Both the position numbers and the translations under genes were made by a program. From positions 124,001-188,000 of IMG/VR virus record IMGVR_UViG_3300042261_002390: DNA of 64,000 bases, one strand, 5' to 3'. The notes beneath the pieces were generated by a model. That model was given only the letters and a program-made list of their open reading frames with translations. It was not told where the DNA came from and ran no database searches. Position 1 is the first letter of the stretch; every line of letters begins with the position of its first letter. Below, piece by piece: positions 1-64,000 of the stretch. The stretch is from a virus.

Positions 1-1
1 C

Positions 2-1567
2 TCTGCATTGATTGAAAAATATAATAAAGAAGAAATGAAGCCACCATTTATGGCTGTTGATGATGATGGTGAATCGTTATCTTGTTTAAATCTCTCTCGT
101 ATTAATTATGCTACATTGGCATTGGAGAAGGATAAAAAAACTGGTGAAATGAAAGAAAAAGTCAAATTAACTGGTAATACTATTAAATCTAAAACGATGC
201 CGGAATATATTGAAGAATTTATTGATAAAGGATTGAATATGATTCTTCACGGACAGGGTAAAGAATTTGTTGAATATTATTATGACTATTGTGATAATAT
301 TCGTTACATGCAAATTCCATTGAAAAAGATTGCTAGTAAGAGTAAAATTAAGACTACATTAGCTGCATACCGTAAACGTGGTAAGGATAAGAATGGTAGA
401 GAAAAAGGTATGCAGGCACACATGGAATTATTGTTGGAGAAACGAGATAAATTGTGTGAAGAATTGTTTGAAAAACATAAAGATAATTTCGATTTAAAAA
501 AATACGAAAAGAAGGGTATTACCATAGAAGATAAAATGAAATTAGTTTCAGACTATATGCCACCAGAACCACCGTTGGATAGCGTAGTGTATTATGTGAA
601 TACTGGTTACAAAAAATCACATGGCGATTCTAGAATGATTACTGATAAATTTACTGGCAAAGAAAGATTTTGTGCAACTTTAATTGATACTGAAGATTTG
701 ATTGAAAATCCAAATATGCTTGGTGGATATAATTATGAAAAATATTTAGATGCATTCAATAAGCGTGTTGAAACACTATTGGCAGGATTTGACGTTGAAA
801 CTCAAAAGAAGGTTTTGGTTAAAATAGCTAAAAAAGATAATGAGAAGTTAGAAATTAATGCTGGTGATTTAATTAAGGAAGACTTCATTTCGAGTGACTT
901 AGTGTTGAGAAATTTTGATGCTGACGATTTTGATGAATCAATGTATTTGGAAGAACTTGAAGTTATGTTTTGGAATAAAACCGGATATGACCCAAGACTT
1001 ATTTGGAATGGTTTTAAGATGCGTGATGATATGCAAGTATATTACGAGATATATGAGAATGCATTGAATCATTTGAACGATTTAATGACTAAATCAGGTA
1101 AACCAAAAATTAAATCAATTAATGAGCAATATGGTGATGGTGATTTGGTCTTAATTAAAGATGGTGGTGAGTATCGTGTTGGATTATTCAACGGAACATA
1201 TCTTCAAATCATCAAAGAAAATGTTAATGTGCCTAAATCCGAAATCGAATTGGAACTTGATAGAAAATATGAAGAGGCATTAAAGAAGATTGAAGATTTA
1301 AAAGAAAATGAGATGTCAGTTAAAAGTGCTGATGATATTAGGTTAGAAGCAATTGAAATTGAGCGTGAAGAATATTATCCTGAATTTTTGAAAAATTTTG
1401 GATTAAATATTGAAAATTATCCTATGGTTAGATTATTTGCTGAAGTACCTGAATCAGTTGGTGCATTAGATACTTTTATCAAGAATGCAAAGAAGGGCGG
1501 TGGCGATTTTGATGACAATGAAGATAATGAAAGTTATCCGGATGTTGATGCTGATAATGAATATTGA
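2..1567 (+). CDS. Family-B DNA polymerase, C-terminal part (5' end outside window)
   Basis: The frame is open to the left edge of the window, so this is the C-terminal part of a longer gene and the first TTG is not a real start. It resembles the thumb and C-terminal region of family-B replicative polymerases: a KSKTMPEYIEEFI stretch around bases 185-225, VVYYVNTGYKKSHGD around 577-625 and YNYEKYLDAFNKR around 730-770 follow the usual order in PolB proteins. The palm motifs (SLYPS, DTD) and the exonuclease domain would lie upstream and cannot be seen. The C-terminus ends in an acidic tail rich in Asp, Glu and Asn, a common place for clamp or partner binding. A late-type promoter motif follows directly, so transcription of the next gene is separate. 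The family call comes from motif recognition only. Confidence 0.75.
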   Translation, partial: SALIEKYNKEEMKPPFMAVDDDGESLSCLNLSRINYATLALEKDKKTGEMKEKVKLTGNTIKSKTMPEYIEEFIDKGLNMILHGQGKEFVEYYYDYCDNIRYMQIPLKKIASKSKIKTTLAAYRKRGKDKNGREKGMQAHMELLLEKRDKLCEELFEKHKDNFDLKKYEKKGITIEDKMKLVSDYMPPEPPLDSVVYYVNTGYKKSHGDSRMITDKFTGKERFCATLIDTEDLIENPNMLGGYNYEKYLDAFNKRVETLLAGFDVETQKKVLVKIAKKDNEKLEINAGDLIKEDFISSDLVLRNFDADDFDESMYLEELEVMFWNKTGYDPRLIWNGFKMRDDMQVYYEIYENALNHLNDLMTKSGKPKIKSINEQYGDGDLVLIKDGGEYRVGLFNGTYLQIIKENVNVPKSEIELELDRKYEEALKKIEDLKENEMSVKSADDIRLEAIEIEREEYYPEFLKNFGLNIENYPMVRLFAEVPESVGALDTFIKNAKKGGGDFDDNEDNESYPDVDADNEY

Positions 1568-1576
1568 TAATTTGTA

Positions 1577-1585
1577 GTATTTATA
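1577..1585 (+). promoter_or_regulatory. gTATTTATA late-promoter motif
   Basis: Exact copy of the recurrent nine-base motif, 24 bases before the ATG at 1601 and just after the polymerase stop codon. Confidence 0.55.
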
Positions 1586-1600
1586 TGAAAATAGTTTGTT

Positions 1601-2218
1601 ATGGAATTTAAAAAGAAAGAACTAACTGAAATTATTGGAAGTGATGGCAATTTGATTGGTAATAGTGGCATCCCAACAAACGGTGCTGACCTTGAATCAC
1701 AAGCCAATAATACTACAGATTATAATGCCAAAATCGGAGTACAACCATTCAGGTATGATATGTTGGGTCGATTTGGTTTTACGCTTATGCCGTTTTTAGA
1801 GGGTAAAGAAAGCCAAGAACAACTTGAACTTTTAAAGGATTTGGATGAAATGTTATCCGATGGATATAAAGAAATTCTCGAACATTATTATAAGAATCCA
1901 AATAAGCTTAAATCAGATTATCGTAAACTTGTTGATGGAAAGGGTGAAATTGACCTTGATGGTAGTTCGATTAATTCTAAGAAAATTGTCAAAATTATTG
2001 AAAAGCACTTCGAAAATGCTTTTGATAAAGAACCAAAAACAATTGATGAAGCAGTCGTTGCTGAAGATAAAATGGTTGATAAATCTGAAGATGAAATGAG
2101 TAGAAAGAGCGAAAATAACGATGTTCGTGAAAAGAAGCTTGAAAAGATTGCCGGGTTGATAAATAAGCTTGATAAAAAAGATATTGATAAGCTTATGACT
2201 TTGCTGGAAGTTAAATAA
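1601..2218 (+). CDS. Hypothetical protein, charged C-terminus
   Basis: A 205-residue protein I do not recognise. The N-terminal part (residues 1-75) contains a Gly/Asn-rich segment and a short FRYDMLGRFGFTLMPF stretch. The second half is strongly charged (Lys, Glu, Asp) and helical, ending in a likely coiled coil (residues 165-205, with repeated KLEKI and LDKKDIDKL patterns). No signal peptide or membrane segment is visible. It starts 24 bases after a late-type promoter and lies between the polymerase and the NUDIX fusion gene, in a run of late genes, so a virion or assembly role is possible but not shown. Confidence 0.6.
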   Translation: MEFKKKELTEIIGSDGNLIGNSGIPTNGADLESQANNTTDYNAKIGVQPFRYDMLGRFGFTLMPFLEGKESQEQLELLKDLDEMLSDGYKEILEHYYKNPNKLKSDYRKLVDGKGEIDLDGSSINSKKIVKIIEKHFENAFDKEPKTIDEAVVAEDKMVDKSEDEMSRKSENNDVREKKLEKIAGLINKLDKKDIDKLMTLLEVK

Positions 2219-2246
2219 ATTTTATACGTAAAAACATATAATATTA

Positions 2247-3026
2247 ATGGCAAATTCACAATTATACGGAAATACATATAAAATCCCTTCTGAGGTCTTA
2301 AAAACTATTCAAGCAACACTTGTATCAAAACCATCGGGCGAAGGTGTCAGAAGGGCTAAATTCATGCTTAAAAACGGTGTTATCTCTTATCAGGCAATGA
2401 AGAGATTAAAAAATTATTTTGATTATTATAATCCACAAACTGACGATAAAATTCAATACGCATTAGCAGGAGGTGATTTAATGAAATCATTCATTGATAG
2501 AACATTAAATGCTAATAGGGATGCTGTTCAACGTTCGAAAGATGTACGTCGAGATATGACAACTAATCCAAATTCAGAGTTGAAACCATATCAAACACCC
2601 AGACTTAATGAAAATGAGAAAAAAAAGAAGCCTAAAGAAAACGCTATTGCAGTAATTGTTGACAATGATAATAAAATTTTGTTGTTAAAACGTGCAGATG
2701 AACCCGGGACTTGGATGCCGAATAAATATGCTTTTGTTGGTGGTGGTATTGAAAAGGGTGAAACTCCTGAAGAAGCATGTAAACGTGAAATACAGGAAGA
2801 AACAAAACTAGATATTGATAAATTTATCAAATCGTTCAGTATTCAAAAGCATGAAAGTAGTATTGAGTATGTTTTCGTATGTAGATATACTGGTGAACCT
2901 ACTGATGTTGAATTAAACGATGAGAATACTAATTATGGATGGTTTAGTATTTCTGAAATAGAATATCTTGATATTGTACCTCATTTAATGGAATATTTGA
3001 CAATTATTTTTAAAGAATATGAATAA
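2247..3026 (+). CDS. NUDIX hydrolase with an extra N-terminal domain
   Basis: Residues 130-255 form a NUDIX domain that would hydrolyse a nucleoside diphosphate linked to another group. The NUDIX box is visible in the segment GGGIEKGETPEEACKREIQEE: the Gly, the spaced Glu and the REIQEE core are in place, although the usual Gly near the end of the box is Lys. Residues 1-125 are a separate helical, basic domain (MANSQLYGNTYKIPSEVLK...) with no enzyme motif, joined by a Lys-rich linker (KKKKPK). Typical free-standing phage NUDIX proteins are about 130-150 residues, so this 259-residue form is a fusion. The N-terminal domain may place the enzyme in the virion or on a partner; that is inference. 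The small GIY-YIG gene follows three bases after the stop. Confidence 0.8.
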   Translation: MANSQLYGNTYKIPSEVLKTIQATLVSKPSGEGVRRAKFMLKNGVISYQAMKRLKNYFDYYNPQTDDKIQYALAGGDLMKSFIDRTLNANRDAVQRSKDVRRDMTTNPNSELKPYQTPRLNENEKKKKPKENAIAVIVDNDNKILLLKRADEPGTWMPNKYAFVGGGIEKGETPEEACKREIQEETKLDIDKFIKSFSIQKHESSIEYVFVCRYTGEPTDVELNDENTNYGWFSISEIEYLDIVPHLMEYLTIIFKEYE

Positions 3027-3029
3027 TGT

Positions 3030-3290
3030 ATGGTTGGAGTTTATTTAATATTAAATATTAATACTAATAAAGTGTACGTCGGAAGCTCAGTTAATATTGA
3101 AAGGAGGATAAGAAAACATTTTAATGGTGAGAAATCGCCGAGAGCTAAATTAACCAATGAAATTGTTTTAAAAATTAGAAAACAGTGGGCTGATAAGGAA
3201 TATAGTTGTAAAGAATTAAGTTTAATGTATAAGATACATGAAAGAACTGTTAAAAAAATAATTTATCGTGAAAGATGGAAACAAATATAA
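3030..3290 (+). CDS. Shortened GIY-YIG endonuclease with HTH tail
   Basis: An 86-residue protein. Residues 3-32 match the start of a GIY-YIG nuclease: GVYLILNINTNKVYVGSS, followed by the conserved Arg region IERRIRKHF. Residues 40-84 look like the DNA-binding helix-turn-helix tail of homing endonucleases (KLTNEIVLKIRKQW ... ERTVKKIIYRERWK). The middle of the usual 90-100-residue catalytic domain, including the catalytic Glu and a conserved Asn, is missing, so the two ends are joined directly. It is probably an internal-deletion derivative and unlikely to cut DNA, though it could still bind it. No promoter is visible ahead of it; it follows the NUDIX gene with a three-base gap. Confidence 0.65.
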   Translation: MVGVYLILNINTNKVYVGSSVNIERRIRKHFNGEKSPRAKLTNEIVLKIRKQWADKEYSCKELSLMYKIHERTVKKIIYRERWKQI

Positions 3291-3293
3291 TTT

Positions 3294-3302
3294 GTATTTA
3301 TA
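3294..3302 (+). promoter_or_regulatory. gTATTTATA late-promoter motif
   Basis: Exact motif copy, 40 bases before the ATG at 3334. Confidence 0.5.
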
Positions 3303-3333
3303 ATAAATAAATTTAAACTAAAAACGTAATACG

Positions 3334-3573
3334 ATGAGTAGACTTGAAGAAATTAATGCACAATACAGAACTTGTAGTACTGCAAGGAATGATTACAACA
3401 ATAATGACGAATATACCGCAGGTAACCCTGACGCATTATCAACTGGTGATGAAAAAGGTAAGGGTGAAGTGAATGGTCAGGTTGGTAGTGCGACAGACAT
3501 TAAAGTAAGACAAACTTTGATGACCAAAAATAAATTTAATAAGAATAAAGAATACAACGCAGGTACTGCATAA
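3334..3573 (+). CDS. Small hypothetical protein
   Basis: A 79-residue hydrophilic protein rich in Asn, Gly, Asp, Thr and Lys, with no hydrophobic core or recognisable motif; it may be disordered. Its stop codon overlaps the start of the next gene by one base (TAATG), so the two are probably translated from one mRNA made from the late-type promoter upstream. Function unknown. Confidence 0.55.
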   Translation: MSRLEEINAQYRTCSTARNDYNNNDEYTAGNPDALSTGDEKGKGEVNGQVGSATDIKVRQTLMTKNKFNKNKEYNAGTA

Positions 3574-4523
3574 TGTCAGAAGAAAAGAAAATACTGTTCG
3601 AAAACATTAAAATTTTCCGTCACATAATAAATGAGGCTGTTGGCGGTGATGCTGCTATTCTTGATGCTATTGAGAATCATGAATGGATATATCTATATTA
3701 TGCCGGGGATGAAAATAGTGCAAAAGGATATCGTACAATCAGACCCTATGTTTTAGGTACAAACAAAAGTGGTAATAAGGTATTAAGAGCATGGCAAGAC
3801 AATAAAAAAAATAGCTGGCATTTTGATAATAAACCAACTAGAGATGATAGCAAGTATCATGATTATTGGACTGACCATGAGGGTGAAAAACCGGGATGGA
3901 GAATGTTTCGTGTTGATAAAATATCCCAAATATTACCGATTGGTAGAAAATTTGTGGATAGTAATGGGAATGTCATGATTCCTTCAGGATATCGTGAAGG
4001 TGACGATGATAACATGACATCAATAATTGCATATGTTTCAACAGATAGAGAACCTGAAGAAAAAATAACACATGCATTTGATGCTGCAGTTGGCGAACCT
4101 GAACAAACAAGCGGAATTAATTGGAATAGTATTGCAAGGGGTAATAAAAATCGAAGAAAGATAACCAAATACGATGTTGAAACTTTAAGTAGATTAGCTA
4201 CTAAATTTCATAAAAGAAGTAAAGGAAATTATGTGGTAGTTATTGATGATAAAAACCAATTTCAATTATTAACTCAAAACCAATTAAATAGTTCAGCTAA
4301 AAAGGGCATTACAATTCCAGATAATGCTATTGTTGGTAGATTGTCAAATTTATATGATACTTTAGTTCGAGGAAAAAATGAACCTGTCGATGATACTTGG
4401 TTCAAAAATCAAAAACAAGGCAGTCAAATGCCGGAACGAACAACACAAGAACCTCAAAACGAAATAAAGGAAAATAATTTACCATCAATTCCATTCGATA
4501 AAAAGTCTTTTTTCAAACAATAA
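3573..4523 (+). CDS. WYL-like domain protein
   Basis: A 316-residue protein. Residues 30-125 resemble a WYL/Sm-like ligand-sensing domain: EWIYLYYAGDE, then YRTIRPYVLG, then VLRAWQDN and, near residue 105, WRMFRVDKISQILPI, matching the usual order of strand, R-x-I-x-P, AW and FRxDRI elements. Bacterial WYL proteins often regulate DNA-damage or defence genes, but this one has no N-terminal winged helix. The remainder (residues 150-316) is basic and then low in complexity, without a known domain. It is translationally coupled to the preceding 79-residue gene by a one-base overlap. Function in the phage is unknown. Confidence 0.6.
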   Translation: MSEEKKILFENIKIFRHIINEAVGGDAAILDAIENHEWIYLYYAGDENSAKGYRTIRPYVLGTNKSGNKVLRAWQDNKKNSWHFDNKPTRDDSKYHDYWTDHEGEKPGWRMFRVDKISQILPIGRKFVDSNGNVMIPSGYREGDDDNMTSIIAYVSTDREPEEKITHAFDAAVGEPEQTSGINWNSIARGNKNRRKITKYDVETLSRLATKFHKRSKGNYVVVIDDKNQFQLLTQNQLNSSAKKGITIPDNAIVGRLSNLYDTLVRGKNEPVDDTWFKNQKQGSQMPERTTQEPQNEIKENNLPSIPFDKKSFFKQ

Positions 4524-4524
4524 T

Positions 4525-4533
4525 GTATTTATA
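4525..4533 (+). promoter_or_regulatory. gTATTTATA late-promoter motif
   Basis: Exact motif copy, 31 bases before the ATG at 4556. Confidence 0.5.
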
Positions 4534-4555
4534 AAAAACAATAAAATTTTATAAA

Positions 4556-5218
4556 ATGGCAAATGTTATTAATTTAAATAAACTCAGAGATGAGATAGAT
4601 AATCGAAAGAAAGAAAAAAATATTCCGACAACACCAACAAGTAGTGGTCAGGTAGGTGCGTCGCCACGTCATGCATTTTTAAATGGATTGCTTGAATCGA
4701 TTAATACGGGTAGAGAAACAAATGCAAGTGCATTAATAAAAACTGTTGAAAATAAGGTTGCTGAAAAAAATGGTGAAACACCTAAAATTAGTGCTCCTAG
4801 AAGTATTCAAACTGAACAAGCACCTCGTCATATTCCACAAAGAATTAATGAAGTTGAAATGTCACCAGAAAGGGATGAGCAATTATTTGTTGATTTAGAG
4901 AAAAGAAGAAATAAGACATTGGCTGAGTCGATTGCATCATATTCTCATGCACCAATGGTCGGTGCACCAATGAATAATCAAGTGCAACCCACGAATATCA
5001 ATGAAGGTTATTTGGTTGAAAATGTAAAAAAAATTATCGACAATTATTTGGTTGAAAATTTTGCTCCTGTCATTGAAGAAACAATAAAAAGTACTATTAT
5101 TGAAATGTATGCCGTTGAAAGAATTAAAGAAGTACTTCACGAAAATAAAGATTTGATTCGAACGGTTGTAATTGAAACTATCAGGGAAATACAAGCAAAA
5201 TCAAAAGCAAAAGGATAG
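4556..5218 (+). CDS. Hypothetical protein with helical C-terminus
   Basis: A 220-residue protein of unknown function. The N-terminal two thirds are hydrophilic and Pro/Thr/Ser-rich (PTTPTSSGQVGASPRH), probably disordered. Residues 150-215 are amphipathic helix (VKKIIDNYLVENFAPVIEETIKSTIIEM...) and may oligomerise. It sits alone between a late-type promoter and a strong terminator, so it is probably made as a monocistronic late mRNA. The layout (disordered arm plus helix bundle) would suit a virion or scaffold component, but there is no direct evidence. It ends in a TAG codon. Confidence 0.6.
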   Translation: MANVINLNKLRDEIDNRKKEKNIPTTPTSSGQVGASPRHAFLNGLLESINTGRETNASALIKTVENKVAEKNGETPKISAPRSIQTEQAPRHIPQRINEVEMSPERDEQLFVDLEKRRNKTLAESIASYSHAPMVGAPMNNQVQPTNINEGYLVENVKKIIDNYLVENFAPVIEETIKSTIIEMYAVERIKEVLHENKDLIRTVVIETIREIQAKSKAKG

Positions 5219-5230
5219 TAATAAACTAAA

Positions 5231-5257
5231 AGCGCAATAAGAATTGCGCTTTTTTTA
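5231..5257 (+). terminator. Rho-independent terminator
   Basis: Perfect inverted repeat AGCGCAAT / ATTGCGCT with a short loop, followed by a run of seven T. It closes the 4556 transcription unit just before the TnpB gene. Confidence 0.85.
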
Positions 5258-5288
5258 TCATTATTGTTTTTCTTTTCATAAATTTTTA

Positions 5289-5297
5289 GTATTTATG
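5289..5297 (+). promoter_or_regulatory. gTATTTATg late-promoter-like motif
   Basis: One base differs from the main motif at the last position. It lies 27 bases before the preferred TnpB start and within the part that resembles the leader of the gene at 6584. Confidence 0.4.
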
Positions 5298-5312
5298 TAT
5301 GTTATTACATAC
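5297..5312 (+). repeat. Perfect 6-bp inverted repeat at TnpB 5' end
   Basis: GTATGT and ACATAC face each other across a four-base loop (TATT). IS200/IS605-type elements carry a small hairpin near the left end, so this may mark the boundary of the mobile unit. It could also be coincidental, because this sequence overlaps a copy of the downstream gene's leader. Confidence 0.35.
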
Positions 5313-5315
5313 GAA
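5301..5315 (+). repeat. Left copy of 15-bp imperfect direct repeat flanking tnpB
   Basis: GTTATTACATACGAA here matches GTTATGACATACGAA at 6581-6595 with one mismatch. The right copy covers the first codons of the 6584 gene (MTYE); the left copy, in the extended TnpB frame, reads ITYE. Confidence 0.7.
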
Positions 5316-6545
5316 ATGTTGAAAGCAATTAAAATAAGATTATATTTAAATCAAGAACAAGTTAATTATGTGAATAATTTGCTTGGTACTTCTCGTTTTA
5401 TCTATAATAATTTACTTGCTTATAGGATTGAAAAATATGATAAAGATAAACGCAGTGTTTCTTTTGGAGAACTAGGTAAAAAACTAGTTGAATTAAAATC
5501 TGAACATGAATGGATAAAAAATAGTCATTCAAAAGTTTTGCAACAATCTATGATTAATTTAGATGTTGCATATAAATCGTTTTATAAAAACGGTAATGGT
5601 TTTCCTAAATTTAAATCAAAAAAAGACAATAAACAAAGTTGTAGATTTCCTTCTGATGCTATTGGTAGAATTAAAGGAAATAGAATAAATATCGTTAAAC
5701 AGCTTAAAGATATTCATTTTAAATGTAGCACTAAAGATGAAATATTTTTAAATTACAATCAAAAATTAATTAAATCTGCAACACTAGCAAAAACCAAATC
5801 TAATTGTTATTATTTGAGCATTTTAATTGAAGATAATAGAACAAAGCAATTACCAAAAACAGATAATATTATTGGTTTAGATTTGGGGATAAAGGATTTT
5901 ATTATAACTAGCGAAGGTGAAGTATTTGAGAATATTAAAATTAGACGAAATAATCAAAAGAAATTAGTTAGACTTAACAGACAATTATCAAAAAAAACTA
6001 ATGGCAGTAAGAACAAAAACAAAGCAAGAATTAGATTAGCAAAATTTCATGAGAAATTAAATAACAAAAAAGAAAATTACTTGCATTTAATTACTAATCG
6101 ATTACTTAATGAAAATCAAGTTATAGTTATTGAAGATTTAAATGTAAAAGGAATGTTAAAAAATCATTGTTTAGCAAAATCAATACAAGAGTTAAGTTTA
6201 AATAGGTTTAAGAATATTTTAGTTTATAAATGTCATTGGTATGGAAGGGATTTAGTCGAGATTGACAGATATTATCCTTCTTCAAAGTTATGTAATTATT
6301 GTGGCTATAAGAATGATGAACTGACATTGAAAGACAGAGAATGGGTTTGTCCAGAATGTAAAACTCATCATGATAGGGACATAAATGCTGCAATTAATAT
6401 AGGAAAAGAAGGAAAAAGAATTTTATTAATTAGAGAAAATAAAATAAATATAGGGTTGAGTTCACCCGAATTAACGCCTTTGGACAGTCGTGGTTACACA
6501 CTGGATGAATTAGGAAAAGAATGTAATTATAACGAATTTATGTGA
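5316..6545 (+). CDS. tnpB: TnpB, IS200/IS605-family RNA-guided nuclease
   Basis: A 409-residue protein with all catalytic features of TnpB, the RNA-guided DNA nuclease of IS200/IS605 elements and relative of Cas12. The RuvC triad is visible: Asp189 in GLDLGIKDF, Glu273 in VIEDLNVKGM and Asp355 in HHDRDINAA. A four-Cys zinc finger (CNYCGYK ... CPECK) lies between the last two. The start MLKAIKIRLYLNQEQ was chosen because family members begin this way; the frame runs further upstream to ATG 5295 (MYVITYE), but that part copies the next gene's leader. No TnpA gene is nearby, so the element cannot move unaided. The guide RNA, if present, should come from the 3' end of the gene and the following bases. 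Confidence 0.92.
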   Translation: MLKAIKIRLYLNQEQVNYVNNLLGTSRFIYNNLLAYRIEKYDKDKRSVSFGELGKKLVELKSEHEWIKNSHSKVLQQSMINLDVAYKSFYKNGNGFPKFKSKKDNKQSCRFPSDAIGRIKGNRINIVKQLKDIHFKCSTKDEIFLNYNQKLIKSATLAKTKSNCYYLSILIEDNRTKQLPKTDNIIGLDLGIKDFIITSEGEVFENIKIRRNNQKKLVRLNRQLSKKTNGSKNKNKARIRLAKFHEKLNNKKENYLHLITNRLLNENQVIVIEDLNVKGMLKNHCLAKSIQELSLNRFKNILVYKCHWYGRDLVEIDRYYPSSKLCNYCGYKNDELTLKDREWVCPECKTHHDRDINAAINIGKEGKRILLIRENKINIGLSSPELTPLDSRGYTLDELGKECNYNEFM

Positions 6546-6553
6546 TTACGGAA

Positions 6554-6562
6554 CTATTTATG
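6554..6562 (+). promoter_or_regulatory. cTATTTATg late-promoter-like motif
   Basis: Two-position variant of the motif, 30 bases before the ATG at 6584. It begins nine bases after the TnpB stop, where the 3' end of an IS element and the guide portion of an omega-RNA might also lie. Confidence 0.4.
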
Positions 6563-6580
6563 GTTATATGAAATAATTGT

Positions 6581-6595
6581 GTTATGACATACGAA
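6581..6595 (+). repeat. Right copy of 15-bp imperfect direct repeat flanking tnpB
   Basis: One mismatch to 5301-5315, 1280 bases away. This copy spans the start codon of the giant gene. Confidence 0.7.
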
Positions 6596-9500
6596 GAATT
6601 CAGAGAAAAATTTTTACCAGAATTTAGTAAAATCAGGACATTTGCGGGAAAAATTAGATATGCAGACCAATACTTAACTAAAATAGGTGCTGGAACTGGT
6701 CGTGCTGTTTATGATATTGACGGCAGTAAGGTATTAAAAGTTGCTAAAAATCCCAAAGGCGTTGCTCAAAATGAAGTTGAAGCACCACTTGGTGATGATT
6801 ATTATATTAAAGATGTTGTTACTGAAGTATTTGATAGTGCCGATGATGATAGCTGGATAATTGCAGAAAAAGCAAAAAAGGTTAATGAAAGTAGAATTAA
6901 ACAATTAACTGGTATACCAAGTTTGGTTAGATTATATACATTTTTAAAATATGTTTATGAACAAAGTGTAAAACCAAATCGAAATAACCCAACTAGATTA
7001 AATCAAAATGAAATAGATTTTTTTTATGAAAATGAATTTGCTTCTGGTTTGGCTGATTTAATTGGTAGTTATGAACATTCGTATGGTGATATGGGTAGAC
7101 CAAGCAGTTATGGCGAAGTTTTGCGTAATGGTCAACCAACAATAGTTTTAACTGATTATGGATTGAACGATGAGGTATATTCACAACACTATGATAGAAG
7201 TAGAAAAAAAGGGTATCGTATGTATGAATTATATCAGTTTGCTGATGGTAATGATGACATGCTTTCAGATATTGGTAATACCGGGGAAGTTCGTCATGTT
7301 ATGTGGGCACAAGTACCATATAGCGTAGGTGATGGTGATGGCGTTATTAATGAAGAATTTGTACATTTTGTATCGAATCGTGACTATTATCCTGAAAAAC
7401 CTTTGGAAACAATGCCATATTTGGTTGAAAATTTCCACGAATGTATTAATAATTTGAAGGAAGCATTAAATGTTGCAAAGGATAAGAAACATTTTTATAG
7501 TAATTTATTGAAACTCCAAGAATATTTAACTAATCAAGGTTGGTTTAATAGAGAACCACTTGGTGAGTTATACGAGGTTGATAATAAAAAAATTAATGAA
7601 AGTTTAGATATTAAATTAGCTAATGAGGTTGCATTGGAAGTTGCACAGATTAAAGGTTTTAATGAGCCTAAATACTTAGGTTCTGGCAATTTTGGTGTTG
7701 CTTATGATATTGGTGATGGTAAGGTGTTAAAAATTACTACAGACCATACGGAAGCTAATGAAAATATAGGTTTATTAGGTAAACCATTAAAATATATTGC
7801 AAAACCATTTAATGTATATAAAATCGAATCAGAAAGTGGTAGAGTTGATGACGATACTTATGCAATAGTACTTGAAAAACTTCAAACTGATGTTGAAAAA
7901 TTTACTAAATTAAGACAGCGATTAGATTATGCGTTTGGTAAAATATTGGATTTAAGTCTTGCTGATGTTTTGGCTGATTATGTTGCTGATTATATTAATC
8001 CCGGGGATATGAGAAGAATTGAAGCTTATATGAAGAAGAACCCAATAGATGCTGAATTTTTCTATAGTTTGATTCATATTGCTGATGAAGCTAAATCATA
8101 TGGTGTTGATAGTATTGATTACATTAACCCGAAAAATCTCGGCTATATGCCTAGTGGAGCGATTGGTTTTTTTGATGTTGGATTTGGTAATGCATTCGTA
8201 CAACCCGACATACCAAAAATGAGTATTGGCGAAGATGGCGCAGCTAAATTTTCACAGACCGATTCTATTGGTCGTGATGATTTTCCAACATATGACCAAG
8301 ATAACGGCGATGACCCTATTGAGAACAATCTTGACGCTAATTCGGCAAATTATGTTGACGAAAGAGAAATGAAGTTCATGCCAAAAAGTAAGGGTGTTGA
8401 AGTTAAGAAGAAATGTAGATTAGGCGGGTTAGGTAATACTAGTGCAGCATGTAATCAAGGAGATATTAGTAATTTGAATATCAGTAGATTAGATGAAATT
8501 AATATCAGACATAATGAAACCGTTTGGGGTTGGGTATCACCAAATAACGAATTTATACGTGTTCCTAAACTAAATCATAGGGGATATATCATGAGAGTAT
8601 ATAAGGACTATGAATATAGCTGGGATTATGATAGAGTGTTTGATAAAGCAATTGAAGACGGATGGGTTAGAGTAATTTATGAATATTTCTCAGATAAATT
8701 TCGTGGCGAATTATCATTAAACGGATACGATAAAGATAGGGTGATTTCCGTATTTAAAACAATGTTTTATGATTTAGTTAAATATGGTGGTAATAGCATT
8801 TATTTGGAATATGAAAATCCTAAAGGCTATGATAGTTTTTATGCTGGCAATACTGAAGGTAGAAAAAAATTAAATGATTTTATTGGTATTACTGAAACAA
8901 TTAATGAAGAAATCCATGCTGATGATGCTAAGGAATATAACGATGCTATGCAAGCTATGCTTGATGGTAAAAAGGATGTATCAACAATTGCATTTAAAAT
9001 CAGACCTGCTTTGCGTGATGTTGTAACTCAAAATGATTTTGGTTTAATCCCGGTACAACAGGAAAGAAGTAATGTCGATATGAATATCGTTTATCGTAAA
9101 ACTTCAAGGGGTGAAGCTAATGCAAAACGATTGTATCAAATTATGATGAAACATGGTGGTTATGCTGCAGACCAAACACCTGATGAAGCACGTGAGATTG
9201 GTATGTTATTGGATTATAGTAATGATTCGATTAATCAATATATTGAAAATAAGTATGTTAATAAAATAGATGAAGGTATTTTTGACGATTTTGAAACTAG
9301 ATTCAGAGCACATAAAATAAGTAATGTTGAAAATGTGATATACCGTGAGTCTGATGGATATTTTATAATAAAAAATCCGAAATCATTACAACATATTACT
9401 CATAACGTTCGTGGTGTTATTACATCTTCAGGTGATTTATATGTGGAAAATTATGTGAAAAAAGTGCATAGTACTATTTTAATGATACTGAGTGATTTAG

Positions 9501-11950
9501 GTATCATTCAATATGTTGAGGGATGGACACGAGTGCTGCCGAATGAATTTATTACAGTTACACGGTATAAAAACACTAATAATTTTTTTGCTGGTGAATC
9601 AAATATAATGTTAAGCCAAGATGATAAAAGAATTTCAGGAAATTGGAATGGTGTAGCTGATTATCAAGAATCTTTAAGACTGTTTCAAAGTTATATGAAT
9701 AAGGCTAAAGATAAGAATCCTGACATAAATTTTTATCCTGAAAAAATAAACGATTATGATGATTCATACAATGGATTGAAGGGCTTATATTTTGAAGGTG
9801 TCGGTGATACTTATGTTGAAAAGAAATTTGGCATTGAACCTGAATTTTCTGATTTTGAAGATAAATATAATTCAGCACAAAATTATAAAGATAGGGACAA
9901 GGTGGTATATAACGATGGTAAAGGTCTTGTCATAATAAAAAATCCTAAGAATTTAGATAATATCGGATATGGCGTTAGAGGTATTATTGACAAATATGGT
10001 AATTTATATGTTGAACAAAAATCGAAAGTAATACATGATAAGATTTTGAAGATATTAACTGAATTGGGATTAATTAAATATAATATAAATTGGCGATATG
10101 AGATTCCTACTGAGTTTATTACTGTGCATAGAAATTATCACAAGAATCAATTTTTACTTGGTGATTCTAATGACATGATGATTCCTGATGAATATAGGAG
10201 TGAATATCAAAAGGATATTTTGCCTAGTTTTTCTGAAGCAGAACCAGTATTTAATACATTTATTGAAAAAGCAAAACAAGTTAATCCTGATATTGATTTC
10301 AGTACAGACCTTATTGATGGCTATGTAAAATTCAATACTAATGAGGGTGTTGGTGACAAATATGCTGAGAAGAAATTTGGTGTTGAGCCAGAATTTTCTG
10401 ATTTTGAAAAAAGATATGCATCAAAACAGAATGTTGAACAAGAAGAGGTGGTATACCAAGATAATGAATTGATTTTAATTAAAAACCCTAAATCATTGGA
10501 ACATATCGGCTCAAATGTAAGAGGTGTTGTTGATAAAGAAGGTAATTTGTATGTTGAACAAGAAGTTGGAAATATACATGAAGATATTTTAAAAATACTA
10601 AATAGTTTAAACTTAATTAGATATCAAAATAATTGGGAAAGGAAAATTCCTTCAAATTATATAACAGTTCAAAGATATTATAATACTGATTTATTTTATT
10701 TGGGCGAATCAAATGAAACAATGCTCCCTGATGAAGATAGATTTGAAGACCATAATGCAGCTAGATATGTAGATGCAAAACCAGTGTTTCAACAGTTCAT
10801 TCATCGTGCAAAACAAAAGAATCCTAAAATTAAGTTTATTAATGATATGTTGACTGTTTATCAGGATTATAATGAATCAGTGGAAAAATTTGATAATAAT
10901 TTTGGTTTGTATTCAGAAAATACTATCTTTGCTGATGAAAATTTAGATGAAACTTTAGGTGAGTTGGATAAATACTACGTGAAAACTGGTATATATGACG
11001 ACGAAGACCGTGATGTGATTTTATCGATAACGAATGGTGATAATTGGACAAAGCTTATTGCTGACATGTATTATTATCTTGGAGATAGGTATAATAAGCA
11101 AATGGTTGAACCGAGAAAATTAAATGATAATGAAATCACGTATCTTAAAAATACACATGAATTATTGAAGGCGTATGATAAAAATGTATTACCAATTCAT
11201 GACTTATTTGCTCGTGAACATAATGCACATGCTCTTGAAAAAATGAATGACCTTAATACTAGGAATGTTATACTGAAGAAACTTAAACAGATTCCAAGTG
11301 TATATCTTCGTAATTTAAGAGCTGATTTGAGAAAGGAAAGAGACCATTATGAATTTGATAGTTTGTTGAAAAACATTAATTCAATTCTTAATTCAATGAG
11401 AGTTCTGAATAATGTTAATGCTGAAAGAGCTAATTTAATTTTAAAGAAAGTTTTTTCAAATGAGAACGATACTTTTGAAAAGATTAAAGAAAGATTTGAT
11501 AATATATTTATACCATATTTGTCACAAGATGAACCGATTGAGGAAATTTTAGATAATATTAAGTATTGGAAAGATGAAGTGGAATTGTTATATAATAAGA
11601 ACGACGTTGTTGCTGTTAAAATAATGAGTGCTGAAGCAATGACAGCATTTGGTTGTAGTTCACAATGGTGCTTTGCAAGAGATACTGGTTGGTGGGATAA
11701 TTATGCTGAATATGGGTTTGCAACAATTGTATATAACTTTAATTTAGACCCTAGTGACCCTAAAAGAATGGTCGTGGTTTTAGATAATGGTAATGTATAT
11801 AACATGTATAATGAGTACATGGATGAAGGTATTGAATATTTGGAAGAAATTGGTGTATATGATTATATGCCGACATCGGATGAATATGAACACGAGTTTG
11901 ATAGCGAAGTGAATGAAAATATTGAAGAGGCTAGAAAATTAATAATTTGA
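6584..11950 (+). CDS. Giant mosaic protein: two kinase-like domains, three tandem repeats
   Basis: A 1788-residue protein with several modules. Residues 30-200 look like a protein-kinase fold: glycine loop IGAGTGRAVY (35-43), VLKV with Lys52 and a DYG motif at Asp191. Residues 360-540 hold a second one: LGSGNFGVAY, Lys383 in VLKI and DVG at Asp531. Residues 610-628 carry CRLGGLGNTSAACNQGD, which I have the impression of having seen in other phage proteins. Residues 840-890 (AKRLYQIMMKHGGYAAD) form a small helical module. Three repeats of about 185 residues begin near 901, 1088 and 1271, each with FxDFE, IKNPKxL, NVRGV-like, GNLYVE and ITVxR. Near residue 1690, AFGCSSQWCFARDTGWW resembles the TKWC-type domain of other large phages. 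No HRD catalytic loop is obvious, so activity is uncertain. Size and late promoter suggest an internal virion protein delivered to the host. Confidence 0.75.
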   Translation: MTYEEFREKFLPEFSKIRTFAGKIRYADQYLTKIGAGTGRAVYDIDGSKVLKVAKNPKGVAQNEVEAPLGDDYYIKDVVTEVFDSADDDSWIIAEKAKKVNESRIKQLTGIPSLVRLYTFLKYVYEQSVKPNRNNPTRLNQNEIDFFYENEFASGLADLIGSYEHSYGDMGRPSSYGEVLRNGQPTIVLTDYGLNDEVYSQHYDRSRKKGYRMYELYQFADGNDDMLSDIGNTGEVRHVMWAQVPYSVGDGDGVINEEFVHFVSNRDYYPEKPLETMPYLVENFHECINNLKEALNVAKDKKHFYSNLLKLQEYLTNQGWFNREPLGELYEVDNKKINESLDIKLANEVALEVAQIKGFNEPKYLGSGNFGVAYDIGDGKVLKITTDHTEANENIGLLGKPLKYIAKPFNVYKIESESGRVDDDTYAIVLEKLQTDVEKFTKLRQRLDYAFGKILDLSLADVLADYVADYINPGDMRRIEAYMKKNPIDAEFFYSLIHIADEAKSYGVDSIDYINPKNLGYMPSGAIGFFDVGFGNAFVQPDIPKMSIGEDGAAKFSQTDSIGRDDFPTYDQDNGDDPIENNLDANSANYVDEREMKFMPKSKGVEVKKKCRLGGLGNTSAACNQGDISNLNISRLDEINIRHNETVWGWVSPNNEFIRVPKLNHRGYIMRVYKDYEYSWDYDRVFDKAIEDGWVRVIYEYFSDKFRGELSLNGYDKDRVISVFKTMFYDLVKYGGNSIYLEYENPKGYDSFYAGNTEGRKKLNDFIGITETINEEIHADDAKEYNDAMQAMLDGKKDVSTIAFKIRPALRDVVTQNDFGLIPVQQERSNVDMNIVYRKTSRGEANAKRLYQIMMKHGGYAADQTPDEAREIGMLLDYSNDSINQYIENKYVNKIDEGIFDDFETRFRAHKISNVENVIYRESDGYFIIKNPKSLQHITHNVRGVITSSGDLYVENYVKKVHSTILMILSDLGIIQYVEGWTRVLPNEFITVTRYKNTNNFFAGESNIMLSQDDKRISGNWNGVADYQESLRLFQSYMNKAKDKNPDINFYPEKINDYDDSYNGLKGLYFEGVGDTYVEKKFGIEPEFSDFEDKYNSAQNYKDRDKVVYNDGKGLVIIKNPKNLDNIGYGVRGIIDKYGNLYVEQKSKVIHDKILKILTELGLIKYNINWRYEIPTEFITVHRNYHKNQFLLGDSNDMMIPDEYRSEYQKDILPSFSEAEPVFNTFIEKAKQVNPDIDFSTDLIDGYVKFNTNEGVGDKYAEKKFGVEPEFSDFEKRYASKQNVEQEEVVYQDNELILIKNPKSLEHIGSNVRGVVDKEGNLYVEQEVGNIHEDILKILNSLNLIRYQNNWERKIPSNYITVQRYYNTDLFYLGESNETMLPDEDRFEDHNAARYVDAKPVFQQFIHRAKQKNPKIKFINDMLTVYQDYNESVEKFDNNFGLYSENTIFADENLDETLGELDKYYVKTGIYDDEDRDVILSITNGDNWTKLIADMYYYLGDRYNKQMVEPRKLNDNEITYLKNTHELLKAYDKNVLPIHDLFAREHNAHALEKMNDLNTRNVILKKLKQIPSVYLRNLRADLRKERDHYEFDSLLKNINSILNSMRVLNNVNAERANLILKKVFSNENDTFEKIKERFDNIFIPYLSQDEPIEEILDNIKYWKDEVELLYNKNDVVAVKIMSAEAMTAFGCSSQWCFARDTGWWDNYAEYGFATIVYNFNLDPSDPKRMVVVLDNGNVYNMYNEYMDEGIEYLEEIGVYDYMPTSDEYEHEFDSEVNENIEEARKLII

Positions 11951-12101
11951 TAAAATTCAAAAAAAGAATATCAATAGAGATTTGAGAAAGTTTAAATACT
12001 TGACATCTATGGGATATACTATATTGTATCTATGGGAATATGATTTAAAACACAATTTAAATGAATGTAAAAATAAATTAAATAGACTGTTATATGAATA
12101 A
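11946..12101 (+). pseudogene. C-terminal remnant of a homing endonuclease
   Basis: Between the giant gene and the CCA enzyme, the frame starting near 11946 encodes about 51 residues with no start codon at its head: INRDLRKFKYLTSMGYTILY, then LWEYD, ending in KLNRLLYE and a TAA at 12099. The pattern (RD..K...L...GY.ilyLWE.D) is the C-terminal part of Vsr/restriction-fold endonucleases found with phage homing genes. The catalytic region is absent. It overlaps the ends of both neighbours, so it looks like the scar of an endonuclease gene that was mostly lost. Confidence 0.55.
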
Positions 12102-13719
12102 GATAAAAAATTTTATAGCTGATTTAAAAACCAAACCGTTTATCAAATCAATGATAAATGATTTGAATGCTGAAGTATATGTTGTTGGTGGTGCAACTAG
12201 AGACCTTATTCTCAATAAAAATAACAAGGATATTGATTTATTAATTAGAAAAATACCAATCGATGTGTTAATATCTCATTTAAAAAATTATGGTAAATTA
12301 GATATTGTGGGTAAATCATTTGGAGTTATTAAGTTTATTGATTCAGATGGCGTTGATTATGATATAGCATTGCCTCGCCGAGAAAAACCAACAGGTGAGG
12401 GTGGACATAAAGACTTTGAAATTCAGAGCGATGAAAATTTACCGATTGAAGTGGATTTGAGTAGAAGGGACGCTAAACTTAATGCAATGGCAATTGATTT
12501 AAACAACGAAAAATTTGTTGACCCTTTGGGTGGTTTGGACGATATTCAAAATAAACAAATATCTGCTGCAAATCCTAATGCATTTTCAGATGACCCACTT
12601 CGTATGTTGAGAATGATTGGTTTTGCAAGTCGATTTGGATTTACGATTGAACCCAGAACAATGGAAATGATTCAAAAAAATGCTGAAAGTATTAAGAGAA
12701 TACCTGCTGAAAGAATTATCGAAGAATTCAAGAAGATTATCGAAAAGGGTAATCCTAGAATTGGTGTTGAACTTTTAGTATCTACCGGGTTATTTAAACA
12801 AATATTTGGTAATGAAATCAAGCAATCACAAATAGATAAGCGTGATTTTGAAAGCGTTAAATCTATGGCTGAGTTTTTATTTTTGATGATGTATGATGTT
12901 GTTCAAAATCCGTCACAATTTTATTTAAGTAAATTTAGTACGGAAGATGCTTTAAGGGATAAAAACTATAAAGAAATAAAAGCATTGGAGTTGGCATTTG
13001 CAAATACCAATAATAATCCAGTGGCTACAAGGTCAGTTGCACATAACATGTATGTAATGTCACCTGTTTCTTTGGAGAGTTCAATTCTTCCTTCTGAGAT
13101 TAAAACTGCAGCACAGGATTTGCTTTCAGGTAGATATCCTAAAACAGTTAATGAATTGGCTGTTAATGGCGGTGATTTAATGCAGTTAGGATTAAAAGGT
13201 AAAGAAGTTGGTGATATGCAAAAGTCATTATTGCTTAAAGTTTATGGCGATAAAGTTCGTAACGATAAGAATAGTTTGCTTGCTGTTGCTAAAGGTGAAG
13301 AACCAAACAACTTAAGTGAGGTTGATGCTAATATTGATAAGAATGTTCTTTATAGTGCAGTTGTGCTTGACGATGAGTCACGTAGCAAATTATTGAAAGT
13401 GGTTCAACCTATGATACCTGATGGTTGGGAAGTTATAGCGCATCACATGACAATCAAAATGGGTGCAATAAACCCCGAAAATCGGGGTGATTTGAATACC
13501 GAAGTAACGCTTGATGTTATTGATTACGCTATCGATGATATGGCATTTGCTGTTGGTGTAAGTGGTTATCCATCCAACAATAAGAAGCCTCATATTACTA
13601 TTGCAATTAATAGACTTGAAGGTGCTAAACCAGTAATGTCTAATAATTTAACTGATTGGAAACCATTAGGTTTTCCATTAAAACTGAAAGGAATTGTTAC
13701 TGAAATTAAACGAAATTAA
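12094..13719 (+). CDS. CCA-adding tRNA nucleotidyltransferase fused to 2H phosphoesterase
   Basis: A 541-residue, two-part enzyme. Residues 25-225 are a class II nucleotidyltransferase that adds CCA to tRNA 3' ends: VVGGATRD (30-37), the metal pair DID (Asp46, Asp48), SRRDAKLNAMAID and DDPLRMLRMIGFASRFGF are in the family order. A helical region follows. Residues 425-541 carry two H-x-T motifs, His451-Met-Thr453 (AHHMTIKMG) and His500-Ile-Thr502 (PHITIAIN), the signature of 2H phosphoesterases, which open 2',3'-cyclic phosphates or remove 2'-phosphates. Bacterial CCA enzymes often carry an HD domain with related activity, so the 2H domain may stand in for it. Together they would repair tRNAs cut at or near the 3' end. 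A HAD phosphatase lies downstream. Confidence 0.85.
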   Translation: MNKIKNFIADLKTKPFIKSMINDLNAEVYVVGGATRDLILNKNNKDIDLLIRKIPIDVLISHLKNYGKLDIVGKSFGVIKFIDSDGVDYDIALPRREKPTGEGGHKDFEIQSDENLPIEVDLSRRDAKLNAMAIDLNNEKFVDPLGGLDDIQNKQISAANPNAFSDDPLRMLRMIGFASRFGFTIEPRTMEMIQKNAESIKRIPAERIIEEFKKIIEKGNPRIGVELLVSTGLFKQIFGNEIKQSQIDKRDFESVKSMAEFLFLMMYDVVQNPSQFYLSKFSTEDALRDKNYKEIKALELAFANTNNNPVATRSVAHNMYVMSPVSLESSILPSEIKTAAQDLLSGRYPKTVNELAVNGGDLMQLGLKGKEVGDMQKSLLLKVYGDKVRNDKNSLLAVAKGEEPNNLSEVDANIDKNVLYSAVVLDDESRSKLLKVVQPMIPDGWEVIAHHMTIKMGAINPENRGDLNTEVTLDVIDYAIDDMAFAVGVSGYPSNNKKPHITIAINRLEGAKPVMSNNLTDWKPLGFPLKLKGIVTEIKRN

Positions 13720-13755
13720 GTCTAAATAAGTAGTTGAATTCATTAAAGATATTTT

Positions 13756-14394
13756 ATGATTAGCAGAAATATATATTTTGAAGAAAACAAGTTTAAAAGA
13801 TTTGGTGATTATATTGAGTATCATTTACTTAATGAGATAGCTAAGAAATATGGTATAACTAACGAAAATGGCGTTGAAGTAAACGTGTTTAATGTAAATC
13901 GAAAGGGGAAAAAATTTAAGCCATTCGATATTTTTGTTAGGAACATAAAAAAAAGAATTGAAGTAAAAGGTGATTACATGACAGTTCGATTGGGTAATAT
14001 TATTGTTGAAACTTATGGACACGATGGATTTTCAGGGATATCTACCACAAAAGCAGATTATTGGGTTTTTGTTACTGGCTTTTATAAAATTTGGATAACA
14101 CCAAATGAATTAAAAAAATACATTACATTAAGAAATTTAAGCGTCGGAGATGTTAGAGGCAATGGGGATAATTATACAAAAAAAGCATATAAAGTAAGAC
14201 ATGACGATTTTATTGACTATATTTTAAATCTTAACGATAAAAATATTGGACTAGTTGTTCCGATAGATAGAAATAGTCCGTTATATTGGCATAAATGTAT
14301 TCCTTTTAATTATAGTCTTAGAAAATATCATCAAGAGGCTAATATTTTTGAAGAACGTAAGGATGAATTATTTAAAATAAAAAGAAGTAGATGA
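13756..14394 (+). CDS. PD-(D/E)XK-type nuclease
   Basis: A 212-residue protein with the core of a PD-(D/E)XK nuclease. PFDIFVRN supplies the Asp, and KRIEVKGDYM about 12 residues later supplies E-x-K; a following beta hairpin (GNIIVETYG) and GISTTKADYWVFV fit the family fold. Such proteins cut DNA and in phages serve as recombination, restriction-like or homing nucleases. It is flanked by a convergent LAGLIDADG gene, with 28 bases between the stop codons, so homing activity is possible. No late motif precedes it; it follows the CCA gene after 36 bases and may be cotranscribed. Confidence 0.65.
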   Translation: MISRNIYFEENKFKRFGDYIEYHLLNEIAKKYGITNENGVEVNVFNVNRKGKKFKPFDIFVRNIKKRIEVKGDYMTVRLGNIIVETYGHDGFSGISTTKADYWVFVTGFYKIWITPNELKKYITLRNLSVGDVRGNGDNYTKKAYKVRHDDFIDYILNLNDKNIGLVVPIDRNSPLYWHKCIPFNYSLRKYHQEANIFEERKDELFKIKRSR

Positions 14395-14422
14395 AAAAAA
14401 GATTAGTAGCATTTGAATGATA

Positions 14423-15436
14423 TTAAATATATTTAAAAAAATATCCTTTAGTGTGATTTCTTTCACCACTAATAACTCTTCTAATACATTTGTCTTTAAT
14501 TTTCATAATATCACATAATTCATGTATATTATTGAAAGTGCGAATGTATTGTTTTGTATTATAGTCAAACATTTCTATTTTACGTAGCTTAGATAATCTA
14601 TTATATGTGCCTTGTCGATATTCTCTTAATGTTTGAAATATTTCATATTTTCTGCTTAGTCTTAATGTTTCAGAATCATAATACATTTCATTTTTTATTA
14701 TATTGAGGTCGTGATATGAATAATAAAAAATTTTTGAGATGTAATTATTACTTGACTGATATACTGTATTAGTTAATTTAGTGTTATTCGATATGTGATA
14801 TCTTAAAAAATCATGTTTAATTTGTTTTAATAATGCCTCCGACCCGATTATCTGAAATCTTAGTCTTCCTTTTTTTTGATTTTTTTCGTTAGTAATTGAC
14901 CCGTCACCATCAAAAACACCTCTAATAAAATGCCAAAAATATTCATTAGGTATATTTGGCATTTCACAGGTGAACGATTTGTTGGGATATATGCCCAATT
15001 TATTTAAATCATCAACAATTTCTTTAGATGCTATTTGTAATGAATATCTAGTATATGTTTTATTTGTTCTTTTATCAAAAATATCGTATTTGGCTAATTT
15101 ATGTTCAGACTTGAGTTCTCGTTTAAATATTTCAACAAGCTCACTGTCTTTAGATGTAAAAGTTAATTTAAATTTATTAACATATCCGTCAGATATGATT
15201 AATCCTAGTATGTAAGCTTTATTTTTATTGTTGATTTCTTTAAAAAAATTTATATCAATGCTGTGTTTTCTATTATTGCCGTCGTGAGATTTATTATCTA
15301 ACGTATATCCATATTTTTTCAACCGATTTCCGATTGTTGATGGTGATACGTCACCAATTAAGTTAGCTATTTTATTTAATGAGTATTTATCTTTAAAATA
15401 ATAATTAAATATTTGTTCTATGTTTATGTTTTTCAT
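14423..15436 (-). CDS. LAGLIDADG-type homing endonuclease
   Basis: A 337-residue protein on the opposite strand to its neighbours. It has two LAGLIDADG helices, each ending in the metal-binding acid: AYILGLIISDGY (Asp83) and FIRGVFDGDGS (about residues 167-177). An N-terminal helix-turn-helix (residues 1-45, LNKIANLIGDVSPSTIGNRLKKY) and a C-terminal NUMOD-like segment (MFDYNTKQYIRTFNNIHELCD...) add DNA contacts. Two-motif proteins act as monomers on asymmetric sites. It is free-standing, between the nuclease and HAD genes, and has its own late-type promoter on the minus strand. It is intact and probably active. Confidence 0.9.
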   Translation of the reverse strand: MKNINIEQIFNYYFKDKYSLNKIANLIGDVSPSTIGNRLKKYGYTLDNKSHDGNNRKHSIDINFFKEINNKNKAYILGLIISDGYVNKFKLTFTSKDSELVEIFKRELKSEHKLAKYDIFDKRTNKTYTRYSLQIASKEIVDDLNKLGIYPNKSFTCEMPNIPNEYFWHFIRGVFDGDGSITNEKNQKKGRLRFQIIGSEALLKQIKHDFLRYHISNNTKLTNTVYQSSNNYISKIFYYSYHDLNIIKNEMYYDSETLRLSRKYEIFQTLREYRQGTYNRLSKLRKIEMFDYNTKQYIRTFNNIHELCDIMKIKDKCIRRVISGERNHTKGYFFKYI

Positions 15437-15453
15437 AAATTTGCATTTTTAAA

Positions 15454-15462
15454 AATAAATAC
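15454..15462 (-). promoter_or_regulatory. gTATTTATt late-promoter motif (minus strand)
   Basis: On the minus strand it reads GTATTTATT, with its first base 26 bases before the ATG of the LAGLIDADG gene, the same spacing as in the plus-strand late genes. Confidence 0.5.
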
Positions 15463-15492
15463 TTTGAGATTTAAAATTATTGGGTTTTGATT

Positions 15493-16098
15493 ATGGAAAA
15501 AAATAAAAATACTCGAAAACGTCTAATAGCCATCGATTTTGACCAATGTTTGGTCAACACCCCTGAAGAAATTCAAGGTAAGAAAACTTGGGAAGAAGTT
15601 AAAGGTGTTCCTTATCCGCATAATGGATGGTGGGGTAGGAAAGAAAGCTTAGATTTGGATGTTTTTGATATAAAACCATATCCTAACGTACTGTCTGTTT
15701 TAAGAAAAGAAAGCAGTAGAAATGATACGTATGTTATTGTTTTAACAGCAAGAATGGAAAAATTGCGTCCATATGTGCAAGCAGTTCTTGATGCAAATAA
15801 CATTAGGGTTGATAAATTGGATATGAAAAGTGATAATAAAACAAAGGGTGAAAGAATATTGGCATATTTAGCTGAGATGCCTGAAATAAAAGAAATTTCA
15901 GTTTTCGATGACCAAGAAAAACATCTTGATTCGTATCGTGAAATTATAGATAAACTACCTAAAGGTGTTAAATTGAATATTTTTAAAACTGATGAGGGTG
16001 TGATTAATTTAGTTGAATCAAAAAATAAACTCAATCATATTATTTCTGATGAAATTGAAAATTTTTTTGATTGTATTTATATTAAAAAAATTCTATGA
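15493..16098 (+). CDS. HAD phosphatase, RNA-repair (SAK) type
   Basis: A 201-residue HAD-superfamily phosphatase. Motif I is AIDFDQCLVNTP with the nucleophile Asp in DFDQ, motif II is VIVLTAR and motif IV is ISVFDDQEKHLDSY. The GWWGRKESLD segment between motifs I and II matches the HAD family found in Swiss Army Knife RNA-repair proteins. Such domains are thought to remove 3' or 2' phosphates from RNA ends. It lies two genes downstream of the CCA/2H fusion, which supports a shared RNA-repair role. The ATG at 15493 is preferred to the TTG two codons before. Its stop overlaps the next start by four bases (ATGA). Confidence 0.75.
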   Translation: MEKNKNTRKRLIAIDFDQCLVNTPEEIQGKKTWEEVKGVPYPHNGWWGRKESLDLDVFDIKPYPNVLSVLRKESSRNDTYVIVLTARMEKLRPYVQAVLDANNIRVDKLDMKSDNKTKGERILAYLAEMPEIKEISVFDDQEKHLDSYREIIDKLPKGVKLNIFKTDEGVINLVESKNKLNHIISDEIENFFDCIYIKKIL

Positions 16099-16910
16099 TT
16101 GACATGAGATATAAACCACGCTTTCTTCCGCAAGTTTCTGCACCATACAATATTGTATTAGAGAGGCTTGATGAAGAAGGTGTTGACTATCATTTAGTTG
16201 AAGTAGACCCAAATGAATTAAAACCAATACAGGGTATTGTATTTAGTGATGATATTGGTAATGTGAAATTGGATGATTTCACCCCAATTTATATCGATAG
16301 CGAATACAATATACTTGATGGACATCACAGGGCGATGCGTGCTTTATTTGATGGAGTTCCGTTAAAAGCAGTGATGCTTGAATTAAACAGTAAGGATGGT
16401 AGCCGAGTTTTAAATAAAATTCAAGACATTTATGAATATGAAGAAATGCGTGGCTTGGAAGAAGTTGAAATGCAGGATACTATTAATTATTATCAAGGTG
16501 ATGAAAATCAATTTTTAACTTCATTAGATGAAGATAATGCTGCAGTACAGAACGAAAATCCAAGTCTAAATCAACAAAAAATCATTGCTTATCGAAAAGA
16601 ACCAATTAAGGAAAATTCTGTTGTTGGTAATTTCTTCACATTAAACCCTTTAGATGGTTTCAGTAAATATGAGATTGAATTTGATAATCTTCTCGATACT
16701 GATGCATTAGGTGTGATGTATAAAGATAGTCAAGACCCGGTTGACATATTGTCAAAAATTTGGTTTCCTAATGTTAATTTTGAGGAAATTAGTAAACAAT
16801 ATGATGTGCCTGCAGCTAATTTGAAAAGTAAAGCAGTTGCAGAAAAAGCTAATAAAATGGGTTTTGATGGAATTAAATACGGTGATAAATTAATACAAGG
16901 ATTAAAATAA
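16095..16910 (+). CDS. ParB/Srx-like protein with ART-like C-terminus
   Basis: A 271-residue protein. Residues 35-95 form a ParB/sulfiredoxin-type nucleotide-binding domain: ELKPIQGIVF, then TPIYIDSEYNILDGHHRAMRA with the GHHR motif. The C-terminal part (residues 160-271) resembles small ADP-ribosyltransferase-like domains: IIAYRKEP, GNFFTLNP and a final AEKANKMGFDGIKYGDKL. The R, S/T and E residues of a working ADP-ribosyltransferase are not all clear, so this second call is tentative. ParB-like domains can be CTPases, nucleases or, in phages, DNA-modification or kinase partners. It overlaps the HAD gene by four bases and is coupled to it. Confidence 0.6.
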   Translation: MIDMRYKPRFLPQVSAPYNIVLERLDEEGVDYHLVEVDPNELKPIQGIVFSDDIGNVKLDDFTPIYIDSEYNILDGHHRAMRALFDGVPLKAVMLELNSKDGSRVLNKIQDIYEYEEMRGLEEVEMQDTINYYQGDENQFLTSLDEDNAAVQNENPSLNQQKIIAYRKEPIKENSVVGNFFTLNPLDGFSKYEIEFDNLLDTDALGVMYKDSQDPVDILSKIWFPNVNFEEISKQYDVPAANLKSKAVAEKANKMGFDGIKYGDKLIQGLK

Positions 16911-16916
16911 TTAACT

Positions 16917-17249
16917 ATGAATACATATAAAATTACAAACATTACAAATCAATTAAATAAACGTGAAAGTCAATATAATAGTAATGTTGATATTCAATAT
17001 GTTGATAATATGATAAAAAAAACAATTACGGTGAAACCCGGAGAAACTGTTTATTTATCTATTGATAAATTACCAACATCAATTCATAAATTAAAAATGA
17101 AGAACTTCATCATTGTATTGTTTATGGATACAGTGGAATTGGAACATCTTATCGATAAATCAAAAGCAAAAACTGTGGAAATTCCTGAGATTGTTGAACA
17201 GCCAATAATTACGAAAAAGAGGAATAAAAAAGAAAACGAATCTAAATAA
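16917..17249 (+). CDS. Small hypothetical protein
   Basis: A 110-residue protein with a central strand-rich segment (KTITVKPGETVYLSIDKLP) and a Lys-rich C-terminal tail. The VKPGETVYL pattern is common in small beta-sandwich virion proteins, but I cannot assign a family. It is the last gene of the 12-17 kb unit, six bases after the ParB-like gene, and is followed by a strong terminator. Confidence 0.55.
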   Translation: MNTYKITNITNQLNKRESQYNSNVDIQYVDNMIKKTITVKPGETVYLSIDKLPTSIHKLKMKNFIIVLFMDTVELEHLIDKSKAKTVEIPEIVEQPIITKKRNKKENESK

Positions 17250-17266
17250 TTAATATTCAGTCAGAT

Positions 17267-17297
17267 AAAAAGGTCAACAAATGTTGACCTTTTTTTA
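17267..17297 (+). terminator. Rho-independent terminator
   Basis: Perfect inverted repeat AAGGTCAACA / TGTTGACCTT with a two-base loop, then a T run. It ends the RNA-repair gene unit. Confidence 0.88.
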
Positions 17298-17341
17298 TTA
17301 TATTTTTTATCTATAATATTCAAGATTTATCCAAAAAATAC

Positions 17342-17350
17342 GTATTTATA
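17342..17350 (+). promoter_or_regulatory. gTATTTATA late-promoter motif
   Basis: Exact motif copy, 47 bases before the ATG at 17389, downstream of the terminator. The rest of the 17250-17388 gap is AT-rich with no other feature. Confidence 0.5.
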
Positions 17351-17388
17351 ATAAATTACATTAATTTATAAATTTTTATAAGACGTAT

Positions 17389-18771
17389 ATGGACGGAAAA
17401 ATTAGAATATTATTCTACAATCTTGATGGTGCAGGGGTTAATTATTTTAGAACATTAACACCAGCAATGGAACTTGAAAGAAATCACTCTGATGATTTTC
17501 ATGTGGAAATTAATCCTGAGTTAGATTTAAATGACCCAAATTTAATTGACTATTTAAAAACATTTCACATTATTCATTATCATCGTCAATTTTTACCTGA
17601 TACTCGAAAAATGTTGAATTTAGCTGACGAGTTAAAAAAAGCTGGTACAACATTGATTGTCGATATTGACGACTATTGGCATTTGCATAAAAAACATCCA
17701 TTTTATGATGTAAGTGTTGCAAATAAGTTATATTTACCAATTATTCAAAATCTTAAAATTGCTGATTATGTGACAACGACCTCGGAATTATTTGCTGAAG
17801 AAATTCGTAAAATTACGGGGAAAGATAATGTCATGGTTTATTATAATTCAATTGACCCAACATGGATGAAGCAATTTCAAAATAATTGGAAGCCAGACCC
17901 TGATGGTCGTGTAAGAATAACATATATGGCTGGTTCATCACATATGGGCGATATTGAACAACTTAAAGGCGTAGTCAATTATTTGAAAGCTGATTATCGT
18001 TTAAAAGATAAGTATAAGATTATTATCGCCGGATGGGATACTGAAGGTAATACTACTGACGTTAAATTTAATCAGGAATTTGGAGTTGAATTACAAAAAA
18101 GAGGTCTGTGGACAACAGATATAGTTAAGAGCATTAATAATTCAAGAGGTGATGTAGATGCTATTGTTAAATTACCTAACGATTTGAAGGAAAAATACAG
18201 GAATAAGGTTTTCGACGTGAAACAAAGAGATATTAAGTCTGAAGAAAGTGTTTATTATTTCTATGAGAAAATTTTAACTGATAATCATAAAATAATTGAT
18301 AATCCTGACTACTTACAATGGCTGATGAATTTCGAAAGAAATGTGAAATATGATGATGAGGGTAATTTTGGTAGACGTTGGACTCAAAAAGCAAACACAT
18401 ATGCTCAGGTTTTGGATGAAACTGATGTTGTTATTGCTCCTTTAGCTGATAACGAATTTAATAGAATGAAATCTAATTTGAAGCAAGTTGAATGTTGGAC
18501 AAGAAAACTCCCAATTATTTGTTCGGATATTCCACCATATAATGTTCATGGTAGACACATGGAAAATTGTGTATTAATCCCCGTAAAAAAAGACTCATAT
18601 AAAGATTGGCAGAAAAATTTGAAAAAACTTATTCTTGATGCTGATTTACGAAAGAAATTAGGCGAACAATTGTATGAGGATTTTAAAGAAGAATATAATT
18701 TAGCAAACGTTACAAAAAAACGTGCTGAATTTTATAAGTCAGTTGTGGCTAAAACATTAGAATTAGCATAA
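17389..18771 (+). CDS. GT-B fold glycosyltransferase (GT4-like)
   Basis: A 460-residue glycosyltransferase with the two-lobed GT-B layout. The N-terminal lobe starts with IRILFYNLDGAGVNYFR and contains VDIDDYWHL and ADYVTTTSELFAEEI; the C-terminal lobe contains DVVIAPLADNEFNRMKS followed by QVECWTRKLPIICSDIPPY, the nucleotide-sugar-binding part of GT4 enzymes. It probably moves an activated sugar to a phage or host acceptor. It starts a unit transcribed from a late-type promoter together with small virion-like genes, so a virion protein is a plausible target. About 70 residues (roughly 215-300) form an insertion relative to short GT4 proteins. Confidence 0.85.
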   Translation: MDGKIRILFYNLDGAGVNYFRTLTPAMELERNHSDDFHVEINPELDLNDPNLIDYLKTFHIIHYHRQFLPDTRKMLNLADELKKAGTTLIVDIDDYWHLHKKHPFYDVSVANKLYLPIIQNLKIADYVTTTSELFAEEIRKITGKDNVMVYYNSIDPTWMKQFQNNWKPDPDGRVRITYMAGSSHMGDIEQLKGVVNYLKADYRLKDKYKIIIAGWDTEGNTTDVKFNQEFGVELQKRGLWTTDIVKSINNSRGDVDAIVKLPNDLKEKYRNKVFDVKQRDIKSEESVYYFYEKILTDNHKIIDNPDYLQWLMNFERNVKYDDEGNFGRRWTQKANTYAQVLDETDVVIAPLADNEFNRMKSNLKQVECWTRKLPIICSDIPPYNVHGRHMENCVLIPVKKDSYKDWQKNLKKLILDADLRKKLGEQLYEDFKEEYNLANVTKKRAEFYKSVVAKTLELA

Positions 18772-18782
18772 TATTATCTGCT

Positions 18783-19319
18783 ATGAAAAAAATAATTTAC
18801 AAGGTGAAAAATTGGTTTAATGAAAATTATTTGAAACGATATTTAGCTGGTGTTCATGTTATTTTTATTAACTATTTTACATTTTCATATAGTCAGAATA
18901 GGATTGTTAGTTCTCGCAGTAATGCAAAATATAGGACGATTATGAAGCAACTTAATAGTGAAAAATATAAGAAATATTTTTACAATGCTGTTAAATATAA
19001 ACTTTCAAATCGTAATAAACCCATTCCCATTCCATTTACTAATAGTTTTATTGATAGAATTAAATCATTTATCTCATTAACATATATTTATTTTTTTGAG
19101 AGAGAATTGTTTAATTCAATAAAACAATTTAGAGGATGGAAAAAAACTGTGTGTGTGTTAGATGACAAAATTGATAATTATTTCGAAAACACTACTGTTC
19201 TTGAAAGAAATGATAGACGTTTAGAATATAAGATAATTAATAAAATCAATCACGATGCTCTAATAAGATTAGGTAAAATTAAAACAAGACGAGTATTACA
19301 AATTAAGTTAAATGAGTAA
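18783..19319 (+). CDS. Hypothetical basic protein
   Basis: A 178-residue, very basic protein rich in Lys, Arg, Asn, Tyr and Phe. I see no known motif. Two hydrophobic aromatic patches (around VHVIFINYFTFSY and ISLTYIYFF) could contact a membrane or be buried. It lies 11 bases after the glycosyltransferase and overlaps the next gene by eight bases, so the three genes are probably one operon. Confidence 0.5.
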   Translation: MKKIIYKVKNWFNENYLKRYLAGVHVIFINYFTFSYSQNRIVSSRSNAKYRTIMKQLNSEKYKKYFYNAVKYKLSNRNKPIPIPFTNSFIDRIKSFISLTYIYFFERELFNSIKQFRGWKKTVCVLDDKIDNYFENTTVLERNDRRLEYKIINKINHDALIRLGKIKTRRVLQIKLNE

Positions 19320-20229
19320 TAAATTTAAAAAAGCAATATTTTGGTTATATCTTAAATTTCATATGCTGATGACATACATCAGCATATCTTTATATAATAC
19401 TGAAATTGATATTTTAAAAGCAGACCCAAATGACTTGAAAGAAAGCGATAAGAAGATTCAACGAATGCGACATCGCAATCAAACTCTTGAAAAATTTTAC
19501 GCCGGACAGCGAGATGAGAAATATGTTCAGGATTATTATGAAATATTGAAAAAAGCAGATAAATTTATTAGGACAGCAACGCCACATAAAATGGCAGTTG
19601 CTGCCGATAAGCATGGCTCAAACTACGGTCAAAAGGACATATATGGTAGAAGATATGAGCATTATGGATTTTTCGATGAAAAGCATAAACATTCAGGAAA
19701 AACTTTGGGTGAAGTTCTTGAACGTGAATATATGGAAAGAAGAACCGATGATGATGAATATGAATTATTATATATCTTTAATAATAAACCCATTGAAACT
19801 GGTTTTGTTAAAGTATTGGATGTGCTTGAGGAAACAAAAAAAGAAGATGCTGATTTTGAGTATGAAGTTGTCGATATATTCAGGAAGTCAAAACAATTTG
19901 AATTTCCAATTAAAGCTTACAGGGATATTGATGTTGAAAATAAAATTGAGCAACTTACTGAGTTTTTACACGTTAAAAAAATTGGTTTTGAACACAGACA
20001 ATTAGAATTTTTCATTCCATTAAAATTTAAAACAAATGAAATTGAAGAAAATTCTGAAATATTCTTTGAGATTACGAATATTAGAACTATCTTTGTCAAG
20101 AATGAATATGGTGAACTAATGGGTTTTGGCGTTAATCGATTCATGAAAAAAATAATACATAATAACACTCATGAAGTATGGAAATTCGAAGGAATTGAAA
20201 TGGAAACAATGAGTGAATATAAAAGTTAA
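19312..20229 (+). CDS. Hypothetical protein, possible membrane-anchored N-terminus
   Basis: A 305-residue protein I do not recognise. The N-terminus holds one hydrophobic stretch (AIFWLYLKFHMLMTYISISLY) that could be a membrane segment, followed by a charged helical region, a His/Gly/Tyr-rich section near residues 100-130 (HGSNYGQKDIYGRRYEHYG), and an acidic C-terminal half with alternating strands. It overlaps both neighbours slightly, which suggests translational coupling in the late operon leading to the baseplate genes. Confidence 0.5.
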   Translation: MSNKFKKAIFWLYLKFHMLMTYISISLYNTEIDILKADPNDLKESDKKIQRMRHRNQTLEKFYAGQRDEKYVQDYYEILKKADKFIRTATPHKMAVAADKHGSNYGQKDIYGRRYEHYGFFDEKHKHSGKTLGEVLEREYMERRTDDDEYELLYIFNNKPIETGFVKVLDVLEETKKEDADFEYEVVDIFRKSKQFEFPIKAYRDIDVENKIEQLTEFLHVKKIGFEHRQLEFFIPLKFKTNEIEENSEIFFEITNIRTIFVKNEYGELMGFGVNRFMKKIIHNNTHEVWKFEGIEMETMSEYKS

Positions 20230-20233
20230 AGAA

Positions 20234-20659
20234 ATGAGTAGTTTTTTAGATAATTTGAAAAAAGCTGTTGAGACTGGTGAATTTAATTCGGATGCTGCCA
20301 AAAAAATTAATGAAATTTCCGAATTGGCTAGTAATATTACAAAGAGTGAAAAAGAACTTGAAGAATCACTTAACGAGAGATTGCTTAATAGCGGTATTAA
20401 AACAGTTACTGAGGAAGAAGTAAAAACATTTAATTCTGAACATGATGAGAAAATGTCAGCAATTAGAAAACAAGATGCAATTAATCTTGAAATTAAAACA
20501 TTGATTGAAGTTGAAGAAATGGTGGCTTTAACTATTGGTGATATGTTTGAACATCTTAAGTCAGTAAAAGAAAGAAATTCATTGGATGACCCAGCCAACA
20601 GTGATTTGGCTAAGAAAATTGAAGAAATTGAGTTAAAATACAAGTCATTTATTAATTAA
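20234..20659 (+). CDS. Helical hypothetical protein
   Basis: A 141-residue, mostly alpha-helical, acidic protein with heptad-like Leu/Ile spacing; probably a coiled coil. The start MSSFLDNL was chosen because it lies just after the stop of the previous gene and follows AAAGAA; the frame also has an ATG at 20213 inside the previous gene. There is no known domain. Position in the late operon suggests a tail or assembly role. Confidence 0.5.
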   Translation: MSSFLDNLKKAVETGEFNSDAAKKINEISELASNITKSEKELEESLNERLLNSGIKTVTEEEVKTFNSEHDEKMSAIRKQDAINLEIKTLIEVEEMVALTIGDMFEHLKSVKERNSLDDPANSDLAKKIEEIELKYKSFIN

Positions 20660-20673
20660 TATTTATTACATTT

Positions 20674-21150
20674 ATGAAAAATCATTTAGAAGAAGCTTCA
20701 GACCATGTTGAAAATTTGTTCGATTTGGTGAGAAACAGTCAAACAATTCCACAGTGGATTGAGTTTAAAGTATTGTGTAACAACAAACTGAAGGAGGTTT
20801 GTAAAATTCAAAAAGCCACAGATGTTCTCGAAACATTAACAAGTTACAATTATGTTGTAATAATCAATGAAAGTATTTTCGATGGGTTGCCTGAAGATTT
20901 GCAGAAAATGGCTATTGAGAATACTTTAGCTGGCGTGTGTGTGAGTGAAAGTGATTCGTTATCGATTGGTAAGCCTGATTTTACCGCACACACTGGTATG
21001 TTGAAGAAATTTGGATACGAAAAGATTGATATGATGCGTGAGTCTATTAAGAGCTTATTCGTAGCACAGAAACAAAAAGAAGATGAGGAAAAAGCTTTGA
21101 CGAAGGGTAAGAAAGGTAGGAGAGGGAACAATAGTTCCGGTGGAGAATAA
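20674..21150 (+). CDS. Hypothetical protein (resembles phage metallopeptidase-like family)
   Basis: A 158-residue protein. The central segment (NYVVIINESIFDGLPEDLQKMAIENTLAGV) follows the pattern of small phage proteins annotated as putative metallopeptidases, but the H-E-x-x-H zinc motif is not present, so peptidase activity is unlikely. The C-terminal 30 residues are Lys/Arg/Gly/Ser-rich. It ends the 17-21 kb transcription unit and is followed by a terminator. Confidence 0.45.
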   Translation: MKNHLEEASDHVENLFDLVRNSQTIPQWIEFKVLCNNKLKEVCKIQKATDVLETLTSYNYVVIINESIFDGLPEDLQKMAIENTLAGVCVSESDSLSIGKPDFTAHTGMLKKFGYEKIDMMRESIKSLFVAQKQKEDEEKALTKGKKGRRGNNSSGGE

Positions 21151-21167
21151 AGAACTACAAGTTTTGA

Positions 21168-21199
21168 AAATCCTGACTAAGTTTAGTCAGGATTTTTTT
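21168..21199 (+). terminator. Rho-independent terminator
   Basis: Inverted repeat AATCCTGACTAA / TTAGTCAGGATT with a short loop, then seven T. Confidence 0.88.
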
Positions 21200-21207
21200 G
21201 TTTATTA

Positions 21208-21216
21208 GTATTTATA
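21208..21216 (+). promoter_or_regulatory. gTATTTATA late-promoter motif
   Basis: Exact copy, 24 bases before the gp25-like ATG and just downstream of a terminator. A clean example of the motif ahead of a certain virion gene. Confidence 0.65.
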
Positions 21217-21231
21217 GTAAAATTTGTTATA

Positions 21232-21630
21232 ATGGTATCATATAATATTAATTTTCCTTTAAGGGATGATGTTTCAACAAATACATTTTTTTTAACCACT
21301 AAAGTTACTAAAGATGCATTTAGTTCCGATTTATTGTTATTGTTGCTCACTCAAAGGGGTGAAAGATATTATGAACCAGACTATGGAACAAATTTATTGA
21401 AATATATTTTTGAGCCGAATGATAACATTACAGCAACTGATGTTGAGCAAGAGATAAAAAGAACCGTATCGTTATATATTCCAGCACTTACTATCAATAA
21501 AGTGTCATTTAATTGGAATTTCGACGATAACGGTAAGCCAATATCAGACAACCAATTAAATGTAAATATTATGTTCACATATACTGAAGATGCATTTAGC
21601 GAAACTGGTTCATTAGATTTAAATTTTTAA
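21232..21630 (+). CDS. Baseplate wedge protein, gp25-like
   Basis: A 132-residue protein of the T4 gp25/VCA0109 family that sits in the inner baseplate wedge of contractile tails. The recognisable part is SSDLLLLLLTQRGERYYEPDYGTNLLKYIFEP (residues 29-60), where the RG-RxxxPxxGxxLxxxxFE pattern is the family signature; the C-terminal half is the usual strand-rich NVNIMFTYT segment. It is the first gene of the baseplate unit, 14 bases ahead of the gp6-like gene, the same order as in many contractile-tail phages. Length matches the family. Confidence 0.9.
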   Translation: MVSYNINFPLRDDVSTNTFFLTTKVTKDAFSSDLLLLLLTQRGERYYEPDYGTNLLKYIFEPNDNITATDVEQEIKRTVSLYIPALTINKVSFNWNFDDNGKPISDNQLNVNIMFTYTEDAFSETGSLDLNF

Positions 21631-21643
21631 TTAAAATACAAAT

Positions 21644-23491
21644 ATGGCAGCAGAAACAACAAATATTATTAAGTACGGAAGTAGAACATTTGGTGAAATA
21701 CGTACTGATTTAATTTCATTTATCAGACAAACATATCCAACAATATTAAGTGATTTTACCGATTCTAGTATTGGGTCGATGTTGATTGACTTAAATGCTG
21801 GTGTTGGTAATAATCTTAGCGTTAATACTGATAGAGCATTTCAGGAAACACAACTAGAATATGCCCAACAAAGAGCATCAATATTAAATATTGCAAAAAA
21901 TATGGGATTCAATATCCCGGCAAAAAGACCATCAGTTACTGTTGTTGATTTTACTGTACTGATTCCTGTATTGGGTGATAAACCAGATGCATCATATTAT
22001 CCTGTTTTAGATGCAGGAGCACAAATTATCGGCGGTGGTAAAGTATTTGAAACACAAAATGTTATTGATTGGAGTTCTCCATATAGTAGCTTAGGTGACC
22101 CAAATCGCTCAATAATTCCAAATTTGGATTCGAATGGTGTGATTGTGAGCTATAATGTTACCAAGAGAGAAGTTGTTGTTAATGGCACGTCTAGTATATA
22201 TAAGACAATAATTACCAGTAATAATGTTGTTCCCTTTTTCAGCATAACATTACCTGACCCGGATGTTATTGAGATTGAAAGTATAATTCTTCTTGAAGGC
22301 ACGAATTATAACACTAACCCAACTGCTAGTGAATTTAATAATTCCGCTAACAGATATTATGAGGTGGATTACCTAGCGCAACAGAAAGTTTTCGTTGAAA
22401 ATACACAATCGTCACAATTAAATGTTCAAGCAAATGGCGTAAAGGCAGCTCAATGGATTGACGTTACAAAAAAATTCATAAAAGAATTTACTTCGAATGG
22501 TTATTGTAAAGTCACATTTGGTTCGGGGGATTCTGATATTGATGCATTTAAAAGTGGGTTTTTAAAAGAAGGTGTTAGTAATAAATATTTTCTCGAAAAT
22601 TTCTTAAATAATACAGCACTTGGTGAAAAATTGAAAGCAGGTTATACTTTATTTGTTAAATACCGTACTGGTGGTGGTTCAAGTTCAAATATTGGAGCAA
22701 GAGCATTAACTCAATTAGGTAATTATACACTTACTTCAAATGGTTCTCGTCAAGATTATCGACAAAATGTTGTAAGAAGTTTAAAAGTAAATAACCCAAT
22801 CCCGGCAATTGGTGGTAATGATGGTTTAAGTGTAGAACAAATAAGACAATTGATTAAATATAATTTTTCATCACAAATGAGAGATGTTACGTTAACTGAT
22901 TATTTGTTGCAAATATATAAAATGCCGGGTAAGTTTGGTTCGCCATTTAGAGCAAATGCATTAAAATTAGACAACAAGGTAATTATACCAATTTTAGATA
23001 TTGGTGCTGATGGAAAATTGTCAAATACTAGCAATAGTTTATTAAAAGAAAATATTGCAGAATATCTTAGTCAGTATAGAATGATTAATGACTATATTGA
23101 AATCAGAGATGGTAAAATATTTAATCTCGCATTTGATATTGATGTTTATGTTGAAAACATTGCCGATAATCAAATTGCTAATAGTATTATTACAATTGTA
23201 AGAAACTATTTGGATATCAATAATTATGAAATGAATGAGGACATATTTCTCGGAAGATTACAGAAAGAAATTTTAGCAGCAAACGGTGTTATTAACGTTA
23301 TTGAAATTAAGGTATATAATAAACAAGGCGGTAATTACTCCAACAATGTTGTATCACAGGATATTTTAAATACCTCAACAGGTCAAATTAAAATTATTAA
23401 TAACACAATTTATTCGACAGAAGATTCGATGTTTGAAATCAAATATCCTGAAAAGGATATTAGAGTTTTCTTACGTAAAAAGACTGTATAA
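21644..23491 (+). CDS. Baseplate wedge protein, gp6/baseplate-J-like
   Basis: A 615-residue homologue of T4 gp6 and phage Mu/P2 baseplate J, which makes the ring of wedges around the tail hub. The N-terminus (FGEIRTDLISFIRQTYPTILSDFTDSSIGSMLIDL) and the early helix RAFQETQLEYAQQRASILNIAKNMGF follow the family pattern, and GNDGLSVEQIRQLIKYNFSSQMR leads into the C-terminal alpha-beta domain. Its partner gp25 is directly upstream. The stop overlaps the next start by one base. Confidence 0.88.
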   Translation: MAAETTNIIKYGSRTFGEIRTDLISFIRQTYPTILSDFTDSSIGSMLIDLNAGVGNNLSVNTDRAFQETQLEYAQQRASILNIAKNMGFNIPAKRPSVTVVDFTVLIPVLGDKPDASYYPVLDAGAQIIGGGKVFETQNVIDWSSPYSSLGDPNRSIIPNLDSNGVIVSYNVTKREVVVNGTSSIYKTIITSNNVVPFFSITLPDPDVIEIESIILLEGTNYNTNPTASEFNNSANRYYEVDYLAQQKVFVENTQSSQLNVQANGVKAAQWIDVTKKFIKEFTSNGYCKVTFGSGDSDIDAFKSGFLKEGVSNKYFLENFLNNTALGEKLKAGYTLFVKYRTGGGSSSNIGARALTQLGNYTLTSNGSRQDYRQNVVRSLKVNNPIPAIGGNDGLSVEQIRQLIKYNFSSQMRDVTLTDYLLQIYKMPGKFGSPFRANALKLDNKVIIPILDIGADGKLSNTSNSLLKENIAEYLSQYRMINDYIEIRDGKIFNLAFDIDVYVENIADNQIANSIITIVRNYLDINNYEMNEDIFLGRLQKEILAANGVINVIEIKVYNKQGGNYSNNVVSQDILNTSTGQIKIINNTIYSTEDSMFEIKYPEKDIRVFLRKKTV

Positions 23492-24687
23492 TGGAAGTTA
23501 TAAAAAAAACTATATTACAAGCGTTAATTACAGGTACTACTATTGTGAGTGGTGTCACAAAATATGTTATCATACCTAATCCGGATGCTGTTTATCATAT
23601 GAAAATTGGATTGGACTCAAATTCTGAAGATATTGGTTTTTTTGATGTAATTACTGATTATGTGAGTGGTAGTACAACAACCACAACCAGTACAACAACC
23701 AGTACCAGTACAACTACCACAACTAGTACAACAACCAGTACCAGTACAACTACCACTAATTCACCTAGCTGTAATTTGAACATGACATTAAATATTGGTG
23801 ATGAAAATCTAAATTGGGGTGGTTATTTAGGTAATTACAATAGTAATTATGGTAATATAATTGTTAATTATGGGGATGGAAGTCCATTAGAAACTATAGA
23901 AGCATATGATGATGGAGGAACATGGTTCTATTACATAGAAAAGACTTATGGAAGTACTGGAATATATAATGTATCTATACAACTCCCTATTTGTGACTTA
24001 CCATTTATTAGTTTTGTTAATGCTAATATATCTCAACTAAATATAATAGATTTTCCTAATATTGAGCATTTCGAATTAGTAAATCAATTGGTAGAGTTAA
24101 ACATTCCTGATTTAAACAATTTTAAATCTTTAAAACACTTCTACTTAAATGGTGGTGTATATGAAACTACAGATTTTACAGTATTGCCTTTACTAGAAGA
24201 ATTAAGTATTGGAAGTTCGGATATTACTGGTTTAAATATTAATAATATGGGTTCTTTGTTAATGCTTAGTATAACACAATGTACTGGTATAGCGACTATA
24301 GATGTTGCTGGTTTATATAATCTTCTTGATATAGACATAGTAGATACGCCCATATCTATAAATAATCTTAATGAGTTGACATCAATAACAATTCTACGTT
24401 TAGAGAATGTTAATATGTCTAATATAGACTTAAGTGTAATTCCTTCTCTTGAAATATTCATAGTAGTGAATGGAACGTCTTTTACTGATGTTTTTGATTT
24501 TTCACAATCTCCAAATTTGTATCAAATAGCAATATCTAGTACATCTTTAACTGCGGGAGAAATTGAAACATCCATCTATTCTGTTTATGATAGAACATCA
24601 TTAACACAGGGAAGTGTGTCATTTGCAGAATTCCCATATACACCAACAATACTTAGTTATTTAGCATCCGTAAATTGGACAATATAA
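23491..24687 (+). CDS. Tail-associated protein: Thr/Ser linker, PKD-like and leucine-rich repeats
   Basis: A 398-residue protein built of three parts. Residues 1-58 are a short strand-rich head that may dock to the baseplate. Residues 60-90 are an almost pure Thr/Ser linker. The rest starts with a PKD-like strand pair (IIVNYGDGSP, then YGSTGIYNVSI) and continues as irregular leucine-rich repeats (LNIPDL, LSIGSS, LRLENVNMS, about 22 residues each). This layout is typical of cell-surface binding proteins, so a host-recognition or adhesion role is likely. It is coupled to the gp6-like gene by a one-base overlap. The linker may be O-glycosylated, because glycosyltransferases are encoded nearby. 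Confidence 0.7.
   Translation: MEVIKKTILQALITGTTIVSGVTKYVIIPNPDAVYHMKIGLDSNSEDIGFFDVITDYVSGSTTTTTSTTTSTSTTTTTSTTTSTSTTTTNSPSCNLNMTLNIGDENLNWGGYLGNYNSNYGNIIVNYGDGSPLETIEAYDDGGTWFYYIEKTYGSTGIYNVSIQLPICDLPFISFVNANISQLNIIDFPNIEHFELVNQLVELNIPDLNNFKSLKHFYLNGGVYETTDFTVLPLLEELSIGSSDITGLNINNMGSLLMLSITQCTGIATIDVAGLYNLLDIDIVDTPISINNLNELTSITILRLENVNMSNIDLSVIPSLEIFIVVNGTSFTDVFDFSQSPNLYQIAISSTSLTAGEIETSIYSVYDRTSLTQGSVSFAEFPYTPTILSYLASVNWTI
23671..23757 (+). repeat. Thr/Ser-codon tandem repeat (linker coding)
   Basis: Low-complexity ACA/ACT/ACC and AGT codons. A 32-base segment at 23689-23720 is repeated exactly at 23725-23756 with a 36-base period, so copy number could change by recombination or slippage. 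Confidence 0.85.
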
Positions 24688-24698
24688 TATTTAATATA

Positions 24699-25139
24699 AT
24701 GATTATAACCGGAAATACTGAAAGTAGATTAATTGAGCTTAGAAAATATAAGGTAACTAATGTTTTTGAGCAAATGTACGTTAGCGGTGGTACGTTAAGT
24801 AAAGATGGTGTTGATTATTCAGTATCAACATCTAATAGTATTGTTTATTATTTAGGGGGAATTAGGTATTGTGATACAATCACTGGAAGTACGTCCGGAA
24901 CTAGTTATTCATTTACTAGTCAAAGTTATGGAAGTCCTGATTTTATTGATTTACCTTATTATAAAAATCCTAATAAAGAAAATATCATCAGTAATCCAAA
25001 AATAGATGATGATGTATTTATTATAAGACAAGAATCATCAGCGTTTGAAAATAACTATAGGCTTGAGTATGTGAAAAATCTCAATGATTTAATTACATAT
25101 GCTGGTGGTAATTACTTTAAAATTGTAAATAATTCATAA
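24699..25139 (+). CDS. Hypothetical baseplate-region protein
   Basis: A 146-residue protein of unknown family, strand-rich, with many Ser, Tyr and Gly residues (GSTSGTSYSFTSQSYG). The ATG at 24699 is preferred to an upstream TTG inside the previous gene. Being between the adhesin-like gene and another tail-region gene, and separated by only one base from the latter, it is probably a small virion component. Confidence 0.55.
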   Translation: MIITGNTESRLIELRKYKVTNVFEQMYVSGGTLSKDGVDYSVSTSNSIVYYLGGIRYCDTITGSTSGTSYSFTSQSYGSPDFIDLPYYKNPNKENIISNPKIDDDVFIIRQESSAFENNYRLEYVKNLNDLITYAGGNYFKIVNNS

Positions 25140-25140
25140 T

Positions 25141-26049
25141 ATGAGTATTGGAACATATGGTATAGTTAGAGCATCTGATGTCAGTATCAATGATATTGAG
25201 GTATATTATAATTACACGCCGGATAGGTATACTGCAAATAATACTATTTTAAAAATAGATGATGCTACGAGTGTACTTGATTATTGCTATCTCCCAACAA
25301 ATGACCCGAATGCTGTAGGTACTGAAAATTTGTTAGAGGGAATGTATGATTTGAGATTACCAGCATCTATATTTAATCAATTGGGTATATATACAATATA
25401 TATTAAGCCTAAAACAGTTAATTCAGTTATTGTTGATTGCAGTGTTTTATCTGCATTACCATCTATAAGGGGTATTGTTTTAGATATTAATTCATTGCCG
25501 GAAGATTTAAGAGCAAATAATGCAATGCAGGGATATAGAATTGAATATATTAATGCAGATGGAACTAAATTAAGAAATGTTGTACGTTACGTGGTAACTG
25601 CTAATAAAGTATCACCAGTTAGTGAAAATGTCGGTGATACGAATCAAAAAGCAATACGATATAGATTTGATGATTCCGGAACATTGATGTTTTTACAATT
25701 AACACCAAGTAGTTCGTCTGATGTGAAAGCAAACGTAAAGCCATTTATTGGTAATGTTGGGCAAACAATATTAATTACAAATACTTATTTTTCACCAGTT
25801 GTCCTCGAAGTTGAATTAGTTGAAAATACTATTGATACTTTATCAAATATTATTGCAGGGGAACAAATTAAAGACGTAAGTAACGGCATATTAACATATT
25901 ATGATTCAAATAGAGTTATAACAAAACAATTTAATTTGTTTGAAATTAAGGATGATGTTACTAATGTTTCATTATATGAAGTAAAAGAAAAACGGACATA
26001 TATCGATGAAAGTCAAAATTTTGATGATATCGTTAATGAGGTATCTTAA
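25141..26049 (+). CDS. Hypothetical tail/baseplate protein
   Basis: A 302-residue strand-rich protein without a recognised family. There is no signal peptide and no membrane segment. It is the last gene of the baseplate unit begun by the gp25-like gene and is followed by a terminator, so a structural tail role is the simplest reading. It has few charged patches and many Tyr, Asn and Val residues, like its neighbours. Confidence 0.55.
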   Translation: MSIGTYGIVRASDVSINDIEVYYNYTPDRYTANNTILKIDDATSVLDYCYLPTNDPNAVGTENLLEGMYDLRLPASIFNQLGIYTIYIKPKTVNSVIVDCSVLSALPSIRGIVLDINSLPEDLRANNAMQGYRIEYINADGTKLRNVVRYVVTANKVSPVSENVGDTNQKAIRYRFDDSGTLMFLQLTPSSSSDVKANVKPFIGNVGQTILITNTYFSPVVLEVELVENTIDTLSNIIAGEQIKDVSNGILTYYDSNRVITKQFNLFEIKDDVTNVSLYEVKEKRTYIDESQNFDDIVNEVS

Positions 26050-26076
26050 ACCATATTATATTGACAATTAACTTGA

Positions 26077-26114
26077 GAAAAATCCCGATGTAAAATATTG
26101 GGATTTTTCATTTT
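26077..26114 (+). terminator. Rho-independent terminator
   Basis: GAAAAATCCC / GGGATTTTTC inverted repeat with a 13-base loop; the T run is within the second arm. Confidence 0.75.
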
Positions 26115-26118
26115 ATAG

Positions 26119-26127
26119 GTATTTATA
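26119..26127 (+). promoter_or_regulatory. gTATTTATA late-promoter motif
   Basis: Exact copy, 25 bases before the GTG start at 26144. Its position supports GTG as the start of this gene. Confidence 0.6.
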
Positions 26128-26143
26128 ATAAAAATTTAAGCTT

Positions 26144-29100
26144 GTGGCAAAAGTTAAAGTTATAAATAACAATCTCGACCAAAATTTAAACGGGAACACA
26201 TTCACTAACGTACCATCTGAAACAATATTTTCATTTGGTAAATTTTCGATTACGTCTAATTTTGATGGACGAAAATATATCAATTATTCTGATACTTTAA
26301 GTTCATTCGTTCGTCCAGTAACATTGGAAAATATAGGCATTTCGGATGTTGAATCAGAAATTATCTATCAGTACAATACCAATGCAGTTTTAAATTTAGA
26401 CAAATCAGATTTAAACACTTTCATTAGATTTGGTTCGGCATATGAATTTTTAAGAGTATGTATTGAGAACATTATCCTTACATATCCCGGAAGTATTTTT
26501 ATGAATTCTCAATTGTCGAGAAATAATAATATAACGTATTTTGATTATATATATGACCCGGTAAGTAATTCATCAACATTTAAGATTCCGATGAATTGTG
26601 TTATGAATACATTTGGGTTGGTTTATAATTATGGGAATAATAGTATTCCAGACAATAACGAGCTTAAGAATCTAAATTTTTCGTATGAGAATTATGTGGT
26701 GTGGACATCAATGAATCCTGATGATAATACTAGTAATGTTATCGGTTTCACTGGAAATACCACAGGGAGAAACTATTTAACACTTACTGTTCATGGTAAT
26801 CCGTTTAGTATGATTACTACTGATTCAGCACCGCTTGATTTTCACATCAAGCCTAATAATTATGTTTTTGAAAAATTTAGGGCGGTCTTAAATGAATTTG
26901 AAAAATATATTGTTTCATCTAGAGTGGGTATGAATGGTTTTGAATTTGTTTTGAAAGACCCGACCTTGTTGGATGATGGTAACATTACATATTCGGATAT
27001 TAAATTATTGTGGAATACGTCAGACAAATATAATATTGACATAAACACACCTAACTATCAGAAATTTTTGGAAATTGTTTTAACTGTTGGGGTAAAATAC
27101 GATAAAATTAAAACAGACTTAATTGCAAGATTTTTAACTCCTTCGTCAATTAAGGCATATGACCTTACAGATGAGGGAAAAATGACTAAATTGCTTAGAA
27201 TTTACGGTAGAGAATTCGACCAAATTCGTGAATTTATTGATTCGTTGGTTTATATTAATAAGGTGACGTATGATAAAGTAAACAATGTCCCCGACCAAGT
27301 TGTAAGAAATTTATCAAGAACATTCGGATGGGATTATTTCTCATTGGTTAATGAAACTGAATTGATTGAAAGTTTTTTAACTGTTGATGAAAATGAGAGA
27401 GATTTGAATTCTGATTTATTGCCTGCTGAGATTGATATTGAATTGTGGAGAAGGATTATCATGAACACCAATTATTTTTGGAAAAGTAAAGGCACTAGAG
27501 AAGCCATTAAATCGATGTTTTTATTAATTGGTATTCCCGAGCCATTTATAAATATTACTGAATATGTGTATACTGTTGATGGAAAGATAAATCCAAATAC
27601 TGTACCGTTTTCAATAAATGATTTCCCAACACAATCATTACCATACGATACTGAAGGTTATCCTAAAGCACCAATCGAAGGTAATAATTATTATTTTCAA
27701 ATATCCGGGGATACTGATAACGGTCAAACATATTTTGACTTATTTAGAAAAGTTGGATTTAATTTGATGAGAACGCCAGATAATAAAAAATCTTGGGTTG
27801 AAAGTGGTGCAACTTATCGAATAGACGATTCAACGCCACAATATTATCAATTGGATAGTAAACTTGTCCTTAATACTAAGGAAGTTGATGTTGCTCTTGA
27901 TACTGCAAGAGGTATTGAGTATGATGTATATAACTATATTCAAAAGGATTATGCAATTAATTCTAGTGGATATACATTGCCATACTCATATGTAAATATA
28001 TCATTAGGCGTTAGTGGTTCACAAAACACATTTCCACTTCCATTAAATTATTCTTCTGAGAAGGTTATGGGCGACCTTGAAGTTCGTTTTAATGGTATAT
28101 TATTAAATGCTCCGAAAACAGGAACAACAACCGGAATCACATACCAAGCTGATTATAGTATTGACGAAGTTAGTAAGACATTTACCATCCTTAATGGAAT
28201 ATATGCTAAAAATAATACGTTGAGAAGGGATGTTATACAAGCTACATTTATTTATTCTGGTGGTACTCATTCACTTTCAGGATTATCAGTAAATTATGTT
28301 GTAACTAGGGTTAAGGCTGATGTAAATGGAACTGTAATACCATTGCCGACATATCCACGTGGTGATGTTCAAGTAACTATTAACGGTATTGCATTAACTA
28401 AAGGTACACCACAATTTATCGCAGATTATACACTCGACCCAAATAATTCAACAGGTAGTACAAATAATCAAATTATTATTCAAAATCCTGAAGTTATTGC
28501 ATATTTACAAATAAATCCCGAAATTCAAATTGCATATGTTGAGGTTGAAGGCAGTAATGATATTTATGCAAGAAGTGAAATTGTTAGAGTAGATAGTTTT
28601 AATTCAAGTAAAATATATTTGAATCAATCTGCAAATAAATATGTTTATAGATTGAATTATAAGGCAAATAATGCTTCTGACATTAAAGTGTTAATTGATG
28701 GGATTGCACTTGAACCAAATACCGATTATTCAATAAATGTACAAAATCTATATGAGGTTTTCTTACCAAGAGGTATAAAATACGGAAGTGTGATAAGCGT
28801 CTATTATCTTGTTGGTGCGAATGCGTTGTTTAACCCGGTGATATCTGATGTATTTGGTATTGGTGATATTAGCAATTTATCGTTTTTAGAATTTATTGAT
28901 TTGATTCAAAAAAGATTGGTTAATAGTAGAAATAGAAAAACAATTAGTGATTTTAAGGGTGGTTGGTATCCTACTTTATTGAGAGTATATACCGAATACT
29001 TGAAACGTGCAACATTGCCGGAAGATAATCCATTGCATTCAAATGGTTACACATTTGCTAATTTATATCCATTCTTAAGTAAATATAATGCATTTTTCCA

Positions 29101-30826
29101 AAGATTTGTTGACCAATTGTTATCAGCAACAATTATCTTACGAAGGGGTGGATTAATGGTCAGAAACAGCGTATTTACTAAACAAAAATTTATGTATAGA
29201 AGAGGCGTTAATTTATATGCCAATAATTCAACAACTACTGACAAAAGAGGAAACCCAATGTATGAATATCTTGGCGATGATGATGTGATTTTTAAAATTG
29301 TACAAGATATATTACCTCCTGAACCACCTAATCCACCAACATTATATGTCGATACTATTACAGGTGGTATTGGTAGTATTATTACTGGTGGTGAGAATAT
29401 TTTAGGTATTGAAGTAATTAATAAATATGGCGTTGATTATAGAAAGTGGAACGGTAGCTCTTGGGATACTTGGGTTCGAATAAGCGAATCAGGAACGCTA
29501 ATTTCTGATAGCTATTCAACAACAATATCTGATGTAACCCCAGATACTATGTATGAGTATCGAGCATTTGTTCAATCACCATATACTGGATACACTGGTC
29601 AATCAAAAACAATTACAACACCAGTAGTAGTACCAGACCCGGAAATATTTACAAAGAATGCTTCGGTAACTCAAACAACATTAGCTAGTGGTGGTGAAAA
29701 TATTGTTCGATATGCTGATGCTGATTATTATGGTATGCAATATAGAGTGCTTTACACAAGTACTTGGACTACAGTTCCAGCACCGTTATTGTCCACACCA
29801 TTGGTTACTAATAATTATGATTATCTTATAACTGGTTTGTCGCCGGAAACAGCATATGAATATCGTGCATATATGACCGTTGATGGCGTTCCATATTATG
29901 GTAATACTAAAACGACAGTAACGTCAGCAATTGCACCGACAATACCAACAGTAATTACTGGTGGTGCTCACGATGTGACTGATATTTGTATGCAAATTGG
30001 CGATAATTACGTTAGTGATAAGGGAAATGCTTGCATCACTGAATATGGCGTATTATACACTCAAAATCCCGCATATAGCTGTGCGTCATGTTTGGTCTAT
30101 GGTAATACACCTACATATGTGTGCAAAAAATCAATATCAAGTGATATTGGGGTGGGAACATGTTATTTCCCCGATGGTGTTCAATCAATTATTAATTTAG
30201 ACCCAAACACTCAAACATATTATAGAGCATATGCCACAAATAGTGTGGGCGTTGGATATGGATGTGTTAATTCTCAAGCTACATGCGTGTCATCAACAGT
30301 TCATACAGTATATTTAAGTGACGGTAATTACAATTCGTGTTCGATTTCAGCAGTTAATTCGTGTGCTAAAATTGTTATTGAGCCACCATTAACCCCGGGA
30401 CAAAGTTTTACATTATCTTACAGTAATAATGCATGCTCGACTACAGATACTGTAACTAGATTAATGTCAACATGCTCTTTTGTTTGTTGTGGTATTAATA
30501 AATTAGATTGTGCCAGTACAAATATCCCAGATAATTATAGTGCTTGTTCGTGTGATGTATCTGATAATAAGGTAGGAACAATAAATATCGACTATGCTAC
30601 TAATTTAAGTGATATTACATTTTATACGATAGCAAATAGTCACACATCGAACGCTTGTTTAGATTATAATAATTGTGCATCGACATGCATTACATCAATA
30701 AGCAATCCTGTTAATGGTACATTCCAAATTTCAGGAGATTTAAACAATCAATATATGTGCATTTATACCGCCAGTAATTTCACCGGAAATGAAAGTGGTG
30801 GTTTTGTACCATTTGAGATTGCATGA
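26144..30826 (+). CDS. Large baseplate/tail protein with Ig-like and FN3-like repeats and Cys-rich tail
   Basis: A 1560-residue protein starting with GTG. Residues 330-480 look like a tail-protein-I/baseplate domain, with YFWKSKGTREAIKSMFLLIG around residues 440-460, the part that normally contacts the wedge. Residues 615-930 hold three Ig-like repeats marked by VxxNGIxL and an Asp-Tyr near the end (VRFNGILLNA, VTINGIALTK, VLIDGIALEP). From about residue 1065, FN3-like domains follow (YGVDYRKWNG, then DTMYEYRAFVQSP). The last 280 residues contain about 21 cysteines, while the first 1280 have almost none. The protein would run from the baseplate outward. The Cys-rich end is unusual for a protein assembled in the cytoplasm. 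Confidence 0.75.
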   Translation: MAKVKVINNNLDQNLNGNTFTNVPSETIFSFGKFSITSNFDGRKYINYSDTLSSFVRPVTLENIGISDVESEIIYQYNTNAVLNLDKSDLNTFIRFGSAYEFLRVCIENIILTYPGSIFMNSQLSRNNNITYFDYIYDPVSNSSTFKIPMNCVMNTFGLVYNYGNNSIPDNNELKNLNFSYENYVVWTSMNPDDNTSNVIGFTGNTTGRNYLTLTVHGNPFSMITTDSAPLDFHIKPNNYVFEKFRAVLNEFEKYIVSSRVGMNGFEFVLKDPTLLDDGNITYSDIKLLWNTSDKYNIDINTPNYQKFLEIVLTVGVKYDKIKTDLIARFLTPSSIKAYDLTDEGKMTKLLRIYGREFDQIREFIDSLVYINKVTYDKVNNVPDQVVRNLSRTFGWDYFSLVNETELIESFLTVDENERDLNSDLLPAEIDIELWRRIIMNTNYFWKSKGTREAIKSMFLLIGIPEPFINITEYVYTVDGKINPNTVPFSINDFPTQSLPYDTEGYPKAPIEGNNYYFQISGDTDNGQTYFDLFRKVGFNLMRTPDNKKSWVESGATYRIDDSTPQYYQLDSKLVLNTKEVDVALDTARGIEYDVYNYIQKDYAINSSGYTLPYSYVNISLGVSGSQNTFPLPLNYSSEKVMGDLEVRFNGILLNAPKTGTTTGITYQADYSIDEVSKTFTILNGIYAKNNTLRRDVIQATFIYSGGTHSLSGLSVNYVVTRVKADVNGTVIPLPTYPRGDVQVTINGIALTKGTPQFIADYTLDPNNSTGSTNNQIIIQNPEVIAYLQINPEIQIAYVEVEGSNDIYARSEIVRVDSFNSSKIYLNQSANKYVYRLNYKANNASDIKVLIDGIALEPNTDYSINVQNLYEVFLPRGIKYGSVISVYYLVGANALFNPVISDVFGIGDISNLSFLEFIDLIQKRLVNSRNRKTISDFKGGWYPTLLRVYTEYLKRATLPEDNPLHSNGYTFANLYPFLSKYNAFFQRFVDQLLSATIILRRGGLMVRNSVFTKQKFMYRRGVNLYANNSTTTDKRGNPMYEYLGDDDVIFKIVQDILPPEPPNPPTLYVDTITGGIGSIITGGENILGIEVINKYGVDYRKWNGSSWDTWVRISESGTLISDSYSTTISDVTPDTMYEYRAFVQSPYTGYTGQSKTITTPVVVPDPEIFTKNASVTQTTLASGGENIVRYADADYYGMQYRVLYTSTWTTVPAPLLSTPLVTNNYDYLITGLSPETAYEYRAYMTVDGVPYYGNTKTTVTSAIAPTIPTVITGGAHDVTDICMQIGDNYVSDKGNACITEYGVLYTQNPAYSCASCLVYGNTPTYVCKKSISSDIGVGTCYFPDGVQSIINLDPNTQTYYRAYATNSVGVGYGCVNSQATCVSSTVHTVYLSDGNYNSCSISAVNSCAKIVIEPPLTPGQSFTLSYSNNACSTTDTVTRLMSTCSFVCCGINKLDCASTNIPDNYSACSCDVSDNKVGTINIDYATNLSDITFYTIANSHTSNACLDYNNCASTCITSISNPVNGTFQISGDLNNQYMCIYTASNFTGNESGGFVPFEIA

Positions 30827-30841
30827 TTTATAAAATAAATT

Positions 30842-30850
30842 GTATTTATA
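30842..30850 (+). promoter_or_regulatory. gTATTTATA late-promoter motif
   Basis: Exact copy, 24 bases before the ATG at 30866. Confidence 0.6.
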
Positions 30851-30865
30851 GTAAAATAATATAAA

Positions 30866-32665
30866 ATGGCATTTATTGAAAAAGAAAACCCTGTTGTGTT
30901 GAATATAATGTTAACTTCTAAGGGTAGAGAACAATTATCTACTGGAAATTTAACATTCAGTTATTTTGCTATTGGTGATAGTGAAATGGATTATAATTTT
31001 ATTCGAGAAGTTAATGCTGACCCAAATGTTGACCCTAAATACGTGTCGTTTGATTCTAGCATATTAAGACCAAAAGATAAGAATCCTAAAATCATTTCAT
31101 TTGTGCCAAGAAATTTGAGTGGTGACCCATATAATGAGATAGCAACAATATCGCCCATATCATATGATGTGGTAAATACAGCAAACCCAATTGGATTTTT
31201 TAGTGGAAATACTTTTATAATCGATGCATTACATGTTAAGCAGCCGGACATGATGATATACATGAGTGGTGCTACAGGTGGAACATCGTTATCAATACGA
31301 AAAGCACCTACTTTCGGTGCTAGTGGGAATGAACCAGCAATAAATGATTTATTGTTTGTGAAATGGAGTGCTGATGTCGATACTACCGGGCACACAATTA
31401 ATGATAATCTACCAACACCATATTTGATGTATCAAATTGTTGATAAAACGGGTACTTTGGCTGCAAATACATTAAAGGTTATTGTTGATAGAGAACTGCC
31501 TGATTTTAGTGCGTTTTCTCCTTCAAATGTTTCTGGGGCATTGTTATATTATAGTGGTTTAACATCACCTCATCAAATGTCACCCGATTATTTAACAGAA
31601 AGTGTTTTAGATTTTTTTAATAACTACCAATGTACAATTGATGCATATCCTTTTTGGAATATGACAATGGTGTATACTGAAGAATTAGCTGGGATACAAG
31701 CTGCCGATAGAAAATATACTCAATTTAATAGTAGGACATATGGTGGGTTTGTATCATACATTCAAAATCAATCACCAGTATATAAAAAATTGGGTATCAT
31801 ACACTATACAAATAATTCTCCGGCGAATACGTATGGTGAAGAATTTTATTTAAATACACCAACCATAACTATCCCAACAATTATGTGGCATAAAGCAAGT
31901 ACAACTAAATTAGGTGTTAGTTTTAGTGCGATTGGGAATGTTAAATTATTAACTGGCGATACTGTATCATTAAACATTGAATATTATGATTTGGGTGATA
32001 CTGATGGTAATATTATTGGTAAAGTATTCCCGGGACTTAAAATATTTGTCATTGAAGACCAAGAATTGTTGTTTGCTATGTCGTATAAGTCAAATAGGTC
32101 TTGGACACTACCAAATTATTTAGTGGGTGGTGGTAGTGGTATTATTCCTTGCCCAACTACAAGTACAACAACTACAACAACTACGGCAGGTCCTGTTATC
32201 CCGACAACTACTACAACTAGTACAACTACTACAAGCACAACTAGTACAAGTACAACTTCTACTAGTACAAGCACAACTAGTACAACTTCTACAAGTACTA
32301 GTACGACCTCTACAAGTACAACAACAACATTACCACCCGTAAAAACATTGGATGTTGTTAGCGTTGGAACACCTGATACTACATTAGATTATGGTATTAC
32401 ATTATCAAATACTACTGGCTCACCGATAACATTTAGATTACAAATATCGAATGAAACGCAAGCTGCTGGTGTATTCCATAATAGTGGTCAAATTATTGTA
32501 CCTGCTGGTACAGTTAATCAATATTATAGTGGTACGATTACTGGTTTCCCATTCTCTAATGCAAATGGCGATACAATTGATGCTAATTTGAGTGATGATG
32601 ATGGTGTGACATGGACTGCTTCATTTAATTTTGACCCACCATATACTTTGCCATATGGTGCATAA
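30866..32665 (+). CDS. Tail/baseplate structural protein with Thr/Ser linker
   Basis: A 599-residue protein. The N-terminus (LNIMLTSKGREQLS, then FSYFAIGDSEMDY at about residues 14-43) follows the pattern of tail-collar or fibre-connector proteins of large phages, in which the GD-x-E segment is conserved. The middle (to residue 425) is strand-rich. Residues 430-490 are a long Thr/Ser linker. The last 105 residues form a separate beta-sandwich (LDVVSVGTPDTTLDYGITLSN...), probably exposed and perhaps receptor-binding. It has its own late-type promoter. Confidence 0.7.
   Translation: MAFIEKENPVVLNIMLTSKGREQLSTGNLTFSYFAIGDSEMDYNFIREVNADPNVDPKYVSFDSSILRPKDKNPKIISFVPRNLSGDPYNEIATISPISYDVVNTANPIGFFSGNTFIIDALHVKQPDMMIYMSGATGGTSLSIRKAPTFGASGNEPAINDLLFVKWSADVDTTGHTINDNLPTPYLMYQIVDKTGTLAANTLKVIVDRELPDFSAFSPSNVSGALLYYSGLTSPHQMSPDYLTESVLDFFNNYQCTIDAYPFWNMTMVYTEELAGIQAADRKYTQFNSRTYGGFVSYIQNQSPVYKKLGIIHYTNNSPANTYGEEFYLNTPTITIPTIMWHKASTTKLGVSFSAIGNVKLLTGDTVSLNIEYYDLGDTDGNIIGKVFPGLKIFVIEDQELLFAMSYKSNRSWTLPNYLVGGGSGIIPCPTTSTTTTTTTAGPVIPTTTTTSTTTTSTTSTSTTSTSTSTTSTTSTSTSTTSTSTTTTLPPVKTLDVVSVGTPDTTLDYGITLSNTTGSPITFRLQISNETQAAGVFHNSGQIIVPAGTVNQYYSGTITGFPFSNANGDTIDANLSDDDGVTWTASFNFDPPYTLPYGA
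32155..32331 (+). repeat. Thr/Ser-codon low-complexity repeat (linker coding)
   Basis: About 175 bases made almost only of ACA/ACT/ACG/ACC and AGT/AGC/TCT codons, with many imperfect copies of AGTACAACT. It resembles the repeat at 23671-23757 in another tail gene, so the two loci could recombine. Confidence 0.8.
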
Positions 32666-32670
32666 AATCC

Positions 32671-32701
32671 TTGCAAATTAGCTAATTATTTTGTAGTTTT
32701 G
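32671..32701 (+). promoter_or_regulatory. Bacteroidetes-type -33/-7 promoter
   Basis: TTG at 32671-32673, exactly 20 bases, then TAGTTTTG at 32694-32701, which fits the TAnnTTTG -7 consensus. The ATG follows four bases later, so the mRNA would be almost leaderless. It starts the glycosyltransferase island. Confidence 0.75.
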
Positions 32702-32705
32702 TATT

Positions 32706-33707
32706 ATGAAAGAATTAAGATTTGTAAGTGCTCAACCTGCTACGGACTATTATGCGTGGCAGGTTGAAGTAATGATTAATAATTTCCTTGAAATGGGAAT
32801 TAATGGAAATTATATCGATATAATTTGTATGATAAATAATAACGTGATTCCCGAAAAATGGTCGAAATTAGCTAATCATTATAATTTTGTTCGTTTCTTT
32901 TTTTATAATGATACTAGAAAATTAAAATTCTATCCATCTTCAACAAGACCAAATGCATTAAAACAACATTGGTTAACAAGACCAGAATTATTAGAGAATC
33001 ATATATTTTATCATGATTGTGATATTGTATTTACTAAGCCAATAGATTGGTCTAAGTTTTTGGATGACGATAATAAATGGTATGGGTCTGATACTCGTTG
33101 GTATATTTCTCATGATTATATCATATCAAAAGGTGAGGATATATTGGATAAAATGTGTGGAATTGTTGATATTGACAAGCAAATTGTAAAAGATAACGAA
33201 TTAAATAGTATTGGCGCACAATATTTAATGAAAGATATTGATTGGCAATTTTGGGATAGGGTTGAGCGTGATTCAGAACGATTATTTAAAGAAATTACCG
33301 ACATTAACAATTACAAAATATTCCTAGATAATCAAAGAATTGCTGATGAAAAAGCTAAAGGCATTAATGGATTACCACCATATCATCCATTACAAATATG
33401 GTGTGCTGACATGTGGGCAGTATTATGGAATGGATGGAAAATGGGTAAAGAAACGATTTGTAGTGAAGAATTACAATTTGCATGGGCAACGTCAGGTGAG
33501 GATGATTGGCATAAATTCAATATTTTTCATAATGCAGGAGTCACTGAAGAAATAAAAGCTACTGCGGAAAAGGAAGGATTATTTTATAAAGCAGATTATA
33601 TGAATAAACTACCATATAATGAAGAATTAAAAATTAAACCCCGCACTACAAGTTTAAAGTATTGGGAAATAATTAAGAAAACCGCAAAAAAATCAGTTTT
33701 ATTGTAA
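32706..33707 (+). CDS. GT-A type glycosyltransferase-like protein
   Basis: A 333-residue protein with a GT-A fold signature: NHIFYHDCDIVFTKPIDW (about residues 98-115) contains the D-x-D motif that binds the metal and nucleotide sugar, followed by WYGSDTRWYIS. The C-terminal region includes WCADMWAVLWNGWKMG and FNIFHNAGV, typical of sugar-acceptor loops in this group. It probably transfers a hexose. First gene of a four-gene unit driven by a host-type promoter, one base ahead of the next gene. Confidence 0.75.
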   Translation: MKELRFVSAQPATDYYAWQVEVMINNFLEMGINGNYIDIICMINNNVIPEKWSKLANHYNFVRFFFYNDTRKLKFYPSSTRPNALKQHWLTRPELLENHIFYHDCDIVFTKPIDWSKFLDDDNKWYGSDTRWYISHDYIISKGEDILDKMCGIVDIDKQIVKDNELNSIGAQYLMKDIDWQFWDRVERDSERLFKEITDINNYKIFLDNQRIADEKAKGINGLPPYHPLQIWCADMWAVLWNGWKMGKETICSEELQFAWATSGEDDWHKFNIFHNAGVTEEIKATAEKEGLFYKADYMNKLPYNEELKIKPRTTSLKYWEIIKKTAKKSVLL

Positions 33708-33708
33708 T

Positions 33709-34362
33709 ATGGAAAGAATAATACACCAAATTTGGGTTGGTTCTTATGAAATGCCCGAGAGAGAAAAATATTTTATGAAAAGGGTTAAAGAATTAAACCC
33801 TACATTTCAACATATGTTGTGGAATGATAATAATTTACCAAACCTACCTGATAAAATTAAAACACTTTGTGATGCGTTTAGAAAACAAAAAGATTATGCT
33901 CATATTGCTGATGTTTTGAGAATATTCCTCGTTAAAGAGTATGGTGGATTGTATATTGATGTGGATTTTAAACCGATGAAACCATTTACATTGTTTGATA
34001 ACAACAATAACTCAATGTTTGTATGTTATCATGGTGGTAATGATTATACTATGCCTAATGGTGTATTCGGTGGCAAAAAAAATTCAGAACAAGTAAATTT
34101 TATATATGAGTTAGTTGATATTGGAAAAAGTGGATGGTATGGACCTAGTTGGCTGGGTGGTGCAGTAAAACAATATTTAAAACTAGATTATGAAACAAAT
34201 CATGATATAGTTAAAATAAAATGTGCTGAAAACAATATCGATTACTGTTTATTTCCTGAGTTTGAGACATATTTCAAGCATTTAGCATTATATTCTTGGT
34301 CACCGGAAAATAAGAGAAATTTTGAAAATGGAAATATAAATTATTTAGAATGGACGAGATAG
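33709..34362 (+). CDS. GT32-family glycosyltransferase
   Basis: A 217-residue GT32 (OCH1/capsular mannosyl- or galactosyl-transferase-like) protein. Family landmarks: IIHQIWVGS at the N-terminus, DYAHIADVLRIFLVKEYGG and the D-x-D motif in LYIDVDFKP (around residues 82-90), then a loop with GVFGGKK. It would use a nucleotide sugar to extend a glycan. It overlaps the next gene by 13 bases, so the two are co-translated. Confidence 0.88.
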   Translation: MERIIHQIWVGSYEMPEREKYFMKRVKELNPTFQHMLWNDNNLPNLPDKIKTLCDAFRKQKDYAHIADVLRIFLVKEYGGLYIDVDFKPMKPFTLFDNNNNSMFVCYHGGNDYTMPNGVFGGKKNSEQVNFIYELVDIGKSGWYGPSWLGGAVKQYLKLDYETNHDIVKIKCAENNIDYCLFPEFETYFKHLALYSWSPENKRNFENGNINYLEWTR

Positions 34363-34970
34363 AAAAGATATTTTCTGGTGATAATCATTTATATGGTAGA
34401 ACCGATATTGATAATTTTAGCGTATCTGGATGTGGGTCTCAAATGGATGACTCCACATTAAACGTTAGAAATAATTTATATCAATTTTTAAATAAACATG
34501 GGATTAATAGTATTGCTGATATACCGTGTGGTGATTACTGGTGGATGAGGCATGTTAAATTATTTGAGATTGAATATATTGGTGGTGATATAATAACACC
34601 ACAAATTCAAAAAATGAAAAAAAACTTTCCATACGTTGATTTTAGAAGAATTGATATTCGATTAGACAAACTACCAACTGTCGATTTATTATTTTGTCGA
34701 GATTGTTTATTTCATTTTAGCTCAGTTGATAAGAAAATGGCATTACATAATTTTATAAATTCAGACATCAAATACATTCTAATGAGTAATCACCCTCTTT
34801 CAAATAAAAATAACGACATTGTTACGGGTGATTTTACACATATTAACTGGCGACTAGAACCGTGGAATTTTGGATTACCGATTGATATATTATATGATAG
34901 TAATGTAGGATATGATACTAAAGAATTACAACTTTACACAAAAAATCAAATTATTGAATTTTTATTATGA
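34350..34970 (+). CDS. Class I SAM-dependent methyltransferase
   Basis: A 206-residue Rossmann-fold methyltransferase. The SAM-binding motif I is SIADIPCGDYWWM (about residues 50-62), motif II ends in GGDI, and LLFCRDCLFHFSS is the post-motif III region. There is no DNA-methyltransferase D/NPPY motif, and the gene is embedded between glycosyltransferases, so a sugar or small glycan acceptor is more likely than DNA. The protein is short for the family, so an extra substrate-binding domain is lacking. It overlaps the next gene by four bases. Confidence 0.8.
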   Translation: MDEIEKIFSGDNHLYGRTDIDNFSVSGCGSQMDDSTLNVRNNLYQFLNKHGINSIADIPCGDYWWMRHVKLFEIEYIGGDIITPQIQKMKKNFPYVDFRRIDIRLDKLPTVDLLFCRDCLFHFSSVDKKMALHNFINSDIKYILMSNHPLSNKNNDIVTGDFTHINWRLEPWNFGLPIDILYDSNVGYDTKELQLYTKNQIIEFLL

Positions 34971-35773
34971 ATAAAAGAGTTAGTTTTGTTTGTACAACAT
35001 ATAGAAGGTTTAGATGTGTTGAAAGAATTTTATTGCAATGCCGGGCACAAACATATCAAAATAAAGAATTGATTATCTTTAACACTGATGTTGAATATCC
35101 AATTACAATTGGATTTGATGATGTAAATATTGTGATTGTTAATAATAATACTGATTATCAAACCGGGAAACCTTATGAAAATAGAGGTCAAATTTGTCGT
35201 GATGCTGTAACACATGCAACAGGTGATTATTTCATGCTTGCAGATGATGATGATATTTATTTGCCTTGGCATCTTCAACAAGCTGTTGAGGGGATTGAAG
35301 AATTAGGTACTGATGCATGGAAACCGCAAAAGAGCTTATTCGCTACAAAGGAAAAGATTGAGTTATGCCAGAATACATTAGAAGCGAGTGTGATTGTTAA
35401 AATGCCTAGAATCAGGCAAATTGGGTTTAGAAGTGATATTACCGGATATGAGGGGTTAAGCTGGTATACTAAATTAAGAGATGAAGGTCAGTTGAATGAA
35501 AACAATTTGAATTATGTCCCATCATATTGTTTTAATTGGAGCGACCCACATGAACTTGCAGGACATAAGCAAAGCGGTGATATTAACAACCCCAATAATT
35601 TTGAAAACCATAAAAATGCCTCAAAGGATGTTGCTACGAAACCGTTGGAAATTAAATGCTTATGTGAATTAAATAATGTGTATGATAAATATTATGACTG
35701 GTTACAATCGAACTCAAATATTTTGAACACCGATTACTATGAAAGATATGTGAGGCAATTTATAACTAATTAA
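34967..35773 (+). CDS. GT2-family glycosyltransferase
   Basis: A 268-residue inverting glycosyltransferase of family 2. The N-terminal strand VSFVCTTYRRFRCVERIL, then ENRGQICRDAVTHATGDYFMLADDDDIYLPWHL with the metal-binding acidic run, are characteristic. It closes the four-gene glycan unit. Together the genes could build a short, methylated glycan on a virion protein or alter host surface sugars; the acceptor cannot be told from sequence. Confidence 0.88.
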   Translation: MNKRVSFVCTTYRRFRCVERILLQCRAQTYQNKELIIFNTDVEYPITIGFDDVNIVIVNNNTDYQTGKPYENRGQICRDAVTHATGDYFMLADDDDIYLPWHLQQAVEGIEELGTDAWKPQKSLFATKEKIELCQNTLEASVIVKMPRIRQIGFRSDITGYEGLSWYTKLRDEGQLNENNLNYVPSYCFNWSDPHELAGHKQSGDINNPNNFENHKNASKDVATKPLEIKCLCELNNVYDKYYDWLQSNSNILNTDYYERYVRQFITN

Positions 35774-35781
35774 AATTATCA

Positions 35782-35790
35782 GTATTTATA
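35782..35790 (+). promoter_or_regulatory. gTATTTATA late-promoter motif
   Basis: Exact copy, 25 bases before the ATG at 35807. Confidence 0.6.
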
Positions 35791-35806
35791 GTAAATTTGA
35801 TTAACA

Positions 35807-36553
35807 ATGGCAATTGGTTATACAGTATTTACATCATATCTTTTAGAATCATATAGTGGATACAGCACTGCAGTTCACTGTAACTATATTAATTCATTAT
35901 TTTTAGATACAGCATATCCACAAATGCAAGAAGTATCGATTAGCTTTACAAATCCAAATGATTTTAAGTTTCTAAGTAATGATATTAATGCTGGAACTGG
36001 ATTTACTGCAAATAAAATCTATGCACTTATTCAGGTGGTTGATAATTTATTATTTGATAGTGTATCAAATGTTAAACCAACTGCTTCAGGGTGGACTAAA
36101 TATGATATTACTAATCAAATCACCGGGTATGTTTCAGGTAGTTTATTAACTGCAACGGGATTAACAAATCAAGTATTTAAAATTCCGTTACAACATTATT
36201 ATGATGACCCTGCAACATTATTTACTGCATATAACTTACATGACTATATTCAATATCCAACCAAAGAGGCATCTGATGATAATGATTTATGCTTTGGCGA
36301 TGAATTATTTTTCATGGGAAATGTTTCAACACAAATTAAAGCTGTTGCATATACTACTGATTTATCAATCAATTTACCTTTAAATGAATTCAATTCTTCC
36401 ACTAATGCAACATGGAATGAGGATAAGGTTTCAATTACTGAAATCGGCATTTATGACGCTAATAAAAACCTCGTTGCAATCGGAAAATTGAATAATCCAA
36501 TTGAAAAAGATTCAACAATTGCTAGGACTATTGTATTCTCTTTAGATTTCTAA
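35807..36553 (+). CDS. Structural protein, tail-fibre or baseplate type
   Basis: A 248-residue strand-rich protein. The C-terminal part (VSITEIGIYDANKNLVAIGKL, about residues 208-228) follows a pattern seen in tail-fibre and baseplate-attached proteins of several phages, where an EIGIYD strand precedes a final beta hairpin. No enzyme motif is visible. It stands alone between the glycan island and the replication genes with its own late-type promoter, which fits a virion protein. Confidence 0.6.
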   Translation: MAIGYTVFTSYLLESYSGYSTAVHCNYINSLFLDTAYPQMQEVSISFTNPNDFKFLSNDINAGTGFTANKIYALIQVVDNLLFDSVSNVKPTASGWTKYDITNQITGYVSGSLLTATGLTNQVFKIPLQHYYDDPATLFTAYNLHDYIQYPTKEASDDNDLCFGDELFFMGNVSTQIKAVAYTTDLSINLPLNEFNSSTNATWNEDKVSITEIGIYDANKNLVAIGKLNNPIEKDSTIARTIVFSLDF

Positions 36554-36594
36554 TAAAAAAATCATAATTTTTTATACTTTTTTATAGTTTCTTA

Positions 36595-36603
36595 GTATTT
36601 ATT
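36595..36603 (+). promoter_or_regulatory. gTATTTATt late-promoter-like motif
   Basis: Last base differs from the main motif; 39 bases before the ATG at 36634. Confidence 0.4.
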
Positions 36604-36633
36604 ATAAATTACAATACTAATTAATTATAATAT

Positions 36634-36828
36634 ATGAAAGATGTTATGACTGAAGTTGAAAATAAACCCAAATCGATAATTATCGATGGTAGATTGCATA
36701 ATAGGTTTAAAATATTTTGCAAGGGAAAAAGCATGAAAATTGGAGGTGTTATCGAAGACCTGATTCGTTTATATTTGAACAATCCTAAAACCATGCAAAA
36801 AATGATTGATGAACAAAATGAAAACTAA
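36634..36828 (+). CDS. Ribbon-helix-helix-like small protein
   Basis: A 64-residue protein whose central part reads as a ribbon-helix-helix: a short strand (KSIIIDGRLHNRFKIFC), then two helices (KIGGVIEDLIRLYLNN). Such dimers bind DNA as repressors or partition regulators (Arc/MetJ class). It lies directly before the resolvase-like gene, probably in one transcript, so it could regulate the replication unit or act on recombination intermediates. Assigned on pattern alone; a short protein gives limited support. Confidence 0.55.
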   Translation: MKDVMTEVENKPKSIIIDGRLHNRFKIFCKGKSMKIGGVIEDLIRLYLNNPKTMQKMIDEQNEN

Positions 36829-36835
36829 TAATAGT

Positions 36836-37447
36836 ATGGAACAATATATCTGGTCACTTGATATAAGTACAACTAATATTGGTTGTGCATTGTGGGATTC
36901 AAATGGAAAACTTATTGAATTAAAGCATTTAGCATTGAAATTAAAAAAAGATGTCCCTATTGAAGACAGGGAAATTCACAAAGCTGAAATTTTTCGAAAA
37001 TATGTTTTAGAATTTAAAGAACGATTGTTAAATGAATTGAACGGTGAATTAATTCATGTTATTGTCGAAGAACCATTGGGCGGTAGTAATAATCCAACTA
37101 CTGCGTCATTATTGTTTGGCTTTAATGGTATATGTAGATACATAATATTTCAAGCATTTGATGTTCACCCAATGAAAATAAGTGTATATGATTCCAGAAA
37201 ATTGTTCTGTCCTGAATTGGTTCACGTTGCATACACTAAGAAAGGTGAGAAAAAAGAAACTCTTTCATTCCCCAAAGAATATATTGACAAAAAAAAGCTT
37301 TATATATGGAAAAAAGTTTGTAAATTAGAACCGCAAATCGAATGGTTTTATAAGAAAGATTCTACAGAACCAAAAGATGAGTGTTTTGACATGTCAGATA
37401 GTTATGCTGTTGGATATGCAGGACTTAAAGTTTTAAATGTTAAATGA
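36836..37447 (+). CDS. RuvC-like Holliday-junction resolvase
   Basis: A 203-residue protein of the RNase H/RuvC fold. IWSLDISTTNIGCALWD contains the first catalytic Asp (Asp9), VIVEEPLGGSN the Glu pair (Glu78, Glu79), and CFDMSDSYAVGYAGL the C-terminal Asp residues (Asp185, Asp188) that close the active site. It would cut branched recombination or packaging intermediates, the job of gp49 in T4, using a different fold. Possible earlier starts at 36809 and 36818 would overlap the previous gene; ATG 36836 is preferred because the catalytic strand begins right after it. Overlaps the next gene by four bases. Confidence 0.8.
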   Translation: MEQYIWSLDISTTNIGCALWDSNGKLIELKHLALKLKKDVPIEDREIHKAEIFRKYVLEFKERLLNELNGELIHVIVEEPLGGSNNPTTASLLFGFNGICRYIIFQAFDVHPMKISVYDSRKLFCPELVHVAYTKKGEKKETLSFPKEYIDKKKLYIWKKVCKLEPQIEWFYKKDSTEPKDECFDMSDSYAVGYAGLKVLNVK

Positions 37448-37752
37448 ATAAAATATACCTAATACAATCAACCGATGATAGCTGTTATAAGATAGGTGTG
37501 TCTAAACATCCACAAAAACGACTTGCCGAACACCAGACTGGCAATCCATCGCCATTAAAACTCATTGATACGTATCCATCCGATATAGCATATGAAATAG
37601 AAAAGGTATTACATCGAAAATATTCGTATGCAAAAAAAGAAGGCGAATGGTTTGATTTGGGGGTTCTTAATGAAGTGACATTTAAAAGTGAATGCCAAAA
37701 AATTGAGGAAAATCTGAAGTTTTTGAAAAAAAATGGTAATGTATTTATATAA
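37444..37752 (+). CDS. T5orf172/GIY-YIG-like protein
   Basis: A 102-residue protein matching the T5orf172 (MUG113) branch of GIY-YIG domains: KIYLIQSTDDSCYKIGVSKH supplies the two strands, PQKRLAEHQTGNP the conserved Arg region, and EKVLHRKYSYAKKEGEWFDL the family's C-terminal HxxF-GEWF element. This branch is often found fused to or beside DNA-binding proteins and may have nuclease or only DNA-binding activity. It follows the resolvase-like gene with a four-base overlap, so a role in DNA processing is plausible. Confidence 0.75.
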   Translation: MNKIYLIQSTDDSCYKIGVSKHPQKRLAEHQTGNPSPLKLIDTYPSDIAYEIEKVLHRKYSYAKKEGEWFDLGVLNEVTFKSECQKIEENLKFLKKNGNVFI

Positions 37753-37791
37753 AAGCTTGTGTTTTTGATATTTTCAAGTTAATTTTGAAAA

Positions 37792-37800
37792 TTATTTATA
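37792..37800 (+). promoter_or_regulatory. tTATTTATA late-promoter-like motif
   Basis: First base differs from the main motif, 23 bases before the ATG at 37815. A full gTATTTATA copy also overlaps the end of the preceding gene at 37741-37749, 74 bases upstream. Confidence 0.4.
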
Positions 37801-37814
37801 ATAAATATACGACT

Positions 37815-39263
37815 ATGAATAAAGAAAGAATTGAAAAAGCTGTAGAAATTATTAATTATGCTATTGATAATGGGGTGTCGGTTAAACATGCTTCGGTGAT
37901 ATGTGGTAGAAGTAATACCTATGTTAAAAACGTTAAAGCTGATTTAATGTTCAGACACTTAAGTGGTAATCTCGATAAAAATTTGTTTGAATTGTTTCAA
38001 AATGCATATAAACGTTATGCTGACTCTAATGACGAAACAACTCAAAAAATAATTGAGGAAAATAAACCCGCAGATATACCGAGTAGCAATGGTCAAACAT
38101 TGATTTATCAAGAAGATGGTAATAATGCCGATATTGAGTGGAAAAGCGGGTCTAACTATAGTTCAGACCATATTAAAACTCTTGATGAATTGCTCGATGC
38201 GACTAAGGTTGATAAAAACGTTTGGAATGTTAAAAACTATGTCGTTAATAAATGGGATGTGACTTCATGGAAAAAAGGACTTCCCGAAACAGTACAAAAT
38301 TTCCAAGTAAAAGCATGGCTCGAAAAAAATACAAAAACCGTTAAAGAACGTGCTGTAGGCGAAATCTTCCGTGAAATGACACAAGACTATGAACCACCAG
38401 TGTTTACTCCTAAAATCGACTATCTTCCATTAAATAACGGTGAAAATAATTTGCTTGAAATTACATTGTTCGATTTGCATATAGGTAAATTGGCATGGGG
38501 CGGTGAAACTGGTGAAAACTACGATACTAAAATAGCACGTAGCCGTTTTCTACTGGCAATTGAAAAATTGATTCAAAGAGCATCAGGATTTCAATTTTCA
38601 AGAATTGTATTTCCTGTAGGTAGTGATTTCTTCAACAGTGATACAATCTATAATACAACAACAAAAGGTACACCACAAGATGAAGATTTGCGTTGGCAGA
38701 AAACATTCCAAGTTGGTGTAAGGTTGTTGGTAGATGCAATTAACATACTTAAAAGTTTGGGTGTTCCTATTGATGTTATTGTTATTCCCGGGAATCATGA
38801 TTTTGAACGTAGTTATTATATGGGCGAATATTTGTGTGCTTGGTATAATAATGACCCACAAGTAGCTGTAAATAACGGAGCATCACCAAGAAAATATTAC
38901 CGATTTGGCAAAGTATTGATTGGTTACACTCACGGTAGTGAAGAAAAGGAAGGTAATCTTCCAATGATAATGGCTAACGATATCGAATCAAAACCAATGT
39001 GGAGTGAAACAGTATTCCACGAATGGCATTTAGGACACATTCATAGAAAACGTAATGTGAAACATGCCATTGTTGATAAAAATATGATGGTGAATGAAGA
39101 TTTGGGTGTTACTGTGAGATATTTATCAAGTCTTACTGGAACTGAAGAATGGCATCATAAAAAAGGATTTATTGGCTCACTTAAAGCAGGTGAAGCATTT
39201 ATATGGAATGATGAAACTGGTTTAATAGCACACTTAAATGCAAATATTTCAATTGAAGAATAA
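37815..39263 (+). CDS. Calcineurin-like metallophosphoesterase with N-terminal HTH-like region
   Basis: A 482-residue protein. The C-terminal half is a metallophosphoesterase with all metal motifs: DLH at Asp220-His222 (LFDLHIGKLAWG), GSDFFNSD, GNHD at 326-329 (IPGNHDFERS), YTHGSEEK and LGHIHRKR. The first 60 residues (VEIINYAIDNGVSVKHASVICGRSNTYVKNVKADL) resemble a helix-turn-helix. It therefore probably acts on nucleic acid, as a nuclease or phosphatase. The ATG at 37815 is preferred because the upstream part of the frame overlaps the promoter region. The next gene starts two bases after the stop. Confidence 0.8.
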   Translation: MNKERIEKAVEIINYAIDNGVSVKHASVICGRSNTYVKNVKADLMFRHLSGNLDKNLFELFQNAYKRYADSNDETTQKIIEENKPADIPSSNGQTLIYQEDGNNADIEWKSGSNYSSDHIKTLDELLDATKVDKNVWNVKNYVVNKWDVTSWKKGLPETVQNFQVKAWLEKNTKTVKERAVGEIFREMTQDYEPPVFTPKIDYLPLNNGENNLLEITLFDLHIGKLAWGGETGENYDTKIARSRFLLAIEKLIQRASGFQFSRIVFPVGSDFFNSDTIYNTTTKGTPQDEDLRWQKTFQVGVRLLVDAINILKSLGVPIDVIVIPGNHDFERSYYMGEYLCAWYNNDPQVAVNNGASPRKYYRFGKVLIGYTHGSEEKEGNLPMIMANDIESKPMWSETVFHEWHLGHIHRKRNVKHAIVDKNMMVNEDLGVTVRYLSSLTGTEEWHHKKGFIGSLKAGEAFIWNDETGLIAHLNANISIEE

Positions 39264-39265
39264 TT

Positions 39266-39856
39266 ATGAGTGATAAATTAGCAAAATTAGCAAAAGGAAA
39301 TGTTGGGGGTAAGAAATCACCAGCATCTGCAACAAAACAAGTAAAACCAACTGAAAAGCAGCAGACTACTGTTAAGCAAAAACCAGTGGTAAAACCTGTT
39401 GAAGAAAAAGTTTTAACTCCTGAAGAAGAACGTGATTTGAAAGCCAAACAAATGGTTGAAGAATTGTTGTCTGATGTTGAGTTTTTACCTAAATCTGAAG
39501 AAATTGTTGCTGTTGAAAAAACTGTTGTTGAAGCTAAAACATCGGGAGAGGGTGTTGAATGGCTCGAAGAACAGGTAAATTTATTGACTGAAGAAAATTC
39601 AGCACTTAAAATTCAGCTACAGCAAGCTAAAGATGATTACAGCCGATTGTTTAATCAATATCGGGAAAAATCTGAAAATTCTGAAATGTTTAGTAAAACA
39701 CCGGAAAATAATATTATGTTACTTTTCGATGAGTTTCAAAACAATTATCTTGGACGTAATGCTGAAAATCAGAGATATGATTTTATTTATATGGATAAAT
39801 TGCTGAGAAAAATGTTATCAGTATTTCCATTTTTAGATAAATATCGAAGATTTTAA
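39266..39856 (+). CDS. Hypothetical coiled-coil protein
   Basis: A 196-residue protein. Residues 1-60 are Lys/Pro/Thr/Val-rich and probably disordered (KPTEKQQTTVKQKPVVKPVEEK). Residues 95-140 form a coiled coil (WLEEQVNLLTEENSALKIQLQQAKDD). The C-terminus is compact and aromatic (MLSVFPFLDKYRRF). There is no catalytic motif. It is cotranscribed with the phosphoesterase and ends at a terminator just before the primase. It could be an adaptor in replication or recombination, but there is no direct evidence. Confidence 0.5.
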   Translation: MSDKLAKLAKGNVGGKKSPASATKQVKPTEKQQTTVKQKPVVKPVEEKVLTPEEERDLKAKQMVEELLSDVEFLPKSEEIVAVEKTVVEAKTSGEGVEWLEEQVNLLTEENSALKIQLQQAKDDYSRLFNQYREKSENSEMFSKTPENNIMLLFDEFQNNYLGRNAENQRYDFIYMDKLLRKMLSVFPFLDKYRRF

Positions 39857-39868
39857 TATATTTAATTT

Positions 39869-39908
39869 AAATTGCCTCAAAACATTTTGTTATTGGGGCA
39901 ATTTTTTT
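39869..39908 (+). terminator. Rho-independent terminator
   Basis: AAATTGCC / GGCAATTT inverted repeat, followed by T7. The -33 element of the primase promoter lies within the loop, so termination and re-initiation overlap here. Confidence 0.75.
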
Positions 39909-39917
39909 ATATATTTG
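39887..39917 (+). promoter_or_regulatory. Bacteroidetes-type -33/-7 promoter
   Basis: TTG at 39887-39889, exactly 20 bases, then TATATTTG at 39910-39917, which fits TAnnTTTG. The primase ATG is four bases further, so a leaderless or nearly leaderless mRNA is expected. Confidence 0.75.
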
Positions 39918-39921
39918 TACC

Positions 39922-40995
39922 ATGATAAAGGGATTAGAATTTCATAGTATCATTCAAAACATCTTTGTGGATGTTAATGGATATGAAGTTTCGGAACAAT
40001 TACAGGTGAATTGTCCGAGATGTCAGGAAAGGGAAGGTTTGCCACATCCTGATGGAAAATTTAATCTTGAAATCAACACCAATCGTAAAGTGTTTAGGTG
40101 TTGGAAATGTGATGAACCTCGTTTTACTGGTTCATTACGAAAACTTGTTCGGATGTATGGTTCATATGCTGATTATGAAATATATAAAGCATATGCAGGT
40201 ACACACGATTTTTATGAAAATAATGATGATGATGATGAGTATGATGTTCAGGTTAAATTACCTGATGAAATGATACTGTTTTCCGAAATGAACCCAAGCA
40301 ATCTTCAACATTTTGAAGCGTATAATTATTTAGTTAATGACAGAAAAATTTCTCGTGACATTATATTGAAATATCGGCTTGGATTTTGTACTACTGGAAA
40401 ATATGCCAATCGAGTAATCATACCATCGTATGGTGTGAACGGTGATGTTAATTATTTTGTAGCTAGAACCTACGACCCCACCATTAAAAATAAAAAATAT
40501 GATAATCCTAAATCTGATAAGGATAAGATTATTTTTAATGAAGGTTATATTAATTGGGATTCTACGATATACTTAGTTGAAGGTGCGTTTGAAATGTTAT
40601 CTTTTCCGGTAAATACAATACCTATGTTAGGAAAGACTATTTCGTCCACGTTATTTATGAAACTGAAAGAATTATTGCCTGAAGTAGTTATAATACTAGA
40701 CCCGGATGCTTATAAAAATAGTGTTGAATTATTTTATACATTACAATCTATTTATGTTGAGTGTGAAGAAAGGGTAAAAATAGTTAAACTTCCAACAAAT
40801 GATGACTTAGATGAATTAAGAAGGAATCATGGTATTGATGAAGTAATCAAAGCATTATATACTGCTAGAAGTTTAACTGTCGATGATTATTTTATACATA
40901 AATTGCAAAATCCGTATGACAGAAAAGGACGATACGATTCTTATTCAAGAAACAATAAATGGGAATCAGGGAGCACAAAAAATTTTATACGATAA
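39922..40995 (+). CDS. DNA primase, DnaG/gp61-like
   Basis: A 357-residue primase. The N-terminal zinc ribbon has Cys31, Cys34, Cys60 and Cys63 (CPRCQ ... RCWKCDEP). The catalytic Toprim domain follows, with the Glu in YLVEGAFEM (Glu220) and the metal-binding DPD in IILDPDAYK (Asp260, Asp262); a third acidic region is NDDLDEL. It would make RNA primers for lagging-strand synthesis. No helicase domain is fused, and no separate helicase gene is in this window. The C-terminal part of the gene overlaps the sigma-factor gene by 80 bases, which would tie their expression together. Confidence 0.88.
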   Translation: MIKGLEFHSIIQNIFVDVNGYEVSEQLQVNCPRCQEREGLPHPDGKFNLEINTNRKVFRCWKCDEPRFTGSLRKLVRMYGSYADYEIYKAYAGTHDFYENNDDDDEYDVQVKLPDEMILFSEMNPSNLQHFEAYNYLVNDRKISRDIILKYRLGFCTTGKYANRVIIPSYGVNGDVNYFVARTYDPTIKNKKYDNPKSDKDKIIFNEGYINWDSTIYLVEGAFEMLSFPVNTIPMLGKTISSTLFMKLKELLPEVVIILDPDAYKNSVELFYTLQSIYVECEERVKIVKLPTNDDLDELRRNHGIDEVIKALYTARSLTVDDYFIHKLQNPYDRKGRYDSYSRNNKWESGSTKNFIR

Positions 40996-41518
40996 ATATA
41001 AAAAGATTGTTAAAGATTATTTACGAAATAAATATAGACAACATATTGATATTGAAGATGATATTTCAGAAATAATGATTAATGTTTTTTTGAATTTATC
41101 TTCTTTCGATGAAAGTAAATCTAAGTTCAAAACTTGGGTGTTATTTGTGGCACGAAACCATATGATTGATAAATGGAGAAGTAATTCAATAACACTTACA
41201 TCATTCAACAGTGGTGAAATAAGCACCGATTCAGTTACTTGTACTAATTTTGAATATGAGAGTAGTATTACACTAACCAATTCATTATCATATTCATCGA
41301 CCAATACTGCTAATTTTGAAAATAATAATTCGTTAAATTATCTTTCATCACAAATCTCCCCTAGCGAATATATGATGTTGGATATGAAATATTTGCAAGG
41401 TTTTAATTATGATGAGATAGGTAAGGAATTTAATTTAACTAGTAGTACTGTTAGCAATAAAGTTAATTACATTAAAACAAAACTGAAGAAAAATTATTCT
41501 GAAATATTTGAAGAATAA
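40916..41518 (+). CDS. ECF-like sigma-70-family factor
   Basis: A 200-residue sigma factor with only regions 2 and 4. Region 2 (residues 20-85) shows the core-binding and promoter-melting helices: LYDKYKKIVKDYLRNKYRQHI, DDISEIMINVFLNLSSFDESKSKFKTWVLFVARNHMIDKW. Region 4 (about 145-195) is MLDMKYLQGFNYDEIGKEFNLTSSTVSNKVNYIKTKL, a -35-recognition helix-turn-helix. The linker is unusually long and rich in Ser, Thr and Asn. The gene starts inside the primase (80-base overlap, different frame). T4 uses the small sigma gp55 for late promoters, so this is the candidate for the gTATTTATA set; that link is inference. Confidence 0.87.
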   Translation: MTEKDDTILIQETINGNQGAQKILYDKYKKIVKDYLRNKYRQHIDIEDDISEIMINVFLNLSSFDESKSKFKTWVLFVARNHMIDKWRSNSITLTSFNSGEISTDSVTCTNFEYESSITLTNSLSYSSTNTANFENNNSLNYLSSQISPSEYMMLDMKYLQGFNYDEIGKEFNLTSSTVSNKVNYIKTKLKKNYSEIFEE

Positions 41519-41547
41519 AAAAAGGCGGTTATTACCGCCTTTTTTTA
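41517..41547. terminator. Bidirectional terminator between sigma and Hsp20 genes
   Basis: GGCGGT / ACCGCC stem with a four-base loop, flanked by A7 on one side and T7 on the other, so it can stop transcription from either side. The convergent Hsp20 stop codon lies in its right flank. Confidence 0.88.
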
Positions 41548-41940
41548 TTTAATCTCGATTTTCTTCGCCGTCAATTTCTTTTTCTCTTGTTGTTTTGGTA
41601 CTGAAACTTTTAAAATACCATCTTCGTATACAGCATCAATATTTTCTTTATCGATAATATCACCTAGAGAGAATTTAAGCTCATATTTACCTTTAAATAT
41701 CTGCTGTTTAAGGTATTTAACGTCTTTATTTTTTTTATGTTCAGCAGTGATGATTAATTCATTCTTATTGATTTCAGTATTGATGTCGTTTTTATTTACG
41801 CCCGGCAACGATACCTCAACAACATACCCTTCAGTTGTCTCAATAATGTCATGTGTTGGATAAGTAAATTCAAGTGAATCATTAATAGATTCTAAAAGAA
41901 ATTCATGAAATAAGTCTAAATTGTTAAATGTTCTAAGCAT
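41545..41940 (-). CDS. Small heat-shock protein, Hsp20/alpha-crystallin
   Basis: A 131-residue chaperone on the minus strand. The alpha-crystallin core runs from HDIIETTEGYVVEVSLPGVNKNDINTEINKNELIITAEHK to GDIIDKENIDAVYEDGILKVSVPKQ; the A-x-x-x-x-G-x-L-type motif appears as AVYEDGILKVSVP. Hsp20 proteins hold unfolded proteins in oligomers; in phages they occur in T4-like cyanophages and may help virion assembly. The C-terminal I-x-I anchor is absent, ending instead KKIEIK. It is convergent to the sigma-factor gene and shares its terminator. Confidence 0.92.
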   Translation of the reverse strand: MLRTFNNLDLFHEFLLESINDSLEFTYPTHDIIETTEGYVVEVSLPGVNKNDINTEINKNELIITAEHKKNKDVKYLKQQIFKGKYELKFSLGDIIDKENIDAVYEDGILKVSVPKQQEKKKLTAKKIEIK

Positions 41941-42071
41941 ACTATTTAAATTTTAAGTTTGTTATTATTTTTTTTATGCGCATATATTATCGAATTTTAT
42001 ACCAATTTAATAATACTGCCAAAATGTTAGTTCTATTGTTTATTATATGACAAATTAACAATTAAAAATCC

Positions 42072-42102
42072 TTGTATTTAAGAATAAAATTACATAGTTT
42101 TG
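42072..42102 (+). promoter_or_regulatory. Bacteroidetes-type -33/-7 promoter
   Basis: TTG at 42072-42074, exactly 20 bases, then TAGTTTTG at 42095-42102. It lies in the 179-base divergent gap between Hsp20 and the nuclease-ATPase gene. I see no clear counterpart for Hsp20 on the other strand. Confidence 0.75.
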
Positions 42103-42119
42103 TGAAAAATATTGAAAAG

Positions 42120-45100
42120 ATGAATAAAGTTTCGACTATAGCTCATATTGCTGACATCCATATTCGAAAAACACCAACAAGAAATGCTGAATATGAATAT
42201 GTGTTTAAGAACCTAATAAAATCACTGAAAGAAAAAAAACCGAGTCGTATTGTAGTTGCTGGTGATTTAGTACATGATTATCTTGATTTGCAGGGTGAAC
42301 AATTAATCCTTGTATCTTTTTTTCTTAATGAATTAAGCAAAATTGCACCTGTTCGAGTTACTCGTGGTAATCATGATTGTCGAAAAAAGAATTTGAATCG
42401 TGTGGATTCGGTTAAGGCAATTATTGAAGTGTTACAGAATCCAAATATCGTCTATTACGATAAGACTGATTTTTATTTTGATGATAATGTGATTTGGGCA
42501 GTTTGGCATCATGGTGAACAGAAAAATAATCCTTGGAAAAGTAAAGCAGCTAAAAGTATTGAAGCAAACAAAGCTGAAAATGGCTATACTGTAATTGATA
42601 TTTTTCATGACCCGGTAAGCGGATGTAAATCAACTAGTGGTTTCGAAATGAACAGCAAATCGTACTATAGGATTTCAGATTTTAAAGGCGATTTCTCATT
42701 GTTTGGTGACATTCATAAGATGCAGTATTTTGATGCTGCTAAAACTAAAGCATATTGTGGTTCATTAGTTGCACAAGATTTTAGTGAGGGTGATGATAAT
42801 TTTCATGGATATTTATTATGGGATATTGAAGCCAAAAGTGTTGAAGAAGTATCTGTTAAAAGTGAATATTCTTTTAAAAATGTATTGATTACACCGTATA
42901 CTGATTTTGATGATTTGGATTTCGAAATACCGAATCCAACGAAATTTATGAAGGTGAGGTTTGTGTGGGGTACTCTTCCACAAGTTAGAAATAAGGATTC
43001 TGAAAGAAAACTTGCTACTTATCTTAAAAGCAAGTATAATAATGTTACTATTTCTCATATTAACAAATTCCTTGAAGTAGATAAAGTTCAAGTAAATGAA
43101 AATGTTACATTACAAAACATTACCGATGCTGCAGTCCAACATGAAATTTTTAAGGAATATCTTGAAAAAATCGGTGTTGATGCTAACATGATTAATGATG
43201 TTATTGCACTTGATGAAGAAATCCTAAAGGAAATTGATGTTAGTAATGATGAAAGTATTGAATGGGATGTTATTAAATTCGGTGGCGTTAATTTTATGTC
43301 GTATGCTAAATTAGACATTGATTGGCGAGATATGGATGGATTATTCCAGATAACTGGTGATAATACTGCAGGCAAAACGACAATCATGAAAATTATTTCA
43401 TATGTTTTATTTAATAAGACATTGGAAACTGAATTTAGAATGAAATATGGTGATAAACGTTTTGTTAATAATCGTAATGGTGCTAGTTTTTGTGAAGCTT
43501 ATTTAGTGATTCAAGGTAATGGCGAATATTATGGCATTAAAAGACGTACTGAACTTACTAGGTCTAAAGATGGGGAAATTTCAGGTGCACCAACAACATT
43601 AAACTATTATTTGTTATCTAATCCTGATGAGGAAATGGATGTGAAAACATCGTTAGAAACATTAGATAGCGACCGGAGAGTAAAAACACAAAAAAATATT
43701 GATGCTATTGTTGGAACATACGATAATTTCATGCGTATTGTTATGACAACATCTGATACACTTAACCGGATATTATCTAATGATATGGCAACGTTTATTG
43801 ATTCATTGTTGTTTGATAGTGGTTTGGATATTTTCGATAAAAAACTCGAAGGTTTTAAGACCTATCAGAAGCGAGTAAATGAAAAACCTAGAGTTAGTTG
43901 TAATGTTGAGTTTACTACAACGCAAAATAGTACATATACTCAGGAAATTAATGATTTAGACGCAGAAATAAAGGAAATTGAAACCGTTAAGATTCCCGAT
44001 ATTGAAACTAGGATTGGTACTGGTAGAACATATGTTGAAAACTTATTGAAAAAGCTATATAAGATTGACCCTGATATTTATAACTTAGATGTTGATAAAA
44101 CCAAAAACACTGTGAATGTCCATAATGCAAATATTGGCGATTTTAAAGCACGCCAAGTCGTTTTAAAGAATAGTATTGATGTTTTAAGGGAAACATATGA
44201 TTCTGAAAGATTGAGTGAATTAAATCAGAAAAAAGAGCAGCATAAGTCGATTGAATATTCCAATAAGATAAAAATAAAAAATCTTGAGCAGGTTAGGATG
44301 AATCATGACCATACGATTGAAATATTGAAAGGTAATGTTGTTCGATTGAAAGAACAAGGTCTTAAATATAAGAATGAAATTGTTGAGTTGAAGAAAAGTA
44401 AAACATGTCCGACTTGTGGTCAGGCATTAACATCTGAACATCAACAACATATTGGAGAAAATATAGTGAAAATTGAAGCCGAGATGTTTTCAATTGCAGA
44501 TAAAATAAAAAACATTAATGATGTACAAATTCTCGATGAACTGAAAAAAATCACTGAGATTGATGAAGAAATTAATCAAATTAATACATTGATTGATACT
44601 CAAACATTAGAAATGGATGATGTTTTAACTGAGATTGGAAAACTTACTAATGAGAAGAACGATGTTGATAGACGTAGAGAATTGCTGGTTGAATATGAGC
44701 AAATTCCCACTAAAATACAAAATGAAGAACTGAAAACAACTATTTTAAAACAAAAACTTGATAATCATGAAAATAGCTTAAAACAAATCGAGCAAAATCA
44801 TAAGATTGAAGCTGCTATTGAATTAGCAAAACAAAAAATACATCGACTTGAATTGGACTTAAATGATGAGAACGAAAATATCTTCATTAAAAAGACTGCA
44901 ATTGGTGATAAACAAATAAAAATAAAGAATAATGAATTATTAATTACTGAATTTAAAGTACAAGAATATTGTGATAATGTTATGTCGCTATATAAAAAAT
45001 GTGTACACCGAGATGGTATTCCAAAACAGATGTTAAGTAATTATATTTTACCTAAAATCAATGTTACGTTGGAAAATATTTTATCAGTAGCACCTTTTAA

Positions 45101-45452
45101 AGTATGGCTTGACCCTGATGATTTAAGACCAAAATTGGCTTATAATAATAGACCAACTGCAATTATTGATTGTATTAGTGCATCCGGGAAAGAAAGAACG
45201 TTCTCAAGTGTTGTGTTAAAGTTTGCATTGAATCAAATCAATGTTAAGACAAAACCAACAATATTTTTGTTAGATGAAGTAATGGGTAAACTTGATGAAA
45301 ACAGTGTCGAAGAATTTATTGAAATGCTTCAATTGATTAAGCAAAACATGAAAAAAGTATTAGTTATTGAACATAAATATGAAATATCTCCGGATTATCT
45401 TTTAAGCGTAAGTTTGAATGAAGACGGCATATCTTCAGTAGTGATTGAATAA
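42120..45452 (+). CDS. Single-chain Mre11-Rad50 (SbcD-SbcC, gp47-gp46) fusion
   Basis: A 1110-residue fusion of two proteins that are normally separate. Residues 1-380 are the Mre11/SbcD-type nuclease: DIH (Asp12, His14), GDLVHD (48-53), GNHD (83-86) and a later GDIH. Residues 390-1110 are the Rad50/SbcC-type ATPase: Walker A GDNTAGKT (413-420), long coiled-coil arms, a zinc-hook CPTC (763-766), the ISASGKERTFSSV signature region and Walker B IFLLDEVMGKLDE (Asp1052, Glu1053). It would trim DNA ends and start recombination-dependent replication, as gp46/gp47 do in T4. ATG 42120 is preferred because the -7 element would place the transcript start beyond the upstream in-frame TTG. A 55-residue gene follows. 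Confidence 0.93.
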   Translation: MNKVSTIAHIADIHIRKTPTRNAEYEYVFKNLIKSLKEKKPSRIVVAGDLVHDYLDLQGEQLILVSFFLNELSKIAPVRVTRGNHDCRKKNLNRVDSVKAIIEVLQNPNIVYYDKTDFYFDDNVIWAVWHHGEQKNNPWKSKAAKSIEANKAENGYTVIDIFHDPVSGCKSTSGFEMNSKSYYRISDFKGDFSLFGDIHKMQYFDAAKTKAYCGSLVAQDFSEGDDNFHGYLLWDIEAKSVEEVSVKSEYSFKNVLITPYTDFDDLDFEIPNPTKFMKVRFVWGTLPQVRNKDSERKLATYLKSKYNNVTISHINKFLEVDKVQVNENVTLQNITDAAVQHEIFKEYLEKIGVDANMINDVIALDEEILKEIDVSNDESIEWDVIKFGGVNFMSYAKLDIDWRDMDGLFQITGDNTAGKTTIMKIISYVLFNKTLETEFRMKYGDKRFVNNRNGASFCEAYLVIQGNGEYYGIKRRTELTRSKDGEISGAPTTLNYYLLSNPDEEMDVKTSLETLDSDRRVKTQKNIDAIVGTYDNFMRIVMTTSDTLNRILSNDMATFIDSLLFDSGLDIFDKKLEGFKTYQKRVNEKPRVSCNVEFTTTQNSTYTQEINDLDAEIKEIETVKIPDIETRIGTGRTYVENLLKKLYKIDPDIYNLDVDKTKNTVNVHNANIGDFKARQVVLKNSIDVLRETYDSERLSELNQKKEQHKSIEYSNKIKIKNLEQVRMNHDHTIEILKGNVVRLKEQGLKYKNEIVELKKSKTCPTCGQALTSEHQQHIGENIVKIEAEMFSIADKIKNINDVQILDELKKITEIDEEINQINTLIDTQTLEMDDVLTEIGKLTNEKNDVDRRRELLVEYEQIPTKIQNEELKTTILKQKLDNHENSLKQIEQNHKIEAAIELAKQKIHRLELDLNDENENIFIKKTAIGDKQIKIKNNELLITEFKVQEYCDNVMSLYKKCVHRDGIPKQMLSNYILPKINVTLENILSVAPFKVWLDPDDLRPKLAYNNRPTAIIDCISASGKERTFSSVVLKFALNQINVKTKPTIFLLDEVMGKLDENSVEEFIEMLQLIKQNMKKVLVIEHKYEISPDYLLSVSLNEDGISSVVIE

Positions 45453-45463
45453 AAATAAAAACT

Positions 45464-45631
45464 ATGAATGAAGCTGTTGAAAGAGAAAGAGCCAGACTTA
45501 TTAAAGAAGGTCTGAAAGTCGCTGACGCATTGGCTAATGTCGATATCGATGATATTGATAAGGATGAATTGGAAACTTTGATTGAAAAGGCGAAGAAATT
45601 AAAGTCTAGTATATATTGGAAATTAAGTTAA
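45464..45631 (+). CDS. Small helical protein (55 residues)
   Basis: A short gene between the recombination fusion and the dCMP deaminase, with 11 bases before and two bases after it. It reads MNEAVERERARLIKEG, a central DIDDIDKDELETLIEKAKKL and ends SSIYWKLS. It is acidic and probably one or two helices. Close packing, ATG start and typical composition support a real gene; no function can be assigned. Confidence 0.6.
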   Translation: MNEAVERERARLIKEGLKVADALANVDIDDIDKDELETLIEKAKKLKSSIYWKLS

Positions 45632-45633
45632 TT

Positions 45634-46092
45634 ATGGAAAAAACAGATTGGAATTTAAGGTTTATGCAACTTGCCGACCATGTAGCACAATGGAGTAAGG
45701 ATAGAAGTACAAAAATCGGTGCGGTAATCGTTCGAGAACGAGACCCATTATCAATTGGGTATAATGGTTTTCCTCGTGGATGTGAGGATGATTCGGAAGA
45801 AAGACATCAGCGTCCATTGAAATATGATTGGGTGTTACATGCCGAAGAAAATGCTATTATAAATGCTGCACGTCAAGGTAATAAAACAATGGGTGCTGAT
45901 ATGTATGTAAATTGGTTTCCATGTGCTAAATGTGCTGGTATGATAATTAATGCAGGAATTAAGCGAGTGTTTTGCGATAAAGAACCTGATTTTAATCACC
46001 CAACATTTGGGGCAAGTTTTAAACTATCATTACAAAAATTAACCGAAGGTGGTGTTGAAATTATTTACATGAATTATGATGCACATAGATAA
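45634..46092 (+). CDS. dCMP deaminase
   Basis: A 152-residue zinc-dependent deaminase that makes dUMP from dCMP to feed dTTP synthesis. The zinc site is visible as HAEENAI (His plus the catalytic Glu) and PCAKCAG (two Cys), with the family segments SKDRSTKIGAVIV and GYNGFPRG. The long insertion found in T4 dCMP deaminase for allosteric control by dCTP/dTTP appears in part (RGCEDDSEERHQRPLKY). The ATG at 45634 is preferred over the upstream in-frame TTG, which lies in the 55-residue gene. It overlaps the next gene by 17 bases. Confidence 0.92.
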   Translation: MEKTDWNLRFMQLADHVAQWSKDRSTKIGAVIVRERDPLSIGYNGFPRGCEDDSEERHQRPLKYDWVLHAEENAIINAARQGNKTMGADMYVNWFPCAKCAGMIINAGIKRVFCDKEPDFNHPTFGASFKLSLQKLTEGGVEIIYMNYDAHR

Positions 46093-46681
46093 AACGATAT
46101 TTAAGGTTCAGGAGTTCAACCACTATAAAACAGAAAGTCCTAAAACTCAAATTGTCATCGGTAGTAGTATGAGAAAAAGCAACTATCATATTGTAAGATT
46201 GCAACATAAGGATTTTGGAAAGACTAAAAGATGGAATACATATACAATTACCCGGGATGGAGTAATATATCAACACTACGACCCTAAATATCATTCAGAT
46301 TTTATGGGAATTAAAGAAGGCGATAAACAATCAATTTCAATTGTTTTAGAAAACATGGGATATTTAATTGAATCGCCATCTGGCAAATATATTAATTGGC
46401 TTGATGAGGAATGTGATGGTACATTGGTTGGAAAAAAGAAATGGCTGGGATATAATTATTGGGAAAAGTATAGCAAAGAACAAATTGAAAACTGTGCTGA
46501 ATTATGTAGACAGCTTTGTGATGAATTTGGAATCCCTAAAGTTGTAATTGATTTCCGGAATTATCACAAAGATATTGTAAAGTTTAGGGGAATTGTTTTT
46601 AGAAGCAATTATTTTGAAGACAGTAATGATATTAATCCATTGATTGATATTAATAAATTAAATGAATTAGTAAATAAATAA
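46076..46681 (+). CDS. Amidase_2/PGRP-fold protein lacking the zinc site
   Basis: A 201-residue protein that aligns with the intact amidase at 53006 but has lost its zinc ligands. The strand IVLHHT of the active enzyme is here IVIGSS (26-31), and the C-terminal motif, His and Cys ten residues apart, is here Arg176 and Ile186 with the same spacing (FRSNYFEDSNDINP). Shared positions include TRDGVIYQ against GADGKIYQ, SISIVLENMG against SIGIEIDSWG, and the final DINP. Without the ligands, peptidoglycan amide hydrolysis is unlikely; it may bind cell wall or act as a structural or regulatory decoy. It starts inside the dCMP deaminase gene. Confidence 0.7.
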   Translation: MMHIDKTIFKVQEFNHYKTESPKTQIVIGSSMRKSNYHIVRLQHKDFGKTKRWNTYTITRDGVIYQHYDPKYHSDFMGIKEGDKQSISIVLENMGYLIESPSGKYINWLDEECDGTLVGKKKWLGYNYWEKYSKEQIENCAELCRQLCDEFGIPKVVIDFRNYHKDIVKFRGIVFRSNYFEDSNDINPLIDINKLNELVNK

Positions 46682-46682
46682 A

Positions 46683-46691
46683 GTATTTATG
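46683..46691 (+). promoter_or_regulatory. gTATTTATg late-promoter-like motif
   Basis: The motif's last bases are also the ATG of a possible 59-residue gene. It is 160 bases before the ATG at 46843, which may be its real target. Confidence 0.4.
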
Positions 46692-46868
46692 AATAACAAA
46701 TATAAAATAAAAATTGAAGCACCGCTTATTCGTCCCGGTATTACTATTGAAACAGAATGTAGCGAAAGGTATGTCGTTAAAGTAGTAAATAAGATGATGG
46801 AAATTGTGCGTGAAATAAATGAAGAGTCAAAAACACCACAAAATGGGGAAAGTAACCAACATAATTAA
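46689..46868 (+). CDS. Possible small protein (59 residues)
   Basis: A short reading frame beginning MNNKYKIKIEAPLIRPG, with a middle part ERYVVKVVNKMMEIVREI and a polar tail ending ESNQHN. Strand and helix balance looks like a folded small protein. Against it: the start codon overlaps a late-promoter motif, so transcripts from that promoter would lack its start, and it overlaps the next gene by 26 bases. It could still be read from upstream transcripts. Confidence 0.45.
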   Translation: MNNKYKIKIEAPLIRPGITIETECSERYVVKVVNKMMEIVREINEESKTPQNGESNQHN

Positions 46869-47469
46869 TGAGGAAATTTCGGCAATAACTCAAGATAAGA
46901 AAAAAGAAATTTTTGATTATCATAATATAACTGAAAGTGCTTGGAGGGATATTGTCGATGAAGCACAAGATTTTCAAGGTATTTCATTTGATTTTGAGAA
47001 TAATGACACTACTGGTCAGAAGAAAATATTTTATATTCATAAAGATTTGAGAAAGAATCAACCTATCAAATATCAAATCAATGCTGAATTATTTGAAGCC
47101 GGGGGTGATTGGGAAAATCCTGTAATGTATTTTAGACTTCAATTTGTTCGTGATTATGGTATTGTACATAGCGTTGATGAAAATAAAGATAATGAACCTG
47201 AATATGTTTGGGACATTAAACGGAAAATCAAAAATAGTGGATTGCGCAATTGTTACTGTATTATTCCACCCGTTGAGGCTGGTAATAAATTAAAAGAAGC
47301 TGATAAGAGTAATAAAAAATATAAATGGTTCGCATATCAGAGTAGTGAAATGACGAAAGAAGAAGATAAATTAGCTAGAATTACTCCTGAAGATAAAAAG
47401 AATTGTTGGAAGTGGCTTCAAGAATTATTAGCTAAAGTTGTTGATGAAAGACATAAAATGCTTGATTAG
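46843..47469 (+). CDS. Hypothetical protein
   Basis: A 208-residue protein I do not recognise. It has alternating strands and helices and several conserved-looking aromatic residues (YFRLQFVRDYGIVHSV, KWFAYQSSEM), and an acidic to neutral composition. The ATG at 46843 (MGKVTNIINEEI) is preferred; the frame continues to a start at 46819. It ends in a TAG codon and is followed at once by a late-type promoter for the next gene. Confidence 0.5.
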   Translation: MGKVTNIINEEISAITQDKKKEIFDYHNITESAWRDIVDEAQDFQGISFDFENNDTTGQKKIFYIHKDLRKNQPIKYQINAELFEAGGDWENPVMYFRLQFVRDYGIVHSVDENKDNEPEYVWDIKRKIKNSGLRNCYCIIPPVEAGNKLKEADKSNKKYKWFAYQSSEMTKEEDKLARITPEDKKNCWKWLQELLAKVVDERHKMLD

Positions 47470-47477
47470 TATTTATT
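47469..47477 (+). promoter_or_regulatory. gTATTTATt late-promoter motif
   Basis: Last base differs; 22 bases before the ATG at 47491. Its first base is the last base of the preceding stop codon. Confidence 0.5.
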
Positions 47478-47490
47478 ATAAAAAACAGAT

Positions 47491-47976
47491 ATGAACGATA
47501 TAAATAAAAAGAATGCATCAAATCAAATGCGAACATTTATAGGCAGAATGCGTAAGGGTTATACTGCAGCAAATGAATCAGTAACTGAGAAAAAAGACTT
47601 AAATGTGCGTGATATGTTAAAAATAACACGTAAATTAAATGAAGAAGTTAGTAATAACCCAATTGACAAAAAAACAGCATATGACCAAGAAAATGAAGAA
47701 AAAAAGCTGTTGAATTATTTTAAGGATATGAATGTAAATATTCGGTTCATACCTCTTGAAGTTTATGATAATTTTGTTTTTTGGGGCGGGACTGTTGATG
47801 GAATGATTCAGTTCGTATTTAAAGTGACTCCTAATGAAAATACTAGTAATGTTGAATTTAATTACTTAGAAGATTTTTCACCGGATAATCCTGAAAACGA
47901 TGAGATTGTGAATAGACTTGAAGCTTATTATGATATTTTTTCAAAATTTTGGCAAGAAAACATGGTTCAACATTAA
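47491..47976 (+). CDS. Hypothetical protein
   Basis: A 161-residue protein of unknown function. The first 60 residues are basic and polar (NQMRTFIGRMRKGYTAANE). The second half is a compact alpha-beta region with NIRFIPLEVYDNFVFWGGTVDG and VEFNYLEDFSPDNPEND. The N-terminal MRKGYTAAN-type stretch followed by an acidic region would fit a head or tail accessory protein, but there is no direct proof. It is 11 bases ahead of the next gene. Confidence 0.5.
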   Translation: MNDINKKNASNQMRTFIGRMRKGYTAANESVTEKKDLNVRDMLKITRKLNEEVSNNPIDKKTAYDQENEEKKLLNYFKDMNVNIRFIPLEVYDNFVFWGGTVDGMIQFVFKVTPNENTSNVEFNYLEDFSPDNPENDEIVNRLEAYYDIFSKFWQENMVQH

Positions 47977-47987
47977 ATAATTTGATT

Positions 47988-48767
47988 ATGAATAAAAGTG
48001 TTAATATTAATTTAAGTACGTTAATTTTAATTGGCATCATCACATTCTTATTGATTGGTGGTGGATGGACATATTATCAAAATAGGGTTGATAATTTGAA
48101 AAAAGAACTTGCTACTGAAACAAAGCTAAAAAACGCATTATTGGATAGTGTTGAATATTATCAGAATAAGGAAAAAGAATGGGTTGCTGAAAAGCTGACT
48201 ATTCAAACATCAGTTGAAAATTTGAAAAATCTTAACAATAAACTAACTGAAAACCAGAAAGAATTGGTTAAGAGAATTGAAGAAATAGGGAAAGATTATA
48301 AAATTATTGCTGCTGCTTTAATTAAAACTCAGGTAAAGGTAGATTCTTTATTATTACGAACTAAGCCAACAATAGATACATTAAAAAAGACGGTAGCTTT
48401 TGCTGATACATATAAGGAAGGTAAAAAAGAAATGAGTTTTAGTTTCACCATTGGTAATGTATTGCCAGCATTTAAAAACATTGACCCTTATCTAAGGATA
48501 GATTCACTTTCTTTCCCCAATAAACAGTTTGTTAATTTTAATTGGAAAAACGATAAGAAGGAGGGTTATCCTGTTTCATTTAGTGTTTCAAATTCAAACG
48601 ATTTTTTTAAAACAGTTAACATTGATAGCTATATTATACCCGAAGTTAATAAGTCTGAATTAAAACCAAATAATTGGCAAAAATTTGGAAAATTCATTAA
48701 AGGTAGCGGTAAAACATTAATAACAATAGGCGTTGCAGGATTTGCTGGTTGGTATATTGCCAAATAA
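47988..48767 (+). CDS. Membrane-anchored coiled-coil protein
   Basis: A 259-residue protein with a hydrophobic segment near the N-terminus (residues 9-27, LSTLILIGIITFLLIGGGW), a long coiled coil (about 30-120, DNLKKELATETKLKNALLDS...), a strand-rich domain, and a second hydrophobic stretch at the C-terminus (LITIGVAGFAGWYIA). This layout resembles membrane-spanning spanin or Rz-like lysis proteins, though a lipoprotein partner is not visible. It may link inner membrane and envelope during lysis. It is followed by a terminator. ATG 47988 is chosen because the upstream in-frame part lies inside the previous gene. Confidence 0.55.
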   Translation: MNKSVNINLSTLILIGIITFLLIGGGWTYYQNRVDNLKKELATETKLKNALLDSVEYYQNKEKEWVAEKLTIQTSVENLKNLNNKLTENQKELVKRIEEIGKDYKIIAAALIKTQVKVDSLLLRTKPTIDTLKKTVAFADTYKEGKKEMSFSFTIGNVLPAFKNIDPYLRIDSLSFPNKQFVNFNWKNDKKEGYPVSFSVSNSNDFFKTVNIDSYIIPEVNKSELKPNNWQKFGKFIKGSGKTLITIGVAGFAGWYIAK

Positions 48768-48775
48768 ATTAAATC

Positions 48776-48803
48776 GAACATACTAATATTGTATGTTCTT
48801 TTT
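48776..48803 (+). terminator. Rho-independent terminator
   Basis: GAACATAC / GTATGTTC inverted repeat with a seven-base loop, then T5. Confidence 0.85.
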
Positions 48804-48832
48804 ATTTATTATCGTTTTTTTGCTTCATCTAA

Positions 48833-48841
48833 GTATTTATA
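48833..48841 (+). promoter_or_regulatory. gTATTTATA late-promoter motif
   Basis: Exact copy, 30 bases before the ATG at 48863. Confidence 0.5.
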
Positions 48842-48862
48842 AACAACTGAATAAATAGTGAA

Positions 48863-49069
48863 ATGGATGAAAATCGTGTAAAAAAATTAATTGGTGATGA
48901 AATCGACAAGTTTGTTAAGGATTCACTAGATAAGGAAATAAAAAAAGTCTTACATTCTTCAAATAGTCAAACTAGGGAAGAAATGATTAGCACCATTAAA
49001 AATGCTATGGAAGCAGTTTATAAAATGCTTTGGGTTAAAAAAGATTTTTGGCGTTCAGACATTAAATAA
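48863..49069 (+). CDS. Small helical protein (68 residues)
   Basis: A short Lys/Glu/Asp-rich helical protein (VKKLIGDEIDKFVKDSLDKEIKK, then a second helix ending KMLWVKKDFW). It may form a helical hairpin or coiled coil. It follows a terminator and a late-type promoter and precedes a homing endonuclease by six bases. Function unknown. Confidence 0.55.
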   Translation: MDENRVKKLIGDEIDKFVKDSLDKEIKKVLHSSNSQTREEMISTIKNAMEAVYKMLWVKKDFWRSDIK

Positions 49070-49075
49070 TTTAGT

Positions 49076-49822
49076 ATGCGTAGAAAACCATCAGGATATT
49101 GGACTAAAGAACGTTGTGGTGAAGTTGCTTCATTGTGTAATTCAAGAAGTGAATTCAGATTAAAATATATTTCAGCATATAATAATTCGTGGGAGTTTGG
49201 ATGGCTTGATGAAATATGTACACATATGAATATTGCTGGAAATTTAAGAAAAAGATTAGTTTATTCATATGAATTTTCAGATAATTATGTGTATGTCGGT
49301 ATTACTTGTAATATGAATAGGAGAAATAAACAACATTTTGAGATTGGTGGTGCGGTGTTTGAACACATACATGAATCAAAATTATTGCCGATAAACAAAA
49401 TATTATCTGATGGTATTGTTGATGTGGAAAATGCATGTGAATTAGAGAGTTTTTGGGTTAATAAATATTTGATTGACGGTTGGAATATTTTAAATAAAAT
49501 TAAAACAGGTGGGTTGGGTGGAAATATATTGAAGTGGGATAAGATTAATTATTCAAAAGTGGCTATTCTATGTGAAACGAGAAAAGAATTTTCGATTCGA
49601 TTTGTTTCAGCATATATTAATGCTCGTAAAAATGGTTGGCTGGATGATATATGTTCACACATGATTTCTCGAAGAAAGCCGAAAAATTATTGGGATTTTG
49701 ATAGCTGTCGTGATGCAGCAAAAAAGTATAATACAAGATATGACTTTTCACATAAATGTAGCGGTGCATATTTTGTGTCGAAAAAAAATAATTGGTTGGA
49801 TATTTTTTATCCTAAATATTAA
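49076..49822 (+). CDS. GIY-YIG homing endonuclease with three DNA-binding repeats
   Basis: A 248-residue protein. A central GIY-YIG domain (residues 60-135) is marked by LVYSYEFSDNYVYVGITCNMNRRNKQHF, where the first strand pair reads VYSYEF-YVYVGIT and the Arg helix follows. It is framed by three copies of a roughly 40-residue unit: at 8-52, 152-197 and 206-245. Each has a Trp or Tyr start, A-x-x-C or A-x-x-Y, a TRxEF or similar, SAY and GWLD-x-ICxHM (last copy weaker). The repeats probably read the target DNA. It is free-standing, between a small gene and a virion gene, and looks intact. Confidence 0.8.
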   Translation: MRRKPSGYWTKERCGEVASLCNSRSEFRLKYISAYNNSWEFGWLDEICTHMNIAGNLRKRLVYSYEFSDNYVYVGITCNMNRRNKQHFEIGGAVFEHIHESKLLPINKILSDGIVDVENACELESFWVNKYLIDGWNILNKIKTGGLGGNILKWDKINYSKVAILCETRKEFSIRFVSAYINARKNGWLDDICSHMISRRKPKNYWDFDSCRDAAKKYNTRYDFSHKCSGAYFVSKKNNWLDIFYPKY

Positions 49823-49827
49823 TACAA

Positions 49828-52305
49828 ATGATTGTGAAAAAAATAAATGAAACATCAATAAAACCAACATCAGACAAGCCAGTGAGTGACCAGTCGAGGA
49901 GATTTGAAAAAAAATTTAATAGTACTATGAATCAGTATAATATTAAATTGGATGAAGTGGATGATTTATTAAACGAAGCTGAGTTGTCGCTTAAAAAGAA
50001 AATCTTTAGCTTACCTAAAATGGAAGCATTAGTTTTTTCTGACCCTAAACTTACTACCGTTTATGATGAAATGGCTGAGAATGGTGAAGAACGTTTTGGC
50101 TATCACTATAATGAAACCATTATGAATATGATATTTAACGATTGGGTATTAAACAGTCCTAAATATCTTCAAAAATATAAAATGGCGATTCCAAAGAAAA
50201 AGAAGAGAAGAGATAAAAGTGGTATTAACCAACTCAAAAAAATGGCTAAAACACCTACTCCTTCAATTCAACCACAAACGACTGATGAAACGACTGGTGC
50301 AGCATCATCGGGTGCGTATGCAGGTCCTGCTGCATGGAAAAAAGGTGGCGATTTAATGGAAGAACCAAATAAAGTTGAAGAAACTAGTACATCAGCATCA
50401 TCAGGAGCATATGTTACTCCTGCAGCTTGGGGTTCTGGCGATTTAATGAAAGCCAAAGGTAAAAGTCAAGCAATGCGTAAACCAATATGGCAAGGTGGTA
50501 AGATAATACAAGAAAGTAATTATTTAACTGACCCTGCAGGATTTATGAAATTTATTGATGCATTGAATGAGCAAATAGGTATTGAAGAACCACAAATGGC
50601 TCAAAATCCTAACGTTAAGCCTGATAGTCGTTCTGACGTTAATCGTAAGATTATTGATGGAACTTCTGCTTTTAATAGTGATACTATTAAGGGTTGGGGA
50701 AAGGATGACACTAATATTCAGTATAATACGATGAAAACTGGTAAAGTAGACAACCCTAATTTTCAACATATGGAAGAAGAAATAATGGATGAAAAGGCAA
50801 AATCAAAAGCACAACAACGTTTATTCGGTATGGCTCATGCTGTGCAAAAAGGCGAATTAAGTCCGAGTAAGGTTGGCGGTGATGTTAAAAAAATTGCAAA
50901 AACAGTGAGTGCAAAAGATGTTGAAGATTTTGCATCAACAAAACATAAAAAATTACCTGAAAAGGTCGATGAATTAGCGTTAAATGAATTTCTAAGTCTA
51001 CATGATATTGTTGAATATGTATCAGATAGAAATGGTGAAGAACCTTTCGAAATGCATGGCGATAAATGGCAGTTTGTTAACGGTAAATATCCTAATGGTA
51101 AGGTGGATATTGCTGTTTATCGATACGGCACTGATTTAGCATATGATTATGAAAGATGGAGAGAAGAAATGAACATTAATGAAACAGACCAATCAATGAT
51201 AGGAGATACACAAAGTACTATGGCAAATAAACCACAAGCAACAGGTACAGTTACTACTGGTGGTGTTCCAGTAGGATTGACCGACATGAAAGAAAATTAT
51301 AATTTGTTGGAAGAAATTGATAATGAATTGAATGCATACTCAATTCATCAGAATAAACTAAAGAAAATTGCTGAAGATAGGAAACCATCAGCATTAGTAT
51401 TAAAAGACCGTCTGGGTGCTGAAAATGCAACTAATTTCAAAAAAGATTTAGGTCAGAGCGGTACTAAAGACATTATTAATGTTGAAAAAGAATTGATGTA
51501 CAAAGACCAGCAAACAGATGTAGGGGATGACCCACAAAAACTTGGTCAGGATATTGAAAAGAAAGCATTACAGGTAACCAAAGGTAAGTCATTCGATAAT
51601 GTTGGAGACTCAACTAATGATAAGGGTAATGAAATTCCTAAGCGTAATTTGACTAGTGAGGAACAAGACGAAGTTAATATGTATCGTTTAGGACAGCAAG
51701 ATTTGGTTTATGATAATAAACCAAGTGAACGTTTTGAAGAACGTATGAAAGCTGATATGGGTGATACTTTATATAAACAAAGACAAGAAAAACTTGATTT
51801 CAGAGCTAAAGCACCAATGTATAACAAAGATACACAACCAACTGAAGAAGGTATTGAAAAATCACAATTTGATAAAAATAAATCTGGCTGGAATGAAAGA
51901 ACTGGATTGGAAGAATCTATGGTTACTGGTAGATATCGTGATGCTTTGAATAAGAGTCATATTATTGACTTCACAATAAACGAAGCATTAGCTATGACCC
52001 CGGGAAGCGAAGAATCATTATTTAAATTAGATTTTACTGGTTTGGGTAATATGTATATGAGCAAAACTGAAAACTATAAAGTAAGTATGAATGAAGGCGT
52101 AGTTGAGGTACTTAATTTGCATGATTTTTATACTGATGGGAAGAATGTTTATTTCGTAAAAAATAATGCACAGAATTTGAGCGAAAGTGAAGTAAAATCG
52201 ACAAATGTAGTTAACGAAAATGTTGAAAAAATGAAACATTTATTGGGTTACAATCCAAATAGGTTTGTTAATACTAATAATATAAAAAAGAATAGAGGTT
52301 TTTAA
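49828..52305 (+). CDS. Large virion-type protein with DUF3008 segment
   Basis: An 825-residue, mostly polar protein. Near residues 320-375 it carries the DUF3008 pattern KSKAQQRLFGMAHAVQKGEL, then VGGDVKKIAKTVSAKDVEDFAS. Two copies of ASSGAYxxPAAW...GDLM occur at residues 157-175 and 191-208. The remainder is low in hydrophobic residues, with several acidic stretches and a final NENVEKMKHLLGYNP segment. Such disordered, repeat-bearing proteins in T4-like phages are often internal head or scaffolding components cut by the prohead protease; the repeats could be cleavage or binding sites. This role is inferred. The stop overlaps the next start by one base. Confidence 0.6.
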   Translation: MIVKKINETSIKPTSDKPVSDQSRRFEKKFNSTMNQYNIKLDEVDDLLNEAELSLKKKIFSLPKMEALVFSDPKLTTVYDEMAENGEERFGYHYNETIMNMIFNDWVLNSPKYLQKYKMAIPKKKKRRDKSGINQLKKMAKTPTPSIQPQTTDETTGAASSGAYAGPAAWKKGGDLMEEPNKVEETSTSASSGAYVTPAAWGSGDLMKAKGKSQAMRKPIWQGGKIIQESNYLTDPAGFMKFIDALNEQIGIEEPQMAQNPNVKPDSRSDVNRKIIDGTSAFNSDTIKGWGKDDTNIQYNTMKTGKVDNPNFQHMEEEIMDEKAKSKAQQRLFGMAHAVQKGELSPSKVGGDVKKIAKTVSAKDVEDFASTKHKKLPEKVDELALNEFLSLHDIVEYVSDRNGEEPFEMHGDKWQFVNGKYPNGKVDIAVYRYGTDLAYDYERWREEMNINETDQSMIGDTQSTMANKPQATGTVTTGGVPVGLTDMKENYNLLEEIDNELNAYSIHQNKLKKIAEDRKPSALVLKDRLGAENATNFKKDLGQSGTKDIINVEKELMYKDQQTDVGDDPQKLGQDIEKKALQVTKGKSFDNVGDSTNDKGNEIPKRNLTSEEQDEVNMYRLGQQDLVYDNKPSERFEERMKADMGDTLYKQRQEKLDFRAKAPMYNKDTQPTEEGIEKSQFDKNKSGWNERTGLEESMVTGRYRDALNKSHIIDFTINEALAMTPGSEESLFKLDFTGLGNMYMSKTENYKVSMNEGVVEVLNLHDFYTDGKNVYFVKNNAQNLSESEVKSTNVVNENVEKMKHLLGYNPNRFVNTNNIKKNRGF

Positions 52306-52679
52306 TGACTGATTATAAAACAATAACCAAAGAAGAATTTGATGCTGCATATAAACTTTATCCACCTAATAAGTGGATAAAGTTTGGATATAAATATTTC
52401 TCAAAAGGAACTGAGATGAAAGACATGTATTTGAAAAATATTCTAACATATGTGCTATTGAGTTTTTTTATTTTTGGTTTTATTGGTACAATATTGAATC
52501 TATCAAGAAAACTTATATTAATACCAACAATTATTTACACCATCGCAGTGTTTTTATTTGTAGGGTATATGTTTAGTGTTGTTTTATTGAATAATAGGAG
52601 AGTTGCTAAAGTTGCAAAAGAACTTGGGGTAACGCTTGAAGAATATAATTATATAGTAAATACATATTATCCACAATGA
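52305..52679 (+). CDS. Small membrane protein, two helices
   Basis: A 124-residue protein with two hydrophobic segments (about 45-66, LTYVLLSFFIFGFIGTILNL; 70-93, LILIPTIIYTIAVFLFVGYMF) joined by a short basic loop, and soluble ends. Holins have such two-helix layouts, and an endolysin-type amidase gene is two genes downstream, so it is a holin candidate. There is no family signature to confirm this. Its stop overlaps the next start by four bases. Confidence 0.55.
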   Translation: MTDYKTITKEEFDAAYKLYPPNKWIKFGYKYFSKGTEMKDMYLKNILTYVLLSFFIFGFIGTILNLSRKLILIPTIIYTIAVFLFVGYMFSVVLLNNRRVAKVAKELGVTLEEYNYIVNTYYPQ

Positions 52680-52930
52680 GTAATTTTAAAGATAAATGGA
52701 GAAAATTTTGGGGATATACATATCTCCTAAATATTAATACTGGTGAAATTCATGATACGAAAAACGCTAAGAGTAGATGTCATATTGAAGATATTAGTAA
52801 AAAGAATAAGAAATATTTGACAAAAAAACAATCTGAGAAAATACTTGGCACTACTGTAAATAAAAAAGAAGTAAATGGCTGTAGATTTTGTAATCCGAAT
52901 AAAAATACTGACGATAGATTTAAAAAATAA
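52676..52930 (+). CDS. Small zinc-binding-like protein
   Basis: An 84-residue protein. The order YLLNINTGEIHD, SRCHIEDI, NKKYL and a final NGCRFCNP resembles the short Ada-like metal-binding domain used to bind DNA or scaffold protein in other phages. The possible ligands are His26, Cys34 and the C-x-x-C near residues 69-72. It lies between the membrane protein and a terminator. Metal binding is inferred from spacing only. Confidence 0.5.
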   Translation: MSNFKDKWRKFWGYTYLLNINTGEIHDTKNAKSRCHIEDISKKNKKYLTKKQSEKILGTTVNKKEVNGCRFCNPNKNTDDRFKK

Positions 52931-52946
52931 TCGAGAATTACCAGTG

Positions 52947-52976
52947 AATAGGGGCATTTAGCCCCTATTTTTATTT
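52947..52976 (+). terminator. Rho-independent terminator
   Basis: AATAGGGGC / GCCCCTATT inverted repeat, five-base loop, then T-rich tract. Confidence 0.85.
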
Positions 52977-52981
52977 TAGGA

Positions 52982-52990
52982 GTATTTATG
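52982..52990 (+). promoter_or_regulatory. gTATTTATg late-promoter-like motif
   Basis: Last base differs; 24 bases before the amidase ATG at 53006. Confidence 0.5.
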
Positions 52991-53005
52991 TGAAAAATAC
53001 GAATA

Positions 53006-53758
53006 ATGTTTAGTTTAAATAAATTTACCTACGGATTATTAAACGATAGTAATGCATATGCTCTAGATATGAAAAAAAATGAATCATTAGCATATGGTAC
53101 ATTAGATTTGAATGAGATTATTGATGTTGATTTTCCAGATAATCAGTATTTCAAAATACAAACTCCTAAAAAACAGATAGTTTTACATCATACTGTTAGC
53201 GGAGTTGGTGTTGATGGTGATATATCGTGGTGGAGACAAACATCTGACCGTATTGGCACTGCTGTTATTATTGGAGCGGATGGTAAAATATATCAATGTT
53301 TTTCTTCGATATATTGGGCATATCATTTGGGATTGAAAACTGATAACAATACAGCACTAAATAAAGGCAGTATTGGTATTGAAATTGATTCATGGGGTGG
53401 GTTGATTGAATCAAATGGTAAATGGTATCCAGCTAAATGGGATAGTAATTTAAATAGTTTTATACCTAATATTCGAGTTTCTTCAATAGCAAATGTTACG
53501 AAATATCCTAAAGGATATAAAGGCTTTTATGGATACGAATCGTATTCTGATGAACAAATTGATGCAGTATATAAATTATTGAAATATTGGGGTGGAAAAT
53601 ATAATATTCCACTAAACTATAATGAAGATATGTTTAACGTTAGTAATAGAGCGTTAAATGGTACTCCGGGCGTTTGGTCACACACTTCATTCAGAGCAGA
53701 TAAGAGTGATTGCCATCCACAACCTGAAATAATTGAAATGCTTAAATCATTAATGTAG
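53006..53758 (+). CDS. N-acetylmuramoyl-L-alanine amidase (endolysin)
   Basis: A 250-residue amidase_2-family enzyme that cuts the bond between muramic acid and the peptide in peptidoglycan. The zinc site is visible: His61 in IVLHHTVSG, His226 in WSHTSFRADKSDCHP, and Cys236 in the same motif; the catalytic-core residues IGIEIDSWGG lie between. The first 50 residues are an extra N-terminal region that may contact a partner or act as an anchor. No signal peptide is present, so release needs a holin. It begins a new late unit; the degenerate paralogue at 46076 lies about 7 kb upstream. Confidence 0.9.
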   Translation: MFSLNKFTYGLLNDSNAYALDMKKNESLAYGTLDLNEIIDVDFPDNQYFKIQTPKKQIVLHHTVSGVGVDGDISWWRQTSDRIGTAVIIGADGKIYQCFSSIYWAYHLGLKTDNNTALNKGSIGIEIDSWGGLIESNGKWYPAKWDSNLNSFIPNIRVSSIANVTKYPKGYKGFYGYESYSDEQIDAVYKLLKYWGGKYNIPLNYNEDMFNVSNRALNGTPGVWSHTSFRADKSDCHPQPEIIEMLKSLM

Positions 53759-54186
53759 TGAATAATAAAAGCGAACAAAAATTTATTATAGTGAAAAGCA
53801 GGGTGGAATTATATAAAGATTTCGCAATGAATTTATTATATTATATTGACCGCTATTATATTGACTTTGAAAGTCTTAACACCAAGGAAGACATATTTAA
53901 TCATTTTTCATTTTGTTATAATAAGGTTTGCGATGAGTTTTTAAAAGAAGAAATTAATTTCAAAGAAAATGCTGAATTGAAGGAATATTTTCATACATAT
54001 TATTATCATCAATATTATATGATGCAAAATAATGCCCATCCATTAGATTATTATGAAAAATTTTGGAAAACAATATTCGATATCGATAAGCATAAAAATA
54101 GAAATATCGTTAACATACTAATCGAAATTTATCAAATTTACGATAAATCGATAAATCATGAAAAAAATATATTGGAAATAGTGTAA
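53758..54186 (+). CDS. Hypothetical aromatic-rich protein
   Basis: A 142-residue protein starting with GTG, which shares its G with the TAG stop of the amidase gene. It is rich in Tyr, Phe, Asn, His and Lys (YFHTYYYHQYYMMQ), with mostly helical pattern and no known motif. The tight coupling to the amidase suggests late expression and maybe a lysis-linked role. It is followed by a host-type promoter for the next gene. Confidence 0.5.
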   Translation: MNNKSEQKFIIVKSRVELYKDFAMNLLYYIDRYYIDFESLNTKEDIFNHFSFCYNKVCDEFLKEEINFKENAELKEYFHTYYYHQYYMMQNNAHPLDYYEKFWKTIFDIDKHKNRNIVNILIEIYQIYDKSINHEKNILEIV

Positions 54187-54191
54187 AACTC

Positions 54192-54222
54192 TTGCACATA
54201 TTAAAATTTTTGAATATATTTA
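54192..54222 (+). promoter_or_regulatory. Bacteroidetes-type -33/-7 promoter (weaker)
   Basis: TTG at 54192-54194, 20 bases, then TATATTTA at 54215-54222; the last base of the -7 element differs from TAnnTTTG. It is 42 bases ahead of the ATG at 54264, so this one leaves a leader. Confidence 0.55.
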
Positions 54223-54263
54223 CGACCGCAAAAAATAATATAAGATATTTAATAAATCACTTT

Positions 54264-54518
54264 ATGGCAAATTTAAAGTTAGACCTTTTGAACAAAATTC
54301 AGAATGACAAGTATTTTGAAGAAATGGAATTAGTACGTCTTGCACAAGACCCAAACATTAATTACAGAGAAAAAATCGATGCTATGTCGTACCGATTACA
54401 ATCAATTGCAATTATCAATGCACAGTTGGGATTGGTTGAGCAATATTTTAACGAACAAGCACCACAACAGGCTGCACCGCAAGGTCAGGTTCATCAAGGT
54501 CAATCTCACGGAGAATAA
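54264..54518 (+). CDS. Small helical protein with Gln/Pro-rich tail
   Basis: An 84-residue protein: helical residues 1-60 (LDLLNKIQNDKYFEEMELVRLAQ, SYRLQSIAIINAQLGLVEQY) and a Gln/Pro/Gly/His-rich tail (QAPQQAAPQGQVHQGQSH). ATG 54264 is chosen because the upstream in-frame residues lie in the promoter. Only three bases separate it from the following membrane-protein gene. Function unknown. Confidence 0.6.
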   Translation: MANLKLDLLNKIQNDKYFEEMELVRLAQDPNINYREKIDAMSYRLQSIAIINAQLGLVEQYFNEQAPQQAAPQGQVHQGQSHGE

Positions 54519-54521
54519 TTT

Positions 54522-54716
54522 ATGGAAATAATAACTGAAATATATCAGTTTTTATTCATTTCTTCCATCATCTATATATTTTATGTCTTGTTTGATTTGA
54601 GTATTAAGATGTATGGAAGATTTGTTTTAAAAACAGATGCACGATTTAAAATCGGGGTTTCTGGAAAAATTATATTTTGGATATCCTTGGGGATAATTTT
54701 TACTTATTTAATATGA
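54522..54716 (+). CDS. Small membrane protein (two helices)
   Basis: A 64-residue protein with two hydrophobic segments (QFLFISSIIYIFYVLFDL and SGKIIFWISLGIIFTYLI) separated by a charged loop. The ATGA overlap with the next gene shows tight coupling. It might be an additional holin-like or accessory membrane protein. No family assigned. Confidence 0.55.
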   Translation: MEIITEIYQFLFISSIIYIFYVLFDLSIKMYGRFVLKTDARFKIGVSGKIIFWISLGIIFTYLI

Positions 54717-55207
54717 CAAAGGTAGTACAAGAAGCATTTGCACCTATTGCTGAATACTTTATTAGCATGTCGGTAGACACAGTAACAGGATTCCATATAC
54801 TTGAAATTGGTATTCCAGATAAATGGGCATTTAGTGACAGTCGTGACATTAAATGTGAAGTTCTGGCTGAAAGTGAAGAAGGAAAGGTTTTAAAAATTTC
54901 ATCACATGATGAACAAATCGTTATTGATGATTTGATTGAATTTGTTTGTATAATAGTCGATACTAACATTAAGATTGTTATGAAAGAAGAAGAGTTTAAA
55001 GAAAAAATGAATGAAATGAAAAAAATGTTAGAGGATGAAGCTAATAAATTTTATGCTGAACTTGATATGCTTAAAGACAATTCATTCAAAAGATTAGCCG
55101 AAGAATTAAACCCGAATCCTAATGACTCGAATACGGGTCAAAAAAAAAGAACGTATAATAAGAAAGCAACATATAAACCCATAACATTAACTGGTACTAC
55201 TTCTTAA
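54713..55207 (+). CDS. Hypothetical protein with central coiled coil
   Basis: A 164-residue protein. Residues 1-80 have alternating strands; residues 85-125 form a helical, charged coiled coil (EEEFKEKMNEMKKMLEDEANKFYAEL); the C-terminal 30 residues are basic and disordered (KKRTYNKKATYKP). The start ATG overlaps the previous stop by four bases. Unknown function. Confidence 0.5.
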   Translation: MTKVVQEAFAPIAEYFISMSVDTVTGFHILEIGIPDKWAFSDSRDIKCEVLAESEEGKVLKISSHDEQIVIDDLIEFVCIIVDTNIKIVMKEEEFKEKMNEMKKMLEDEANKFYAELDMLKDNSFKRLAEELNPNPNDSNTGQKKRTYNKKATYKPITLTGTTS

Positions 55208-55217
55208 TTTTCGCAAT

Positions 55218-55559
55218 ATGAGTAAAAATCTAAAATCTATTGATTTTGATGATGATTACGAAGACTATGAGAATTTTAGTAAGCATATGGATGATGATAC
55301 TGAAAGAAATAAGAAAAAATTTGCAAGAATTCTTGGTTCTCAGTCGGAAATGCTTCTAGCCGAAATTGAGCAAAAAAAAGAAAGTCAAAAACATTTAAGA
55401 AAAAAATATGTGAGATATATCTTAAAACATGAAAAGAATAGGTATAGTGAAAATTCACTTAATTCCTTATCGTTTGAAGATGTTGTGTCAATATATGAGG
55501 ATGTAAAATTGAATAGAAATGTTTTTAGTAAAATTTTTGACTTTTTCTTTGGTGGTTAA
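55218..55559 (+). CDS. Hypothetical charged protein
   Basis: A 113-residue protein with an acidic N-terminus (DFDDDYEDYENFSKHMDDD) and a basic, helical middle (KKKFARILGSQ ... ESQKHLRKKYVRYILKHEKNRY), ending in IFDFFFGG. The charge split suggests a nucleic-acid or protein adaptor, but nothing identifies it. Confidence 0.5.
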   Translation: MSKNLKSIDFDDDYEDYENFSKHMDDDTERNKKKFARILGSQSEMLLAEIEQKKESQKHLRKKYVRYILKHEKNRYSENSLNSLSFEDVVSIYEDVKLNRNVFSKIFDFFFGG

Positions 55560-55603
55560 CATTTTTTGAATAATTTTGTGGTATTAATTTTAAATATAGC
55601 GTA

Positions 55604-56401
55604 ATGAAAGGTTTATATGATGAGATTTTTAATAAAGTATCGATTTATGACATGCTTTTTTTTAGTATAAAGGCGGTATTAATTCACCCGACCTTAGAAG
55701 ACTTGGAAGCAAATGATATGCCCATGTATAATCAATGGAAGTATGTCTCAAAAACTAAGTATGATTGTGATTTAGATGTGGATAGTTCCAATGCTAAATC
55801 CGGTCAGAAGATTTATGAAGACAATGCGGTATATCACCCGGAGTATTGTAAAATTGTTGCTATCACATATGCTTCAATCTATCTTGAAGATGGTAATATG
55901 AAGAGAAACTTTAAGAAAATTATTAATCAGGATGAACGAGTTCTTCTTGAAACTTTTATGAGTGAATTGACATATTTGTCGAATGCCTCATTAAAATTAA
56001 CGCCTCAATTTTTTCCTACGTTATGTGGTCATAATGTTTTTGGTTACGACATTCCATTTTTAATTAAAAGGTTTATCTTATTGCACTCACAATTTGAAAC
56101 CCCAATGCAATTGCCGTTATTATTAAAACGGACGCTTAATAGTAAGCCTTGGGAAACCATTGTTGTTGATACTAGTGTTGTTTGGAAGTTTAATGGCTTT
56201 GATAGTGCATCGTTAATGATGATTTCGGATTTTTTGAAATTGGAGAGAACAGTAGACATCATGCCACATAATGAATTATCAAAATATTATTGGGAAAATA
56301 TTGATGAAAACTCAAAACAAACTTTAGAGTATATTGGATTGCAAGCAGCAAATCAAACCAATCTTGTTATTAAACTCATTAATATACTTAGATTGTTGTA
56401 A
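55604..56401 (+). CDS. PolB-exonuclease-like protein with altered active site
   Basis: A 265-residue protein of the 3'-5' exonuclease-like fold related to the proofreading domain of PolB. The second motif GHNVFGYDIPFLIKRF (142-157) is intact, with Asn144 and Asp149, and KIVAITYASIY matches the second strand. The first motif, normally D-x-E in DIET, reads S21-I-K23-A, and the third, normally Y-x-x-D, reads YIGLQAANQT without the Asp. Two of the three acidic motifs are missing, so catalysis is unlikely unless other residues substitute. It might act as a DNA-binding accessory to the polymerase. A terminator follows. Confidence 0.6.
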   Translation: MKGLYDEIFNKVSIYDMLFFSIKAVLIHPTLEDLEANDMPMYNQWKYVSKTKYDCDLDVDSSNAKSGQKIYEDNAVYHPEYCKIVAITYASIYLEDGNMKRNFKKIINQDERVLLETFMSELTYLSNASLKLTPQFFPTLCGHNVFGYDIPFLIKRFILLHSQFETPMQLPLLLKRTLNSKPWETIVVDTSVVWKFNGFDSASLMMISDFLKLERTVDIMPHNELSKYYWENIDENSKQTLEYIGLQAANQTNLVIKLINILRLL

Positions 56402-56425
56402 TTGATATTTCTGTTTTATTATATG

Positions 56426-56456
56426 GGAGTCGGTTTTAATATAAACTGACTCCTTT
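56426..56456 (+). terminator. Rho-independent terminator
   Basis: GGAGTCGGTTT / AAACTGACTCC stem with one G-T pair, then a short T-rich tract that runs into the next promoter motif. Confidence 0.75.
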
Positions 56457-56465
56457 GTATTTATA
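56457..56465 (+). promoter_or_regulatory. gTATTTATA late-promoter motif
   Basis: Exact copy, 16 bases before the ATG at 56473, the shortest spacing in the window. Confidence 0.45.
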
Positions 56466-56472
56466 TTATATT

Positions 56473-57408
56473 ATGAGACGTGGATTACTAATATCAGGTA
56501 ATGGTTCTTGGGATTCGTATGGAAATGGTACATTAGCTAGGATTAATGGAAATTACGATGTTGTTGTCGGCATGTCAACAGGAAGTTTAAGTGCACCTAT
56601 GGTTGCATTAAATCAATGGGAAATGTTGAGAAACGGTAATGAATTGATTAAAATATCAGATGTTTTTGATATTCGTTGGTATAAAATTAAACCAGTAGAC
56701 AAGTATGGGAGAATTCGAAAATTCCCTATAATAATCACACTAATACTTGGAAATAAAACAATATATACTTCAAATAAACTTCGAAAAAGTCTTGATTATT
56801 ATATAAATGAAGATTATTTTTATGAACTTCGTAGTGAAAATAAAGAGATATTGGTGGGGTCACAAAATTATTCTAGGATACCACCTAAGATTCAATTTTT
56901 TAGCTCAATGGTTGAAACTTGTGAAGAATTTAAGGATTGGATGTGGTGTAGTGCTAATTTTCCTTTTTACGGGTCACTGGTGAAAAAAAGTTGGCGTGAT
57001 TCATATGGTAATTTTCATGTTGGTAGGTGGAATGGTGGTGTTTTGACCGATTTAGATGGATTGAATCAATTGATAGATAGAGATTTAGATGAGATTGATA
57101 TTGTACTGCATCGCCCACGATTAGAAGAAAAACTTGAAGGAAATCATATACATAGCTTAATAGAGTATGTCTCAAGTAGTATTCAGTCATTACGTAATGA
57201 CTATGAAACTCAATATTTTTATGAGAAGATACACGAATTAAATAAAAACGGTACTAAAGTTAGAGTGTTTTGGCTGCCTCGAAAATTGAGTTTAAATCCG
57301 ATGGCGTATGATAATAGTGAAATGGACGCTTGGTGGGATGAAGGTTATGCTACCGCATTTGAACCACGACGTTTAGAAATATTTGAACCAATATCTAGGA
57401 AGTTTTGA
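56473..57408 (+). CDS. Patatin-like phospholipase
   Basis: A 311-residue protein with a patatin fold. LLISGNGSWDSYGNG is the glycine-rich oxyanion loop and VVVGMSTGSLSAP contains the nucleophile elbow G-x-S-x-G with Ser35. The catalytic Asp normally lies in a DG(G/A) motif: the best match here is WNGGVLTDLDGL, which offers either Asn187-Gly-Gly or Asp195-Gly, so the dyad partner is uncertain. Such enzymes remove acyl chains from lipids; bacterial anti-phage systems also use them. For a phage, possible uses are membrane disruption at lysis, altering host lipids or acting on defence signalling. It is the last rightward gene before the convergent terminator and has its own late-type promoter. 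Confidence 0.75.
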   Translation: MRRGLLISGNGSWDSYGNGTLARINGNYDVVVGMSTGSLSAPMVALNQWEMLRNGNELIKISDVFDIRWYKIKPVDKYGRIRKFPIIITLILGNKTIYTSNKLRKSLDYYINEDYFYELRSENKEILVGSQNYSRIPPKIQFFSSMVETCEEFKDWMWCSANFPFYGSLVKKSWRDSYGNFHVGRWNGGVLTDLDGLNQLIDRDLDEIDIVLHRPRLEEKLEGNHIHSLIEYVSSSIQSLRNDYETQYFYEKIHELNKNGTKVRVFWLPRKLSLNPMAYDNSEMDAWWDEGYATAFEPRRLEIFEPISRKF

Positions 57409-57460
57409 GACCATTTTAAACGTTTATAGCCATTCTTCAATTAATTGATAAAAGATATTG

Positions 57461-57503
57461 TAATTAGGCTAAATGTCGCTATAAATTGAAATTTAGCCTA
57501 ATT
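57461..57503. terminator. Bidirectional terminator between convergent blocks
   Basis: Perfect 14-bp inverted repeat TAATTAGGCTAAAT / ATTTAGCCTAATTA with a 15-base loop. It separates the rightward genes from the leftward block. Confidence 0.75.
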
Positions 57504-57510
57504 ATCGATA

Positions 57511-57816
57511 TTATACCCACTTCAGCCAGTCTTTGAACGTACCATCAATAAACTCGGCATCATATTGATTGTCGAAATCATCTTCTTCGACATATGCTCT
57601 TTTCATTTTAGTTGAACCATATAGCATATAATCAATCATATCAACTATTGTTTCGAAGAAAATATACATTTTGTCCTTATAGATGTAAATAAAGCTATCT
57701 TTCCAATTTATTGATTCCGGGTCTATTGAATAGTTTAATAATACCCCAACTATCTTATTCCCCTTTTCGCCATGCATATGTGTTTCTTCATGGACTGTTT
57801 TAATTTTGGTTTTCAT
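57511..57816 (-). CDS. Hypothetical protein
   Basis: A 101-residue acidic protein, last gene of the leftward block. It contains strand-like segments (IVGVLLNYSID, DSFIYIYKDKMYIFFETI) and a final acidic patch (VEEDDFDNQYDAEFIDGT). No motif or signal peptide. It lies four bases after the transglycosylase gene. Confidence 0.55.
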   Translation of the reverse strand: MKTKIKTVHEETHMHGEKGNKIVGVLLNYSIDPESINWKDSFIYIYKDKMYIFFETIVDMIDYMLYGSTKMKRAYVEEDDFDNQYDAEFIDGTFKDWLKWV

Positions 57817-57820
57817 ATTG

Positions 57821-58369
57821 TTAATTTAAGATATAGTTGATATATTTTTGTTTTCTAGTTGGTATGGTATTTTTATTATTAATTACATTACCGATGCCTT
57901 CATTATATGAACGAACGGCTAAAGTCCATACTGAATTGCCCTCATTCACCCAAGCATTATGCATTTCTTTTAAATAAAACATTCCAGCAAATATGTATTT
58001 CTGATTTATATCAAGTTCATCCCAATTGTCGGGAATTATTTTTTTAAATTCAGGGTTCAATAATATTTTATTGTATGTTGTAGTTTTTACTTGCATAAAA
58101 CCGATACAGGTTTTATTTATTGCATTATGTTTAAATTTCGATTCCCAATTAATTAATCTAAAAATCAGTCTGATTGGTAACTCAAATGCATTAGCTGTAA
58201 TATATATGAATTTAACATATTTTGCATCAACATAATTTGGTATTTTTAAGTCTGAAATTATTTCAATTTTGTTTTTGATTTCGTTATAGCTTTCGTCTTC
58301 AATTTGATTGTTTGGATATACAGTAATTGCAAACAACAATAAAATCATTAGTACTGTTTTTTTCATCAT
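57821..58369 (-). CDS. Secreted lytic transglycosylase (SLT-like)
   Basis: A 182-residue protein. The first 20 residues (MMKKTVLMILLLFAITVYPN) are a signal peptide. The SLT core follows: LINWESKFKHNAINKTCIGFMQVKTTTYN, with the catalytic Glu in WESKF and the GFMQV motif, and RSYNEGIG near the C-terminus, which is the conserved N-Y-N-x-G-like element. It would open glycan strands of peptidoglycan from the periplasm, during entry or release, and complement the cytoplasmic amidase. The start could be the first or second Met. Confidence 0.85.
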   Translation of the reverse strand: MMKKTVLMILLLFAITVYPNNQIEDESYNEIKNKIEIISDLKIPNYVDAKYVKFIYITANAFELPIRLIFRLINWESKFKHNAINKTCIGFMQVKTTTYNKILLNPEFKKIIPDNWDELDINQKYIFAGMFYLKEMHNAWVNEGNSVWTLAVRSYNEGIGNVINNKNTIPTRKQKYINYILN

Positions 58370-58420
58370 ATTTTTTGATTTAAATTGTGATTATTTTTGA
58401 CTACCAATTAGTTGGGTAGT

Positions 58421-58461
58421 TTAAAAAGAATAAAATGCCCGGAAAATTGTGATTTCCCGGG
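58421..58461 (-). terminator. Hairpin terminator, minus strand
   Basis: CCCGGGAAA and TTTCCGGG arms with one bulge, followed on the minus strand by ATTTTATTCTTTTT. Confidence 0.6.
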
Positions 58462-58532
58462 TATTTTATAAAATTTATTTGAAGTATATTGTATATTTGT
58501 TAGTTTTCTTATATGATTCATTCTTTTGTCTG

Positions 58533-58541
58533 TATAAATAC
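58533..58541 (-). promoter_or_regulatory. gTATTTATA late-promoter motif (minus strand)
   Basis: Exact copy when read on the minus strand. The next gene in that direction starts at 58369, about 165 bases away, beyond the hairpin. Confidence 0.5.
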
Positions 58542-58577
58542 TATAAAATATGGTTTTCTGTACAATGTACGTTTTTA

Positions 58578-59348
58578 TTAGTTTTCAATTCTTGGTATCT
58601 CATATTTACTTAGCAATCGATTTACTGTTTTAGTTGGGGAGAATTTAAATATATGTGTATCTCCGATTCTATTAAAACCGCATCTAGTCGCTACCGAAAA
58701 TAATTTATATTCGTTAATTTCAGTATCGTCTTTTGTTTCAAAATCTTTGAGCGAATAATAATCACTAGCTGTTATATTTTCAAAATTATTCGTATCTTTA
58801 ACTGCACTTAACAGTTTAAGTAGCTTCTCTTCGTAATATTCTTTATCGTTTCCGTTATTTTGATATGGCTTTACTAATGCTAAAATTGCGACCCCATCAT
58901 CGTAATAATCCCTATATATCGATTCGATATATTCTTCAGTAACGAACATTTTACGGTAATCAGCATGAACTACTAAAGAATGTAGTAAAACTATCTTTTT
59001 ATATTTCATCATGTCGAATAACCCTGAATCAACTATTGATTTCAATTCATCATAAGTATCTTCACTATGAAATTTTTTCAACAATTTATATAGGTCAAAT
59101 TTTAACATATTAGCCAATTCGATATTCCAGATTGAAAAAGCATATTCACCAATTATAAGCGGATGCTTTTTTTCCTTTAATCTGAGAACCGATATTGTTC
59201 CTTCACATTCGGTAATAATATTCTCATCTTGAGTGATGAAATCGTAATTTTTCCTATATGCTGTTGTTTTAAATGTTAATTTAGATAAAAATCTAATATC
59301 ATTATACATCGTTTCATTAATTTTTGCAAAATTAGTTATTAATTCCAT
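58578..59348 (-). CDS. Hypothetical protein, weak GNAT-like pattern
   Basis: A 256-residue protein. LHSLVVHADYRKMFVTEEYIE could be the acetyl-CoA binding strand-turn-helix of a GNAT acetyltransferase, AILALVKPYQNN the next strand, and FSVATRCGFNRIGDTHIFKF the last; these elements are in the usual order, but the R/Q-x-x-G-x-G/A loop is not convincing. The N-terminal 100 residues are unrelated. No operon partner helps to assign it. Confidence 0.45.
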   Translation of the reverse strand: MELITNFAKINETMYNDIRFLSKLTFKTTAYRKNYDFITQDENIITECEGTISVLRLKEKKHPLIIGEYAFSIWNIELANMLKFDLYKLLKKFHSEDTYDELKSIVDSGLFDMMKYKKIVLLHSLVVHADYRKMFVTEEYIESIYRDYYDDGVAILALVKPYQNNGNDKEYYEEKLLKLLSAVKDTNNFENITASDYYSLKDFETKDDTEINEYKLFSVATRCGFNRIGDTHIFKFSPTKTVNRLLSKYEIPRIEN

Positions 59349-59363
59349 ATTAACAAGATAAAA

Positions 59364-59792
59364 TTATAACAATTCATGTGATTTATCCATTTTAGCTAGT
59401 AAATCGACGTAATATTGACGAATATTCTCATTGTTGAGGTATTCTTGTGGTTCAAAATTTTCGTCAATCCAATCGCCCCAATATAACTGAACATTGTACT
59501 TACACATGTCATTTATAAATTCATTGAGCGATTTAGGAAATGGTAGTGTTTGTTTTATCTTATTATATGGAAGTAGTATATTATATTCGTTTGAATAAAA
59601 CTCCAATACGACATTATCGTCACTGGTATATCTATACCAAGTTCCCATGTCTTTCCCTCTCCAACCATCAAACAAAACAATAATATTGCTATCTGATTTT
59701 TGAAATAACATATTAATGTTAAATGGTTGTGTGAGAAACTTTTTATATTTCTCACACCCAATTGTTTCAATATATGACGATACCTTAATCAT
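59364..59792 (-). CDS. Hypothetical protein
   Basis: A 142-residue protein, strand-rich, with IIVLFDGWRGKDMGTWYRYTSDDNVVLEFYS in the middle and an acidic C-terminus. Nothing identifies a family. It overlaps the preceding leftward gene by eight bases, so both are probably read from one mRNA. Confidence 0.5.
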   Translation of the reverse strand: MIKVSSYIETIGCEKYKKFLTQPFNINMLFQKSDSNIIVLFDGWRGKDMGTWYRYTSDDNVVLEFYSNEYNILLPYNKIKQTLPFPKSLNEFINDMCKYNVQLYWGDWIDENFEPQEYLNNENIRQYYVDLLAKMDKSHELL

Positions 59793-60018
59793 CGGTCAAA
59801 TTAAATTCACCAACAGCAATAACTAGTACTGATTTAGGTAATTCTTTGTTTTTCAACTCGTTTCGAATTATAGTGTTTGCAACATAATCACTGAAAATTT
59901 CTCCGACGTTCATGATGTTTCTATCTTTAATTTCGAACAATGTTTCATCAGTTTCATTATCGATAAATTTGACAGTGATTCTTGGCGTTTCTTTGATATA
60001 TCTTTGATTATCGCTCAT
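59785..60018 (-). CDS. Small hypothetical protein
   Basis: A 77-residue protein, MSDNQRYIKETPRITVKFIDNE... with a strand-helix-strand pattern ending VLVIAVGEFNLTDD. The start is taken as MSDNQ; the longer frame would run deeper into the previous gene. It overlaps both neighbours by 8-11 bases. Function unknown. Confidence 0.5.
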   Translation of the reverse strand: MSDNQRYIKETPRITVKFIDNETDETLFEIKDRNIMNVGEIFSDYVANTIIRNELKNKELPKSVLVIAVGEFNLTDD

Positions 60019-60253
60019 CGTTATTCGTTTTATTTTTTTCTTTATCTGCATCAATCATTGCAGCAAATTTGAATACATCAAAAAAGATAACTTTAATCAT
60101 CCAAATAATCAGTACCCAATGAATATACAGTATTTCAAAGTTAAATTTGGGTGCGAAAAAGAACTTCCAAATCAAATTTATTGGAGTTGCTGATATGATT
60201 GACTCAATAAAGTAATATAACATTACTGGAATTATATAAAATAATTGCTTCAT
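60008..60253 (-). CDS. Small membrane protein
   Basis: An 81-residue protein with two hydrophobic segments (LFYIIPVMLYYFIESII and LYIHWVLIIWMIKVIFFDVF) and a charged C-terminus (DADKEKNKTNNDER). Likely spans the inner membrane twice. Part of the leftward run of short overlapping genes. Confidence 0.55.
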   Translation of the reverse strand: MKQLFYIIPVMLYYFIESIISATPINLIWKFFFAPKFNFEILYIHWVLIIWMIKVIFFDVFKFAAMIDADKEKNKTNNDER

Positions 60254-60263
60254 ACGTTTTTAT

Positions 60264-60782
60264 TTATTTCGTGTTAATTTTTAATCCCATTTCTTTCATT
60301 CTGAGCAATGCTTCTGCATTGCCTTTAGCGTCATCTATAGGGTGATGAGTATGTTTTGTCGTTCTAAGATGTTTCCATTTAGCGAAAGTATCTTTAACCA
60401 TTCCACAATATAGGTCACCAATCCGTCTTGAAGTCCAATTAAAAGGATTTGAGCCATAATAAACATGGAAATAGTAGTTTATCCATGAAGCATCAAATCC
60501 ATTATTGTCTGCGAATAAAACAGGTTTTCCTTTAGAGTTTTCAATAACCCATTTAGCAAAATTAGCCATAACGATTGAAGGTTCATCGAATGTAAGATGC
60601 TCTTCCCTACTAATACCACTAATGGCAAGCGTTTCAGGGTCATATTTATCTGAAATTGGCTTTATTTTACCGTAGAACATAGTATCGAGTTTTGGCGTTA
60701 GTTTTACAACGCCAAAACATACCATACTATTCATCCCAATAATTTGACCATCAGTTTCAATATCGATTACAAAGTTACTCAT
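60264..60782 (-). CDS. DEDD-family 3'-5' exonuclease
   Basis: A 172-residue exonuclease with all DEDDh motifs: FVIDIETDG (Asp7, Glu9) at the N-terminus, FADNNGFDASWINYYF with the second-motif Asp, and THHPIDDAKGNAEAL with the final His and Asp. It resembles T4 DexA and DUF5051-like small exonucleases, which degrade single-stranded DNA ends or host RNA/DNA. Length fits the stand-alone type. Its start codon is one base after the stop of the preceding leftward gene. Confidence 0.85.
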   Translation of the reverse strand: MSNFVIDIETDGQIIGMNSMVCFGVVKLTPKLDTMFYGKIKPISDKYDPETLAISGISREEHLTFDEPSIVMANFAKWVIENSKGKPVLFADNNGFDASWINYYFHVYYGSNPFNWTSRRIGDLYCGMVKDTFAKWKHLRTTKHTHHPIDDAKGNAEALLRMKEMGLKINTK

Positions 60783-60783
60783 C

Positions 60784-61032
60784 CTATACTTTCAGTGCTA
60801 ATTTCTGTAGATTAGCTTTGAATGTTTTTCTTGCAAAGATAAATAAAAATATTTCATACAAGGTATGCATTAAAGCAAAAATATAGTGAAATAATGAAAC
60901 ACATATTGCAACCAATAACCCAAATGTGAATTTATTGAGCCAACCTTCAAATTTTTCGAACATTGTGCCAATTCGTTTCCAGTGATTTACCTCTTTTTTC
61001 CAGAGGATATTTAATAATGTTACTTTTTTCAT
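60784..61032 (-). CDS. Small membrane-associated protein
   Basis: An 82-residue protein with a hydrophobic central part (FTFGLLVAICVSLFHYIFALMHTLYEIFLFIFA), long enough for one or two membrane segments, between basic ends. It is in the packed leftward operon. Function unknown. Confidence 0.5.
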   Translation of the reverse strand: MKKVTLLNILWKKEVNHWKRIGTMFEKFEGWLNKFTFGLLVAICVSLFHYIFALMHTLYEIFLFIFARKTFKANLQKLALKV

Positions 61033-61033
61033 G

Positions 61034-61660
61034 TTAATAAGGTGCTTTATGAATTAATGAATCAGGTATAGCTGCATATAGACTAGGTGGGAGATAAATG
61101 ATGTCAATTGTTGAAATGCTTGGCATACTTAAGTCAAATGTCCATCTATTGTCTATCACATAGTCTAATTCCTTTTTACAATAATACGCAACGCTGTCGT
61201 TTAAACTGTTCTCAATATAAACATCATTTAAATATGATGTATATCTAGAATCATCACTAACAAATCCTAGTTTTAGTTTATTATAATTACTTTTATCAAT
61301 ATAGATTATAAATTTAACTGGAATTTGATGTTTATCTTTTTTATTTAACTTGAATTTATCTAATTTCCCATCAGTAAAATCAAAGTTTTTAATAATGTCG
61401 ATATTTGGAAGTGAATCCGAGCCGTAGACATAATATTTAAGTGAATCTTGAATATAAAATGTCGAAAACTCAGATTTATCGTAAACAACTGTTTTAGTTA
61501 ATTGTTTATTGCGTAAGCTGTAGTTAACGGTAAGGGTGGCAATTAATGCCACACCTGTCCCGGTAACCAATATCATGTAACGATATTCCCAAAATCTTTT
61601 TTTTACGAAACACATCCATATGAAAGAAACAAGAAGTATTGAAATTATAAAAGTATACAT
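61034..61660 (-). CDS. Membrane-anchored hypothetical protein
   Basis: A 208-residue protein with two N-terminal hydrophobic segments (MYTFIISILLVSFIWMCFV and YMILVTGTGVALIATLTV) and a soluble, strand-rich C-terminal domain (VKFIIYIDKSNYNKLKLGFV...). The soluble part is probably outside the cytoplasm. No known family. It lies next to the large membrane protein below and may work with it. Confidence 0.55.
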   Translation of the reverse strand: MYTFIISILLVSFIWMCFVKKRFWEYRYMILVTGTGVALIATLTVNYSLRNKQLTKTVVYDKSEFSTFYIQDSLKYYVYGSDSLPNIDIIKNFDFTDGKLDKFKLNKKDKHQIPVKFIIYIDKSNYNKLKLGFVSDDSRYTSYLNDVYIENSLNDSVAYYCKKELDYVIDNRWTFDLSMPSISTIDIIYLPPSLYAAIPDSLIHKAPY

Positions 61661-61689
61661 AGTTTTAAAGTCTTAAAAGTTAATAATAA

Positions 61690-63084
61690 TTATTTTTCGT
61701 CGTCAGTATCTGCCCATTCAAGACCCGGACAGTAATCGGTGTAACTAGCACTAAAATATTCACCAAAAATACCTGTACTACCATAAATTCCACGACCGAT
61801 TGCACACAATCCACGCCAAACAGCCAATGCCAATGGTACTATAATTTTCATAGCAAACCAAATTGCAGGTTTAATCAAGATGTATAGGAAGCTGTATGCA
61901 ATACCCAATGCAACATATTTTATTGGGTAATATAACCAAATTAATGGCTCAACATACCAAACCTTTTTACCTGTTTTATACTTATTTACAATTTTTTGCC
62001 CGAAACCAATAATAAAGAAACCGATTAGATATGCAATACCAACAATTGATAATCCCGCTAAAACATAAACATACAATAACCAATTAGTTGCTGACCAGTC
62101 AATAACAATTGTTAATAGGTGTGCAATTAAATTCACTATAAAGAATGAGGCTGTGAGAAAAAATAACGTAATCAATCCACCAACGAACTGTTTAGTTCTT
62201 CTGATGATGTTCTTCCAATCTAAATCAAATGTGAATGCATCAACAAAAAAATCAATTAGTTTATTCAATGCATTATTAATTGGTTTCATTCTAGCATCCC
62301 ATTTTTCTTTCTTGATTGCTTCTTTACGTTCAATTTCTCGTTGTTTAAGAAGACGTTTTTGGTAATCTTCTCGTTTTTTCGCATTAATTTGCGTACTCCA
62401 TGCGTTCCACTTTAATTCAAGTTCTTTTCTTTTTCCCAAGTATTCTTTTTGATTAGTACCATATTCTAAGCCATACTTTTCAAGCAGAAAATAATTTAGA
62501 ATATCGGTGTCTTTGTTTTTTAAATAAAACTTGGCTGTTGTAGGCAATTTTAAATTACCCCTGTAATAGTACTCGTAGACTTCTTCTTCTTCAATACTTA
62601 ACAACCAGCTATTAATGAATTTTTCCAGTGACCAGATTAAAATTCTTGGGAAAAGCATGATTAGCGAATATATAACTTCCCCAATCACTTTAAATGGAAC
62701 AACTAAAACTGAAAAAATCAGCAACCAAAAGTACGGACAGCCATTTTGCATAGTTTTAGGTGTCGGAGCATTTGAGCCAAGCACGTATTTCACCAAACGA
62801 TAGTGCCATGATTTCATGCTTACACGCATCAATTTAGGCTTTTCTGCCTGAACAATGTACGCATCATCGCCAGTTTGAAGGTAAATTTTACTGTTTAATG
62901 ATAACGAACCAACAATAGTTTCAACTACTTTAATATAGTAGCCTTCATAGTCTTTGTAAAGGAAGCCTTTACAATACAAGATGTTAGGTTTGTTGAATTC
63001 AACAACCTTATTCATCAATAACTCTAATTTTTCAAGTTTGTCGGTAATGTTTCCGACAACAGCTTTTTTAGTTATTTTTCCCAT
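61690..63084 (-). CDS. Large polytopic membrane protein
   Basis: A 464-residue protein with about five to seven hydrophobic segments (for example FWLLIFSVLVVPFKVIGEVIY, GLITLFFLTASFFIVNLIAH, LLYVYVLAGLSIVGIAYLIG, LGIAYSFLYILIKPAIWF). Between them is a charged helical stretch (residues 225-270, KRKELELKWNAW ... RKEAIKKEKW). The first 90 residues are soluble and strand-rich. Such proteins in giant phages may reshape the host membrane or exclude other phages; the sequence gives no catalytic clue. It overlaps the HAD gene by 17 bases. Confidence 0.6.
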   Translation of the reverse strand: MGKITKKAVVGNITDKLEKLELLMNKVVEFNKPNILYCKGFLYKDYEGYYIKVVETIVGSLSLNSKIYLQTGDDAYIVQAEKPKLMRVSMKSWHYRLVKYVLGSNAPTPKTMQNGCPYFWLLIFSVLVVPFKVIGEVIYSLIMLFPRILIWSLEKFINSWLLSIEEEEVYEYYYRGNLKLPTTAKFYLKNKDTDILNYFLLEKYGLEYGTNQKEYLGKRKELELKWNAWSTQINAKKREDYQKRLLKQREIERKEAIKKEKWDARMKPINNALNKLIDFFVDAFTFDLDWKNIIRRTKQFVGGLITLFFLTASFFIVNLIAHLLTIVIDWSATNWLLYVYVLAGLSIVGIAYLIGFFIIGFGQKIVNKYKTGKKVWYVEPLIWLYYPIKYVALGIAYSFLYILIKPAIWFAMKIIVPLALAVWRGLCAIGRGIYGSTGIFGEYFSASYTDYCPGLEWADTDDEK

Positions 63085-63589
63085 TTTGAAATTGATTTAA
63101 TTTATTAATAATTTTATCTTTAATTCCTGTTTGTTTAATACCTTCAAGAGCACGTGGTGTTCTGACAAAATTCTCATCCGGGAGAAAATTCGATAGATTT
63201 AAATCATCGACAGCCACATAATGTTGAACATTGTTCGTTTTAACATATTCAAGTATTTCACTTGCACGACAATTTTCTAATTCACTCAAACTTTTGAACA
63301 ATGTACCCCAATGATTGGGTGTGATGTCTGATATTGTACAATTAATGTTATTAACTGCAAATATCTGATTCAACATGTTCAAATCATATTCATTTTTCCA
63401 ATCACTACTTAAAACAACAATAGGATTGGTTGCTTCAATAATTTCGTTAAAAACTTTAACACATTTCGCATCAAACAAGTATGAATTGTACAATGGACAC
63501 CACTTCTTAGGGTTCACGTTAAATTGAATCAATGTGGCTAAAACACCATCGATGTCGAGCATGAGGTATGGTTTATTCATCGAGTTCAT
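63068..63589 (-). CDS. HAD-superfamily hydrolase
   Basis: A 173-residue HAD protein. Motif I is LMLDIDGVLATL (nucleophile Asp and acid/base Asp two residues later), motif II is IVVLSSDWKNEY and the last acidic motif is HYVAVDDLNLSNF. The SSDW segment and small size match the HAD group seen with RNA-repair and nucleotide phosphatases. It could remove phosphate from nucleotides or nucleic-acid ends. Start could be the first Met or MNKPYLML three codons later. It overlaps the DUF262 gene. Confidence 0.75.
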   Translation of the reverse strand: MNSMNKPYLMLDIDGVLATLIQFNVNPKKWCPLYNSYLFDAKCVKVFNEIIEATNPIVVLSSDWKNEYDLNMLNQIFAVNNINCTISDITPNHWGTLFKSLSELENCRASEILEYVKTNNVQHYVAVDDLNLSNFLPDENFVRTPRALEGIKQTGIKDKIINKLNQFQNGKNN

Positions 63590-64000
63590 TTAATAATTTT
63601 CTTACATTGTCCAGATGTTTATTATCCATCGGCTTACCGCAAGTGTTCAATTTAATGAAGGTTTCGTAAATGTCTTTTTTCGACGGATTTCTTAATGTTC
63701 CATATACGATTCCGTGTTCTTCAAATTTATGTCTATCTCTGAAAGATAATTCAGAAAACTTATAACCTTTGTATTTGAATCGGTCTTCATAGAACTCACA
63801 AATTGCGGTAAGTCGTTGTTTACCGTCGATAATTTCAAATGCTTCGGCACGTTTATCGGAATATGGTCGCTCAACGAAAACAAATTTACCAATATCAACA
63901 TTGTTGAAAATGCTATCGATTAACGCAATCTTATCGCTGAGTTCCCAAACATGTTCACGCTGATACTCAACGTCAAAATCAACACCATTAAAATGTACCA
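63573..64000 (-). CDS. DUF262-type protein, C-terminal fragment (5' end outside window)
   Basis: The minus-strand frame is open to the right edge and ends in TAA at 63573. It contains DVEYQREHVWELSDKIALI, then VFVERPYSD, FEIIDGKQRLTAICEFYED: the I-D-G-x-Q-R-L-T-x-I motif of DUF262 (ParB-like nucleotide-binding domain of GmrSD-type enzymes). GmrSD proteins restrict modified DNA, and phages carry related proteins of unknown use. Only about 142 residues are visible, so whether a DUF1524 nuclease partner precedes or follows is unknown. The N-terminus lies outside the window. Confidence 0.75.
   Translation of the reverse strand, partial: VHFNGVDFDVEYQREHVWELSDKIALIDSIFNNVDIGKFVFVERPYSDKRAEAFEIIDGKQRLTAICEFYEDRFKYKGYKFSELSFRDRHKFEEHGIVYGTLRNPSKKDIYETFIKLNTCGKPMDNKHLDNVRKLLNELDE

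Follow-up and report, generated by a model that had tools for sequence, protein, structure and literature searches.

HD-domain CCA enzymes strip 2',3'-cyclic phosphates from tRNA 3' ends, as recorded in PMC10673834, citing Yakunin 2004. In the multifunctional CCA enzyme of the E. coli type the nucleotidyltransferase and the HD domain are joined, and the logic proposed for it is that the end is cleaned and CCA is then rebuilt. The CPD domain of fungal Trl1 (PF08302), which heals RNA ends, has a 2H fold and is linked to a ligase and a kinase. For phages, a jumbo-phage survey lists CCA, 2H, SAK-HAD, Rnl1/Rnl2 and PNK proteins, for which a role in mending tRNAs under host attack is predicted; in the sections of its text concerned, the CCA, 2H and SAK-HAD families are treated separately and SAK-HAD tends to be standalone (PMC7824862). 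In a study of polyvalent proteins, none of the 2H domains was seen in association with an RNA ligase, and CCA-adding enzymes go unmentioned ('CCA-adding', 0 occurrences; PMC5512222).

The locus described here lies in a window of 64,000 nucleotides, i.e. the whole stretch of IMG/VR record IMGVR_UViG_3300042261_002390 that was analysed. The phage record encodes the component families of the jumbo-phage survey, and the locus includes a CCA nucleotidyltransferase fused to a 2H domain; neither the CCA-2H and 2H-CCA-HAD fusions nor the conserved trio appear in the survey sections mentioned above. Like the E. coli-type enzyme, the fusion protein has a C-terminal domain predicted here to act on 2',3'-cyclic phosphate, and we propose the same logic for it, but the domain has a 2H instead of an HD fold, the HAD phosphatase is separate and the set is phage-encoded. 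On the best reading, these unrelated parts would do what the HD domain does in the E. coli-type enzyme. With Trl1 the protein shares the 2H fold and, as proposed here, the role in RNA-end healing, and PF08302 is the closest Pfam match of its 2H domain; in contrast to Trl1, that domain is joined to a CCA nucleotidyltransferase and scores below the family cut-off. Relatives carry CCA-2H within giant ART-PolyVal/GNAT proteins of the polyvalent kind (PMC5512222), whereas in the window it is a gene of its own.

The open reading frame at 12094-13719 (+ strand) encodes 541 aa and, judged from its sequence, joins a class-II CCA tRNA nucleotidyltransferase to a 2H domain at the C-terminus. The CCA head domain (residues 28-156, 12175-12561, + strand; PF01743, 1.3e-20) includes GGATRD at 32-37, DID at 46-48 and the RRDxxxNA motif, here RRDAKLNA, at 124-131, and the CCA RNA-binding region follows at residues 182-238 (12637-12807, + strand; PF12627, 6.4e-20). 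Directly N-terminal of the latter, the nucleotide-recognition motif DDPLR (166-170) aligns with EDALR of a solved CCA enzyme, D replacing the E of the EDxxR motif. All 85 aligned CCA sequences have G32, G33, R36, D37, D46, D48, R124, R125, D126 and N130, and D167 and R170 are invariant among them. The elements that define class II, i.e. motif A (GGxxRD, DxD), RRDxxxNA and the DxxR of EDxxR, are thus all found, and the CCA half resembles solved CCA enzymes, its fold matching 5hc9 and 1miv. The best NCBIfam match is the CCA family NF009814 (6.3e-43, residues 20-400), with PcnB at 4e-29, all below the curated cut-offs. A Pfam scan of the protein at E<=1 gave no match to an HD domain; 2H occupies that C-terminal position.

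The 2H phosphoesterase domain (residues 417-541, 13342-13716, + strand) carries the active-site motifs H451-M-T453 and H500-I-T502, which are the sole HxT/HxS sites in the 541 aa. When the C-terminal 139 residues were shuffled 20,000 times, two HxT motifs arose by chance in 93 cases, and homology is stronger evidence than this statistic: the domain matches phrog_36523 at 1e-9 and, searched alone, PF08302 at 9e-4 (19.3 bits, under the Pfam gathering cut-off of 23), a cut-off that the related domain of locus L039 clears (35.2 vs 23 bits). A scan of viral contigs recovered 38 viral loci related to the domain, and both HxT motifs are retained in nearly all of 82 contigs. The predicted structure (pLDDT 88.5) has the duplicated fold which, together with two H-x-T/S motifs, characterizes the 2H superfamily. 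In a foldseek search against the PDB its best matches were CNPase and LigT (probability 1.00, E only about 1e-3); CNPase dominates the 50 best matches, which also include LigT, a phage phosphodiesterase and a fungal RNA kinase chain. The fold search with the model points to 2',3'-cyclic phosphodiesterases.

Relatives were recovered with the 2H domain alone and with alignments, but not in a viral-contig scan with the full 541 aa protein. A PDB sequence search with the 2H profile returned chance matches only, and no relative came up when bacterial and archaeal genomes were scanned with the 2H alignment, keyed to a single 7-residue pattern. The whole CCA-2H fusion was found in none of the cultured phage records, and near the closest 2H relatives in phage records (Atu_ph07, Phosso, DAC19 and crAss-like) neither CCA nor HAD was detected. 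Two loci give weak matches to further partners of the same 2H family, an RNA-ligase-like domain with a KVDG motif (L015) and a P-loop kinase-like domain (L042).

The HAD protein (203 aa, 15487-16098, + strand) has two equally good starts, TTG 15487 and, two codons on, ATG 15493. It is assigned to the HAD_SAK_1 phosphatases by a PF10307 score of 30.6 bits, above the cut-off of 25.6, and also matches phrog_415 (T4 PNK type, 3.3e-9). The catalytic set is intact (DxD 17/19, T87, K120, D141/D142), with D17, D19, K120 and D142 present in 87/87 aligned HAD sequences. The preliminary description had reported the CCA motifs GGATRD and DID with two C-terminal H-x-T motifs at 451-453 and 500-502, and these lie where it placed them, in agreement with the homology; its SAK-type HAD protein with GWWG...ESL also held up (GWWG 47-50, ESL 53-55), but not its position 'two genes on'. 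The HAD gene is the third open reading frame downstream, since a LAGLIDADG homing endonuclease gene intervenes on the other strand (14423-15436, - strand; PF14528, 1.3e-8; phrog_4645, 3e-43). The reading frames of the CCA-2H and HAD genes are uninterrupted, and neither protein gave a defence match in PADLOC. KptA, an RNA 2'-phosphotransferase, was considered for an ART-like tail on the HAD protein of L002 and was rejected, as Pfam gave no match.

To examine recurrence, 111 unique IMG/VR contigs, retrieved through their similarity to HAD or CCA, were used. CCA, 2H and HAD occur together in 71 of them, among the matches listed, and in 68 of the 70 listed contigs with all three in a single locus the genes are on one strand. 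The trio may consist of separate genes, of CCA-2H and HAD, or of a single 2H-CCA-HAD polypeptide, the last in three contigs (L012=L122, L118 and L119); L039 has an operon 2H|HAD|CCA, and in L047 2H-HAD is attached to a topoisomerase IB protein. On the CCA tree 13 changes between fusion and separation are needed, at least seven of them forced by well-supported branches, so that fusion and separation alternate on the inferred tree while the trio persists. The count owes part of its size to shared descent, because 64 of the 71 trio contigs, among the matches listed, form one syntenic lineage and the scans gave the best 80 loci, those most like the window; the other seven, with the same scope, share none of the window lineage's synteny markers. 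Loci without a partner nearby were seen in 14 contigs for CCA and 11 for HAD, several at contig ends. In nearly all of 83-87 aligned sequences the three enzymes retain their catalytic residues; these sequences came from CCA or HAD searches, the 2H motifs not being a selection criterion. From the sequences compared, we conclude that the pairing is beyond chance. The functional linkage suggested in the preliminary description is thus strongly supported by recurrence in many arrangements, the single 2H-CCA-HAD protein included, and by RNA ligases elsewhere in the genome. Its author knew of no such fusion in described phage systems, and our literature search likewise found none described, the sections of PMC7824862 listing the parts separately.

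The relatives include many giant proteins, 46 of 95 CCA open reading frames exceeding 1000 aa among the matches listed. Those that carry CCA and 2H also bear ART-PolyVal and GNAT domains, i.e. a polyvalent architecture of disparate domains in one giant polypeptide, whereas the window has the parts as separate genes. A 1788 aa protein encoded immediately upstream of CCA-2H (6584-11950, + strand; phrog_4301, 1.2e-10) is homologous to the N-terminal part of these giant proteins, whose C-terminal part holds CCA and 2H. The idea that the 541 aa frame is a broken polyprotein was dropped because the close relatives L033, L088, L092 and L114 have similar free-standing CCA-2H genes.

From the observed domains, intact catalytic residues, repeated association and fusions, we infer a set of activities, an order of steps, tRNA as substrate and a role in counter-defence. 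The persistence of the trio in dozens of related uncultured phages suggests a dedicated kit for damaged tRNA tails, and we consider CCA-2H with the nearby HAD to be a module for RNA 3'-end healing and CCA rebuilding with a probability of about two in three. After attack by a nuclease, the tail of a tRNA would be damaged or gone and its end would bear a 2',3'-cyclic phosphate. The 2H domain would open this ring, most probably yielding a 2'-phosphate, the product of related 2H enzymes; the predicted HAD phosphatase would take off the phosphate to give a 3'-OH, and the CCA domain would then re-add C, C and A. This order fits what is known of the chemistry of these families. A point against the proposal is that 2H enzymes of the CPD type produce a 2'-phosphate, on which the predicted HAD would have to act. 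Healed 3'-OH ends could also supply the phage RNA ligases. The most likely use would be to keep tRNAs functional under damage from host defences or stress, and the set is probably a tRNA-tail repair kit for surviving bacterial defences that attack tRNA.

That 2H and HAD heal RNA ends generally for phage RNA ligases, in anticodon-nuclease repair, with CCA a parallel repair on other molecules, is a possible but doubtful alternative; it overlaps the healing and CCA-rebuilding module, the main substrate being the sole difference. The same phage record encodes two RNA ligases and a PNK-like kinase, Rnl-type matches were found in 14 of 18 trio or 2H-family records searched (a few possibly DNA ligases), and L015 joins 2H to an RNA-ligase-like domain. 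The usual covalent partner of 2H, however, is the CCA enzyme, and the conserved neighbourhood is without a ligase: none adjoins the module in the window, the ligases lying outside its operon at 201-226 kb of the record. RtcB was not found in the phage record.

Maturation of the phage's own tRNAs, with 2H and HAD tidying processing ends and no part in defence, is unlikely. The record's two predicted tRNAs appear to be without encoded CCA and CCA enzymes are common in phages (464 records matched), yet two tRNAs, one of them poor, contrast with an elaborate conserved kit, a bacterial host brings a CCA enzyme of its own, and standard tRNA 3' processing yields 3'-OH ends, which require neither 2H nor phosphatase. 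We regard as improbable that 2H is an anti-signalling enzyme degrading CBASS/CRISPR-type cyclic or 2'-5' oligonucleotides, its fusion to CCA reflecting modular shuffling in a polyvalent protein. Such a role, or one as RNase, was proposed for polyvalent-protein 2H domains (PMC5512222, section 20), relatives embed CCA and 2H in giant proteins with ART-PolyVal and GNAT, and a second, distinct 2H domain in giant proteins scores to Acb1. That second domain, present in 21 contigs among the matches listed, better suits an Acb1-like role; the module 2H is of a different subfamily, with tRNA_lig_CPD as best Pfam and 2',3'-cyclic phosphodiesterases as best folds, and accompanies CCA and HAD outside giant proteins too.

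More specifically, we tentatively suggest a dedicated counter-defence that repairs the tRNA CCA tail, a convergent remake of CCA-HD from 2H and HAD parts that would undo immunity trimming or damaging tRNA 3' tails (e.g. acceptor-end RNases or Cas12a3-like effectors); some lineages may carry it within a giant polyvalent protein and perhaps deliver it on infection. Cas12a3, a RuvC nuclease, would be expected to produce 3'-OH ends, against which the nucleotidyltransferase alone should suffice. Known phage answers to anticodon-loop cuts are decoy tRNAs and ligases. The present enzyme set, with its predicted capacity to clean the CCA tail and build it up again and its conservation across dozens of large phages, offers a concrete candidate, open to simple tests, for the viral resistance that a 2026 Nature paper on the CCA-tail-cleaving Cas12a3 terms 'yet unknown'. 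If the proposal is true, the logic of CCA nucleotidyltransferase, cyclic-phosphate opener and phosphatase was assembled convergently from unrelated folds, and some 2H domains of giant phage proteins gain a role beyond the RNase or oligoadenylate functions proposed earlier.

Between CCA-2H and HAD, a 212 aa protein (13756-14394, + strand; phrog_13596, 4.7e-8) is encoded at the same location in several relatives; by eye it has a possible PD-(D/E)xK-like motif (PFDIFV...IEVK). The LAGLIDADG gene sits between this gene and the HAD gene, is missing there in L003, L011 and L033, and is an insertion outside the CCA/2H/HAD module. A baseplate wedge gene lies downstream of the module at 21644-23491.

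The CCA-2H gene, an open reading frame of 541 amino acids at positions 12094–13719 of the window (124001–188000 of the 246,149-base IMG/VR record), includes a CCA/poly(A) polymerase head (residues 28–156; PF01743, 1.3e-20) and an RNA-binding region (residues 182–238; PF12627, 6.4e-20). The top curated relative is the full-length CCA nucleotidyltransferase NF009814 (residues 20–400; 6.3e-43, under the curated cut-off), ahead of the PcnB model (4e-29). The C-terminal 125 residues match phrog_36523 (1e-9) and, under cut-off, a fungal tRNA ligase phosphodiesterase; the clearest sequence link to the latter enzyme is the 2H homologue of locus L039 (35.2, cut-off 23). The HMT (residues 451–453) and HIT (residues 500–502) motifs lie exactly where the preliminary description placed them, and its observation of a CCA-2H fusion with a HAD gene nearby is real and extends further than it stated.

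The full-length protein, modelled with AlphaFold (pLDDT 84.5), matched CCA enzymes best in the PDB, with CNPase further down the ranking. Modelled alone (pLDDT 88.5), the 2H domain matched mouse CNPase, goldfish RICH, E. coli LigT, a Burkholderia phage phosphodiesterase and a fungal RNA kinase chain. These PDB matches had a probability of 1.00 but E values of only about 1e-3; therefore the assignment of the fold is sound, while the subfamily assignment depends on modest scores. The HAD protein (15487–16098) exceeds the HAD_SAK_1 cut-off, and its HAD catalytic residues are retained; it is similar to the phosphatase half of T4 polynucleotide kinase (phrog_415). A LAGLIDADG homing endonuclease is inserted at 14423–15436; the two genes on either side of it overlap or adjoin each other in L003 and other relatives. 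In L002 (2145–3077) and L008 (6875–7804), the HAD is extended at its C-terminus by a further domain, whose YHGT...FTS pattern looks ADP-ribosyltransferase-like by eye; a Pfam scan of the L002 protein gave no match in this region.

Separate scans with the HAD and the CCA domain gave 111 unique contigs among the matches listed. CCA, 2H and HAD occur together within about 11 kb in 71 of these, as separate genes (38), with CCA and 2H fused (30) or as one polypeptide (3), and many contigs missing one member end close to the locus. The raw count overstates independence, because 64 of the 71 share lineage synteny (a glycosyltransferase and other neighbours); the other seven carry no marker of the lineage. 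A tree of 85 CCA domains requires 13 changes between fused and separate states, at least seven of them forced by starred branches; in this tree the all-in-one protein falls in a distant clade, next to a version made of three genes. This repeated re-arrangement with the trio retained is the main evidence that the three are functionally linked. The proteins also look like active enzymes rather than relics, since catalytic residues are nearly invariant: D46, D48, R124, D126, N130, D167 and R170 of CCA (85/85); H49 (82/83), T51 (83/83), H98 (82/83) and T100 (81/83) of 2H, in domain numbering; and D17, D19, K120 and D142 of HAD (87/87).

The 2H-domain search found a single 708 aa 2H-CCA-HAD protein (L012), the operon orders 2H|HAD|CCA (L039) and 2H|CCA (L036–L038), a TopoIB-2H-HAD protein (L047), an RNA-ligase-like domain fused to 2H with an adjoining CCA gene (L015) and a kinase-like domain fused to 2H (L042). 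The L047 protein (3823–6951; 1042 aa) comprises a topoisomerase IB core, an HExxH-like motif, 2H and a HAD_SAK_1 domain. Giant relatives of 1262–1913 aa carry CCA and 2H C-terminally; overall, the CCA domain lies within a protein of more than 1000 aa in about half of the contigs (46 of 95 CCA open reading frames), and CCA-2H is a free-standing gene in the window's own subclade. Some of the proteins above 1000 aa contain ART-PolyVal and GNAT domains, through which they resemble polyvalent proteins. The latter are thought to be injected (PMC5512222). Packaging of the giant CCA proteins is possible.

A second, distinct 2H domain (2'-5' RNA ligase/Acb1-like, anti-CBASS) lies C-terminal to CCA in the same giant proteins (L009, L010, L034, L158, L184), with relatives detected in 21 contigs. 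The same source reports that its 2H domains of polyvalent proteins were never seen with RNA ligases, and proposes RNase or oligonucleotide-degrading roles (PMC5512222). In contrast, the present 2H family is associated with CCA and HAD, and in L015 also with an RNA-ligase-like domain; the older proposal suits the Acb1-like domain better.

Metal-independent RNases leave 2',3'-cyclic phosphates, which 2H enzymes open to a 2'-phosphate (PMC9503650). In jumbo-phage RNA repair, phosphates are cleared by HAD phosphatases and tails restored by CCA enzymes (PMC7824862). E. coli-type CCA enzymes carry an HD domain, which takes cyclic phosphates off tRNA 3' ends (PMC10673834). Phage CCA-2H has 2H at the same position and HAD nearby. 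In the order that we infer, the 2H domain would open the cyclic phosphate ring, HAD would take off the phosphate and the CCA domain would add CCA. The trio is best described as a conserved phage module for predicted RNA-end repair, a novel variation on known phage RNA repair. The record further encodes an Rnl2-like RNA ligase, an HNH-RNA ligase, a DNA-ligase-like protein, a PNK-like P-loop kinase and two predicted tRNAs, apparently without encoded CCA; RtcB was not found in it. Rnl-type matches occur in 14 of 18 records searched, a few of them possibly DNA ligases.

The trio may have a counter-defence role. This reading gains weight from the report that Cas12a3 blocks phage through CCA-tail cleavage; the report terms viral resistance "yet unknown" (PMC12851939). 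We give about one chance in three to a dedicated phage counter-defence that rebuilds the tRNA CCA tail against immunity damaging tRNA 3' tails. The RuvC site of Cas12a3 should leave a 3'-OH, so 2H and HAD would serve other damage, for example by metal-independent RNases or spontaneous breakage.

Upstream of CCA-2H, a 1788 aa protein (6584–11950) contains repeated segments and, by eye, a kinase-like GxGxxxxVYD...VLK pattern, with no significant Pfam match. A transposase (5244–6545; phrog_506, 4.8e-118) is inserted directly upstream of its gene and is missing at the same place in L003 and other relatives. In the cultured jumbo phages Atu_ph07 and Phosso (L220 and L222), the 2H gene stands alone and has a Clp ATPase gene and genes for translation initiation factors close by.

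Consecutive open reading frames in L039 (4694–6855), L041, L036 and L037 share the N-terminal tag M-[ST]-W-x-D-I-L-K, which starts 10 of 16 in L039, including its own 2H, HAD and CCA genes, and 13 of 16 in L041. It is absent from nine unrelated loci and from L038, and might act as a signal for targeting or packaging. Standalone 2H proteins and their neighbours in L016/L017, L018 and L022 have different short N-terminal stretches in common, such as MITFKEYY and MIKLKxxL, which loosely resemble the T4 capsid targeting sequence.
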